A DNA stretch of 44,376 nucleotides from Sideroxydans sp. GTDB taxonomy: Bacteria > Pseudomonadota > Gammaproteobacteria > Burkholderiales > Gallionellaceae. Of the stretch, positions 1 through 44,376 are shown in pieces. A program made the translations under genes and the position numbers. Location of the stretch: positions 1-44,376 of the forward strand of contig DAIDAG010000018.1 of the NCBI GenBank assembly GCA_027310725.1. Reading direction: 5' to 3'. The notes under the pieces were generated by a model, which was not told the origin of the DNA, searched no databases, and saw nothing but the letters and a program-made list of their open reading frames with translations. How positions within the stretch are numbered: the stretch's first letter is position 1; each line of letters starts with the position of its first letter.

Positions 1-6
1 AGTTAA

Positions 7-23
7 GCGGCAAAAACCATACT
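7..23 (-). repeat. Partial copy of interspersed repeat family A/B/C
   Basis: These 17 bases match 16 of 17 bases of one end of the repeat at 5672-5795 (the block reading GCAAAAACCATACT on the plus strand). The rest of the repeat is not recognisable next to it. The orientation is the same as that of the three fuller copies. It may be a degraded copy or the edge of one. The remainder of 1-200 shows no gene. Confidence 0.4.
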
Positions 24-200
24 ACTATTAAGGCTAATAATACAAGATATGATGTGGAATACCAATCACTACTTCCGTTTTAGCGTTTAATTACCATAGT
101 GATGGCAAACGGGGCTTTTCAATCACAAGTTCCGGATACCCTTGATTTTCTTTAATAAATGCAATTCGTTGCCGGCAGTGATTTGCATTTCGACTCGAAG

Positions 201-1151
201 TCAAAAGCTAACGGAGTCGGTTTTAACGTCAGGATGATATTTGCAATCAATATGACCATGAGCCTTGACAGTGTTGCGTCCAGCCGCTTTGGCCCGATAC
301 AGTGCAACATCGGCCCGGCTGACTATGCTGTCGATGCTATGGTCATCCGGAAGGCTGCTGCACAAGCCAGTACTCATGGATAACGCGATACTGCCATTCG
401 GCGTGCCGATCTTTACCTGATTCACTTCTTCGCGAATTCTTTCGGCCAGCAACATTGCCCCGGACTGAGACGTGCCGGGCAGCAGCAACCGGAACTCATC
501 TCCTCCTGTCCTGGCAAAAATATCCTGCTCGCGAAGATTGGTCTTGGCCGTCTGGACAAATTTTCGCAGCGCATCGTCACCCGCATCATGACCGAGGGTG
601 TCGTTGATTTCCTTGAAATAATCAAGGTCGATCATCAGCAGGGAAAATTCTTCGCCGGTGCGCTTGAACGAGGTGAATTGCTGGTTGGCAAGATCGTAGA
701 AAGTTCGCAGATTCAAGGCACCCGTCAGGAAATCTACCCTGGCCGCCTGCGCAAGTTCACTTTCCAGGCGCTTGCGCTCGGTAATATCAAGTATTACCCC
801 GGAAATGCCATCGGTCTTTCCTTCTGCATTGTGAAAGACCGACTTGAAGAAAATGACATCGTGGTAGCTACCGTCGGCATAGCGTACGTTGGCCTCATAG
901 CTTTGCGTCCCGCCCTTGGCCATCAAGTCGAGATCGGCCTTCTCGTAGATGGCGGCAAGTTCCGCCGGGGCGATGTCATATACAGTGGCGCCGCAGAGCT
1001 CGGAGCGCGGGACGCCAATATAGCTTTCAAATGCGCGATTGCAGGCAATGTATCGGCCGGCTCCATCCTTGATGAATATCGGGCTGGGCAACATGTCGAT
1101 CGCATTCTGAACGCGGTGGACAAATTCCAGGTCAGTTTGATGGCTAATCAA
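201..1151 (-). CDS. PAS-GGDEF diguanylate cyclase
   Basis: A predicted soluble 316-residue signalling protein that makes cyclic di-GMP from two GTP. Residues about 10-130 form a PAS sensor domain ending in the usual DITERKRLE linker, and residues about 150-300 form the GGDEF domain. The active-site motif GGDEF is intact near residue 214. An RxxD inhibitory site (REQD) lies five residues before it, so product inhibition is expected. No membrane segment is visible, so the PAS domain probably senses a cytosolic ligand or redox state. The start is a TTG preceded by GAGGA at about nine bases; no better ATG keeps the whole PAS domain. A copy of the interspersed repeat lies about 90 bp upstream. The function is sure; the signal sensed is unknown. 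Confidence 0.9.
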   Translation of the reverse strand: MISHQTDLEFVHRVQNAIDMLPSPIFIKDGAGRYIACNRAFESYIGVPRSELCGATVYDIAPAELAAIYEKADLDLMAKGGTQSYEANVRYADGSYHDVIFFKSVFHNAEGKTDGISGVILDITERKRLESELAQAARVDFLTGALNLRTFYDLANQQFTSFKRTGEEFSLLMIDLDYFKEINDTLGHDAGDDALRKFVQTAKTNLREQDIFARTGGDEFRLLLPGTSQSGAMLLAERIREEVNQVKIGTPNGSIALSMSTGLCSSLPDDHSIDSIVSRADVALYRAKAAGRNTVKAHGHIDCKYHPDVKTDSVSF

Positions 1152-1240
1152 TTATTGAATTCCTCACCTGAATTAAAGCGTAATGAAAGGGGGCGGGTTC
1201 GAAATGCTTTTCCAAGCCCTACAATCCAACGCGTCAAAGC

Positions 1241-1380
1241 CTAGCAGTAAAGTCCCTCCTCGCATATATGCCAAAAGATATAGACCTTTTGCTTCGGTCG
1301 CAGCCACCCGGTTCCGATTTTATTTGACTAATGCGATATACAAACTGGCCTGCAGTTCAGTAAAGACGAACGCCTTCAAG
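1241..1380 (-). repeat. Interspersed repeat, copy A
   Basis: This is one of three fuller copies of an element with two conserved ends and a variable middle of about 45 bp. One end (1241-1297) shares GCATATATGCCAAAAGATAT and TAGACCTTT with 5672-5720 and, less exactly, with 2113-2161. The other end (1347-1380) shares GGCCTG and CAGTAAAGACG with 5766-5795. Read on the minus strand, it precedes the GGDEF gene by about 90 bp. It may be a MITE-like repeat or a structured leader. Confidence 0.6.
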
Positions 1381-1432
1381 GGTCTAAATCTTTGCAGGGA
1401 GTTATTGTTATAGCCAATTCCAGGACGAAGTT

Positions 1433-1921
1433 TTATTTCCTCAACTCTTCGTAGTGGCGCTCCATGATCTCAAGTGCGGCAGCCAGCCGCCTGGGCATCA
1501 GGGTACGTGCCTTGGCATAATCGAATGCTGTTTCTCCGTAAAACAGATTCACCAGATAAGACACACCGATCGCCTCGTGCAGTTCGGTGTCGGCGGCTTC
1601 CAGCACGCTATCGATGAAAGCAAAGTGAGCGGACAACGTGGACCAATCCTGCTTCAATATTGCCTCTCTCGTGGCAAGCGTCATCGTGCCTATTTCGAGG
1701 TGCAGCGCCCAGTTATCAGTATTGATGCTCGCTGCCACTTTTGGAAAACGCTTTGTCAGGTAGTCCGTATTTTGGGAATTTTCGGTTACCGGAAACGGAT
1801 TGCGGAAAGCAAGCTTGCGCAGGTCGCTGAATGAATTGATGTTAGCTTGGGATTGCGAATTTTCTGACATCCTTTTGCCATAAGCGTGCCATGTGCCAGT
1901 GCGATCTTCTTCGAATTCCAT
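1433..1921 (-). CDS. Hypothetical protein, 162 aa
   Basis: I do not recognise this family with confidence. The protein is soluble, with no signal peptide or membrane segment. The second half looks mostly helical, and the C-terminal stretch (YAKARTLMPRRLAAALEIME) is amphipathic. The ATG is chosen because GGGAGG lies five bases upstream; a later ATG (MSENSQ) has no comparable site. It stands alone between repeat copies A and B, with its 3' end facing the upstream side of the GGDEF gene. No function can be given from the sequence. Confidence 0.75.
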   Translation of the reverse strand: MEFEEDRTGTWHAYGKRMSENSQSQANINSFSDLRKLAFRNPFPVTENSQNTDYLTKRFPKVAASINTDNWALHLEIGTMTLATREAILKQDWSTLSAHFAFIDSVLEAADTELHEAIGVSYLVNLFYGETAFDYAKARTLMPRRLAAALEIMERHYEELRK

Positions 1922-2112
1922 TAGAACCTCCCAGAAAAGTTACCAGGTTAGCAAGGGATACGCAGATTAAGTCAGCTTCTCTCTCCCGGAGGGAAATGGG
2001 ACTAAATCGGTTTTTCCCATGGGTCATTTTGAAACATTAAAGAGGGATAGGCTCGAATACTTTTCTTCCTACTCTCTCAACTCGCATTGTTTTCCCTCTG
2101 CCGCGCCGGAGA

Positions 2113-2174
2113 TTATCAGCAAAGCCCCTTCCAGACCATATGCCGAAAGTTATAGACCTTTGCCTTCGCGATCG
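2113..2174 (-). repeat. Interspersed repeat, copy B (one end only)
   Basis: This copy contains TCAGCAAAG, CCATATGCCGAAAG and TATAGACCTTT, aligned with copies A and C with about a dozen differences. The AAAG/CTTT arms around the GGTCTATA loop (minus-strand reading) are kept. The second conserved end is missing because the end of the dehydrogenase gene follows directly. Read on the minus strand, it lies about 190 bp upstream of the 162-aa gene. Confidence 0.5.
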
Positions 2175-2190
2175 ATTTCCGCCACAGACA

Positions 2191-2889
2191 TCACCAGGGA
2201 ATCACCAGCCCGTCATTGCCGATGAATTTGCCCGTATCCGCAAGGGTGAGGCCGTCGATGACCTTGCGCATGTCGGCCACGCTTTGCTCGACCGGGATCA
2301 TGGCGTTGGGGCCGCCCATGTCGGTCTTGACCCAGCCCGGATTGAAGGCCACCGAAATAATTCCCTGTTCCTTCAGGTCAACGGCCAGGCTTTTCACCAC
2401 CATATTGGCTGCGGCTTTGCTGCTGCGATACAGGTAGCTCCCGCCGCTGCTGTTGTCGTCCATGCTACCCATCTGGCTGGTAATGGTGACGATGAGCTTC
2501 AGTTCGCTGCGAGCGATCTGCTCGATGAACGCTTCGACCATCTTGAGAGGGGCCATGGTGTTGATGTTGAAAGCGGTCATCCATTCCGCATAGTCGGTAT
2601 GGCCAAAGCCGTGTTTGTCTGAGGCCGGATAGATGCCCGCATCGTTGATGAGCAGGTCTATCGTTTCAGCTGACAGCGTGCGTGCAAGTTGCTCGATCTG
2701 TGCATGGTTGGTCACGTCGAGCGCGTGGAGCTCGATCAGGCCGGGATATCGGGCCGCCAGTTTGTTGAGCTCATCCGCCTTGCCCGGATCGCGGCAACAA
2801 GCCAGGACACGCCAACCTTCAGCTGCATATTGATTGCAGAACTCCAATCCGATTCCGCGGCTGGCGCCGGTTATCAATAATGTTTTCAT
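2191..2889 (-). CDS. Short-chain dehydrogenase/reductase (SDR family)
   Basis: A 232-residue classical-type SDR with a Rossmann fold that uses NAD(P)H to oxidise or reduce an alcohol/carbonyl group. The N-terminal TGASRGIG glycine-rich motif binds the cofactor. NDAG replaces the commoner NNAG. The catalytic Ser lies in the TSQMGS stretch, and Tyr and Lys are found in YRSSK. PGWVKTDMGG is the usual post-catalytic loop. The length is somewhat short for the family but no core element is missing. The ATG is preferred to a TTG two codons earlier because AGAGG lies at good spacing before it. The substrate cannot be told; the overall look resembles the C-factor/CsgA-like SDR group. It is a single gene with no operon partner. 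Confidence 0.9.
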   Translation of the reverse strand: MKTLLITGASRGIGLEFCNQYAAEGWRVLACCRDPGKADELNKLAARYPGLIELHALDVTNHAQIEQLARTLSAETIDLLINDAGIYPASDKHGFGHTDYAEWMTAFNINTMAPLKMVEAFIEQIARSELKLIVTITSQMGSMDDNSSGGSYLYRSSKAAANMVVKSLAVDLKEQGIISVAFNPGWVKTDMGGPNAMIPVEQSVADMRKVIDGLTLADTGKFIGNDGLVIPW

Positions 2890-2968
2890 GATCAACCTCT
2901 TCTGTTCAAGGATTGCACGGGCAACGTCGGATTGGTTTGCCGCTGAACTCCCCCGTCACAATAATTGC

Positions 2969-3511
2969 TCAGAGTAGATTCATTTCGGAAGCCAGGGATG
3001 ATGCCGTGATTTCCAGTTTGCCCATGATCTGTTGCCAGTCGTTGCCGCGATGAGTTCCGAGATATTCGAGGAAGGACGCATCCGGATCATTCAGGAGGAT
3101 GGCAATGGCATAGCCGTCGACATTGTCGGTGATCTTCATCAGCGCATCGTATTTGGTACCACTCCCCAGTGCATCATCTATCACGACGGGAGCCTTGTCG
3201 AAAAACACCCTGGGAAGTTCCATGCGCAGAGCTTCGGTAAAGTCGGTTTGAATGGCTGATTTCGCTTCATCGAAGCTGCGAAAATCCGAGAAATGCCCGA
3301 AGGGCTTGATCTCGAAATACTGCTGCACAGGCGGGGTGATGTCCTGTTCATGTGCCTCTTCGAACGCCGACTCAATTTCCGTCCTGTGACCCGCTTTCAG
3401 GCTGATCCGGATGATGAGCGCCTCGGTGATGCCGGCGAACCCGTTGGCCTGGAAAAATCGAACGATGCGTTCTGCCGCTTCATTTCCCTGCAGAGGGTGA
3501 GTGTTTTTCAT
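2969..3511 (-). CDS. Hypothetical protein, 180 aa
   Basis: An unrecognised soluble protein of mixed alpha/beta composition with no signal peptide or membrane segment. The first part (residues about 8-50) is helical. A central acidic stretch contains VVIDDALGSGTKYDA, and the C-terminal helix ends in SSLASEMNLL. The ATG sits after an AGG-containing purine stretch. It lies upstream of the dehydrogenase on the same strand with an 80-bp gap, so the two could be cotranscribed. Codon usage looks like that of its neighbours. No function is proposed. Confidence 0.7.
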   Translation of the reverse strand: MKNTHPLQGNEAAERIVRFFQANGFAGITEALIIRISLKAGHRTEIESAFEEAHEQDITPPVQQYFEIKPFGHFSDFRSFDEAKSAIQTDFTEALRMELPRVFFDKAPVVIDDALGSGTKYDALMKITDNVDGYAIAILLNDPDASFLEYLGTHRGNDWQQIMGKLEITASSLASEMNLL

Positions 3512-3665
3512 TGGAACCTGCCCTAAAAAATGAGGGGCTCAGTGTACCCAAAGCGAACTCGGAGCGCACCCATTCCAGGTGCGGTAAAGATGATTTTCAT
3601 TCAGAGGAGGTCAAAGATTTTGTCGGGCAAGGTAAAATCCGAGCTAGCCTTTCCTCAAGTCACTC

Positions 3666-4664
3666 GTGAATAACGCAATCCATAATATCCAGGGCTATTT
3701 TGCCAACCCATTGATGCTGCTCGCCTTGTTTGTGGTGGCGAGTTTTGTGATGATCTGGCGTCTGCATGCCATGGAGAGCAAGGGCTTTGAAGGCACCGTG
3801 CTCGGCACGCTGATCATGCCTTACTGCTCCGGGTTCGCGAATCTGATCTTCGCCTATGTCATGAGCAGTTCCGCCTCCAATGGCGGCCTGGTCATCGAGA
3901 ACTGCCTCGTCAACAATGCTACCAACCTGACGCTGATCCTCGGGCTGGCCGCGATCTTCGGTTCGTCCGCCGTCATCAAAAAAGGCGGCGGAACAAAGCA
4001 GAAAGCAACGAAGCATTCGGAATTCCATCGCATCAACAAGCTGAACCTGTTGTTCACCCTGATCGCATTGTTCCTGTTCACCGGCACGCTCTGGGCCCTG
4101 GCGAAGGATGGGACGCTGGACTTTTACGACGGCCTGGTGCTGGTGGGGCTATTCCTGTTTTGGCAGATACTGCACGTGTTCGAAGTGCTCAAGGACAACA
4201 TCAGGAAGAACAAGTCGTTCCACTGGACGATTGCGATCGACCTGGTGCTGCTTGCGGTCAGCGCCTACGGCGTCTATTACGCGGTCGATCATCTGGTGAC
4301 CTGGGTGTCGACGACACACAACCCGTATTTCAGTTTTGCCAAGCTGGGCTGGTTCAGCGGCCTGCTGATGGTCGTGCCCAATGCATTCCTCGCGCTGTAT
4401 TACACGCGTACCGGCAGGCAGGACATCGTGCTGACCTCGCAGGTCGGGGATGGACATATCTGCATCCCGATGTGCATCGGCCTGTTTGCGGTGTTCAATC
4501 CCATTCAGGTTCCCGCGTTTTTTCAAATGGGGACCTATATCATTCTGGGGGCAGGCGCGATCAATTTTTTGTCCATCGCCATCCTCGGACGGGTGCCCCG
4601 CTTTGTGGGCTACGGCCTGATCGGAGTCTATGCGGTGTTCTTGTATATGGGGCTGATTCAGTAA
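3666..4664 (+). CDS. Cation/calcium exchanger-like membrane protein (CaCA type)
   Basis: A 332-residue inner-membrane protein with about ten hydrophobic segments. Two internal regions look like the alpha repeats of the Ca2+:cation antiporter superfamily: the first around GFANLIFAYVMSSSASNGG followed by NCLVNNATNLTLILG, the second around PNAFLALYYTRTGRQDI followed by QVGDGHICIPMCIGL. In that family these repeats line the ion path. The central loop (about residues 105-125) is basic and cytoplasmic. The start is a GTG with only a weak ribosome binding site. Ion specificity cannot be read, and the repeats diverge from typical YrbG/ChaA sequences, so the family call is moderate. It is a single plus-strand gene convergent with the lipoprotein at 4840-5559. 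Confidence 0.7.
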   Translation: MNNAIHNIQGYFANPLMLLALFVVASFVMIWRLHAMESKGFEGTVLGTLIMPYCSGFANLIFAYVMSSSASNGGLVIENCLVNNATNLTLILGLAAIFGSSAVIKKGGGTKQKATKHSEFHRINKLNLLFTLIALFLFTGTLWALAKDGTLDFYDGLVLVGLFLFWQILHVFEVLKDNIRKNKSFHWTIAIDLVLLAVSAYGVYYAVDHLVTWVSTTHNPYFSFAKLGWFSGLLMVVPNAFLALYYTRTGRQDIVLTSQVGDGHICIPMCIGLFAVFNPIQVPAFFQMGTYIILGAGAINFLSIAILGRVPRFVGYGLIGVYAVFLYMGLIQ

Positions 4665-4702
4665 AGATAAATTAAATCCAAATAGCTCATTAGAATCAAA
4701 CC

Positions 4703-4732
4703 TCATCACGCCAGCGAAGGCCGGAATGACGG
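4703..4732. repeat. Degenerate CATTCC/GGAATG palindromic repeat
   Basis: The segment GCGAAGGCCGGAATGACGGG resembles one arm of the widespread GTCATTCC...GGAATGAC interspersed palindrome. The opposite arm (CATCACGCCA) is decayed. A better copy is at 34535-34562. It lies just downstream of the exchanger-like gene. Confidence 0.5.
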
Positions 4733-4839
4733 GCTAACGGATAACTTTGGTTAAAGGGGATCGCTTCGATTTGTGCTTACCTCAACAAAACTATTGCGAC
4801 GCTAACCCCTTTTCTTTCCTGTCGTCGGGGCTTGCTGGA

Positions 4840-5559
4840 TTATTTCTGAGCTTGTTTTACGTTGCTTGAATCAGTAGCCTCCGCCGTTTGGCCACCCCCC
4901 TCCCACCACTTTTGAACCTTGCTTCTGTCGAAGGCCGGCAACAACTCTGTTCGAATATCTGTTGTCTCCAGCGACGGAAAGGTGGATTTGAATTCAGGTA
5001 TGTCTTCTTTCGAGGCATCGACTACGATGATATCGAAAGTACCTCCGGATATGCCGGCCACTGACTGGTCAATCAAAGGTATCACCGGCCCGGCCCTGAA
5101 TTCGTTGCCTACTCGCGGCCGCATCAGTGCATTCACTCGTCCGACATAGGTCACAGACTTGGGCGATACATTGATCGGCATCAGCAGTGGCACCTGAAAT
5201 GAAGCGATGATGGGAAATGCATTGGCCATTCCAAATACAGTCGACATTTCATATCGGCCGGGTTCCAGGGCAAACCTTAACAGGAACTTGTTATCGAGCT
5301 TTGAGTCGGTCGAGCCTGCATCGTCATCCACTTTAAAGGTCTGCCTTTCTATCTTTCCCTGTTCATCTTTTTTGGTGAAAGTAACCGATACAGGATGGGG
5401 GATGAACCGGCTGGATTCGGGTCTTGCAAGGTCGAGTGTCATCAACACGACCGACTTTGAATTTACGTCCACGTTTTTGGTTTCTTTATTAACTGCCATG
5501 GGCGTCATGTTGGCGCAACCAACCAGGAACAGGACACCAACCCAAGCAAATCTCCGCAT
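4840..5559 (-). CDS. Predicted lipoprotein, 239 aa
   Basis: A short signal peptide (MRRFAWVGVLFLVGC) ends in an LVGC lipobox, so the mature protein should be lipidated at Cys15 and exported. The mature part is rich in beta-strand-like segments and contains a Pro-rich hinge (QVPLLMPINVSPKSVTYVGR). The fold is not recognised; the pattern resembles small DUF2846-like lipoproteins but I cannot confirm this. The second ATG is chosen because GGAGA lies six bases before it, whereas the first ATG (four codons earlier) has no binding site. Repeat copy C lies about 110 bp upstream. Confidence 0.75.
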   Translation of the reverse strand: MRRFAWVGVLFLVGCANMTPMAVNKETKNVDVNSKSVVLMTLDLARPESSRFIPHPVSVTFTKKDEQGKIERQTFKVDDDAGSTDSKLDNKFLLRFALEPGRYEMSTVFGMANAFPIIASFQVPLLMPINVSPKSVTYVGRVNALMRPRVGNEFRAGPVIPLIDQSVAGISGGTFDIIVVDASKEDIPEFKSTFPSLETTDIRTELLPAFDRSKVQKWWEGGGQTAEATDSSNVKQAQK

Positions 5560-5571
5560 CGTTTTCTCCAT

Positions 5572-6077
5572 TTAGTGAAAATATTCAATCCTGAATTCAA
5601 GAGGACCAAGTTCGAAATGATCTACCACTTGCCCCCCCGTTCGCTTCGCCTGACGTGAAGCGCGCCGAAGACTAGCAGCAAAAACCATACTCGCATATAT
5701 GCCAAAAGATATAGACCTTTGAGTCGCCCAGAGCCGGGGCGCTGCGATGACGGGAAATTGCCGCCGGCCTGAAGGCCAGTAAAGACGGGGATCTTCAGGC
5801 GTCGGATGTCGTAAACAAGGTGGAGAGTCAGCGCGACGCACAATCGGGAAAAAGGTTGGCAACACCCCCGGTCCCGCCAAACGCCAATCAAGCGAGGCAA
5901 TCCCTTTCGAGCAGGTAAATCAGCCTGGGCGGCAACGTTTTGATATGGCAGCATAAAATAAGATGTATCGGCTATCCATTATTTTCTCCTCTGGCACAAA
6001 CTCCGAGTCTGTGTAATCTTTGCGCCGCGATACAAAAGAATATGGCTCACGCAGCCGACAACAGGAGGAAATAAAGA
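5572..6077. other. Intergenic region with repeat copy C
   Basis: About 500 bp lie between the divergently oriented lipoprotein and DegV genes. The region holds repeat copy C (5672-5795). Several overlapping open frames of 60-110 codons exist on the minus strand, but they have no ribosome binding site and run through the repeat, so I do not call them genes. The DegV ribosome binding site lies at the right edge. Confidence 0.5.
5672..5795 (-). repeat. Interspersed repeat, copy C
   Basis: This is the best preserved copy, with both conserved ends. The first is CTAGCAGCAAAAACCATACT plus CGCATATATGCCAAAAGATA. The second is GGCCTGAAGGCCAGTAAAGA plus CGGGGATCTTC, which contains a GGCCTGAAGGCC self-complementary arm. 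The two ends are about 45 bp apart, as in copy A, although the middle differs. Read on the minus strand, it precedes the lipoprotein gene. Confidence 0.6.
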
Positions 6078-7031
6078 ATGAGAATCGGATTGGTGGTTGA
6101 TTCAAGCTGTGATTTGCCGCACTCCTTTTTCGAGGAAGGCGGCATCGAACTGATGCCGACCACACTCAGGATTGGCGACCAGACTTTCGAGGATCGCCGC
6201 AACAATAATCAGACGATAGCGTTCCACTCGGAACAGATGGATCAGAAGACCGATTTCGAGGTCGAGTCGATCCCGTACTCAAGCGAGCAGATAGAGACCC
6301 TGTTCCTGGACAAGCTGGTGCGCAAGTATGACCACGTGTTCTGCCTCACGGTGACGCAATCACGCAGCGACATCTACGAAAACGCGATGAAGGCTTCGAT
6401 CGGCATTCTCGGCAAGTACAAGAAAGTGCGCCAGGATGCCGGTATCGATAATCACTTTTCGCTGGCAGTCATCAACAGCGGCAACATCTTCACCGGGACG
6501 GCGGTGCTCGCTGCGGAGGTGATGCGCATGATCAAGGCCGGCGCTGCGCCGTCGGCGATCGATTCGCGTATTCGTGAACTGGTTCCCCACACATACTGCT
6601 ATATGGTGCCGCCCGACCTGTCGCACATCTACAAACGCGCATCCAAACGCGGCGACAAGAGTATCGGCTGGGCAGGTTTCATGCTGGGATCGATGCTCGA
6701 TATCAAACCGATTCTGCTCGGCCACATGGATGAAACCGGGCCGGTTGCCAAATTGCGGCACTTCGATGTGGCGGTCGAGACCATGTTTGCCAATGTCACC
6801 CGTGCAGTGTGGGCGGGTTTGCCGGCGCCGGTGATATGCGTCGGCTACGGCGGCGATCCCTCAGCGGTGCGGCAAATGCCGGGATTTTCAAGGCTGCTGG
6901 CAGAAGCTGAGTCAGCCGGTGTGGCGATCCATGTCGCACCGATGAGCATGACCGGCGGTGTGCATACCGGGCCCGGCTGCGTGACCGTGGCTTTCATTTC
7001 CGACAAGCACACGTTCGAAGAAAAGGTGTGA
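6078..7031 (+). CDS. DegV family protein
   Basis: A 317-residue cytosolic protein of the DegV/FakB type, a family that binds a fatty acid between two domains. The N-terminus (IGLVVDSSCDLP) is the family signature, with the ligand-carboxylate-binding Ser region. A Ser/Thr-containing loop occurs at TVTQSRSDIYENA, and a glycine-rich stretch occurs near the C-terminus (GGVHTGPGCVTVAF). In Gram-positive bacteria, FakB partners present fatty acids to a kinase; no FakA-like kinase is seen here, so the role is open. An AGGAGG six to seven bases before the ATG fixes the start. It is a single gene that converges with dnaE2. Confidence 0.88.
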   Translation: MRIGLVVDSSCDLPHSFFEEGGIELMPTTLRIGDQTFEDRRNNNQTIAFHSEQMDQKTDFEVESIPYSSEQIETLFLDKLVRKYDHVFCLTVTQSRSDIYENAMKASIGILGKYKKVRQDAGIDNHFSLAVINSGNIFTGTAVLAAEVMRMIKAGAAPSAIDSRIRELVPHTYCYMVPPDLSHIYKRASKRGDKSIGWAGFMLGSMLDIKPILLGHMDETGPVAKLRHFDVAVETMFANVTRAVWAGLPAPVICVGYGGDPSAVRQMPGFSRLLAEAESAGVAIHVAPMSMTGGVHTGPGCVTVAFISDKHTFEEKV

Positions 7032-7055
7032 CCTGCGAATGAGTAGTGGCGTGCC

Positions 7056-10000
7056 TTAGTGAAAGTCCCGCGACTGCGTGACCAGATCGCCGAGTAGTGG
7101 CGTCAAATCTTTCAAGTGCCCCGCAATGAGATGAACCACCTCGCCCTGCCGCTCCAGCACACCGTACACTGCCAGCAACCGCGATCCCAGCAACTCGCGC
7201 CGCTGCCTTTCGCCGAGGTCGCGCCACACCACGACGTTGATGGGCCCGGTCTCGTCTTCCAGGGTTACGAACGTCACTCCGCTCGCGGTACCCGGGCGCT
7301 GGCGACCGATCACCAGACCGGCTGCGCGCGTGAGTCGGCCGTGCGGAAATGTGCGCAACTCCGCAGCGGTGATCAATCGTTGCGCACGGAGCGTGTCGCG
7401 CAGCAGTGCCAGCGGATGCCTGCCCAAAGTGAGCCCCAGGCTGTCATAGTCGGCGACCAGGTTCTGGCCTTCGGTCAGCGGTAACAGTTGCGGCTGTGTT
7501 TCCTCGACGGTGGCTAATGCAAGCGGCGTAACCTGCTCGATGCCGGCCACGTCCCAGTAGGCTTGGCGGCGGTGGCCTGCCAATGTGCTCAACGCGCCTG
7601 CCGCGGCCAGGCATTTGAGGTCGCGGCTTTCCAGCCCGGCTCGCCGGGCCATATCTTCTACGCTGTCGAATGGCTTCTGCGAACGCGCTTCTGAGAGACG
7701 TGCGGCACCTTCCAGAGAAAGGCCGTTCACCATGCGCAGACCAAGACGCAGTGCAGGCTGGGAGACTCCCCCCTCTCCCCTAAGGGACGAGGGCTGGGGA
7801 GAGGGGTATGCCGCCAAGGTGCAATCCCACTCGCTTTCGGTCACGTCCGCCGGCAGCACTTCCACACCATGACGGCGCGCGTCCTGCACGAGCTGGGTCG
7901 GCGCGTAGAAACCCATGGGCTGGCTGTTCAGCAGTGCACACGCGAAAGCCGCCGGTTCATGGCACTTGAGCCAGGCTGAGATATAGACCAGCAACGCAAA
8001 ACTTGCGGCATGCGATTCCGGGAAACCGTATTCGCCGAAACCCAGGATCTGCTGGAATATCTGCAGGGCGAATTCCTGCCGATAGCCGCGCGCACTCATG
8101 CCATCGATCAGTCGCTGTTCGAGATGTTCCAGTCCGCCCTTGCGTTTCCACGCCGCCATCGAACGCCGCACTTCATCCGCCTCACCCGGCGAGAACCCGG
8201 CCGCCACCACGGTGAGCCGCATCACCTGTTCCTGGAAGATGGGCACGCCCAGCGTGCGTTGCAGCACATCCCTCACCTCCTCGCTCGGGTAGGTCACCGG
8301 CTCCGAACCTTCGCGGCGGCGCAGATAGGGATGCACCATGCCTCCCTGGATCGGTCCCGGGCGCACGATGGCCACCTCGATCACCAGGTCGTAGAAATTG
8401 CGTGGCCGCATGCGCGGCAACATCGACATCTGCGCTCGAGATTCGATCTGGAACACGCCCACCGTATCGGCGTGGCCGATCATTTCGTACACCGCTGGAT
8501 CTTCGCGCGGGATGTCCGCCATCGTGATTGCCCGGCCTCGCAATCTGCCCACTTCATCCAGCGCACGGCGGATGGCGGAGAGCATGCCCAGCGCAAGCAC
8601 GTCCACCTTGAGCAGCCCCAGCGCGTCGAGATCGTCCTTGTCCCACTGGATGATGGTGCGCTCTGCCATCGCCGCATTTTCGATCGGGACGAGTTGCGAG
8701 AGTTTGCCGCGCGCGATCACGAAGCCGCCCACGTGCTGTGAAAGGTGGCGCGGGAAGCCGATCAGCTCGTCGAGCAGTTGCATCAGCAGGCGCACTTTCC
8801 GGTTCTCGGGATCGAAACCGGCTTCCTCAAGGCGCTGCGGCAGCACCTGGCGGCCATCCCACCACGCCAGGGATTTGGACAGGCGATCCACCTGCTCCAG
8901 GTCGAAACCAAGCGCCTTGCCTATGTCGCGCATCGCGCTCTTGGGCTTGTAGGTGATGACGGTGGCTGCGAGTGCCGCACGCTCCCGGCCGTATTTCGCA
9001 TAGAGATACTGGATCACCTCTTCGCGCCGTTCGTGCTCGAAATCAACATCGATGTCGGGCGGCTCGTTGCGCTCCTTGGAGATGAAACGCTCGAACAGCA
9101 TTTCCATGCACGCCGGATTCACTTCGGTGATGTGCAGCGCGTAACACACCGCGGAGTTGGCCGCCGAGCCGCGCCCCTGACACAGGATGCCGCGGATGCG
9201 GGCGAAGCGCACGATGTCGTGCACGGTGAGGAAATACGGCTCGTACTTGAGCTCCTCGATGAGCGCCAGTTCGTATTCCACCAGAGTGCGCGCCTTGTCG
9301 GGCACGCCGTCCGGGAAGCGCAGCAAGAGACCTTCCTCGGTCAGTTTGCGCAGATACGAGATGGCTGTTTCCCCAGCGGGCACCAGTTCTTCTGGATATT
9401 CGTAGCGCAATTCGTCGAGCGAGAAGTGGCAGCGCTCGGCAACGACAAGAGTCTGTTCCAGCAATTCAGGTTGGTAGATTCGTGCAAGGTCGGCCAGTTC
9501 GCGCAGATGGCGTTCGCCGTTCGGATACAGCTCAGTCCCGGCTTCGAAGACCGGCACGCAGAGGCGAATGGCGGTGAGCGTGTCCTGCAAGGCACGGCGC
9601 TGTGCGACATGCATGTGCACGTCGCCTGCTGCCACCAGGGGTAGGCTGGCTACGGCTCCGAGCTCGATCAGTCTGGATAAACGCTCGGCGTCGTCTGCTG
9701 CGCGAAACAGCTCCACTGCGAGCCAGGATCGTCCCGGAAAGATAGTTGCGACTTGTTGTGCCTGTTCCAGGGTAGGCATGGGGTCCGGCAACAGCAGCGC
9801 AAGGCAACCCGGCAGACCATTCTGGATATCGCTGAGCGCGAGGCTGTATCGACCCTTGATGGCGTTGCGACGCCCCTGGCTGATCAGCTCGGACAGGTTG
9901 CCGTAGCCGGTGCGGTCTGTTGCAAGCAGCACAATGCTCGGGCCATCGGCAAAACGAATCTCGCTGCCCACGATCAGCTTCAAGCCGCATTTCTTCGCTG

Positions 10001-10160
10001 CCATATGGGCACGCACGACACCGGCCAGCGAACATTCGTCGGTGATGGCCAGTGCTGCGTAGTTTAGTTCGCGGGCGCGTTCTACCAACTCTTCGGCGTG
10101 CGATGCACCACGCAGGAAGGTGAAGTTGGAGAGGCAGTGTAGTTCGGCGTAGGGAGGCAT
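7056..10160 (-). CDS. dnaE2: Error-prone DNA polymerase DnaE2 (ImuC)
   Basis: A C-family polymerase alpha subunit of 1034 residues, the catalytic member of the ImuA-ImuB-ImuC translesion mutasome. The N-terminal PHP domain starts at [17 protein letters not shown]. Polymerase acidic residues are visible in PDIDVDF (D369, D371, D373). The C-terminal part holds helix-hairpin-helix and OB segments ([20 protein letters not shown]). The internal ATG is chosen because homologues begin at MPPYAEL; the open frame extends 31 codons upstream, but those codons lie in a palindromic repeat. Residues about 786-799 ([13 protein letters not shown]) are encoded by another repeat inserted in frame. It is the last gene of the mutasome cluster, with a DUF559 element separating it from imuB. 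Confidence 0.95.
7766..7806. repeat. CTCCCC/GGGGAG palindromic repeat inside dnaE2
   Basis: A single palindromic unit (CCCTCTCCCCTAAGGGACGA then GGGCTGGGGAGAGGGG) of the same family as the four copies at 10180-10748. Its 41 bp sit inside the dnaE2 reading frame and encode [13 protein letters not shown] on the minus strand. It falls between the polymerase core and the C-terminal helix-hairpin-helix part, probably in a surface loop. Confidence 0.85.
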
Positions 10161-10179
10161 AGTTGAGATATCTATTTGC

Positions 10180-10226
10180 CCCCCTTGCCCTCTCCCCAGC
10201 CCCCCTCCCGCTTGCGGGCGAGGGGA
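10180..10226. repeat. Palindromic repeat, left doublet outer unit
   Basis: It reads CCCTCTCCCCAGCCCCCTCC followed by CGCTTGCGGGCGAGGGG. It is inverted relative to the unit at 10271-10311, with about 45 bp between them, so the pair forms a REPIN-like doublet. It overlaps the upstream extension of the dnaE2 open frame. Confidence 0.8.
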
Positions 10227-10267
10227 TTGAAGTTGTTCGACTAACTTACTCATATATGCGATACCAC

Positions 10268-10777
10268 TTACTCCCCTCGCCCGTTTACGGGAGAGGGGCT
10301 GGGGGAGAGGGCGATGCGAATCTCTTCCAGCACTCCCTCCAGCTCCTGCATAACATCATTGTTCCAGAAACGCAGCACCGTATAGCCCTGGTTGCTTAGC
10401 CACGCATCCCGTTGCTGGTCGTATGCCGTTTGTTCAGCGTGTTGTCCACCATCGAGTTCGATAATCAGCCGACGCTCCACGCACACAAAATCCACAATGT
10501 AGGAACCCATGGGTTTTTGCCGTCTGAACTTCAGTCCCATAAAACGATGCGCGCGCAGGTGATACCACAACCGCTCCTCGACCTTGGTCTGGTTGCTGCG
10601 CAATGTTTTGGCGTTGTCTAATATCTTCCCTCTCCCCTGCCCCTCTCCCACAAGTGGGAGAGGGGAGTGATGTGCTGCGAAATTGCTTATATCTGCGACA
10701 CCACCTTCTCCCCTCGCCCGTTTACGGGAGAGGGGCTGGGGGAGAGGGAAGTACAGATATTTATTTTTCGTGGCCAT
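10268..10777 (-). CDS. DUF559 domain protein (Vsr/PD-(D/E)xK-like nuclease fold)
   Basis: A 169-residue protein whose core (residues about 55-155) is a DUF559 domain, related to very-short-patch-repair-like endonucleases. Candidate active-site residues are Asp in GSYIVDF, and Glu and Asp plus His in IIELDGGQH. The N-terminal 50 residues ([30 protein letters not shown]) and the C-terminal [13 protein letters not shown] are simply translations of palindromic repeats, so only the centre is likely to fold. The second ATG is chosen for a GGAG six bases upstream. It lies between imuB and dnaE2 with no room for its own promoter, so it is probably read with the operon. Substrate and activity are unknown. 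Confidence 0.85.
10271..10311. repeat. Palindromic repeat, left doublet inner unit
   Basis: It reads CTCCCCTCGCCCGTTTACGG then GAGAGGGGCTGGGGGAGAGGG. Together with 23 bp of left flank it matches the unit at 10685-10748 at about 58 of 64 positions. It encodes the last residues of the DUF559 protein. Confidence 0.85.
10628..10667. repeat. Palindromic repeat, right doublet inner unit
   Basis: It reads CCCTCTCCCCTGCCCCTCTC followed by CCACAAGTGGGAGAGGGGAG. It is inverted relative to the unit at 10707-10748, with about 40 bp between them. It is translated inside the N-terminal part of the DUF559 protein. Confidence 0.8.
10707..10748. repeat. Palindromic repeat, right doublet outer unit
   Basis: It is nearly identical to the unit at 10271-10311, including the CGCCCGTTTACGGGAGAGG centre. 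It encodes [16 protein letters not shown] near the start of the DUF559 protein. The right copy of the candidate target duplication begins six bases beyond it. Confidence 0.85.
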
Positions 10778-10789
10778 GAAAGTCTCCAT

Positions 10790-12196
10790 TCACGCAAACA
10801 ACCCATGCACAAACCACCCACCACTACTGTGATCGCGAAACACCCACAACCTCGAACCATTGCGCCCCTGCGCCACGTAATAGTCGCGCGCCACATCCAT
10901 GCCGTCCCACCAGCCGCTCTCGATACGTTCCGGACCGGACTGCAATTCCAGCCGATCTCTCTGGCATGGCCTGGGCACAGGCAGCAACCACAGTGGACGC
11001 TGTAACTTGCCTGGCGACTTGATCGCATCTCCCGCGTCGCATGGCCGCCAGGCCAGCTCGGGCCGGTGGTCAGTTGCCGGGGCGATGCTGAACACCGCTT
11101 CCTTGCCCAAGCGGATGCGCAGACGTTCCAGCAACAGGTTGGCATCGCCTGTCTCGGCACTGTCCTGGAACAGGTCGAGGTTGGATAACTCGATGGTCTG
11201 AATGAGACTGGATTGAAGCCTGATAGTGTGAACCGGGGCAGCCAGGCGCGTGCGGCCCAGTGTTTCGCGCAGCAGGAGCAGCATGCGGTCAAAGGCTCGC
11301 GTCGGCTGGGCGAAGCCCACTTTGACTACAGTATCCGGCACGTCTTCGTGATGACAGACGAGCTCGAATTCATGCACGCCTGCCTGGCGCAGATTGAGGT
11401 AGCCCTCCAGTTCCAGCAACAGGCGGCGCGAGGCGAACAGCAGCGCTTCGGCTTCATGCACCAGCGACGGCAATTCCAGACGGCGCTGGAAACTGGGCGG
11501 CGGCACGAAGAATTCTGGCGACTCGGGCAAGCGGCCCAGTGTGCGGTCCACTTCGTCCAGCAAGCCCTGGCCGAAGCGGCGCGCCATACCTGCACGCGGA
11601 AAGCGCAGGCAGTCACCTAATGTATGCGCACCCAGCATCTCCAGACTGTCCAACGTATCCTGCGGTTGAGACAGCCACCTTACCGACAATGCGCCCAGAA
11701 ACTTTTCGAGTTTGGCCGGATCGCGGATTGCCACTTCCTTTCCTGCCAGCGCCAGCAGCCACGCCGCATGCGGCGTCGGTGCGCAAGCAAGGCTGGCGCT
11801 GTAGCCCATTTCGTTGAGTCCGCTGCTCATTTGCGCGATCAGGTTCTTGAAGCCGCGATGCAGGCGCAGGCAACTGCCGATCTCGATCAGCAAACCTTCT
11901 GGAGGCTGCAGGCTTACGGCCGGAGTAAACCCTCCGGCCCAGGAGGCGAGACCTTCCAGCGATTCCTGCTCCGCTGCCAGATCGCGAACGCGCACGACGA
12001 GATTGGTCACCAAAGTCTGTGCGGCGGCACCCGGCATGCCTGCCCGCACACCCCGCTCGCTGGCGGCCTCGTTGCACACTTTGACGCGCGAACGGTTGCC
12101 TTGCTTTTCTATGACGGCGAGTGGTTCTGGTGCAGCGCCGCCTCTGGAGTAGATTTCCAGGGGGAGTGCGGGGAAATGTATGGCTAGCCAAAACAT
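10790..12196 (-). CDS. imuB: ImuB, Y-family polymerase-like mutasome protein
   Basis: A 468-residue Y-family polymerase homologue that serves as the hub of the ImuABC translesion complex rather than as a polymerase. The N-terminus (MFWLAIHFPALPLEIYSR) lacks the acidic DxD-type residues seen in active Y-family enzymes, as is usual for ImuB. A thumb/little-finger region follows, and a QRPLWLLP segment near residue 410 looks like a beta-clamp binding motif. The C-terminal part (WWDGMDVARDYYVA, WFVHGLF) is the family's characteristic tail. It starts 29 bp after imuA, and its stop touches the first ATG of the DUF559 open frame. It is probably damage-induced as part of the operon. Confidence 0.93.
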   Translation of the reverse strand: MFWLAIHFPALPLEIYSRGGAAPEPLAVIEKQGNRSRVKVCNEAASERGVRAGMPGAAAQTLVTNLVVRVRDLAAEQESLEGLASWAGGFTPAVSLQPPEGLLIEIGSCLRLHRGFKNLIAQMSSGLNEMGYSASLACAPTPHAAWLLALAGKEVAIRDPAKLEKFLGALSVRWLSQPQDTLDSLEMLGAHTLGDCLRFPRAGMARRFGQGLLDEVDRTLGRLPESPEFFVPPPSFQRRLELPSLVHEAEALLFASRRLLLELEGYLNLRQAGVHEFELVCHHEDVPDTVVKVGFAQPTRAFDRMLLLLRETLGRTRLAAPVHTIRLQSSLIQTIELSNLDLFQDSAETGDANLLLERLRIRLGKEAVFSIAPATDHRPELAWRPCDAGDAIKSPGKLQRPLWLLPVPRPCQRDRLELQSGPERIESGWWDGMDVARDYYVAQGRNGSRLWVFRDHSSGGWFVHGLFA

Positions 12197-12225
12197 GGGG
12201 GTTGCTTACAGCGGTGAGGTGCCGG

Positions 12226-12924
12226 TCAGTTTCGGACGACTGCGCGCAACGACGGCACAACAGATAACGCCGGTGCAGATGGGCGTGCGCGGCGTACGCC
12301 ATTGGTTTGCTGCAAATCCACCAGCACGGGTTTGCTCACCTGCCCGCCCCGGCGTTTGAGGATGTGCACGGCCAAACCGTTCGCGGTTGCTTCAAGACGC
12401 AGGCGCAGTGCGGCGGTGGAACGTTCCTGCGCGGCACTCGCTGAACGGAACAACACGCCCCAGGCCTTGCCTGTTTCCGCACCAAGTTGCAGGCGGCGCA
12501 TGCGTTTCTCGTCGGGCGTGCTCAGCCAGGCCAGTACGGCGCTGCATGCGCCGGAACGCAGCGCCTGCTCTGCCGTCCACCAAGCATCGGCCGGGGTTTG
12601 CGGCTGCGCGACCAGCAATTGTTTGAGATTGATCCCGGCAGTGCTCAGCGCCGGTGCATAAGGAATATGCGGGGGAGAAACCCAGGCCTGCCATGTGCTT
12701 TGTGTCGATACACGTGCGAGTGCCGGGAGCAGCAGGCGCAGCTCGCCTATGCCTTCGCGCTCCAGCAGGATTTCAGTGAGTGCTCCACGCGCCCAGCCAC
12801 CGCCCGGCAGCTGTTCGTCCAGTTCGGCGAATCCGGTCGGCAGCGTGTACTCGTCTGTCTGCGCAAGCTGGTCGCCGCGCCAGATGCCGGGGTGCTGCAG
12901 TACTAGGTCCAGAGAGGCGTTCAT
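12226..12924 (-). CDS. imuA: ImuA, RecA/SulA-like mutasome protein
   Basis: A 232-residue ImuA protein, the RecA-fold partner of ImuB in translesion synthesis. The diagnostic start of the fold is TGFAELDEQLPGGGWARGAL followed by EILLEREGIGELRLLLP. No clean Walker A lysine is visible, as expected for this group. The ATG at MNASLDLVL is chosen because homologues begin there; the open frame continues 27 codons upstream, but that stretch lies in the interspersed repeats and does not look like protein. No strong ribosome binding site is seen. It heads the imuA-imuB-(DUF559)-dnaE2 run and follows the UvrD-like gene after a repeat-filled 406-bp gap. Confidence 0.9.
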   Translation of the reverse strand: MNASLDLVLQHPGIWRGDQLAQTDEYTLPTGFAELDEQLPGGGWARGALTEILLEREGIGELRLLLPALARVSTQSTWQAWVSPPHIPYAPALSTAGINLKQLLVAQPQTPADAWWTAEQALRSGACSAVLAWLSTPDEKRMRRLQLGAETGKAWGVLFRSASAAQERSTAALRLRLEATANGLAVHILKRRGGQVSKPVLVDLQQTNGVRRARPSAPALSVVPSLRAVVRN

Positions 12925-12950
12925 ATTACAAACCGCATTTGAACAAACTC

Positions 12951-13310
12951 CAACTCCGTTCGTGGTGAGCTTGTCGAACCATGAATGGAGGACAACTGAG
13001 TCCACCCTTCGACGGGCTCAGGGCGAACGGATTTTTGAATGAACTCCGAACCCCACCTCCGTTCGTCCTGAGCTTGTCGAAGGATTGAACGGCGCTTAGG
13101 TCGAATGGATTTTTGAGCGGACTCCGAACCCCAATCCCGTTCGTCCTGATAACCAGCGACTTGCCCGCTCGCGGGCTTAGTCGAATGGCTATAACCAACC
13201 ACTTGGCAACCCTCTTGGGGTTGCTTAGTGGGATGGCTAGTTGTTTCACCAGTAGTTCCACCAGCCTGTCGAAGGATTGAACGGCGCGCAGGTCGAACAG
13301 ATATAAATTG
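12951..13310. repeat. Cluster of TTCGTCCTGAGCTTGTCGAA-type repeats
   Basis: This gap between imuA and the UvrD-like gene is built from several partial units. TTCGTCCTGAGCTTGTCGAA occurs whole at 13061-13081, with variants at 12960-12978 and 13140. An inverted arm lies at 13006-13027. The longer unit (ACTCCGAACCCCA... and GGATTGAACGGCGC) recurs near 13043, 13083, 13121 and 13273. The GAACGGATTTTTGA and GAATGGATTTTTGA stretches also recur. No gene and no clear operator is visible in it. Confidence 0.8.
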
Positions 13311-13330
13311 GCCCACTCTATTCATGGCCG

Positions 13331-15427
13331 CTACTTCCACATCGCCTTCATCTTCGCCAGCAGATCGACCACCTCTTCGCGTGAACGTCCTGCCGCCTGC
13401 ACGGGTGCAGCATCAGCCACGGGCCAGGTTTTCTTTTCGAACAGATCGAGGATGCTGGCCGGAATGAAACGGGAACGCCCGGCATAGACATGGCGGTCGC
13501 CGAACTGCGATTGCTGCGTGACGAAGAAACGCTGCGGCACCACGATCTGCAGGTGCTCCTTGGCGCGGGTCATGGCGACATACAGCAGCCGCCGTTCTTC
13601 CTCGATCTCGTTCTCGTTTCCGGTAGCCAAGTCCGAGGGCAGACAGCCGTCGACTGCATTCAGCAGGGTGACCGATGTCCACTCCTGCCCTTTCGCCGAA
13701 TGGATGGTGGAAAGAATGAGGTAGTCTTCATCGCGCAGCGGCACTCCCGATTCGTCGCTGGTGGCATCGGGCGGGTCGAGCGTGAGTTCGGTGAGGAAAC
13801 GCTGGCGCGAGGGATAGGTGGCGGCGATCTTGGTCAGCTGCTCGATGTCGATCTGGCGCACCTGCGCGTCTTCATACAGGCGTTCCAGATGTCCCTGGTA
13901 CCAGTTGCTGATCCTCTCGAATTCGGATGGCCACGGCACGGCGCGCTGGTGCAGGTTTTCGGCCATTTCGAGGAAGCCCTGCCAACTCTCGGCCGCACCG
14001 GATGGTACGCGCGATTCCTGCAGCCCCATCATCACATCCTGCGACAGGGCAATACTATCGAGCACCTGTGCCGAGGTCTTCGGACCGATGCCTGGAATCA
14101 GCTGCATCACGCGGAACCCGGCCACGCGGTCGCGCGGATTCTCGATCCAGCGCAACACGGAGAGCACATCCTTGACGTGCGCCGATTCCAGGAACTTCAG
14201 GCCGCCGAATTTCACGAACGGGATGTTGCGCCGCACGAGTTCGATCTCGAGCGTCGCGCTGTGATGCGAAGCGCGGAACAATACCGCCTGCGACTTGAGC
14301 CGGATGCCCATCTCCCGACGCTCCAGCACTTGCTCCACCACGAAGCCGGCTTGGTCCGTTTCGTCGCGTACCGTGACGAGCTGCGGGCGTTCGCCCGAGG
14401 TCTTGTTGCTCCACAGCTTCTTGCTGTACTGCTCGGCAGCCAGCCCGATCACGCCGTTTGCCGCCGCGAGGATGGGTTGCGTGGAGCGGTAGTTCTGTTC
14501 CAGCGTGATGATCTTTGCGGGCGGATCGAAGTGCGCGGGGAAATCGAGGATATTGCGCACGGTCGCACCGCGGAAGGCATAGATCGATTGCGCATCGTCA
14601 CCGACGACCGTAAGTCCGCGGCCATGCGGCTTGAGCGCGAGCAGGATGCTGGCCTGAAGCGCATTGGTGTCCTGGTATTCGTCCACCAGGATATGGTCGA
14701 AGCGCGCGCCGATCTCCGCCGCGAGTGTTGGTTCGGCCACCATCTGTGCCCAGTACAGCAGCAGGTCGTCGTAGTCGAGCACATGTTGTTTCTGCTTGGC
14801 TTCCACATAGGCAAGGAACAGTTGCCTGAGTTCGTCCTGCCATTCTGTGCACCAGGGGAAGCGGCGCTGCAGCACTTCTTCCAGCGGCGACAGGGTATTG
14901 ACCGTGGCCGAGTAGATCGAGAGGCAGGTGTTCTTGAGCGGAAAACGCTTGGCCTTGCAGGATGCCCCCAGCTCATGCCGCACCAGGTTCATCAGGTCGG
15001 CCGAGTCGCCCCGGTCGTGGATGGTGAAGCCCGGATCGAGACCTATCCTGCCGGCGTATTCGCGCAACAGGCGTGCACCGACGCTGTGGAAGGTTCCGGT
15101 CCAATGAAGCTTTGCACCGGCAAGCCGCGGATGGTCAGCCGCAAGCTGGCGCAATATACGTTCGGCGCGGCGTGCCATCTCGTCTGCCGCGCGGCGCGAG
15201 AAAGTCAGCAGCAGGATGGCGCCGGGATTGGCGCCCTGCGCAATGACATGGGCGACGCGGTGTGCCAGGGTATTGGTCTTGCCTGAACCTGCCCCGGCGA
15301 TCACCAGCAGCGGCTCATCCGCAGCACCACCTGTGCCGTGCTCTACGGCAATACGCTGTGCGGTGTTGAGGCGCGAAAGATAGCTTTCTGCCTCGGCTAT
15401 AGGGGCGTTTTCAACTTCGAGGTTCAT
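13331..15427 (-). CDS. UvrD/Rep-family superfamily 1 DNA helicase
   Basis: A 698-residue 3'-5' SF1A helicase. Motif I is GAGSGKT (residues 45-51), motif Ia TFSRRAADEM, motif II DEYQDTN, motif III GDDAQSIYAFRGA, motif IV QNYRST, motif V STIHSAKGQEW and motif VI YVAMTRAKEHL. All key residues are present, so it should be an active ATPase. The order and length fit UvrD/PcrA/Rep, but I do not assign a specific name. The promoter at 15481-15509 lies about 55 bp upstream and carries a palindromic operator. The gene points toward imuA-imuB-dnaE2 and may have been the first gene of that operon before repeats entered the gap. Confidence 0.93.
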   Translation of the reverse strand: MNLEVENAPIAEAESYLSRLNTAQRIAVEHGTGGAADEPLLVIAGAGSGKTNTLAHRVAHVIAQGANPGAILLLTFSRRAADEMARRAERILRQLAADHPRLAGAKLHWTGTFHSVGARLLREYAGRIGLDPGFTIHDRGDSADLMNLVRHELGASCKAKRFPLKNTCLSIYSATVNTLSPLEEVLQRRFPWCTEWQDELRQLFLAYVEAKQKQHVLDYDDLLLYWAQMVAEPTLAAEIGARFDHILVDEYQDTNALQASILLALKPHGRGLTVVGDDAQSIYAFRGATVRNILDFPAHFDPPAKIITLEQNYRSTQPILAAANGVIGLAAEQYSKKLWSNKTSGERPQLVTVRDETDQAGFVVEQVLERREMGIRLKSQAVLFRASHHSATLEIELVRRNIPFVKFGGLKFLESAHVKDVLSVLRWIENPRDRVAGFRVMQLIPGIGPKTSAQVLDSIALSQDVMMGLQESRVPSGAAESWQGFLEMAENLHQRAVPWPSEFERISNWYQGHLERLYEDAQVRQIDIEQLTKIAATYPSRQRFLTELTLDPPDATSDESGVPLRDEDYLILSTIHSAKGQEWTSVTLLNAVDGCLPSDLATGNENEIEEERRLLYVAMTRAKEHLQIVVPQRFFVTQQSQFGDRHVYAGRSRFIPASILDLFEKKTWPVADAAPVQAAGRSREEVVDLLAKMKAMWK

Positions 15428-15480
15428 TGTTCGGGGTGTCGCTTTGACGATGCGTTCTTGGGGGATATATTCTCAATGGC

Positions 15481-15509
15481 ACGATACAGAACGTTCGTTC
15501 TGTTGTCAA
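15481..15509 (-). promoter_or_regulatory. Sigma70-type promoter with GAAC-N4-GTTC operator (UvrD-like gene)
   Basis: Read on the minus strand, TTGACA (15504-15509) and TATCGT (15481-15486) are exactly 17 bp apart. The spacer contains the perfect inverted repeat CAGAAC-GAAC-GTTCTG (15487-15502). A repressor bound there would block polymerase. The core matches the GAAC-N4-GTTC form of LexA boxes known from Gram-positive bacteria. The same arrangement occurs at 22973-23001. Identification with LexA is an inference. Confidence 0.75.
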
Positions 15510-15598
15510 TTCAACCCCGGTATTATTGAAAGGATGAGGGATAACTGCACGTAAGCTCTGGTAAATTGGTAAAATCGCGCGCCTTGCAGGAGGCTTCA

Positions 15599-15907
15599 TT
15601 GGAAAATCCATACAATATCCTCGGCGTCTCGCCGACCGCTTCGACCGAAGACATCAAGAAGGCCTACCGCGCACTTGCCATGCGCCATCACCCGGACCGG
15701 AATCCCCACTCCAGCGCCGAGGTCCGGTTCAATGCCATCAAAAAGGCGTACGAGCTACTTTCCGACCCGCAAAAGCGGGCTGAATATAACTACAGCCTGA
15801 ACAATCGCATCATCATCGACCCCGAGAATGAGGCGCAAAGTCTGTGGGGTTCTCTATTCAGCCGCTGCGGAATCGAGCTTCCGCGCAATGACCGTTCATC
15901 CATTTGA
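15599..15907 (+). CDS. J-domain (DnaJ-like) protein, 102 aa
   Basis: A small protein consisting mainly of an N-terminal J domain (residues about 3-68) with an intact HPD motif at residues 31-33 and the DPQKRAEYN helix-IV segment. J domains stimulate the ATPase of a DnaK partner, so it should recruit Hsp70 to a client. The tail (residues 70-102) has no known zinc or substrate-binding domain. The start is a TTG, chosen because AGGAGG lies five bases before it; an earlier in-frame TTG has no such site. The stop overlaps a TTG of the next open frame, and three unknown genes follow in the same direction, suggesting a specialised co-chaperone for them. Confidence 0.88.
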
Positions 15908-15918
15908 AGAAAATTATT

Positions 15919-16440
15919 ATGAAAAGCATCCATCCAGAATTCATTTACCAATCGCGCGAACTCGCTGTCCAGATCGAAGATACCTTGGGCGAGCCGCCCG
16001 ACAAAAGGAACTATGACCGGGTCATCGACTCCTTGATCGGGGAGTTTGCCAAGGGCACGGAAATCGACGACGTGAACCTGTTGAGCTTCGCATTGGCCAA
16101 TCATCTGGTGTTTGATGATGCCCCGGGTCTCTTGGCAGAAGGCAGCCAATATGACAAGGGCGATGCCGCGAAAGTATTGAAGATGGTGTCCTGCAGCGAT
16201 GCCGCATCGGGCAATGCCTTGACCACCGTGTTTACGGCCAATCCGGAATTGGCGCGCAAGGCCATCATTACGGCTTTCCTGTACAAGAATCCGAAACGCT
16301 GGACGGACGAAGACCATTCTCTCGAAGCGCTGCAGCAGGAGGAAGACAAGGAAAACAATGTCGAGGATGACGAGGATCAGATCTCGTACGGTGAAGATAT
16401 AGAGCATCTGTTCGATTCGCGCGGAGACGAGAATGTCTGA
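15919..16440 (+). CDS. Hypothetical protein of J-domain operon, 173 aa
   Basis: An unrecognised soluble protein. The first 120 residues look helical. Residues about 130-165 form a strongly acidic tail (QQEEDKENNVEDDEDQ). The ATG at MKSIHPEFI is preferred; a TTG five codons earlier overlaps the stop of the J-domain gene. Its 3' end overlaps the next gene by eight bases, which indicates translational coupling. No membrane segment or signal peptide is seen. It is likely part of the same complex or pathway as the following two proteins, but the role is unknown. Confidence 0.8.
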   Translation: MKSIHPEFIYQSRELAVQIEDTLGEPPDKRNYDRVIDSLIGEFAKGTEIDDVNLLSFALANHLVFDDAPGLLAEGSQYDKGDAAKVLKMVSCSDAASGNALTTVFTANPELARKAIITAFLYKNPKRWTDEDHSLEALQQEEDKENNVEDDEDQISYGEDIEHLFDSRGDENV

Positions 16441-17242
16441 TAAAACCAATCTGCCCGCGATCCGGCAACAAGTCACCGAACTGGTTCTGGCTGGCTCGAC
16501 CAAACATGCGGAAGAGGCCATCAGTGAGACTGCCGAAAAATTCGGCGATCTCGCCGTCGTCGAGGTGCTGAACACTCTGGAGCCGCATGTCGCGTCGTTG
16601 CATTTATCCGCTTTCGATGGCGGCAAGATGTCGTTGGCCACCTTGCTGATCCCGCCCAAAGCCTGGGCCGAGAGCCTGGCTTACTTTGCCGCCACCTGGG
16701 ACGAAGACTGGATCGAGGACGAACCGGAGGCCTTGGCCGAATCGCTGTTCGCGCACATTCATGGCGTGATTTATGCCAGCGATGATGAAGAGCGCCGTGC
16801 GGAGTTGCTCAATGAAGCGCTCGCGACCGACTGGGGGACGACCGCGTTTGCCGTGCTTTTCTCGACGGCGGCCGATGAGATCATCGAGATCGCGAATGAC
16901 ATCCACAATCTCGGCGCCCATAGAAGCGGCCAGACGACTTCGGATCACGACGTGATTCCGCTCGCGCTGGAGATTGCCAGAACCAATGAAGAAGCCTGGG
17001 ACCGGGTGCTGTTTGAGATATTTCCCGACTGGATCCCCGGTGAGAACGAATTGCACGCAGGATCTGACGAAGAGGACGACGACAATGACGAGGCGGAAGA
17101 CGAAGATCGCGAACATGAATATGCGATAGGTCGGACGACCAAGGAACTGTTGCTGCGCCTGCGCAGGCAAGTGCCTAGCAAGGCGGGCAGCACGCCAAAG
17201 GCTGGTGGACGGCCGAGCCTGGGTGAGGATATTTTCTCCTAA
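16433..17242 (+). CDS. Hypothetical acidic protein of J-domain operon, 269 aa
   Basis: An unrecognised soluble protein. Residues 1-200 are predicted helical, with conserved-looking aromatic stretches (AESLAYFAATWDEDWIEDE). Residues about 210-230 form a very acidic run (SDEEDDDNDEAEDEDRE), and the C-terminal 40 residues are basic. The ATG overlaps the stop of the previous gene and has GGAG at good spacing. The next gene starts directly after its stop. The shared acidic-tail design with the preceding protein suggests they act together, perhaps as clients of the J-domain protein. Confidence 0.8.
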   Translation: MSDKTNLPAIRQQVTELVLAGSTKHAEEAISETAEKFGDLAVVEVLNTLEPHVASLHLSAFDGGKMSLATLLIPPKAWAESLAYFAATWDEDWIEDEPEALAESLFAHIHGVIYASDDEERRAELLNEALATDWGTTAFAVLFSTAADEIIEIANDIHNLGAHRSGQTTSDHDVIPLALEIARTNEEAWDRVLFEIFPDWIPGENELHAGSDEEDDDNDEAEDEDREHEYAIGRTTKELLLRLRRQVPSKAGSTPKAGGRPSLGEDIFS

Positions 17243-18115
17243 ATGAATATCACCAGTTTCACCGCCCGCCCACCCCAATTAGTACAGGCACTGGAGGCCC
17301 TCGCACTGCGCACGGACAATCGGGATGCCGCCGACACGCTTTTCCACGAACTCTGCGGAATCACCGTGCTGGTCGCGAAGAAATTCACGAATGACAGGAC
17401 CGCGGATGGCATGCTCGAAGCGTTCCACCTGACGGTCGGATGCATCTCGCTGGGTATCAGCCTGGCCGGTATTGCCGATAGCAATGAAGCCAGGCTTTCG
17501 TTTCTGCTGCAGAACGGCGCCGAATACGTGTTCCAGATGGGATTCCGGCATATCAAGGAATTGTCCGCCCTGCCCTATGTGGCCTACATTTCCGATTTTG
17601 ATAACGACGCTTTCATTCAGCAGCGCAATCTCAAGGCGATATTCCTGGAGATATGCCGTGCCGACCCCGTCTCGACATGGACAGGGGACGCGGTCTTTCA
17701 AAATGAATTACTCGACCGGAAGCGCAACCAGAAGATCATCGATTGTGCCAAATGGCTGCGCAAACATCATTCCGACGGCCCAGTAAAAGACTCTGAGCTG
17801 GATGCCAATGCCGTGATCTCTCTTGCAGTCATCTTTGCGATCTCTGGAGACGGGCGCATCGTCTCGCGAACCGGGCAAAGAGGGATCGAGAACCTGATTG
17901 AGCGTACCCGCGAAACGCGGCCCGATGTCGAGGCAAGCTGGAACGATTTCCTGAAAAAGATACCGCCCGAGTTTCAACCCATGCTGCGTGAACGCATGGA
18001 AGAACTCAGGGGCACCATCATCAAAAAGATATTTGGCAAGACCAAAATCAAGACCGTACTCACCGAGCTACAGGATCATTATGCCGGCAGCGAGCAGGAC
18101 ATCGACTATTCCTGA
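17243..18115 (+). CDS. Hypothetical protein of J-domain operon, 290 aa
   Basis: The last gene of the four-gene run, starting on the base after the previous stop. It is an unrecognised soluble protein, mostly helical, with no signal peptide or membrane segment. The N-terminal half contains the hydrophobic helix CISLGISLAGIAD, and the middle contains KIIDCAKWLRKHHSDGP. The C-terminal third (TRETRPDVEASWNDFLKKIP, then basic helices) could bind nucleic acid or a partner, but this is speculation. It converges with the outer-membrane protein gene 43 bp away. Confidence 0.8.
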   Translation: MNITSFTARPPQLVQALEALALRTDNRDAADTLFHELCGITVLVAKKFTNDRTADGMLEAFHLTVGCISLGISLAGIADSNEARLSFLLQNGAEYVFQMGFRHIKELSALPYVAYISDFDNDAFIQQRNLKAIFLEICRADPVSTWTGDAVFQNELLDRKRNQKIIDCAKWLRKHHSDGPVKDSELDANAVISLAVIFAISGDGRIVSRTGQRGIENLIERTRETRPDVEASWNDFLKKIPPEFQPMLRERMEELRGTIIKKIFGKTKIKTVLTELQDHYAGSEQDIDYS

Positions 18116-18158
18116 ATCAACAGCCATGTCTGTTCAGGCTAAAGCTCGCATCGAAGCC

Positions 18159-19028
18159 CTAAAAAGACAATTTCATTGTTGATACCCAGGTCCGGCTGAA
18201 GTTGCTGAAATGGGTAAACCTGGGTTCCTGGTAACCGATTCCAAAGGTCAATTTTTCCCTGTTCTCGATTTCGAAACGCCCAAACGTTATTCCGTAGGTC
18301 ATGACAAGTTGGCTCCTTCCATCCAGGATGCCTTTGTACCAGTGAGTATAGCTCGCCTCGATTTCGGGCCAGATATTCTGTAAAACATGTGCCTGCAATG
18401 CGGTGGTCCAGGACAAGGGCATGCCTATGGTGGCTAAATCGTTATCGGGTGCATTCATCGATACAGTGCTCTGAATGCTGACCCCACTCTCCCTGGTACC
18501 CCATCCCTTGCCGCCAGCAAGCGCCAGGGTATAGATGGAACTGTGGGCGGAAAATTGATCGCTGCCCGACGGTATGCTCACGCCTATGGAACTGCTGACA
18601 ATATAGTTTCCATTTTCCTCATTGGCGCTGGCCAGCCGATACCTGCCGACGAAGGTTTCATCCGCCCATCCGGACGAATCCCCTTTGGGTGATTTACTGT
18701 TGATATAAGGCGGAACCCCTATCTGTACCTCGACATTCTCATCAACGATCAATTCCAGCCCTTTTCCCATGCCGAAGTTTTCAAGCGTGGAACCGCCGGG
18801 AAAATATTGCCGGCTATAGTTGAGGCGAAGTCCCTGAGTCAATCGCGGAGAGGGCATGTACAACAGCGTTTCCCAATGCGGCTGAAGTTCCTGGGTCTTG
18901 CTTACGTTGCCCAGCCAATTGGAAAGAAAGCTATCGTCCGGCACCGTTTCTGCGGCGGATGCAAAGCAGGTTGACGTTGAAGTGACTGCTAAAGGAATGA
19001 TGAAAGCAGCTAGAGTGGCCCGATTCAT
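18159..19028 (-). CDS. Outer-membrane beta-barrel protein
   Basis: A 289-residue exported protein. The signal peptide covers about residues 1-25 (ending TCFASAAE). The mature part consists of alternating amphipathic strands (GLRLNYSRQYFPG, YIVSSSIGVSIP, SQLVMTYGITFGRFE), and the chain ends in Phe, the usual C-terminal signal for outer-membrane assembly. It resembles the MetA/phenol-pathway transporter-like barrel group, but the substrate, if any, is unknown. No strong ribosome binding site is visible. It is a single gene, convergent with the J-domain operon. Confidence 0.75.
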   Translation of the reverse strand: MNRATLAAFIIPLAVTSTSTCFASAAETVPDDSFLSNWLGNVSKTQELQPHWETLLYMPSPRLTQGLRLNYSRQYFPGGSTLENFGMGKGLELIVDENVEVQIGVPPYINSKSPKGDSSGWADETFVGRYRLASANEENGNYIVSSSIGVSIPSGSDQFSAHSSIYTLALAGGKGWGTRESGVSIQSTVSMNAPDNDLATIGMPLSWTTALQAHVLQNIWPEIEASYTHWYKGILDGRSQLVMTYGITFGRFEIENREKLTFGIGYQEPRFTHFSNFSRTWVSTMKLSF

Positions 19029-19150
19029 GCGCGTCGTTGTCGGTAAATAATGGCAATGACGAGCAGTTTAATGGGGGACTATATATTCCAATAAATGATA
19101 TTAATTAATATCTTTATGCAAATCTCGAATATTGCATCGAGGCGTTGAGA

Positions 19151-21127
19151 TCAAAACGGCGCCACGGCTAAACCTGCAAGCCCTTTTTGGGATCCGGAAA
19201 GTTCGGTGTTATCCAGCCACACCAGCAAGGCAGACGTACCGTTCTTGGCAAAAGTCGGGTACACATAACGCGAGGCCGTGGCGATTGACGGGAGACTGCT
19301 TACCTGGATATTGCTGCCACTGGTCAACGTGCCCGCCGTGTTGACCCGGGCAGCCTGAATGCCCAGCCCACCCTGGTTGCCATAGTCCAGCGAGCCCCAG
19401 GATACAAAGAATTCCGTTCCGTTATATCCGACATTCGGGGAATACAGCTGCTTTGTCGCCCCCGAACTGATCAGAAGGCCTCCGCCTGTCGCTGCCCCAT
19501 TCAGCAGGGCGCCACTTGGGGACATTCGGTTCACATAAACGTCCGGGTGCACTATTCCAGGAACTCCCGACCCGGTCTGTGCCCGCAAGTCCAGCCAGCC
19601 GATCAGGTAATTGCTGCCATCGAAAGCGATGCTCGCACTATATTGGCCTGTCGTATTGGTGGAAACCGGAAGGGCCGGGACGTCGACGATCGTACCCGTC
19701 TGGCTGATTCTGGCCGCATAGAGAGAATTCGCAGCCGGGGTCGTGGCAGATCCCTGTTCCCACACCACGAGGTAATTGGTGCCGCCAAACGCGACCACCG
19801 GGAAGAGATGATCGTTGGTATCGGCGACGATCGGAAATTCAGTACCAACCGTGCCGTTGGGATTGAGCAAGGCCCCATACAGGTCGTGGTGGAATGTGCT
19901 CAAGTTGTAGTGCGAATAAACGATCAGGCCGTTGCTGCCACCAAAGGCCATACGCTGCTGCGAGCCACAAAATGAGGTCGCGGATACCACGAGAGGCGAG
20001 GAATCCAGGACGACTCCGCTGGCGCTAACGCGCTGCGCATGACAACCGACACCGGCCACGGAATCATTTGAAAAGGAGACCCAGTAATTCGTGCCATCGA
20101 ATGCCACCATCGGCGTCGCACCTGCCGCAAGCGAAATGGTTTGGAGCAGCGCGCCCTGGCTATCCATTATTTGCCCAAGTATCGGCCCTGAATTCGAAGT
20201 GCCGCTCACGACAAGAAAATGGGTACCGTCGCTGGCCACACCGGGAGCGCCCGGGCTTTGCAGATTCGAATCTCCCGCGGCCAATCCGCTTGCAAGCGGG
20301 AGCGGCAGCCCCAGCCCATGGAACAAGCCGTTCACGGCGTAGCCGCGCATTTCCTGCGACGTATTGATCGTCGTGGTATTGATCGTCGTCGAGCTTGTTT
20401 GCTTGACCAAACCGATGCCCGGGACCAGCCAGTCGGTTGCAGTTCCCGAGATGTCAATGGACTGGCCAAGCGCCGCATCATGTGCGGTGCCGCTTATTGT
20501 AGACACCTGCTTCATCGCATTCGAAAAAATGCCTGCAGACACGCTGACCGCTTCGATGGCCACGTTATCAATGGTCTGGGTGATGTTCAACGTGATGGGG
20601 TTCCCGATGCCGTCATATCCAAAGGGGAGATTCGTACCCGTGACCGAGGAAACCCTTCCAGTCTGAACCGGAAACAGCAATTGCGCATACGGCACGATCC
20701 GGGGAGTGATCAAGTCGGTTGTGTCGTTATTGCCGACATAGGTCAGGCCACCGAGGCTCAGATAATAGTAGTTGTCGAGGGACGTTCCCGGCGTCGACGT
20801 ATCCTGTTGGGTAAGAACGGTAGCCGTTACCCCGAGTACGGATTTCGTGCCATTGATAAGGGAGGTTACGAAACTGGATGGCGCCGGTGCCGTCGGGTCG
20901 TTGGTCGTTGCGTTGTAGAACCACTTGTTTCCTGCGCTGTATGGAACATAGCCCATCGTGTCGCCGGGGCCGGTTGCAGGAGCAAAACTGTTTCCGGTAA
21001 CGCTTGGGACAGATGTTGTGCTCGAACTGCCGCCCCCGCCTCCACATGCGGCGAGTATCAGAACAAGAAATACCAGCAAACGGGAACGGAATTGGTTACC
21101 GGGAAATAGTGAAGTGAAGGATTCCAT
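19151..21127 (-). CDS. Large lipoprotein with propeller-like repeats
   Basis: A 658-residue predicted lipoprotein. The signal sequence ends in LILAAC, followed by a glycine/serine/threonine linker typical of surface-exposed lipoproteins. The N-terminal third is of unknown fold. From about residue 300 on, seven repeats share a pattern such as FDGTNYWVSF, FGGTNYLVVWEQ, FDGSNYLIGWLD and YNGTEFFVSWGS, each about 50 residues, which suggests a seven-bladed beta-propeller. The ATG is chosen for the AGGGGG upstream; an earlier start would spoil the signal peptide. No catalytic motif is visible. It may bind a ligand or surface partner. Confidence 0.8.
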   Translation of the reverse strand: MESFTSLFPGNQFRSRLLVFLVLILAACGGGGGSSSTTSVPSVTGNSFAPATGPGDTMGYVPYSAGNKWFYNATTNDPTAPAPSSFVTSLINGTKSVLGVTATVLTQQDTSTPGTSLDNYYYLSLGGLTYVGNNDTTDLITPRIVPYAQLLFPVQTGRVSSVTGTNLPFGYDGIGNPITLNITQTIDNVAIEAVSVSAGIFSNAMKQVSTISGTAHDAALGQSIDISGTATDWLVPGIGLVKQTSSTTINTTTINTSQEMRGYAVNGLFHGLGLPLPLASGLAAGDSNLQSPGAPGVASDGTHFLVVSGTSNSGPILGQIMDSQGALLQTISLAAGATPMVAFDGTNYWVSFSNDSVAGVGCHAQRVSASGVVLDSSPLVVSATSFCGSQQRMAFGGSNGLIVYSHYNLSTFHHDLYGALLNPNGTVGTEFPIVADTNDHLFPVVAFGGTNYLVVWEQGSATTPAANSLYAARISQTGTIVDVPALPVSTNTTGQYSASIAFDGSNYLIGWLDLRAQTGSGVPGIVHPDVYVNRMSPSGALLNGAATGGGLLISSGATKQLYSPNVGYNGTEFFVSWGSLDYGNQGGLGIQAARVNTAGTLTSGSNIQVSSLPSIATASRYVYPTFAKNGTSALLVWLDNTELSGSQKGLAGLAVAPF

Positions 21128-21515
21128 GATTGCCCCCTGCAATATTGTCAAAAGGAACAACGCATCCTTGGGAGGATTGCTCTACGGCTCTATGCGTTTT
21201 GCCGTATTGTTCACAATCTAGCAATAAGGGCTGCCATTTTCTATAAGTTACGAATATCTATATCTTTTTCTCGGCCGCACCCCGATGATTCCCGTGTTAC
21301 CCGATCGATTTCCATGAACAGACGCAGCTACAGGCCTGTAAATACGGGGATACTAAAAGCGTTGTAAGGCGATAATTCCGAGGCGATTGCCCGAAAGCGC
21401 TCCTGCCTGAATCTCATTCGGCCGCGAAGTAAGATCACACAGCCTGCAGCCGGCAGCCGGCAGTTTTCACGGGCCGCGAATCGGGGAGCTCCAGGCGAGC
21501 TAGTTTTCGATGCTT
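21128..21515. other. Intergenic region with a decayed repeat end
   Basis: This region upstream of the propeller lipoprotein holds no convincing gene. At 21333-21353, GGCCTGTAAATACGGGGATA resembles the second conserved end of repeat copy C with eight bases deleted. TCTATATCTTTT at 21254-21265 matches the other end only loosely and in the opposite orientation. No clear terminator follows the coiled-coil gene. Confidence 0.4.
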
Positions 21516-22829
21516 TTATACCGAACTCACCTCTTTGGATTCTTCGTCGGGAAATGGCCAAACTGGCTCAGGCGGAGCCAATGCGGCTTTGCGTGCTGCA
21601 GCCTCTGCTTTCTTTAGCGCTGCCGCAGCTTTTCGTGCTGCGGCTTCTTCCTGCGCGATCTGTTTTGCCTGAGCGGCTGCCGCCTTGCGCGCTTCGGCTT
21701 CCGCTTTTCGGGCAGCTGCCAGTTCCTGCGCTGCCAACTTTGCCTGTTCTGCAGCCAGCTTTCTCGCTGCTGCTGCCTCTTGTGCGGCGATCTTGGTCGC
21801 CTCGGCTTCCGCCTTCTTGATCGCTGCAGCTTCCAGAGCGGCCTGCTTTCTGGCTTCTGCCTCTGCCTTCTTCTCGGCAGCGGCCTGTTGTGCCGCAAGT
21901 TTGCGGGCCTCGGCTTCTGCCTTTTTCAAGGCTGCAGCTTCTGCTGCAGCCTTCGCCCTGACTTCCGCTTCGGCCTTCCTGGCCTCCGCCTGAGCCTTCT
22001 TCAGGGCCGCGACTTCCATAGCTGCCTGCTTTCTTGCTTCTGCTTCTGCCTTCTTTTCCGCGGCAGCTTGCTGCGCGGCGAGTTTCCTGGCCTCGACTTC
22101 CGCTTTCTTCAGTGCAGCGGCCTCTTCGGTGGCCTTTTTCCTGGCCTCTGCTTCAGCTTTTTTCGCTGCTGCTGTCTGTTGCTCCGCCAGTTTGCGTGCT
22201 TCGGCTTCGGCTTTTTTCAGCGCGGCGGCCTCTGCTGCCACTTGTTTTCTTGCTTCTGCTTCAGCCTTCTTGGCCGCTGCAGCCTGTTGTGCGGCCAGCA
22301 TTTTGGCCTCGGCTTCCGTTTTCTTCAGGGCAGCCGCTTCTTCCGCCGCTTTCTTCTTTGCATCCGCTTGCGCTTTTTTCAACGCAGCAGCATCTTCTGC
22401 CGCTTTTTTCCTGGCTTCTGCCTCGGCCAATCTGGCTGCGGCCGCTTCCTGCGCACGCTGCCTTGCCTGTTCTTTCGCGAGCTCTTTTGCAGCTGCAGCT
22501 TCTTGTGCTGCGAGAATCCTGGCGATCCTGGACGCTTCGGCATCCGCACGAGCTTTCTCACCTGCTTCCTGTGCGGCGCGCATTTCCTGTTCGGCCAGGG
22601 ATTGATTTTCAACAGCCGCCTCATAGGCGGCTCGCGCCTGATTTGCAGATTCTTCTTTTTGACTGGCGATGATCTGTTTGGCTTCCAGTATCTGTTTGGC
22701 TTCCGCTGCAGCCTGATTCGCGGCGAGCATCGATTTGTTGGCGAGAGTCAGGGTCTTTTCTGCCGCCGCCGCATTCCTGGCGGTGCGAATCTCATCGGGC
22801 GTCAATTTAACCTTCTTCACCTCTGACAT
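21516..22829 (-). CDS. Ala/Lys/Glu-rich coiled-coil protein, 437 aa
   Basis: A soluble protein with no signal peptide. Residues about 100-410 are a nearly uninterrupted run of degenerate repeats such as AEARKLAAQQAAAEKKAEAE, predicting one very long alpha helix or coiled coil, like the TolA stalk but without its membrane anchor or C-terminal domain. Residues 1-20 (MSEVKKVKLTPDEIRTARN) and the last 20 (PPEPVWPFPDEESKEVSSV) are unique. A strong GAGGAG precedes the ATG. The promoter at 22973-23001 has the same operator as the UvrD-like helicase, so it may be induced by DNA damage. Possible roles include a filament, scaffold or nucleoid-associated protein; none is shown. Confidence 0.85.
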   Translation of the reverse strand: MSEVKKVKLTPDEIRTARNAAAAEKTLTLANKSMLAANQAAAEAKQILEAKQIIASQKEESANQARAAYEAAVENQSLAEQEMRAAQEAGEKARADAEASRIARILAAQEAAAAKELAKEQARQRAQEAAAARLAEAEARKKAAEDAAALKKAQADAKKKAAEEAAALKKTEAEAKMLAAQQAAAAKKAEAEARKQVAAEAAALKKAEAEARKLAEQQTAAAKKAEAEARKKATEEAAALKKAEVEARKLAAQQAAAEKKAEAEARKQAAMEVAALKKAQAEARKAEAEVRAKAAAEAAALKKAEAEARKLAAQQAAAEKKAEAEARKQAALEAAAIKKAEAEATKIAAQEAAAARKLAAEQAKLAAQELAAARKAEAEARKAAAAQAKQIAQEEAAARKAAAALKKAEAAARKAALAPPEPVWPFPDEESKEVSSV

Positions 22830-22972
22830 CTAAATCTCCTCAATTAAAACATTAATCAGATCAAGTACATTCCGCGACAGTTGAATTCAATTTCAAACAA
22901 CTCCGTCGGATCGAAAATCCCTCACACGCCATGCGCCCATGACGATACGCTGGATATGATTCAAGCCCCCCA

Positions 22973-23001
22973 AAGATACAGAACGAACGTTCTGCTGTCA
23001 A
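22973..23001 (-). promoter_or_regulatory. Sigma70-type promoter with GAAC-N4-GTTC operator (coiled-coil gene)
   Basis: On the minus strand, TTGACA (22996-23001) and TATCTT (22973-22978) are 17 bp apart, with the inverted repeat CAGAAC-GTTC-GTTCTG (22979-22994) in the spacer. Over 31 bp, this site and the site at 15482-15512 differ at only four or five positions, although they lie 7.5 kb apart. The predicted leader before the coiled-coil ATG is about 140 bases. Confidence 0.75.
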
Positions 23002-23181
23002 TTCTGATTGCGGATTTTGTGGTCGCAGAAAGTTAAAAGGCCGGACTGTGCGCGGTCCAGAACTTATCGAGAACACGATGAGTCTGATGTATGCGTTGGA
23101 TCTGGAGGAGGCCAAATATCGCGTGCATAGGCAAGTGGATCGAAAATCTTTGCCACGCTAAATATTCCGAAGGAGAGCTCT

Positions 23182-23733
23182 ATGAAACAACAAGCAACTG
23201 CAATGCTTTTTGCCGCTATTCTATTCACCACCTTGCCGGCTTTGGCAGAGGGGCATTTTGGAGGAGGTCATGCCGAAGGCTTCGGTCAAGGCCGTGGTGA
23301 AGGTTCCGGTGAAGGTCATCATGGAATGCGTTTCGGGGGAAATCGCTGGGGAGGCGAGCGCGATATCCGTCATTTTGACGATCGTCATCTTTCATTATGG
23401 CGCTCAGGCGGCTGGCGTCACGGCTCGCATGAGGGCAGGTTCGGCTGGTGGTGGATCGCTGCCGGCACATGGTATTTCTATCCCGCCCCGATCTACCCCT
23501 ATCCTAATCCCTACATCCCGCCAGTCCTGATAGTGCAGCCGCCTCCCGATTCAGGCACGATCGTCATGCAATCCCCGCCCCAGAGTTGGTATTACTGCGA
23601 GGCCAGCAAGAGCTATTACCCATACGTACCAAGCTGCCCTGCAGGTTGGGTAACGGTACCTGCAACGCCCCCGCAAACACCAGCGCAACCACCGGCGGAT
23701 TCGGTAGCTCCTCCCAGCGATCCCTCTTACTAG
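23182..23733 (+). CDS. Small secreted Gly/His/Pro-rich protein, 183 aa
   Basis: The signal peptide is residues 1-22 (cleavage after LPALA). The mature N-terminus is rich in Gly and His (HFGGGHAEGF, GEGHHGMRFGG), and a central WWWIAAGTWYFYP segment is followed by a proline-rich stretch. The part around YYPYVPSCPAGWVTVP is a recurring module in small proteobacterial envelope proteins; its role is not known. The His-rich part could bind metal, but that is only a suggestion. AAGGAG before the ATG fixes the start. Confidence 0.75.
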   Translation: MKQQATAMLFAAILFTTLPALAEGHFGGGHAEGFGQGRGEGSGEGHHGMRFGGNRWGGERDIRHFDDRHLSLWRSGGWRHGSHEGRFGWWWIAAGTWYFYPAPIYPYPNPYIPPVLIVQPPPDSGTIVMQSPPQSWYYCEASKSYYPYVPSCPAGWVTVPATPPQTPAQPPADSVAPPSDPSY

Positions 23734-23806
23734 GAGGAAAGGTGTATTGAGCAAGTAGCGTTGGCACAGTGCCGTCGCCTGTGATCACCTTGTTACCGTG
23801 CCTGAG

Positions 23807-24058
23807 TCAGAACTTGAGGACGATGCCGGCAGAGATTAGAGAGAGTCCTATGCGGGGAGGATTGAAATCTCCGTAAGCGCTTTAACCTTCGCCAAACCCG
23901 TCCACAGATGAATGCACCAGCAAATGACACGGCGCCCTGAAAAGGAGCATCAGTTTCACCCCTATCAGCCATGTGTGATGAATGTTCACCAAAAATGTCG
24001 TGGCTTGCTTCGTGCTTATACGAGAGGGATACCAATAATCCTATCTTGAAAGCTTTCA
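23807..24058 (-). pseudogene. Remnant of a beta-barrel outer-membrane protein gene
   Basis: On the minus strand, the frame ending at 23807 reads IGLSLISAGIVLKF and stop, which looks like the last strand of an outer-membrane barrel with terminal Phe. Upstream in this frame there is a stop codon near 23885. The preceding sequence continues in another frame (SLSYKHEASHDIFGEHSS, then APFQGAVSFAGAF), so at least one frameshift separates the parts. No complete gene or signal peptide remains; the rest may have been replaced by the transglutaminase cluster. The family is uncertain. Confidence 0.45.
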
Positions 24059-27000
24059 ATGACCATCCGTGTTGCGCTCAACCACCAGACAAGCTACAAC
24101 TTTGACCGTGCAGTCAATCTCTGGCCGCATGAGGTCAGGCTGCGTCCTGCCGCACATAGCCGCACTCCCATACTCAGCTATTCGCTCAATATCGAACCTG
24201 CCGGTCACTTTCTGAACTGGCAGCAGGATCCGTTCGGCAACTGGATCGCCAGACTGGTATTCCCGGAGAAGGCCGAATCGCTGAAGATCGCGGTCGATCT
24301 TGTGGCTGACATGACGGTCATCAATCCTTTCGATTTTTTCATCGACGAATTTGCCGAAAATTTTCCATTCGAATATCCGGATGGATTGAAACGCGAGCTC
24401 GGCCCGTATCTTGAGGCCGATCCTGCCTCTCCATTACTGGCAACTTGGCTCGACCGTACGAAGAAGGAGTTGCTCGGCAAGCCGCTGCGCACCATCGACA
24501 TGCTGGTCGGCATCAACCAGCGCATCAGGGATGATGTGGGCTATATCGTGCGACTGGAACCTGGCGTGCAGACACCTGAACAGACGCTGGAACTGAAGCG
24601 CGGTTCATGCCGGGACTCCGCCTGGTTGCTGGTCCAGGCGCTACGCCACCTGGGCCTTGCCGCGCGCTTTGCCTCGGGTTATCTGATCCAGTTGAAGGCC
24701 GATGTGAAGGCGCTCGACGGTCCTTCCGGCGCCGACCACGACTTCACAGATCTTCATGCGTGGACTGAAGTCTATATTCCGGGTGCCGGGTGGATCGGAT
24801 TGGATCCGACCTCCGGCTTGCTGGCAGGCGAAGGCCATATTCCGCTGGCATGCACGGCGATGCCGGCTTCGGCTGCACCCGTGATAGGCGTCACCGAAGT
24901 GTGCGAGACGCATTTTGACTTTTCGATGCAAGTGACGCGCATCCACGAAGATCCGCGCGTGACGCAGCCCTATACCGAAGCACAATGGCAGGCGATACTC
25001 GACCTCGGGCATCAGGTCGATGCCGAGCTGTTGAAGCATGACGTGCGCCTCACCATGGGCGGGGAACCGACATTCGTTTCGATTGACGACATGGACGGTC
25101 CGGAATGGAATTTCACGGCCCTGTCGGACAAGAAGCGCGAACTCGCGTGTGAACTGATCAAACGCCTGCAAGGACACTTTGCGCCGGGTGCCCTGCTCCA
25201 TTTCGGCCAGGGAAAATGGTATCCGGGGGAACCGCTGCCGCGCTGGGCGCTGGGTTGCTACTGGCGCACGGATGGCAAACCGCTGTGGAACGACCGATCC
25301 CTGCTGGCCATCTCCGATGGGGGCGGCAACCATACAACAGGGGATGCGTTGCGTTTCATGCAGCGTCTCACCCGTGAGCTTGGGTTGAGCGAACGCTTCG
25401 TGATACCGGCATATGAAGATGTGACGCATGTCATCGGTGAGGAACAGAAATGGCCCGAGAACTTCGACCCTCTCCATTCCGATCTGAAAAAGAGCGATGA
25501 ACGGCGGCGTCTGGCAACTCTGATCGAGCGCGGCCTGGGCGACCCCGTGGGTTATATTCTTCCTCTCAAGGCATTGCTGCCCGGGGCGCAGAAGGGCGCT
25601 TCCAAAGCGGCGCTCGCGACGGGCTTTCGCTCCAGCCCCTGGCCTTTGCGGCGAGAGCATTTGTATCTGATTGCAGGTGATTCGCCGCTGGGCTTGCGCC
25701 TGCCGCTTGCCTCGCTGCCCTGGGTTGCTCCCGCAGACAGGGATGAAGAGTTCGGTCGCGATCCGTTCGATGCTACCGACGAAGCTCCCGATGCAAGACC
25801 GGCACAGAAGAAGCCGCATGCTGCGGCCGGTTCAAGCAAAGAGGGTTACGATCCGCGCGAGATCATCCACACTGCCCTGTGTGCGGAAGTGCGTGCGGGT
25901 GTCCTGTGCGTGTTCCTGCCGCCGGTACCCTTGCTGGAAGACTTCGTGGCGCTCATTACCGCAATAGAAACCTGCGCTTCGGCATTGAAGTTGCCGTTGC
26001 GGCTGGAGGGGTACACGCCGCCGTTTGATTCCAGGCTGAAAGAATTCCGCATCACGCCCGATCCCGGCGTGATCGAGGTGAATATCCATCCCGCCAGCAC
26101 CTGGGCCCAGCTGGTGGAGAACACTCAGACGCTCTACGAGGAAGCGCGATTGACCAGACTGGGCACGGAGAAATTCATGCTCGATGGACGCCACACCGGC
26201 ACGGGCGGAGGCAACCACGTCACCTTGGGCGCAGCGACTCCGGCAGACTCGCCCTGTCTGAGGCGGCCGGATGTGTTGATGAGCCTGATCACTTATTGGC
26301 AGCATCACCCGGCCCTGTCCTATCTGTTCTCCGGCATGTTCATCGGTCCGACCAGCCAGGCCCCGCGTGTGGACGAAGCGCGCCACGAAAGTCTCTATGA
26401 GCTGGAGATCGCGTTCCAGCAAATGACCGAGCATCTGAAGCCGGGAGAGGAGAATCTGCAACCTTGGCTGGTGGACAGGCTGCTGCGCAACCTGCTGGTC
26501 GATCTTTCCGGCAATACGCATCGCGCCGAATTCTGCATCGACAAACTGTATTCACCCGACAGCACGACCGGGCGCCTGGGCCTGCTTGAGTTCCGCGGAT
26601 TCGAGATGCCGCCGCACGCGCAAATGTCGCTGCTGCAGATGTTGCTGTTGCGCGCACTGCTTGCGCGATTCTGGCAGGTGCCTTACCGCGGTAATCTCAT
26701 GCGCTGGGGAACCGGGCTGCATGACCGGTACATGTTGCCGCATTTTGTGGCACAGGACATGCGCGATGTCGTGCTGGATCTGCAGCGTGCCGGCTACGCC
26801 TTCGAGTTCGAATGGTTCGCTCCTTTCCTGGAGTTCCGCTTTCCGCGCTTCGGTACGGTGGTCTATCACGGCATCGAGATCGAACTGCGCCAGGCGATCG
26901 AACCGTGGCATGTATTGGGCGAGGAAGTCGCCGCTGGCGGCACGGCACGCTATGTCGATTCCTCGGTCGAGCGCATGCAGATCAAGGTCAACCATATGAG

Positions 27001-27448
27001 CGACAACCGGCACATCCTCACCTGCAATGGCCGGCCCCTGCCGCTGACGGCAACCGGTACGCGCGGCGAGTATGTGGCCGGTGTGCGTTACCGCGCATGG
27101 TGCCCGCCATCCGGCCTGCACCCGACCATCGGCGTGCAGGCACCGTTGGTGTTCGACCTGATGGACAGCTGGAATGCCAGGTCCATCGGGGGCTGCACCT
27201 ATCACGTCGCCCACCCCGGCGGACGCAACTACGACACCTTTCCGGTCAATGCCAATGAAGCCGAGGCACGACGCGTGGCGCGTTTCTGGAATCACGGCCA
27301 TACGCCGGGCGAGATGCATATACGGCGCGAAGGACGCAATCCCGATTATCCGATGACGCTTGACCTGCGCCGTGCGCCGGAACCAATGATGGAAGGCCCT
27401 GCCGGCAAGGCCAGCGAGTTGATCAAGCCTGTGCAAAAGACAAAATGA
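24059..27448 (+). CDS. Transglutaminase-like / DUF2126 fusion protein
   Basis: A 1129-residue cytosolic protein. Residues about 1-280 are a bacterial transglutaminase-like domain with its N-terminal beta domain. The likely catalytic triad is Cys184 (RGSCRDSAW), His233 (DLHAWTEVY) and Asp249 (GLDPTSG). Residues about 320-1120 form the large DUF2126 region (TMGGEPTFVS, RTDGKPLWNDRSLL, GGGNHVTLGAATP). Proteins of this design are found with permuted ATP-grasp, alpha-E and Anbu proteins and have been proposed to make or cleave peptide or isopeptide bonds. It starts the cluster, and the next gene follows within 100 bp. No signal peptide is seen. The reaction is not established. Confidence 0.9.
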   Translation: MTIRVALNHQTSYNFDRAVNLWPHEVRLRPAAHSRTPILSYSLNIEPAGHFLNWQQDPFGNWIARLVFPEKAESLKIAVDLVADMTVINPFDFFIDEFAENFPFEYPDGLKRELGPYLEADPASPLLATWLDRTKKELLGKPLRTIDMLVGINQRIRDDVGYIVRLEPGVQTPEQTLELKRGSCRDSAWLLVQALRHLGLAARFASGYLIQLKADVKALDGPSGADHDFTDLHAWTEVYIPGAGWIGLDPTSGLLAGEGHIPLACTAMPASAAPVIGVTEVCETHFDFSMQVTRIHEDPRVTQPYTEAQWQAILDLGHQVDAELLKHDVRLTMGGEPTFVSIDDMDGPEWNFTALSDKKRELACELIKRLQGHFAPGALLHFGQGKWYPGEPLPRWALGCYWRTDGKPLWNDRSLLAISDGGGNHTTGDALRFMQRLTRELGLSERFVIPAYEDVTHVIGEEQKWPENFDPLHSDLKKSDERRRLATLIERGLGDPVGYILPLKALLPGAQKGASKAALATGFRSSPWPLRREHLYLIAGDSPLGLRLPLASLPWVAPADRDEEFGRDPFDATDEAPDARPAQKKPHAAAGSSKEGYDPREIIHTALCAEVRAGVLCVFLPPVPLLEDFVALITAIETCASALKLPLRLEGYTPPFDSRLKEFRITPDPGVIEVNIHPASTWAQLVENTQTLYEEARLTRLGTEKFMLDGRHTGTGGGNHVTLGAATPADSPCLRRPDVLMSLITYWQHHPALSYLFSGMFIGPTSQAPRVDEARHESLYELEIAFQQMTEHLKPGEENLQPWLVDRLLRNLLVDLSGNTHRAEFCIDKLYSPDSTTGRLGLLEFRGFEMPPHAQMSLLQMLLLRALLARFWQVPYRGNLMRWGTGLHDRYMLPHFVAQDMRDVVLDLQRAGYAFEFEWFAPFLEFRFPRFGTVVYHGIEIELRQAIEPWHVLGEEVAAGGTARYVDSSVERMQIKVNHMSDNRHILTCNGRPLPLTATGTRGEYVAGVRYRAWCPPSGLHPTIGVQAPLVFDLMDSWNARSIGGCTYHVAHPGGRNYDTFPVNANEAEARRVARFWNHGHTPGEMHIRREGRNPDYPMTLDLRRAPEPMMEGPAGKASELIKPVQKTK

Positions 27449-27542
27449 TTAGGGAGGGAAAAAGGAAACTTGCTGCTGTAAGTCCAGGTCGTGGCACGGT
27501 ATTCGCTCAGTAATGCTCAATACATGGAATAAAGAACAGATC

Positions 27543-28997
27543 ATGGAAATTTCCCTGTCGGAATATAAAAGCATAACGGCGTACGATGAACTGTTCGATG
27601 CCAACTTGCGTCCGCGCAGTGCGGCTCAACCCCTGTTCGACTACCTGAATTCGCTGGATGCCAAGGAATTGCTGGCGCGCCGCCAGGCGGTGGAAACCAA
27701 CATCATGGCCATGGGGATCACATTCACCATATACAGCGAGGCGGGCAACATCGACCGCGCATGGCCGTTCGATGTCATCCCGCGGGTGATGAGCCGCGCC
27801 GAGTGGGACCCGATCCAGGAGGGACTCAAACAACGGCTGACCGCACTCAATCTGTTCATCAACGATTTGTACAACAAGCAACAAATCGTGAACGATGGTG
27901 TGTTCCCGCGTGAAGTACTGGAAGGCTCGGTGAATTTCAGGCCGCAGTGCGTGGGTGTGACGCCCCGATTTGGCGTATGGGCACATATTTGCGGCACCGA
28001 CTTGGTGCGCGACCGCGACGGTACCGTGTATGTACTGGAAGACAATCTGCGCGTTCCTTCCGGTGTGTCCTATATGCTGGAAAACCGCCAGATCATGAAG
28101 CGGATATTTCCCGAGGTGTTTCGCACGACCTCGATCCTGCCGGTGGACGACTACCCTACCCAGCTTTACCAGACGCTGGCCGCACTTTCTCCGCGTCCCG
28201 GCGACCAGCCAGTGATCGCCGTACTGACGCCCGGCATCTATAACTCAGCCTACTTCGAACACAGTTATCTCGCCCAGCAAATGGGTGCCCATCTGGTGGA
28301 AGGACAGGACTTGCTGGTTGGCACCGACGACAGGGTGTACATGAAGAACATCTTCGGTTTGCAACAAGTGGATGTGATCTATCGGCGCATCGACGATCAT
28401 TTCCTTGACCCGGAAGTGTTCAGCCCGGACTCCATGCTCGGCGTGCCCGGTTTGATGCGTGCCTGGCGCAAAGGAAACGTGGGTATCGCCAATGCGCCGG
28501 GCGCGGGTGTGGCGGATGACAAAGTGGTGTACGCCTTCGTGCCCCAGATCATCCGCTACTATCTGGATCAGGATCCTATCCTGGCCAATGTTCCCAGTTA
28601 TCTGTGCATGTATCCGGATCAATGCGAATACGTCTTGAAGAACCTGGATAAACTGGTAGTCAAGCCTGCCAATGAATCGGGCGGCTACGGCATGATGATC
28701 GGCCCGCGCGCGGACGAAGCCGAACGCGCAAAGTTTGCCGAACTGATACGTGCCAACCCGCGCAATTACATGGCGCAGCCAACGCTCGAGATATCCACAG
28801 CGCCGACCTTGGTCGACGGAAAACTCGCTCCGCGCCATCTGGACCTGCGCCCCTTCATACTGCAATCGGACAAGCTCTATGTGACGACCGGCGGTTTGAC
28901 TCGGGTCGCGCTGCGGCAAGGGTCATTGGTGGTGAATTCTTCACAAGGCGGTGGCAGCAAGGACACCTGGATCGTCGAGGAGATGCCGTCATGCTAG
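27543..28997 (+). CDS. Circularly permuted ATP-grasp type 2 family protein
   Basis: A 484-residue member of the family once called DUF404/DUF407, predicted to ligate an amino or carboxylate substrate with ATP. Visible family blocks are YTIYSEAGN-like FTIYSEAGNIDRAWPFD, VPSGVSYMLENR, YRRIDDHFLDPEVF, KPANESGGYGMMIGPRA (likely ATP-binding loop) and a C-terminal GGLTRVALRQGSLVVNSSQG. The ATG at MEISLSEYK is chosen for a weak purine-rich site; an ATG ten codons earlier is possible but has none. Its stop overlaps the start of the alpha-E gene by seven bases, so the two are translationally coupled. It is probably part of a peptide-tagging or amide-forming system with its neighbours. Confidence 0.92.
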   Translation: MEISLSEYKSITAYDELFDANLRPRSAAQPLFDYLNSLDAKELLARRQAVETNIMAMGITFTIYSEAGNIDRAWPFDVIPRVMSRAEWDPIQEGLKQRLTALNLFINDLYNKQQIVNDGVFPREVLEGSVNFRPQCVGVTPRFGVWAHICGTDLVRDRDGTVYVLEDNLRVPSGVSYMLENRQIMKRIFPEVFRTTSILPVDDYPTQLYQTLAALSPRPGDQPVIAVLTPGIYNSAYFEHSYLAQQMGAHLVEGQDLLVGTDDRVYMKNIFGLQQVDVIYRRIDDHFLDPEVFSPDSMLGVPGLMRAWRKGNVGIANAPGAGVADDKVVYAFVPQIIRYYLDQDPILANVPSYLCMYPDQCEYVLKNLDKLVVKPANESGGYGMMIGPRADEAERAKFAELIRANPRNYMAQPTLEISTAPTLVDGKLAPRHLDLRPFILQSDKLYVTTGGLTRVALRQGSLVVNSSQGGGSKDTWIVEEMPSC

Positions 28998-29965
28998 CCC
29001 GTGCTGCCCAAAACCTTTACTGGATGGCGCGCTATCTGGAACGCGCTGAAAATACCGCACGACTCATCAACAGTACGACGGATGTGTTGCTGGATCTGCC
29101 GCACGGCGCTACGCTGGGTTGGGATACGCTGATCAAAGCGGTTGGACTGGATGAATCCTTCAGCAAGCACTACTCGCAAGCCAACGAGGATTCGATCATG
29201 CGCTTCATGATCGAGGACGAGCAGAATCCCAGTTCCATCCTGTCCTGTGTGAAGTACGCAAGGGAGAACACCCGCACTCTGCGCGAACTGCTGCCCGAGG
29301 ATCTGTGGGAATGCATCAACAGTTTGTATCTTTACCTTCGCGCCAATGCCAATCTGGCCACCACAAGCCGCCGTGAGCGTTATCTGGTGCTGAACAATGT
29401 CATCGCAAAGCGACATGCGATCGTCGGGCTCATCTCCGGCGTGATGGCGCACGATCTGGCGTATCAATTCATCCGGCTCGGGCGAAACATCGAACGTGCC
29501 GACATGACCACGCGTATTCTGGATATCAATTTTGCGGTTTCCATCCCAAAGGATATGGCTCTCTATGAGATGAGCATCGAAAGATTGTGGATGAGCACAC
29601 TGAAAGCACTATCTGCCTACCAGACTTATCGGCGGCTCAAGGCAGTGCATGTAAGCAGCAAGAACGTGATCGAGTTTCTGATCAACGACGAACATTTTCC
29701 GCGCAGCCTGCTGTATTGCCTGAATGAGATGGAATCCTGTCTGCGCGTCGTTCCATTCTCTGAAACTGTGTTGAGTACAGTCAGGAATTCGAGGACGAAT
29801 TTGCTCAGGCTTCTGTCCGATAACCTGCACAACGGCGAACTGCACGAGCTGTTGGATTTGACCCAGAAAGATCTGGGAGAGATCAATGCCGCCCTGAACA
29901 AGCAATATTTCCATGCCAAAGTCGGCCAGCAGCAAAGCCAGTCAGATGCTGAAATGGTCCAATGA
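28991..29965 (+). CDS. Alpha-E domain protein (DUF403)
   Basis: A 324-residue all-helical protein of the alpha-E family, the constant partner of the permuted ATP-grasp proteins. The N-terminus (MLARAAQNLYWMARYLERAE) with the aromatic YWMxRYLERAE signature is diagnostic, as are GLISGVMAHDLAYQFIRLGR and IERADMTTRILD. Its biochemical role is not known; it is thought to act with the ATP-grasp enzyme. GAGGAG lies upstream of the ATG, which overlaps the previous stop. The first Anbu gene starts 32 bp after it. Confidence 0.92.
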   Translation: MLARAAQNLYWMARYLERAENTARLINSTTDVLLDLPHGATLGWDTLIKAVGLDESFSKHYSQANEDSIMRFMIEDEQNPSSILSCVKYARENTRTLRELLPEDLWECINSLYLYLRANANLATTSRRERYLVLNNVIAKRHAIVGLISGVMAHDLAYQFIRLGRNIERADMTTRILDINFAVSIPKDMALYEMSIERLWMSTLKALSAYQTYRRLKAVHVSSKNVIEFLINDEHFPRSLLYCLNEMESCLRVVPFSETVLSTVRNSRTNLLRLLSDNLHNGELHELLDLTQKDLGEINAALNKQYFHAKVGQQQSQSDAEMVQ

Positions 29966-29997
29966 TGATCCTGGTCGATTAGTTCCATCAAAGAAAA

Positions 29998-30738
29998 ATG
30001 ACCTACTGCTTATCAGTCAACATCGATGAAGGGATGGTTTTTTGTTCCGATTCCCGCACCAACGCGGGATTCGACAATGTCTCGACCTATTCGAAGATGC
30101 ATACCTTCGTGTGGCCGGGGGACCGCGTTTTCGTTCTGCTCTCGTCCGGGAATCTGGCGACCACACAGGCAGTGATCAATCGCATGAATGCCGATCTGGA
30201 CAAAGCGGCGCAACCCAACCTGCTCAATGCAGCGAGCATGCATGAAGCCGCAGACTATGTCGCTTCCGTCAGCAGCGAAGTGCAAAAACAACAGTCCTTG
30301 CGCGACGGTTCCGGCGGCAACCTCGAAGCTACATTCATTCTTGGAGGACAGATCTCAGGCGGAGCGCCCGAAACCCTGCTGATCTATGCCCAGGGCAACT
30401 ATATCCATGAATCGAACGAACACCCGTTTTTGCAGATAGGTGAGGCCAAATACGGCAAGCCCATCCTGGACCGGGTCATCAAACGCAACATACAGCTCGA
30501 GGCTGCGGCTCGTTGCGCGCTTGTATCCATGAACTCGACCATACGCAGCAATCTTTCGGTCGGGCTTCCGATAGATGTGATGATCTACCCCAAGGACAGC
30601 CTTGATGCGGGCCGCCGGTTCACGCTGACCGAAGACGATCCCTTTTACAGGAGCATCGCCCAGTCGTGGAGTGCCGGACTGGTTCAGGCACTGGAGAGTT
30701 TGCCCCGCTTCACATGGGAAACCGACCAGGGAAAATAG
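29998..30738 (+). CDS. Anbu proteasome-type peptidase, first copy
   Basis: A 246-residue Ntn-hydrolase of the Anbu (ancestral beta subunit) family, related to HslV and 20S proteasome beta subunits. Removal of Met1 would expose Thr2 (MTYC) as the catalytic nucleophile. The core SDSRTNAGFDNVSTYSKMH and the C-terminal ARCALVSMNSTIRSNLSVG are family hallmarks. It assembles into rings or helical forms in known members. It sits right after the alpha-E gene, in the usual neighbourhood. A second, very similar copy follows at 30877. Whether the two make mixed rings is unknown. Confidence 0.93.
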   Translation: MTYCLSVNIDEGMVFCSDSRTNAGFDNVSTYSKMHTFVWPGDRVFVLLSSGNLATTQAVINRMNADLDKAAQPNLLNAASMHEAADYVASVSSEVQKQQSLRDGSGGNLEATFILGGQISGGAPETLLIYAQGNYIHESNEHPFLQIGEAKYGKPILDRVIKRNIQLEAAARCALVSMNSTIRSNLSVGLPIDVMIYPKDSLDAGRRFTLTEDDPFYRSIAQSWSAGLVQALESLPRFTWETDQGK

Positions 30739-30876
30739 CGGAATCGTCATGCCATGTGCATTATCGCTCGGTCGGTTCTGAACCCGCACTTGAGTTTGCC
30801 GATTATTCAACCTCATGTTACTGTTTCTTTACTAAGACTTGCCTGGCGCCGCCGCGGAAATAACCAAGGGATCCAA

Positions 30877-31674
30877 ATGACTTATTGTTTTTCCATCAAC
30901 ACCCAATCGGGATTTGTATTGTGTTCCGATTCGCGCACCAATGCCGGGTTCGACAATATCTCGACCTACTCCAAGATGCATACCTTCGTGTGGCCCCACA
31001 ACAGGGTGTTTGCGCTGCTTTCAGCGGGCAACCTGGCCACGACCCAATTGGTGATCAAGCGCATCAAGGCCGATCTGGACAGCGGAGCGACCCCCAATCT
31101 GCTTGCCGTCAGGAATATGCAGGAGGCTGCCGATTATGTGGCCACCGTCAGCACCAGCGTGCAGAATCTGCACGTCGTCAGGGACAGCGGCAATGTCAGC
31201 TTTGAAGCGACTTTCATACTGGCGGGACAGATCGGTACAGACCGGCACGAGACACTGATGATCTACCCGCAGGGAAACTACATACACGAATCGGACGAAC
31301 ACCCGTTCCTGCAAATAGGCGAAGTCAAATACGGCAAGCCCATACTCGACCGGGTCATCAAACGCGATACCCAGCTTGCTCCGGCTGCCCGCTGTGCCCT
31401 GGTGTCGATGAACTCGACCGTTCGCAGCAATCTGACCGTGGGCCCGCCTATCGATCTGCTGATCTATGAAACCGGCAGCCTGAATTTCACGCATCAGCTT
31501 TGCCTGACGGAAGAAGATCCTTTTTCGAAGCAACTTTCGGACGAATGGAACAAGGGTCTGGTGGCAGCGCTGGAGAACCTGCCGAGATTCTATTGGGAAA
31601 CCGCAAGTGGAAATGCAGAGCCGGAATCTGCCGCAAGCACTCTCTTTACAAGCAGCCAAACCGATCGGAGATGA
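30877..31674 (+). CDS. Anbu proteasome-type peptidase, second copy
   Basis: A 265-residue paralogue of the preceding gene, similar along its whole length. It has the same catalytic Thr2 (MTYC), the same SDSRTNAGFDN core and the same KYGKPILDRVIKR block. It differs in several loops (PHNRVFALL, VQNLHVVRDS) and carries about 18 extra C-terminal residues (AEPESAASTLFTSSQTDR). The ATG is chosen by alignment with the first copy and an AAGGGA upstream; the longer open frame has 41 unrelated codons in front. It is a tandem duplication with both active sites apparently intact. The 138-bp gap could contain its own promoter, but none is clear. Confidence 0.92.
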   Translation: MTYCFSINTQSGFVLCSDSRTNAGFDNISTYSKMHTFVWPHNRVFALLSAGNLATTQLVIKRIKADLDSGATPNLLAVRNMQEAADYVATVSTSVQNLHVVRDSGNVSFEATFILAGQIGTDRHETLMIYPQGNYIHESDEHPFLQIGEVKYGKPILDRVIKRDTQLAPAARCALVSMNSTVRSNLTVGPPIDLLIYETGSLNFTHQLCLTEEDPFSKQLSDEWNKGLVAALENLPRFYWETASGNAEPESAASTLFTSSQTDRR

Positions 31675-31716
31675 TCGGCCGTTACGCCCCCTGAAGCGAA
31701 ACCAAGGATAAAGGAA

Positions 31717-34377
31717 TCACGATTTCTTTAGCCTGCCCTCGAATTCTTCAACTGGTACCGGCCTGCCGAACAAGAAGCCCTGGCAAAGTGCACAACCATG
31801 TTTCTCCAGGAATGCGCGCTGTTCTTCCGTCTCTACTCCCTCGGCAATGACCTCTATTCCCAGATTTTTTGCCATGCCGATGATGGTCTGCACGATGACT
31901 GCGTCACTCTGTTTCATTGTGACGTTGCGCACAAATGACTGGTCGATCTTCAACTGGTCAAGTGGCAACTGTGTCAGGTAAGACAACGATGAATAGCCGG
32001 TGCCGAAGTCATCCATGGAAAAGCGCACTCCGACCTTTCTGAGTGCCTGCATCTTGACGATCGTGTCATCCACGTTGTCCAGCACCAGACTCTCCGTAAG
32101 CTCAATCTTGAGCCGGTCGGGGCTGAGTTCAAGGCGGCGCAGCGTTTGACGCACCTGCTCGACAAAGTGGGGCTGGCGGAACTGTCGTGCGCTGACATTG
32201 ACTGCAAGTTTCAATTTGCGCGTGAATGGATCGGCTTCCCAAGCCTTGAGTTGGTTACACGCCGTATCCAGCACCCACTGCCCGATTAGCAATATCAAAC
32301 TTGACTCCTCTGCCAAGGGAATGAACTGAACCGGTGAGATTAATCCGTGCTGTGGATGCTGCCAGCGTATCAACGCTTCCGCCCCGACAATGTGACCAGT
32401 ATGGTCAACCTGCATCTGGTAATACAGCCGGAGCTGATTGCCGGAAAGTGCGCTTTGCAGATCTTTCTCCAATTCCATGCGGTTTTCCAATGCTGCTTGC
32501 ATGTCAGCGTCATAGAAACGCAGGGTATCGCGTCCGGCATTTTTTGCCTGATACATGGCAGTATCGGCACGTTTTAGCAGCTCATCTACCGTGCTCTCCC
32601 GATTTCGAAACAGGCTGATGCCGACACTGCAGGTGGAATCGTATTTGTAACCCTTCAGGGAATACGGATGGCCAATCGCGGCACGGATCTTTTCACCCAC
32701 GGCTTCAGTCTGGGCTGCGGCATGCAGTGGTTCTTCGCCCAGTTCTTCCAGTATGACGACGAAATCGTCACCTCCCAGCCGGGCCACAGTGTCCCCTTCA
32801 CGCACACAAGACTGCAATCGATTGGCTATTTCGACCAGTAGCAGGTCGCCAATGTTATGCCCCTTGGTATCGTTAAGTGCCTTGAAGTTGTCCAGGTCGA
32901 TGAACAGGACTGCGCCATAGTTGTGCTGACGGTCGCTGGCAACGATAGCGTGCTGGAGACGGTCATGCAGCAGACGACGATTCGGCAAACTCGTCAGCGG
33001 ATCGTAAAACGCCAGTCTCTCGATCTCTTCCGCCGCCTTCTTGCGTTCGGTGATATCGCGAAAATACCAGACGCGCCCGTAATATTTTCCGTTCGCCCCT
33101 TTGACCGGAGCGGAATACCGATCGACTATCCGTCCATCCTTGAGCCGAATCTCCTCGCTGCTCTTTTCATCTCGGTGCTCGTACAAATAATTGACCCGGG
33201 AGATAAATGCATCTGGATTTTCGATTTGCTCAACGACTGTTTGAAGCACGGGGGCATCCAGACGCGTGCTCAGCACCTGTGCTGAAATACGCCACAGGTC
33301 AATGAATTGCTGATTGCAGGAGATGATGGACGCATTCTCGTCAACGACCAGAATGGCATCCGGAGAAGTATCCTGCTGGGTCTGGAGTATCGTATTTTTA
33401 AATTCGATTTCTTCCTGTGCCTTCAATCGTTGCGATTGATGGGTAAAGTTACCGACGGCGAAGCTGATATCGCCTGCCATTTCCAGCAACAGGTTGCGAG
33501 TAAGTTCATCAAAGGCATTAACCTCGCCTGTATACAGGGTAAAAGCTCCAATGACGTTGCCTTCTCTGTGCAATGGAAGTGAGGCTGAAGAAGCGAAACC
33601 GGCGTAAATTGCGCGTTCCATATTCCATGGGACGATTGCCGGGTCATTCAAGAAATCCTGTCCCCATACCTCCCGATCCTCTCTTATGGCAATACCGGTT
33701 GGAAAGTGACCGAAGGGGCTATCGATATCCACAGATATTTCTGCCTTTTTCAGATACTCGGTGTCATCACCAAAACTGGCGACCGGCTGCACCATCCCGG
33801 AATCCATATCGATCATGCCAATCCATGCCATCCTCATTCCGCCGAATTGCACGGCGGCACGGCAAGCTTGTACAAACAATTCGTCCTCGTTGGCGCAATA
33901 CACGATGGCTTTGTTGCATTGGCTCAGTGCGGCGTAGAGTTGCGTATGTCGGAGGATTATTGCCTGGTCTGCTTTGCGTGCCGAGATATTCCGGATATTG
34001 CACTGAATGACTCTGATGCCTTCACAATCATAAGTGTTACTGACGAACTCAACCGCGATTTCCTCCCCGGATTTTGTTTTAAGGGGAAGATCTTTGTATT
34101 TGACATAGCCGGTAGTTTGCAGCTTCACGAACATTTCCTTGCTCTGTGCAATATCCGCGAATGAACCGACCTCCCATATCTTTTTGCCCAGGAACTCTGA
34201 ATGCGAGTAACCCAGCATCTCAATCAAATAGGGATTGACGTCTTCTATCTGGGCAGTATCGGCGTTCAGAAGCAGGATCCCGTCTTGAGCGGTTTCAAAT
34301 AGACGTCGATAGCGGCTCTCGGATATCCGTAACGCTTTAAGCGCTGGATCGCTAAGCTGAGAAATTGGCAATGTCAT
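31717..34377 (-). CDS. PAS-GAF-PAS-GGDEF-EAL signalling protein
   Basis: An 886-residue cyclic di-GMP protein with no membrane segment. Domain order is PAS (about 20-135, YRRLFETAQDGILLLNAD), GAF (about 150-320), PAS (about 345-455), GGDEF (about 470-630) and EAL (about 640-886). The cyclase motif is GGDDF rather than GGDEF; an RxxD site (REGD) precedes it by five residues. The phosphodiesterase motifs look intact: EALIRW, ESLVLDN, DDFGTGYSSL and EGVET. It may therefore mainly degrade cyclic di-GMP, with GTP binding regulating it. The ATG at MTLPISQL is chosen over a GTG 26 codons upstream. It is convergent with the second Anbu gene. Confidence 0.9.
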   Translation of the reverse strand: MTLPISQLSDPALKALRISESRYRRLFETAQDGILLLNADTAQIEDVNPYLIEMLGYSHSEFLGKKIWEVGSFADIAQSKEMFVKLQTTGYVKYKDLPLKTKSGEEIAVEFVSNTYDCEGIRVIQCNIRNISARKADQAIILRHTQLYAALSQCNKAIVYCANEDELFVQACRAAVQFGGMRMAWIGMIDMDSGMVQPVASFGDDTEYLKKAEISVDIDSPFGHFPTGIAIREDREVWGQDFLNDPAIVPWNMERAIYAGFASSASLPLHREGNVIGAFTLYTGEVNAFDELTRNLLLEMAGDISFAVGNFTHQSQRLKAQEEIEFKNTILQTQQDTSPDAILVVDENASIISCNQQFIDLWRISAQVLSTRLDAPVLQTVVEQIENPDAFISRVNYLYEHRDEKSSEEIRLKDGRIVDRYSAPVKGANGKYYGRVWYFRDITERKKAAEEIERLAFYDPLTSLPNRRLLHDRLQHAIVASDRQHNYGAVLFIDLDNFKALNDTKGHNIGDLLLVEIANRLQSCVREGDTVARLGGDDFVVILEELGEEPLHAAAQTEAVGEKIRAAIGHPYSLKGYKYDSTCSVGISLFRNRESTVDELLKRADTAMYQAKNAGRDTLRFYDADMQAALENRMELEKDLQSALSGNQLRLYYQMQVDHTGHIVGAEALIRWQHPQHGLISPVQFIPLAEESSLILLIGQWVLDTACNQLKAWEADPFTRKLKLAVNVSARQFRQPHFVEQVRQTLRRLELSPDRLKIELTESLVLDNVDDTIVKMQALRKVGVRFSMDDFGTGYSSLSYLTQLPLDQLKIDQSFVRNVTMKQSDAVIVQTIIGMAKNLGIEVIAEGVETEEQRAFLEKHGCALCQGFLFGRPVPVEEFEGRLKKS

Positions 34378-34836
34378 ACACCCTACCCGGGTAATTGCAG
34401 CTGAACATTCGCCACTCTGGCACACAACCTGATTATTCTCTGAGCGATAGCGCACATAATCGGTTACTGGCTAGGCAATTTTGCGGCTTATTCAAGTTTC
34501 CATCGTTGACGGCAACATATGGACTCCGCTATCGCGTCATTCCGGCGAAGGTCGGAATGACGGCTGATAAGGATGTGTGTGCGATGAATTACTAAAAGAT
34601 CATCGGTGAAATACAGGCTGAGCAATCTATCGTAGATTACCCGGATGAAAATTGCGATCTCGGGTGCCCAACGACCCGCACTGAAAGCCGCAGGAATCAC
34701 GGATGCCGCTCGCGGCAGCAATGGAAAATTCAGCGCGTTTTTTTAAGCAGTTCCTTATTGCTTGGCAAGCAGCTCCGGCTGAATATTGTCGACAAGCATT
34801 TTAGCCGGCAACCAAGTGGCGTCTTACCCCTCGTCA
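34378..34836. other. Intergenic region with palindromic repeat
   Basis: About 460 bp lie between the transporter operon end and the upstream side of the PAS/EAL gene. The region contains the CATTCC/GGAATG palindrome at 34535-34562. A 33-codon plus-strand open frame at 34645-34746 (starting MKIAISGAQRPALKAAG) lacks a ribosome binding site and is not called. An imperfect CCGGCT/AGCCGG pair lies near 34778-34812, without a T tract. Confidence 0.45.
34535..34562. repeat. CATTCC/GGAATG interspersed palindrome
   Basis: CGTCATTCCGGCGAAGGTCG followed by GAATGACG is a near-perfect palindrome of the widespread GTCATTCC...GGAATGAC family. A decayed copy is at 4703-4732. It may act as a weak terminator or be an inert repeat. 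Confidence 0.75.
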
Positions 34837-37503
34837 TCAACCCAGATAAGCCGCGAGCACCCGTTCGTTCTTTGCAAGTTCTTCGGGCGTACCTTCCACG
34901 GCGATGCGACCATGTTCCAGCACATAGGCATAGTCCGCCACTTCCAGGGCACTCTTGGCGAATTGCTCGACCAGCAAGAGGGTGATGCCCGCTTCCTTCA
35001 ACTTTTTGATGATGACAAAAACTTCCTGCACGATCACCGGAGCCAGGCCCATGGACGGTTCGTCCAACAGGATGATCTTGGGGTTGGCCATGAGGGCGCG
35101 TCCTATGGCCAGCATCTGTTGTTCTCCACCCGACAGTGTGCCTGCGGCCTGCTTGCGTCTTTCGAACAGGCGGGGGAAAAGCGCGTAGACTTTTTCCAGA
35201 TCGATACTTGCCTTGGTCCTGAAACCAAAAACTTTTGGCAAACGCGTATAAGCACCCAGCAACAGATTGTCTTCCACACTCAGGGGAGCGAATATCTTGC
35301 GGCCTTCCGGTGAGTGCGCCAGCCCCAGACAAGCGATCTTCGAGGCGTCCAGTTGCTGCACCTCCTTGCCCTCCAGCAGCACCTTGCCCGATGTGGGTTT
35401 CAGCATGCCGGACAATACGCGCATGGTTGTCGTCTTGCCTGCGCCGTTGGCACCGATGAGTGCGACCACGGAACCTGCCCGCACTTCGAAACTGGTACCG
35501 GTCAACACTTCGCTCGCGCCATAGCCCGCATGCAGATCTTCGACACGCAACAGGGGGGTTTCTCCAAGTTTGCGCGAAGAGTAAGAACTTTCCTTGCTGT
35601 CGCCCAGATAGGCTGCGATCACGCGCGGGTTGCGTTTGACTTCATCGGGCAGACCCTGCGCGATGATCTTGCCCTCGTCGAGGACGGTGACGAAATCGCA
35701 CACTTCGTTCACCACGCTCATGTGATGTTCGATGAGTATGGTGGTGATTCCCCGTGCGCGGATCCTGTGCACGATCTCGTTGAGTTTCAGCACGTCGGGA
35801 TGCGCCAGCCCTGCTGCGGGTTCGTCGAGTATCAACAGCTTGGGTTTGCGCGCCAGCGCTCGCGCGATCTCCAGGAAGCGCTGTGCGCCGTAAGGCAGGT
35901 CCTTGGCCTTGGTTCTCGCATCGCCGGCCAGCCCGACCAGTTCCAGCAGCGCGAGAGAATCGGCCTGGGCTCTTTTCTCCTCGGCATAGGCAAATCCAAG
36001 CAGAACCAGCGGCAATGATTTTTTATACGCACCTGCGCAGGCGACCATCACGTTTTCGAGTGCACTGAGCTCGGCAAAAAGCTGGAGGTTCTGGAAGGTA
36101 CGCGCGATACCGGCTTGCGAGACTTTAAACAGGCTGCCCTTGGGGAGTTCCTCGCCATGCAAACGCAACTGGCCCGCACTCGGCGCATACAGGCCGGAAA
36201 TCACGTTGACCAACGTACTCTTGCCCGAGCCATTGGGTCCGATCAGTCCGTGTATGTGCCCGCCCTGCACCTGCATCGACACTCCGTCGACTGCCTTGAT
36301 GCCGCCGAAATGGCGTTTGACGTCGATGAGTTCAAGCAGCAATCCGGTATCCTCCTGCTTGGGCAAAACCGCCTCGAGTTCAGTGGCATCGGGTAATGGC
36401 CGTGCCGGCACTTTGAAGAGCCGGGTCAGTTGCTTTTCGGCAAAGCCCATCAGCCCTTCGGGCAGTCCCACTACCACCGAGAACAGCATCAATGCAAAGA
36501 TCGCCTTGCGCCAGTCTTCGGTGTTCTGCACCAGCAGGCTGCCCGCCACCAGCAGGGCCATGCTCACGATGGGCGCTGCCACCTGGAACGAGATTCTGCG
36601 TTGTTTGCGGATGTTGATCGTTCCCGCCACCAGAGCGATAAAGAGTCCGATAAAGGAGAACGCCTGGAACAAAGAACGGTTGGAGAGCAGATTGGGCAAC
36701 AGCACGATCAGGCACGCACCGACGAATGCGCCCCACAGACTCTTTCGCCCACCCAGCACCACACCCAGCAACAAAATGACCATCAGTTCATAAACGAAGC
36801 TGCTGGGTTGCAGGAATTGGAAATTGAAAGCATAGAGGCCACCAGCCAATCCGCCCAGTCCCGAACCCAGCGCAAAAGCGGCGACTTTGTGGCGGAACAC
36901 ACCGACGCCCATCGCATCGGTGGCGATCGGACTGTCGCGCAGTGCTTCGAATGCCCTGCCCCAGTGTGAGGAAAGCAGATTCTTCATGGCTATCCAGGTG
37001 AACGCCAGAAGTACCAGACACAACCAGAAGAAAGCTTGCGGGCCGAGATGCAGACCGAACAGCAGTGGCCTGTCCACTTGCAGACCTTGCGCACCCTGGG
37101 TGATGCTCTCTAGCTCGTTCAGCGTGGTTGCGGTCAGTGCCGAAAAACTGAGTGTAGCCAGGGCGAACTGGGGCCCCTCAAGACGCAAGGCCGGGAAGGC
37201 CAGCAATCCGCCGAACACGAATCCCACCAGCAGGCTCGCAAGCAAGGCTGGCAACATCGAGAAGCCGAAAACCATCACGCATAATCCACCGGCGTAGGCG
37301 CCCAGGCCCAGGAAGGCGGCATGTCCAAGATTGACCTGGCCCAGATAACCCACGCTGACATCAAGCCCGATGAGCAAGATGCCGTAGATCGCGAGCAGTG
37401 TCAGCAATCCCAATACGTATGAATTGCTGACAGCCAGCGGAATACAGGCGAGCAGAATAAAGGCGATGAGCTCTGCGCCATTGACGAGCAAGATTCTTTT
37501 CAA
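34837..37503 (-). CDS. Fused LivM-LivG-LivF ABC transporter subunit
   Basis: One 888-residue chain combines three normally separate subunits of a HAAT (branched-chain amino acid type) importer. Residues about 1-330 are a LivM-like permease with around ten membrane segments; a further membrane/linker part runs to about 390. A LivG-like ATPase (about 393-640) has Walker A GPNGSGKST near 421, signature LPYGAQR and Walker B LLILDEP. A LivF-like ATPase (about 655-888) has GANGAGKTT near 681, signature LSGGEQQ and Walker B IILLDEP. All catalytic motifs are present. It is the third gene of a livK-livH-fusion operon, one base after livH. Substrate cannot be read; branched-chain amino acids, amides or urea are options. 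Confidence 0.92.
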   Translation of the reverse strand: MKRILLVNGAELIAFILLACIPLAVSNSYVLGLLTLLAIYGILLIGLDVSVGYLGQVNLGHAAFLGLGAYAGGLCVMVFGFSMLPALLASLLVGFVFGGLLAFPALRLEGPQFALATLSFSALTATTLNELESITQGAQGLQVDRPLLFGLHLGPQAFFWLCLVLLAFTWIAMKNLLSSHWGRAFEALRDSPIATDAMGVGVFRHKVAAFALGSGLGGLAGGLYAFNFQFLQPSSFVYELMVILLLGVVLGGRKSLWGAFVGACLIVLLPNLLSNRSLFQAFSFIGLFIALVAGTINIRKQRRISFQVAAPIVSMALLVAGSLLVQNTEDWRKAIFALMLFSVVVGLPEGLMGFAEKQLTRLFKVPARPLPDATELEAVLPKQEDTGLLLELIDVKRHFGGIKAVDGVSMQVQGGHIHGLIGPNGSGKSTLVNVISGLYAPSAGQLRLHGEELPKGSLFKVSQAGIARTFQNLQLFAELSALENVMVACAGAYKKSLPLVLLGFAYAEEKRAQADSLALLELVGLAGDARTKAKDLPYGAQRFLEIARALARKPKLLILDEPAAGLAHPDVLKLNEIVHRIRARGITTILIEHHMSVVNEVCDFVTVLDEGKIIAQGLPDEVKRNPRVIAAYLGDSKESSYSSRKLGETPLLRVEDLHAGYGASEVLTGTSFEVRAGSVVALIGANGAGKTTTMRVLSGMLKPTSGKVLLEGKEVQQLDASKIACLGLAHSPEGRKIFAPLSVEDNLLLGAYTRLPKVFGFRTKASIDLEKVYALFPRLFERRKQAAGTLSGGEQQMLAIGRALMANPKIILLDEPSMGLAPVIVQEVFVIIKKLKEAGITLLLVEQFAKSALEVADYAYVLEHGRIAVEGTPEELAKNERVLAAYLG

Positions 37504-37504
37504 C

Positions 37505-38377
37505 TTATACTTTCCTTATGCTGGCTTTGCCGAATACCCCGTTGGGTTTCATGGCCAGAGCCAAAATCAACAAGATCAAACCGGGCGCCTCGCGCCAGCC
37601 GCTACCAATATAAAAACTGGCCAGACTTTCCAGTGCGCCCAGGAAAAGCCCGATCAGAACGACCCCGAAGCCGGAATCGAGACCGGCCACAACAGCGACC
37701 GCAAACGCTTTCAGAATAAGCGCCGAGGCCATGGTGGGTCCGACAGTCGTGATGGGAGAAACCAGAATCCCGGCCATGGCTGCGACCATACCGGACAAGC
37801 CGTAGGACAACATGATCGTTCTTCTTGCGGAGATGCCCATCAGTTCCGCAGCATCGCGATCGGCGGACACTGCCTCGAACGCCTTACCCCACAAGGTCTT
37901 GCGCTTGAACAACTCGATCATCCCCATCACCGCGAACACACCTATAGCCACCGACAACTCGACGGCCGTGACGCTGATGCCGAGGAAGTGCATAGGGTCG
38001 GAGGAAATCGGTGTAGGGAAAGGATGGTCATCCCTGCCCCAGATGTTCTCGGCTGCAGAAAAACTGAACAGGCCGAGGATGATCGTCATCAATATCCAGC
38101 CTTCGCTCTTTTGTTCCAATGCGAGCCGTACCGCAAGGCGCTCCACCACCAGCCCGAGTAACGCACCGCACAGGAGTCCCGCCGGCACCATCAGCCAGTA
38201 GGGAATGCCCATGTTGGTAAACGTCAGGCTGATAAAGGCCGAGAGCATGACCAACTCGCCCTGGCCAAAGTTGATGCTCTTGCTGGTGGCAAATGTGAGT
38301 TGAAAGCCATAGGCGATCAGAGCGTAAACGAGGCCCATCAGGGCCCCGCTCACCCCCATTTGGAGGATTACTTCCAT
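37505..38377 (-). CDS. LivH-type ABC transporter permease
   Basis: A 290-residue inner-membrane permease with about eight hydrophobic segments. The typical LivH features are ALIAYGFQLTFATSKSINFG near the N-terminus and the GLSGMVAAMAGILVSP loop that contacts the ATPase. It pairs with the LivM part of the next protein to form the membrane channel. It starts three bases after the binding-protein stop and ends one base before the fused gene, so all three are one operon. An AGGA-type site precedes the ATG. Confidence 0.93.
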   Translation of the reverse strand: MEVILQMGVSGALMGLVYALIAYGFQLTFATSKSINFGQGELVMLSAFISLTFTNMGIPYWLMVPAGLLCGALLGLVVERLAVRLALEQKSEGWILMTIILGLFSFSAAENIWGRDDHPFPTPISSDPMHFLGISVTAVELSVAIGVFAVMGMIELFKRKTLWGKAFEAVSADRDAAELMGISARRTIMLSYGLSGMVAAMAGILVSPITTVGPTMASALILKAFAVAVVAGLDSGFGVVLIGLFLGALESLASFYIGSGWREAPGLILLILALAMKPNGVFGKASIRKV

Positions 38378-38380
38378 AGT

Positions 38381-39598
38381 TTATTTTTCTTGTTTGATGA
38401 GGCGTTGCTTGTCCGCTTCGTTGCCGAAAACTACGCGACCGTCTTTGACCATGCCCATGACGACATTCTCACGGCGGAAAGCTTCATGAGTCTGCACATC
38501 TGCCGGATTCCATTTCGTGAACGGATGCTTCCAGGTTGCGATAACACCCTTGACCGGTTCCTTCAAGTCTTCCAGTGCCAGCTTGATCTTTTTGGTGTCG
38601 GTACTTTGCGCCTGTTTCACAGCTGCGGCAAAAATATACACGGCGTCGTAACCCTGGGCAGCGGAAACCGGGGAAGGGATGCGGTCCACGTGATAGGCCT
38701 TGTGGTAGCCCTCGATGAAGCTCTTGGCCTTTGCCGTGATGGGCTCCTCAATGAAGGTCTGCGGCATCAGGGTGCCGTTGCCGTTCTTGCCGGCATTGTC
38801 GATGTAGTTCGACATCGAGAGTGTCCAGCCGCCGATCAACGGAACGGTCAGACCCACTTTGTCCATGCCGTTCGCAACTGCGGCGAGTTCGGGTCCGATA
38901 CCCCAGATCAGGATCGCCTGGGCTCCGGCCGTTTTGGCTTTCAGCAACTGGGCAGTCATGTCTTTGTCGCCGATATTGAATTTTTCGGTGGCGACCACGT
39001 CCAGCTTGCTTCCCTGGGCTTTGATCTGCGCCAGCAAGTCATCTCGGCCGGAAACGCCGTAGTTCGTCGAATCGTACAGAAGGGCAACCTTGGTCAGTTT
39101 CCTGTTGATGGCTTCCTCAACCACCATCGCAGCCTGGATGCCGTCATGTGCTGCAAAACGGAAGATCGACAGATCGGGTACACCGGCTTTGCTCCATTGC
39201 GTCATCGAAGCCGAACCGGCAGCGGGAGTGATGATCTTGGTGATGCCTTTTTCCTGCAAGTGTTTGTCGCCCGCAATGACCACACCGGTATTGACCGAAC
39301 CGATCACGCCGGAAAGATCATCCATCGACGCAAGCTCTTGTCCGATCAGCGCACCGCGATCGTTCTTCGCTTCATCGTCGCGCTCGATGGTTTCGATCTT
39401 CAGTTTTTTGCCGCCGACATCGATCCCGCCCGCGGCATTGATCTCATTGATGGCAAGCTTGGCACCGTCACGCATGGAAGTACCCATCGGGGCAGAACCG
39501 CCGGTGAACGGCCCGGTGATCGCCAGTTTGATGGAGTCGGCAGCAAACAGTTGAGCGGAGAACCCAAGCAGCAGCGTAGCAAGCAGAGTCTTTTTCAT
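38381..39598 (-). CDS. LivK-type periplasmic substrate-binding protein
   Basis: A 405-residue exported binding protein with signal peptide residues 1-19 (MKKTLLATLLLGFSAQLFA). The mature part is a two-lobed Peripla_BP_6 fold (KLAITGPFTGGSAPMGTSMR; VGLTVPLIGGWTLSMSNYID), which captures substrate and delivers it to the LivH/LivMGF complex. AGGAGG four to five bases before ATG gives a strong start. It is the first gene of the operon; a possible TAGAAT -10 box lies about 50 bp upstream without a clear -35. The ligand is uncertain because specificity in this family is not easily read from sequence. Confidence 0.93.
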   Translation of the reverse strand: MKKTLLATLLLGFSAQLFAADSIKLAITGPFTGGSAPMGTSMRDGAKLAINEINAAGGIDVGGKKLKIETIERDDEAKNDRGALIGQELASMDDLSGVIGSVNTGVVIAGDKHLQEKGITKIITPAAGSASMTQWSKAGVPDLSIFRFAAHDGIQAAMVVEEAINRKLTKVALLYDSTNYGVSGRDDLLAQIKAQGSKLDVVATEKFNIGDKDMTAQLLKAKTAGAQAILIWGIGPELAAVANGMDKVGLTVPLIGGWTLSMSNYIDNAGKNGNGTLMPQTFIEEPITAKAKSFIEGYHKAYHVDRIPSPVSAAQGYDAVYIFAAAVKQAQSTDTKKIKLALEDLKEPVKGVIATWKHPFTKWNPADVQTHEAFRRENVVMGMVKDGRVVFGNEADKQRLIKQEK

Positions 39599-40216
39599 TT
39601 TTCCTCCTGTGTCGAAACGTTGGTTGAATCAAGACGCATATTCTAACTTGAATCCTGTTCTTTACGCATTCTTAACATAAGCTGAAAATGCTGCACTTTA
39701 CCGAGCTATTTGATATTCAATTGGATTTTCCGCAAAGCCATCTTTAATGAAATGGTATTGTGCGTTTATGCCATTTCCAAAATTTTCCGGCAAAAGGATT
39801 CGTCAATTCCCGGAATCGCAAATATTTCTTACGAAAAAATATTCCTCGTTGATTGATTTCAAACATCGGCTGCTCTGATCAATCGTTCTGCAACATTTGC
39901 GGCGCTACGCCACAGAAATGAACAATACAAGCAAAACCCGGATACATTCGGGAATAGCATCACGCCACACTACTCACAATTCACGCTCTTGCTGCATCGC
40001 ACGAGCCTGCAAAAAAACGCCAGTCGATGAACGGCAGTAACGAGCAATGATGAGTCTTCTGTATGAAGGCCATTTTCTCCACCACAGGATCAAATGCCGG
40101 CTTTCCGGCCGAGAAGCTCTCAGATTAAAACTCTTGCCCTGATTTATGCAACAATGCGCGAAGGGAAAATTAGACCGGATATGGCAGATTCATAAACCGG
40201 CCGCGGGAGACAGATC
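39599..40216. other. Divergent intergenic region
   Basis: About 620 bp of rather AT-rich sequence lie between divergent livK and the cyclase-hemerythrin gene. It should contain both promoters, but I can identify neither with certainty. No gene, repeat of the families seen here, or RNA is recognised. Confidence 0.5.
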
Positions 40217-41914
40217 GTGTTCAAAATTCGCTTCAGCAGGATATTCCACCTGGTTCAGCCATATCTCGCTGCTCTGGCAGTCATTCTTGTGGTGACACTG
40301 CTCGTTGTTGCGATCTACTTCACCGATCTTGGCATGCAATGGGTCACTTTCCTGACCGGTATTCTGATTGCGGCGGTACTCGGCATGACAAGCCGCGCAT
40401 CGCAGGCGGAATGGATCAATACACGCCGTACGGCACAATTGACCTTGGCCAAGGATAAACTGGAGCAGGAAACGCTTCTTCGCAAAAAGGCCACCGAGAA
40501 TCATCAGCAGGTACTTTTACAGTTACAGCAAACCGAGCGTGCCTTTGGAAGATTGATCCCACACCAGCTGCTTGCGCTTATGGGAAAGAACAGTATTCTC
40601 GACGTTAAGCTGGGCGACCAGTTCGAACTCAAATTGACGGTCATGTGTACGGATATCCGTAACTTCACCTCATTGTCAGAGAACATGACTCCTCAGGAAA
40701 ATTTCAACTTCCTGAATTCCTATCTTGCACAAATGACACCGATCATCAGTTCACACCGCGGCATCATCGATAAATATATAGGCGATTCCATTCTGGCGCT
40801 CTTTACACAAACCGCCGACGATGCCGTAAGCGGTGCGATACACATGCTCGAGAATCTCGAGAAATACAATTCCGGGCGGGCCCGGGCCGGCTATGCCCCG
40901 ATGCAGATCGGGATCGGACTCAACACAGGACTGGCCATGGTCGGTACCGTCGGGGGAACAAGCCGCATGGATAGCACTGTCATTGGGGATGTGGTCAATC
41001 TGGCCTCACGCATCGAAGACGCGACCAAGAGTTACTTTTCCCCTCTTCTAATCAGCCAGAATACCCTTTATGACCTTGCGGTCCCGGGAAAGTACGACAT
41101 TCGTTTCCTGGATCGCATCCGTGTAAAGGGCAAAACACAGCCGCTATCCATCCACGAGGTTTTCGACAACGACACAATCAAAGTAAGGGATGCCAAACGC
41201 TCGAACAAGGTCAAGTTTGAAGCGGCGGTCGCTTATTATCATTTGAAGGAAATTCAGCGTTCAATTCAGTTGCTGACTGAATGTGTCGATACGACACCGA
41301 AGGATATCCCCGCACGCATTTATCTTACACGCTGCGAACAATATCTGACGACCGGCCAACACTATTCAACAGGGGAACTGAACAAGCAGATGGAATGGAA
41401 AAGGGAGTTCCAGGTCGACATCGATACGATCGACCTGTCACACAGGCATCTGTTCACGAAAGTCAATGAATTGATTTCTGCGTTCCTGGCCGGGGACACT
41501 AGGACAATCCGGATAATATGGGCCTATCTCGCAAGCCACCTCATCGAAAGTGCAAGCGAGGAAGAAGTCCTGATGTACCGTCATGACTATCCTTTCCTCA
41601 AGAAGCATGTGCAAGAACACAAACGATTCATTGACGACTTCACGGCACTGAAGGAAGAAGTCGATGCAGAGAATTATGACTTGCTTCACCTCTCGTTTCG
41701 CGCACAGCTTCTGCTGTTTGACTGGTTTGGAGGACATATCGCCAACAGCGACCGCCACGCGGCGCGGCATATCATCAACGCGAGACCGCCAGCCGACTCT
41801 GACATTGGCTCATCGACCATGCAAATGCGTCAGTTCCTTTCTGCAGACTCCGACGATATGCTTTCACGGGATTTCTCAATTACCCCATCCCCCCAGAGCC
41901 ACAAAATACATTGA
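40217..41914 (+). CDS. Membrane class III nucleotide cyclase with hemerythrin domain
   Basis: A 565-residue protein. Two membrane helices (about residues 12-33 and 40-58) are followed by a coiled coil (about 65-105) and a class III cyclase domain (about 120-315). Metal-binding Asp146 (CTDIRNFTSLSE) and Asp190 (KYIGDS), base-contacting Lys187, and the transition-state Asn/Arg in GDVVNLASRIE are present, which favours an adenylate cyclase. Residues about 395-530 resemble a bacteriohemerythrin: DLSHRHLF (His409), SHLIESASEEEVLM, HVQEHKRF and HIANSD would supply the diiron ligands. The second ligand block has an unusual spacing. It may sense oxygen or iron and control cAMP. The start is GTG with GGGAGA upstream. 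Confidence 0.85.
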   Translation: MFKIRFSRIFHLVQPYLAALAVILVVTLLVVAIYFTDLGMQWVTFLTGILIAAVLGMTSRASQAEWINTRRTAQLTLAKDKLEQETLLRKKATENHQQVLLQLQQTERAFGRLIPHQLLALMGKNSILDVKLGDQFELKLTVMCTDIRNFTSLSENMTPQENFNFLNSYLAQMTPIISSHRGIIDKYIGDSILALFTQTADDAVSGAIHMLENLEKYNSGRARAGYAPMQIGIGLNTGLAMVGTVGGTSRMDSTVIGDVVNLASRIEDATKSYFSPLLISQNTLYDLAVPGKYDIRFLDRIRVKGKTQPLSIHEVFDNDTIKVRDAKRSNKVKFEAAVAYYHLKEIQRSIQLLTECVDTTPKDIPARIYLTRCEQYLTTGQHYSTGELNKQMEWKREFQVDIDTIDLSHRHLFTKVNELISAFLAGDTRTIRIIWAYLASHLIESASEEEVLMYRHDYPFLKKHVQEHKRFIDDFTALKEEVDAENYDLLHLSFRAQLLLFDWFGGHIANSDRHAARHIINARPPADSDIGSSTMQMRQFLSADSDDMLSRDFSITPSPQSHKIH

Positions 41915-41937
41915 TTGCGGCAGGATTTGTCCACGAT

Positions 41938-43047
41938 TCAACCGCCGATGTATGACATCTCGATTTTGTTTCGTGTCACCGTTTCGGCATGGCGCAATTG
42001 GGAATAGCGGTCCCCGCGCCTCATCCAACCGGACGCGATCAGGCCGGACAATATCTGTTCGCTTGCCCCTTGCCGCAATGGCTCTCGCAGATCGACGCTA
42101 GCCTGGCTGGCGAACAAGCAGGTATATAGTTTCCCGTCGGTGGAAAGGCGTACGCGAGTACAGGAGCTGCAGAACGCCTGCGTAACCGACGCGATCACAC
42201 CGATCTCCCCTGCACCATCGAGATATCGCCAGCGCTCAGCCACTTCACCCTCGTAGTTGAATTCGATCGGCTGAATTTCGTAGTGCGATGCTACCCGATC
42301 CAATATCTGACGCGCGGAAACCACATCGTCCATGCACCAACTGTTCGAGCTACCCGCATCCATATATTCGATGAAACGCAAAACGATCCCGCTGTCGCGG
42401 AAGTGTGCCGCCATGGGAATGATTTCATGCTCGTTCATTCCCCGCTTGACCACCATGTTGACCTTGATTGAGGCAAATTTGGCTCGTTGCGCCGCGGCAA
42501 TGCCAGCCAGTATGGTGGCAACCGGAATTTCCGAGCCGCTCGCTTTGCTGAATGTATTTTGATGCAATCCGTCCAGGCTGACCGTGATGCGCGACAAGCC
42601 CGCATCTTTAAGTGCTTGCGCTTTTTTGGTCAGCAGCACCGCATTAGTGGTCAATGCGATATCGACCGGATTTCCTTCCACCGTTCGAAGCCGGGCAAGC
42701 TTTTCAATGAGGCGCTCAATGCCCCTGCGCAAAAGCGGTTCACCCCCGGTCAGGCGGATCTTCTGCACACCATATTGAATGAATAACCGGGACAATCTTT
42801 CAATTTCTTCAAAACTAAGCAATTCCGCGCGTGGCAGGAACGCATAATTCTTGTCGAAAATTTCACGCGGCATACAATATGTGCAACGCAAATTGCAACG
42901 ATCCGTCACCGAGATGCGCAGATCGCGCAATGGACGATGCATCCTGTCCGCGAGGATGCCATTACGGGATGGGGGTTCAAACAGGAGATGGCCGCGCCCG
43001 ATATCCGCGTTAGACGCAGCGATCGGGATGATCCTGGTACTCTTCAC
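41938..43047 (-). CDS. moaA: GTP 3',8-cyclase MoaA
   Basis: A 369-residue radical SAM enzyme that makes the first intermediate of molybdenum cofactor from GTP. The SAM cluster cysteines are C51, C55 and C58 (CNLRCTYC); the second 4Fe-4S cluster uses CSSC and a Cys 14 residues later (KLYTC). TGGEPLLR binds SAM, and the C-terminal Gly-Gly is present. The long N-terminus ([12 protein letters not shown]) is typical of betaproteobacterial MoaA, so the GTG is used as start; a longer open frame would overlap the DsrC-like gene. It follows that gene by 10 bp, so the two are probably cotranscribed. Confidence 0.95.
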
Positions 43048-43057
43048 ATTGTGTCGT

Positions 43058-43351
43058 TCAAACGCATCCCGTCGGCTTGGGCAATCCACCGTACTTGGTG
43101 ATCGGCTTCATCGGACCGGTCATCCAGATATCGAACAACTCCTTCTGGTCCTGGTCGATGTATTTTGCAAATTTGCGTATAGGCGGAACGACATTGAACT
43201 CTTCATAGTATTCCCGTGCCTTGAGGATATGAGACCATTTTTCATCGCTTAATTCATACCCGTCAGCTTCTGCCATGGCTCGACCGATCTCCGGCGTCCA
43301 GTCCAGCATGTCCTCAAGGTATCCATCTCCATCGCGTGCTGGTATTTTCAT
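43058..43351 (-). CDS. DsrC/TusE-family sulfur carrier-like protein
   Basis: A 97-residue protein of the DsrC/TusE family. The C-terminal arm ends in [10 protein letters not shown] with the conserved penultimate Cys that carries persulfide in TusE and DsrC. The second Cys found about ten residues earlier in true DsrC is absent ([13 protein letters not shown]), so it fits the single-cysteine TusE-like type. [20 protein letters not shown] is the usual helical core. TAGGAGCAG precedes the ATG. It lies directly before moaA, so it may serve sulfur transfer in cofactor or tRNA thiolation; this is an inference. Confidence 0.9.
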
Positions 43352-43427
43352 AATTCTGCTCCTAAATAATCATTGATTTTAATCGGATCGGCTGTTGCCG
43401 GCCGGAAGGTTGCTGCATGCCTGAAGT

Positions 43428-43655
43428 TCAGTCGTCTCCCAGTTCCGGAGCGGGGTCACGAATCTGGTTAAGCAAATCCTCGGCATCAAATTCCGTCTCG
43501 GCATGAATCATCTTGATCATCGTGGGGGAACCCACGACCAGTTCGATGCGCAATTGTTTGACTCTGGCCGAAGCATCCCGGTAGACGTCATGCTGTTCCA
43601 GCTTCTTCAGCTGTCGAAATGGAAAATCGGTCACGTGGTAGATATAGTAGGGCAT
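43428..43655 (-). CDS. Small hypothetical protein, 75 aa
   Basis: A short soluble protein with no recognised family. The N-terminus (MPYYIYHVTDFPFRQLKKLE) suggests a small alpha/beta fold, and the C-terminus is acidic (DPAPELGDD). GAGG lies five bases before the ATG, and the coding character looks genuine. It lies in a run with the DsrC-like and MoaA genes, about 75 bp upstream of the former, so a shared transcript is possible. Confidence 0.75.
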   Translation of the reverse strand: MPYYIYHVTDFPFRQLKKLEQHDVYRDASARVKQLRIELVVGSPTMIKMIHAETEFDAEDLLNQIRDPAPELGDD

Positions 43656-43694
43656 GGTTACCTCGTTCGATTTCGCTCTAAATACACGCTAAAT

Positions 43695-44267
43695 TCAAGA
43701 TGTGGTTCGTTTCAAAAAAGTGATGACGTTGGAGCCGGGAGCATTCTTGCTGGCGCAGCTACCTTCGCCGACACCGGCATTCTGCTCCGCCTCGTGCAAC
43801 AGGTTGATCACATCCACATAATGTTTCTGTTTCACCATCATCAGTGCGGTGAATCCACCCTCATTGCATGCAAGCACATCCGCACCCGCATTCAAGAGCG
43901 CCTCAACCACCGCAGTTTCGCCGTAACCCGCAGCCAGCATCAATGGCCGCACACCATATCCGATGGCGGCCTCTATGTTTGCGCCTGCATCGATCAATAC
44001 TTGAACGACATCGGCAAAGCCGCGCTTCAGCTCAGCGTTGTACACTGCTTTGGACAGCGGGGACCACCCGCGCTCATCGCACGCATTGACATCCGCCCCG
44101 CCCTCGATCAAAACTTGTACCATTGCGAGGTCACCCGCATGTGCAGCCATCATCAGAACCGTCGCGCTTTCGCCGTCGCGGGAATCCGCATCGGCTCCTG
44201 CTGCCAGCATCAGATGGGCAGAAGCGGCATCCCCGGCTTTCACTGCATCGATCAAATCTGTGTCCAT
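43695..44267 (-). CDS. Ankyrin-repeat protein, 190 aa
   Basis: The protein consists of about five ankyrin repeats between residues 1 and 165, each with the consensus shape (AVKAGDAASAHLMLAAGADA; VQVLIEGGADVNACDERGW; VEALLNAGADVLACNEGGFT). No signal peptide or membrane segment is found, so it should be a cytosolic protein-binding scaffold. The last 25 residues are outside the repeats. GGAGG before the ATG is strong. It begins 17 bp after the end of the truncated gene at the window edge and so may be in an operon with it and the downstream small genes. The partner is unknown. Confidence 0.9.
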   Translation of the reverse strand: MDTDLIDAVKAGDAASAHLMLAAGADADSRDGESATVLMMAAHAGDLAMVQVLIEGGADVNACDERGWSPLSKAVYNAELKRGFADVVQVLIDAGANIEAAIGYGVRPLMLAAGYGETAVVEALLNAGADVLACNEGGFTALMMVKQKHYVDVINLLHEAEQNAGVGEGSCASKNAPGSNVITFLKRTTS

Positions 44268-44284
44268 GCTGTCCTCCGTGTAGT

Positions 44285-44376
44285 CTACTTTTGTACGGTA
44301 TTTTGCAAAGCGTGACGGATCGCTTCGGGAGCCTTCATGATGTTCATGAAGCTGTTCTTGCCCATCATGCTCAGAT
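44285..44376 (-). CDS. Partial CDS, C-terminal end only
   Basis: On the minus strand a frame enters from the right edge and ends in TAG at 44285-44287. The 30 visible residues (LSMMGKNSFMNIMKAPEAIR, then HALQNTVQK) look like protein and read directly into the ankyrin gene's upstream region. The family is not recognised from this fragment. Confidence 0.6.
   Translation of the reverse strand, partial: LSMMGKNSFMNIMKAPEAIRHALQNTVQK

Follow-up and report, generated by a model that had tools for sequence, protein, structure and literature searches.

Between imuB and dnaE2, in a 44,376-nucleotide stretch of DNA from Sideroxydans sp. (hereafter the window, by which we mean this whole stretch), lies a gene for a DUF559 protein that is surrounded by short palindromic repeats. 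The locus raises the question of whether the gene and its repeats form one mobile unit and, if so, which enzyme moves it. A sequence-only reading of the window had proposed such a unit, in which a nuclease-like protein takes the place that RAYT transposases hold for REPINs. To answer this question, we examined the locus itself, the flanks of DUF559 genes and the number of repeats in other genomes, and orthologous sites with and without the gene.

The DUF559 gene, its protein and its repeats

Four palindromic units lie around the DUF559 gene, where the sequence-only reading had placed them (Table 1). In each unit, a short loop joins a pyrimidine arm to a purine arm, which is followed by another purine run, termed the tail. 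The palindrome pattern yields eight strand-matches in the window, compared with 0.01 expected from shuffles. The likeness of the inner left and outer right units, put at 58 of 64 bp beforehand, is indeed strong, although its extent is better given as 78 nt at 86%, over which the two halves of the element are alike (10234-10311 with 10671-10748). The repeats had also been read as encoding the ends of the protein, which holds for both the N and the C terminus in the window; elsewhere, the C-terminal case is the usual one. The window genome (3.03 Mb, 64.8% complete) contains a single DUF559 gene, and a narrower palindrome pattern finds six sites in this genome, three of which are at that gene.

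Table 1. Positions of the gene, its palindromic units and its neighbours in the window
Feature	Position	Strand	Remarks
DUF559 (PF04480) ORF, 173 aa	10268..10789	-	core domain 10307-10624; both termini repeat-encoded
Inner left palindromic unit	10271..10311	+	purine tail toward gene; DNA hairpin -11.2 kcal/mol, z -2.5
Inner right palindromic unit	10628..10667	-	tail toward gene; DNA hairpin -13.1 kcal/mol, z -3.2
Outer left unit	10188..10226	-	tail away from gene; hairpin at shuffle level, z -0.3
Outer right unit	10708..10748	+	tail away from gene; near-copy of inner left unit; hairpin z -2.7 (folded as 10709-10748)
Left copy, candidate 12-bp target duplication	10166..10177	.	AGATATCTATTT, direct reading
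Right copy, candidate 12-bp target duplication	10755..10766	.	AGATATTTATTT, direct reading
imuB, neighbour	10790..12196	-	PF00817; name from gene order and the sequence-only reading, fits the junction in a relative
dnaE2, other neighbour	7056..10160	-	PF07733 and others; start set at ATG 10160
Additional unit of the window repeat family	7771..7808	-	within the dnaE2 coding sequence, in frame

The unit inside dnaE2 has a similar counterpart in the dnaE2 gene of a relative (G287), and it therefore probably predates the element between imuB and dnaE2. Translations of open reading frames seem to reveal a second, different dispersed repeat at about 12921-13340 of the window, where the frames read DKLRTNG, RQAHHER and RPEPVEG, which we take to be phrases of another common bacterial repeat.

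The window gene matches the PF04480 profile with an E value of 1.7e-46 and 157 bits, above the curated cut-off of 20.6. In a 65-row alignment of the family, E16, W20, F33, R35, F46, D58, G59, H62, D69 and R85 are invariant, and D45 and E56 are nearly so. Of these core positions, E16, D45, E56, D58 and H62 are the candidates for catalysis. The nearest solved relative by sequence is 3hrl (E 1.3e-33), which is also a Foldseek match of the predicted model (pLDDT 92.4; E 5.8e-10). Further fold matches of this model are I-Bth0305I (3r3p; E 1.3e-4, TM 0.69 by query) and Vsr (1cw0; E 4e-3). Judged from the model, the window protein is predicted to have a homing-endonuclease fold, with I-Bth0305I as its closest functionally characterised fold match. 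Against the Vsr profile TIGR00632, the protein scores 19.7 bits (E 8e-4), below the cut-off of 97.85. The family member YcjD was tied to Vsr in 2005 (PMC1189080). A second paper (PMC12907096) describes an SOS response to the Caulobacter DUF559 protein VsrA in cells without the cytosine methyltransferase, and models VsrA as a mismatch nuclease. This SOS response is consistent with DNA cutting.

BoxC-type repeats have been known since the 1990s. By their sequence, the window repeats are the BoxC/PIT/TM intrastrand-triplex motif, so the word 'undescribed', which had been applied to the element, is wrong for its repeats. The units share with this motif the CCCTCKCCC-loop-GGGMGAGGG core, the purine tail and the occurrence as solo units and inverted doublets (PMC4666352). 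When the units are read against the published motif table, the arms agree and the assignment holds, whereas the tails differ in letters from those of E. coli. We regard the units as putative triplex formers, with computed hairpins.

Holder et al. (2015) reported 3610 copies of the motif in 262 genomes and state that they never found mobility-giving activities near it (PMC4666352); neither 'duf' nor 'endonuclease' occurs in the main text. The hrpB-mrcB doublet and the unit that follows ycjD match entries 1, 2 and 9 of the K-12 table in the same paper (PMC4666352). For Enterobacter sp. 638, 100 BoxC copies are reported (PMC2869309). A search of titles and abstract openings, with subscription journals outside its scope, returned no earlier report of a link between DUF559, COG2852 or ycjD and a repeat, and the REPIN/RAYT papers found by the literature search do not mention Vsr. 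Within the literature searched, the link between DUF559 and BoxC is new.

Repeats beside DUF559 genes and across genomes

To assess whether flanking repeats are a general property of DUF559 loci, the left flank of each locus was compared with the reverse complement of its right flank, irrespective of sequence and with a score cut-off of 16. A profile search finds PF04480 in 87 of the 275 class-sample genomes. Flanking inverted repeats are present at 48 of 70 loci, all 70 of which had usable flanks, as opposed to 0 of 58 control stretches 700 nt farther out (58 loci had distal controls). In a second set, drawn from named genomes, 52 of 79 loci are flanked, compared with 1 of 709 intervals shifted along those loci; one of 80 loci (L211) was dropped because it has 47 nt on one side. 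The titles in this set, mostly metagenome bins, include Pseudomonadota, Nitrospirota, Chloroflexi, Planctomycetota, Gastranaerophilales and Doudnabacteria. About a third of the sampled loci (70 + 79) have no flanking inverted repeat. Both counts exclude 13 loci taken from plasmid-collection records. Four of these 13 reach the cut-off score; among them, five Azospirillum records represent one shared site with repeats mostly on a single side, and at the E. coli and Neisseria loci the repeats are either one-sided or direct.

The repeat sequence varies between loci, and within each locus the left side matches the right. Across 82 loci, protein similarity correlates with unit similarity (Mantel rank r 0.23, a value reached in 0 of 500 permutations), and shared descent may lie behind part of this correlation. 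A unit with a tail is recognisable on the left at 48 of 149 loci and on the right at 41 of 149. The tail points toward the gene in 44 of the 48 left units and 40 of the 41 right units, and the stop codon lies inside or past the right tailed unit at 37 of the 39 loci for which a stop was found. As read from their flanks, elements also lie between carA and carB (L187, L191) and between pheS and pheT (L166). DUF559 cores were also observed in other long frames of about 1050-1220 aa (G308:C225, G310:C66 and G330:C1; in the class sample L024 and L061, among others), which are perhaps further in-frame insertions or fusions.

The presence of DUF559 predicts repeat number, as had been proposed for checking, over the 275 genomes, within families and within the genus of the window. 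At least three palindromes occur in 37 of the 61 genomes with a strong DUF559 match, compared with 22 of the 214 others (odds ratio 13.5, p 5e-15). For at least ten palindromes, a count rarely attainable from the gene-flanking units by themselves, the figures are 27 of 61 and 10 of 214; units beside the DUF559 gene are included in all of these counts and inflate them. Genomes whose only matches are weak or fragmentary, 26 in number, behave like the remainder: three or more palindromes occur in 3/26 of them and in 19/188 of the others. Among 28 families that contain both kinds of genome, those with DUF559 have more repeats in 18, fewer in 4 and equal numbers in 6 (p 0.004). Within the window genus, the 23 DUF559 genomes have a median of 28 repeats, compared with a median of 2 in the 11 genomes without the gene (p 1.7e-4), and DUF559 copies correlate with repeats (Spearman 0.83 in 21 genomes at least 90% complete, uncorrected for kinship).

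The association is largely independent of RAYT. After stratification by RAYT, the odds ratio for DUF559 is 13.0, and that for RAYT given DUF559 is 3.5. The RAYT profile (NF047646) exceeds its cut-off in 128 of the 275 genomes, and the RAYT label used for stratification covers 121. At least seven repeats are found in eleven genomes that have DUF559 but no strong RAYT match, several of them with a weaker NF047646 match. The window genome, at 64.8% completeness, has no NF047646 match.

Two outcomes had been named as fatal to the idea of a nuclease-repeat element: relatives without DUF559 that still carry both doublets and have no empty site, or no statistical association between gene and repeat. 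Neither holds generally, although individual genomes do have many repeats and no DUF559. Nineteen of the 214 genomes without DUF559 have at least five repeats, and the repeat-rich genomes with no DUF559 match include G262 (84 palindromes), G089 (72), G045 (56), G273 (53) and G324 (48); G079, G324, G262 and G045 together span 31-84 palindromes. In such genomes, either the gene was lost or left unassembled, or the repeat is served by another enzyme. In the window genus, G306 has one DUF559 gene and no match to the searched palindrome pattern; the repeat in this genome may have another sequence.

Orthologous sites with and without the element

At orthologous sites, the gene and its units are present or absent together. 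In the window genus, one hrpA codon is empty in 16 genomes, and in 10 it contains a DUF559 element that is in frame and free of stops. The spacing of the conserved hrpA motifs is 459-603 bp when the site is occupied and 9 bp when it is empty. In this survey, the G291 sequence stops at the site, and no match was obtained for five genomes of the genus, including that of the window. A solo BoxC unit occupies the codon in G286 and in G309, a member of the same family, and in G304 (L325) the codon holds a different repeat, presumably of RAYT type. The DUF559 tree, which excludes rows with internal stops and whose bootstrap had not settled, places the ten hrpA copies and the named locus L210 on one side of a supported branch; copies from one genus are scattered over several parts of this tree. 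In an hrpA tree that includes 7 of the 10 genomes with the insert (the other three had short stretches only), the carrier genes are not monophyletic (3 changes, 2 forced; bootstrap range 3-5). The hrpA element was therefore gained or lost more than once.

The junction of imuB and dnaE2 was compared with that of G287, the nearest relative with dnaE2 (88% amino-acid identity over a 200-aa query). G287 has a DUF559-free junction, and it has a DUF559 gene elsewhere. Removal of the element from the window had been expected to restore a gap of about 40 bp; the gap in G287 is 9 nt, so this figure is not exactly matched. The 12-bp duplication proposed for the window is present there as a pair identical at 11 of 12 positions, but it is unsupported as a general feature. 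A strong pair resembling a target duplication borders 2 of 66 elements, one of which is that of the window, compared with 0.26% of cross pairs, and a general 12-bp target duplication was therefore dropped. Comparison of the 66 elements revealed no target duplication of constant length, as would characterise an insertion sequence or MITE, and none was seen at the two better empty sites, which are a Pseudomonas site in G410 and the E. coli hrpB-mrcB doublet.

The joined flanks of the Pseudomonas site match 66 of 119 genomes, and 30 loci were read among the flank matches. Four of these loci (L215, L218-L220; in G335, G358, G459 and G409) carry the gene. A fifth carrier was observed in G424 (L245), where the DUF559 gene is broken by a transposase-like gene that we take to be of the IS66 type. 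The element is absent from G410, whose flanks are 93% (left) and 86% (right) identical. The edges in G410 coincide with the start and the end of the outer tails, and a GTAG-type repeat, presumably of RAYT type (L216), sits there instead. More distant relatives carry the gene, so G410 may have lost the element. The other 24 loci also lack the gene, but their gaps are unrelated (452-1274 nt) or could not be measured, so they do not serve as clean empty sites. Palindromes of the presumed RAYT type are seen where relatives hold DUF559 elements both at the hrpA codon (G304) and at the Pseudomonas site (G410), as if both repeat families shared landing spots.

Element turnover can be slow. Between two Pseudocitrobacter genomes of about 93% identity, eight sites could be compared and none was empty, and six of the eight qualify as repeats in both genomes; ten and seven repeat clusters were found, of which nine and six gave rows, one of them uninterpretable. 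Fast repeat turnover in this genus was dropped as an idea, with 0 of 8 comparable sites empty. Leads from tblastn searches of phages and plasmids gave no clean empty site.

The DUF559 gene ycjD of E. coli has a BoxC unit at its 3′ end (degenerate in K-12) and another beyond. A 2-kb query over the ycjD locus is covered to at least 80% in 3362 of 5426 E. coli genomes. BoxC-like copies were counted in 60 spread rows (59 chromosomes and one plasmid or fragment) by coverage of a query taken immediately downstream of ycjD, with few sequences read. The 37 chromosomes with the ycjD locus have 13-30 BoxC-like places each; among the 22 without it, 7 have 15-18 copies, one has 13 and 14 have 2-4. One chromosome in the group with 15-18 copies is named O157:H7, and the low-copy group includes ST131 and O6:K2:H1, which we take to be phylogroup B2. 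This pattern is clade-level evidence only. Strains lacking ycjD were rejected as clean empty sites, the spot being occupied by an efflux cluster. The tails of the K-12 hrpB-mrcB doublet point inwards, which is the layout of a DUF559 element minus the gene. By query coverage, 36 of the 59 chromosomes have this doublet in full, 3 have a shortened form and 20 lack it (about 102 bp); the K-12 and AVS0575 sequences were compared directly. Solo units and doublets occur at the same kinds of sites as the element, and repeat number follows the gene.

What moves the element, and what it resembles

The combination of DUF559 gene and repeats is almost certainly mobile. We consider it probable that the nuclease gene and its flanking palindrome-tail units constitute one mobile element, which also spreads gene-less BoxC/PIT repeats. 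The proposal of a nuclease-repeat element is supported by the flanks, the association and the insertion polymorphism; that DUF559 is the enzyme responsible for mobility is something we infer, and think likely. In such a mechanism, the nuclease would recognise the folded unit, as a hairpin or a purine-motif triplex, probably when the unit is single-stranded at replication forks, and would nick or cut at or near the tail. Repair of the resulting end would leave a copy of the unit, of a doublet or of unit, gene and unit at a new place, by either homing-like gene conversion or cutting or copying of one single strand.

Alternatively, a RAYT/TnpA-REP or other transposase might move the repeats, with DUF559 as a passenger caught between two copies. 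RAYT is found in 128 of 275 genomes and retains an odds ratio of 3.5, and repeats of the presumed RAYT type stand at the hrpA codon in G304 and the Pseudomonas site in G410. Yet the odds ratio of 13.0 for DUF559 survives RAYT stratification, eleven DUF559 genomes reach at least seven repeats without a strong RAYT match, and the window genome, as far as it is complete (64.8%), has no match. A passenger also gives no reason to expect one family to be flanked in most loci across phyla, or its copies to correlate with repeats, and we consider this account unlikely. Pure homing, in which a free-standing endonuclease converts empty orthologous sites only and the repeats spread otherwise, is similarly doubtful. 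It accommodates the I-Bth0305I fold match, the empty and full hrpA alleles within one genus, the position of the hrpA-inserted copies on one side of a branch and the approximately three changes needed on the hrpA tree, but it leaves unexplained why repeat number tracks DUF559 and why the gene itself is bordered by this very repeat.

A role for DUF559 as a host repair nuclease for triplex or mismatch structures, retained by repeat-rich genomes and co-located with repeats by selection or hot spots, would agree with Vsr as a fold neighbour and with the SOS effect and mismatch-nuclease model of Caulobacter VsrA (PMC12907096). It does not explain the two-sided units with gene-facing tails, the in-frame gene and units in hrpA, or the placement of one genus's DUF559 copies in several parts of the tree, and appears quite improbable. 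The repeats are G/C runs, which might suggest GC-rich low complexity or chance; this artefact is already refuted by the same-locus controls (0/58 and 1/709), the shuffle expectation of 0.01 and the orthologous presence and absence, and its probability is negligible.

A single mobile element of nuclease gene and units, which we prefer, can be compared with known systems. REPIN-RAYT systems consist of short palindromes with a GTAG head, dispersed as solo units or inverted doublets and tied to one gene that they flank. The DUF559 element likewise has dispersed solo and doublet palindromes linked to one gene flanked by them. It differs in that the protein has a predicted Vsr-type nuclease fold and is not a Y1/HUH transposase by the NF047646 profile, and in that its units, as read, have a purine tail and no GTAG head. 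The element therefore behaves in a REPIN-like manner but, with a different enzyme and a different repeat, falls outside REPIN-RAYT. With I-Bth0305I and free-standing homing genes it shares the predicted fold and the presence or absence at one conserved site (hrpA); unlike those genes, the DUF559 gene is bordered by palindromes that are also dispersed as gene-less copies, and no intron or intein was seen with the element. Vsr, too, shares the predicted fold, whereas the DUF559 gene is flanked by repeats. NGO0050 (PDB 3hrl) and E. coli YcjD belong to the DUF559 family, YcjD with BoxC units on its 3′ side, and the accessible parts of the literature searched describe no element or repeat function for either.

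We lean slightly towards a broader view, in which DUF559/YcjD nucleases would be the enzymes of a previously unrecognised, transposase-free class of mobile elements that extends from Pseudomonadota to Chloroflexi, Nitrospirota, Planctomycetota and Doudnabacteria. Such elements would be bounded on both sides by a triplex-forming unit, could enter host proteins such as HrpA in frame and would disperse copies that lack the gene, and the BoxC repeats of E. coli would be their non-autonomous part. BoxC-type triplex repeats thereby gain a candidate spreading enzyme, and DUF559, a common family still labelled 'unknown function', gains a candidate role. The hrpA case represents a mobile gene tolerated within the open reading frame of another gene. 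The question is accessible in E. coli K-12, which has ycjD and about twenty BoxC-like copies together. These observations suggest that a Vsr-type nuclease may play for BoxC the part that RAYT transposases play for REPINs, and that a mobile gene-repeat unit may account for the spread of widespread repeats, including BoxC.
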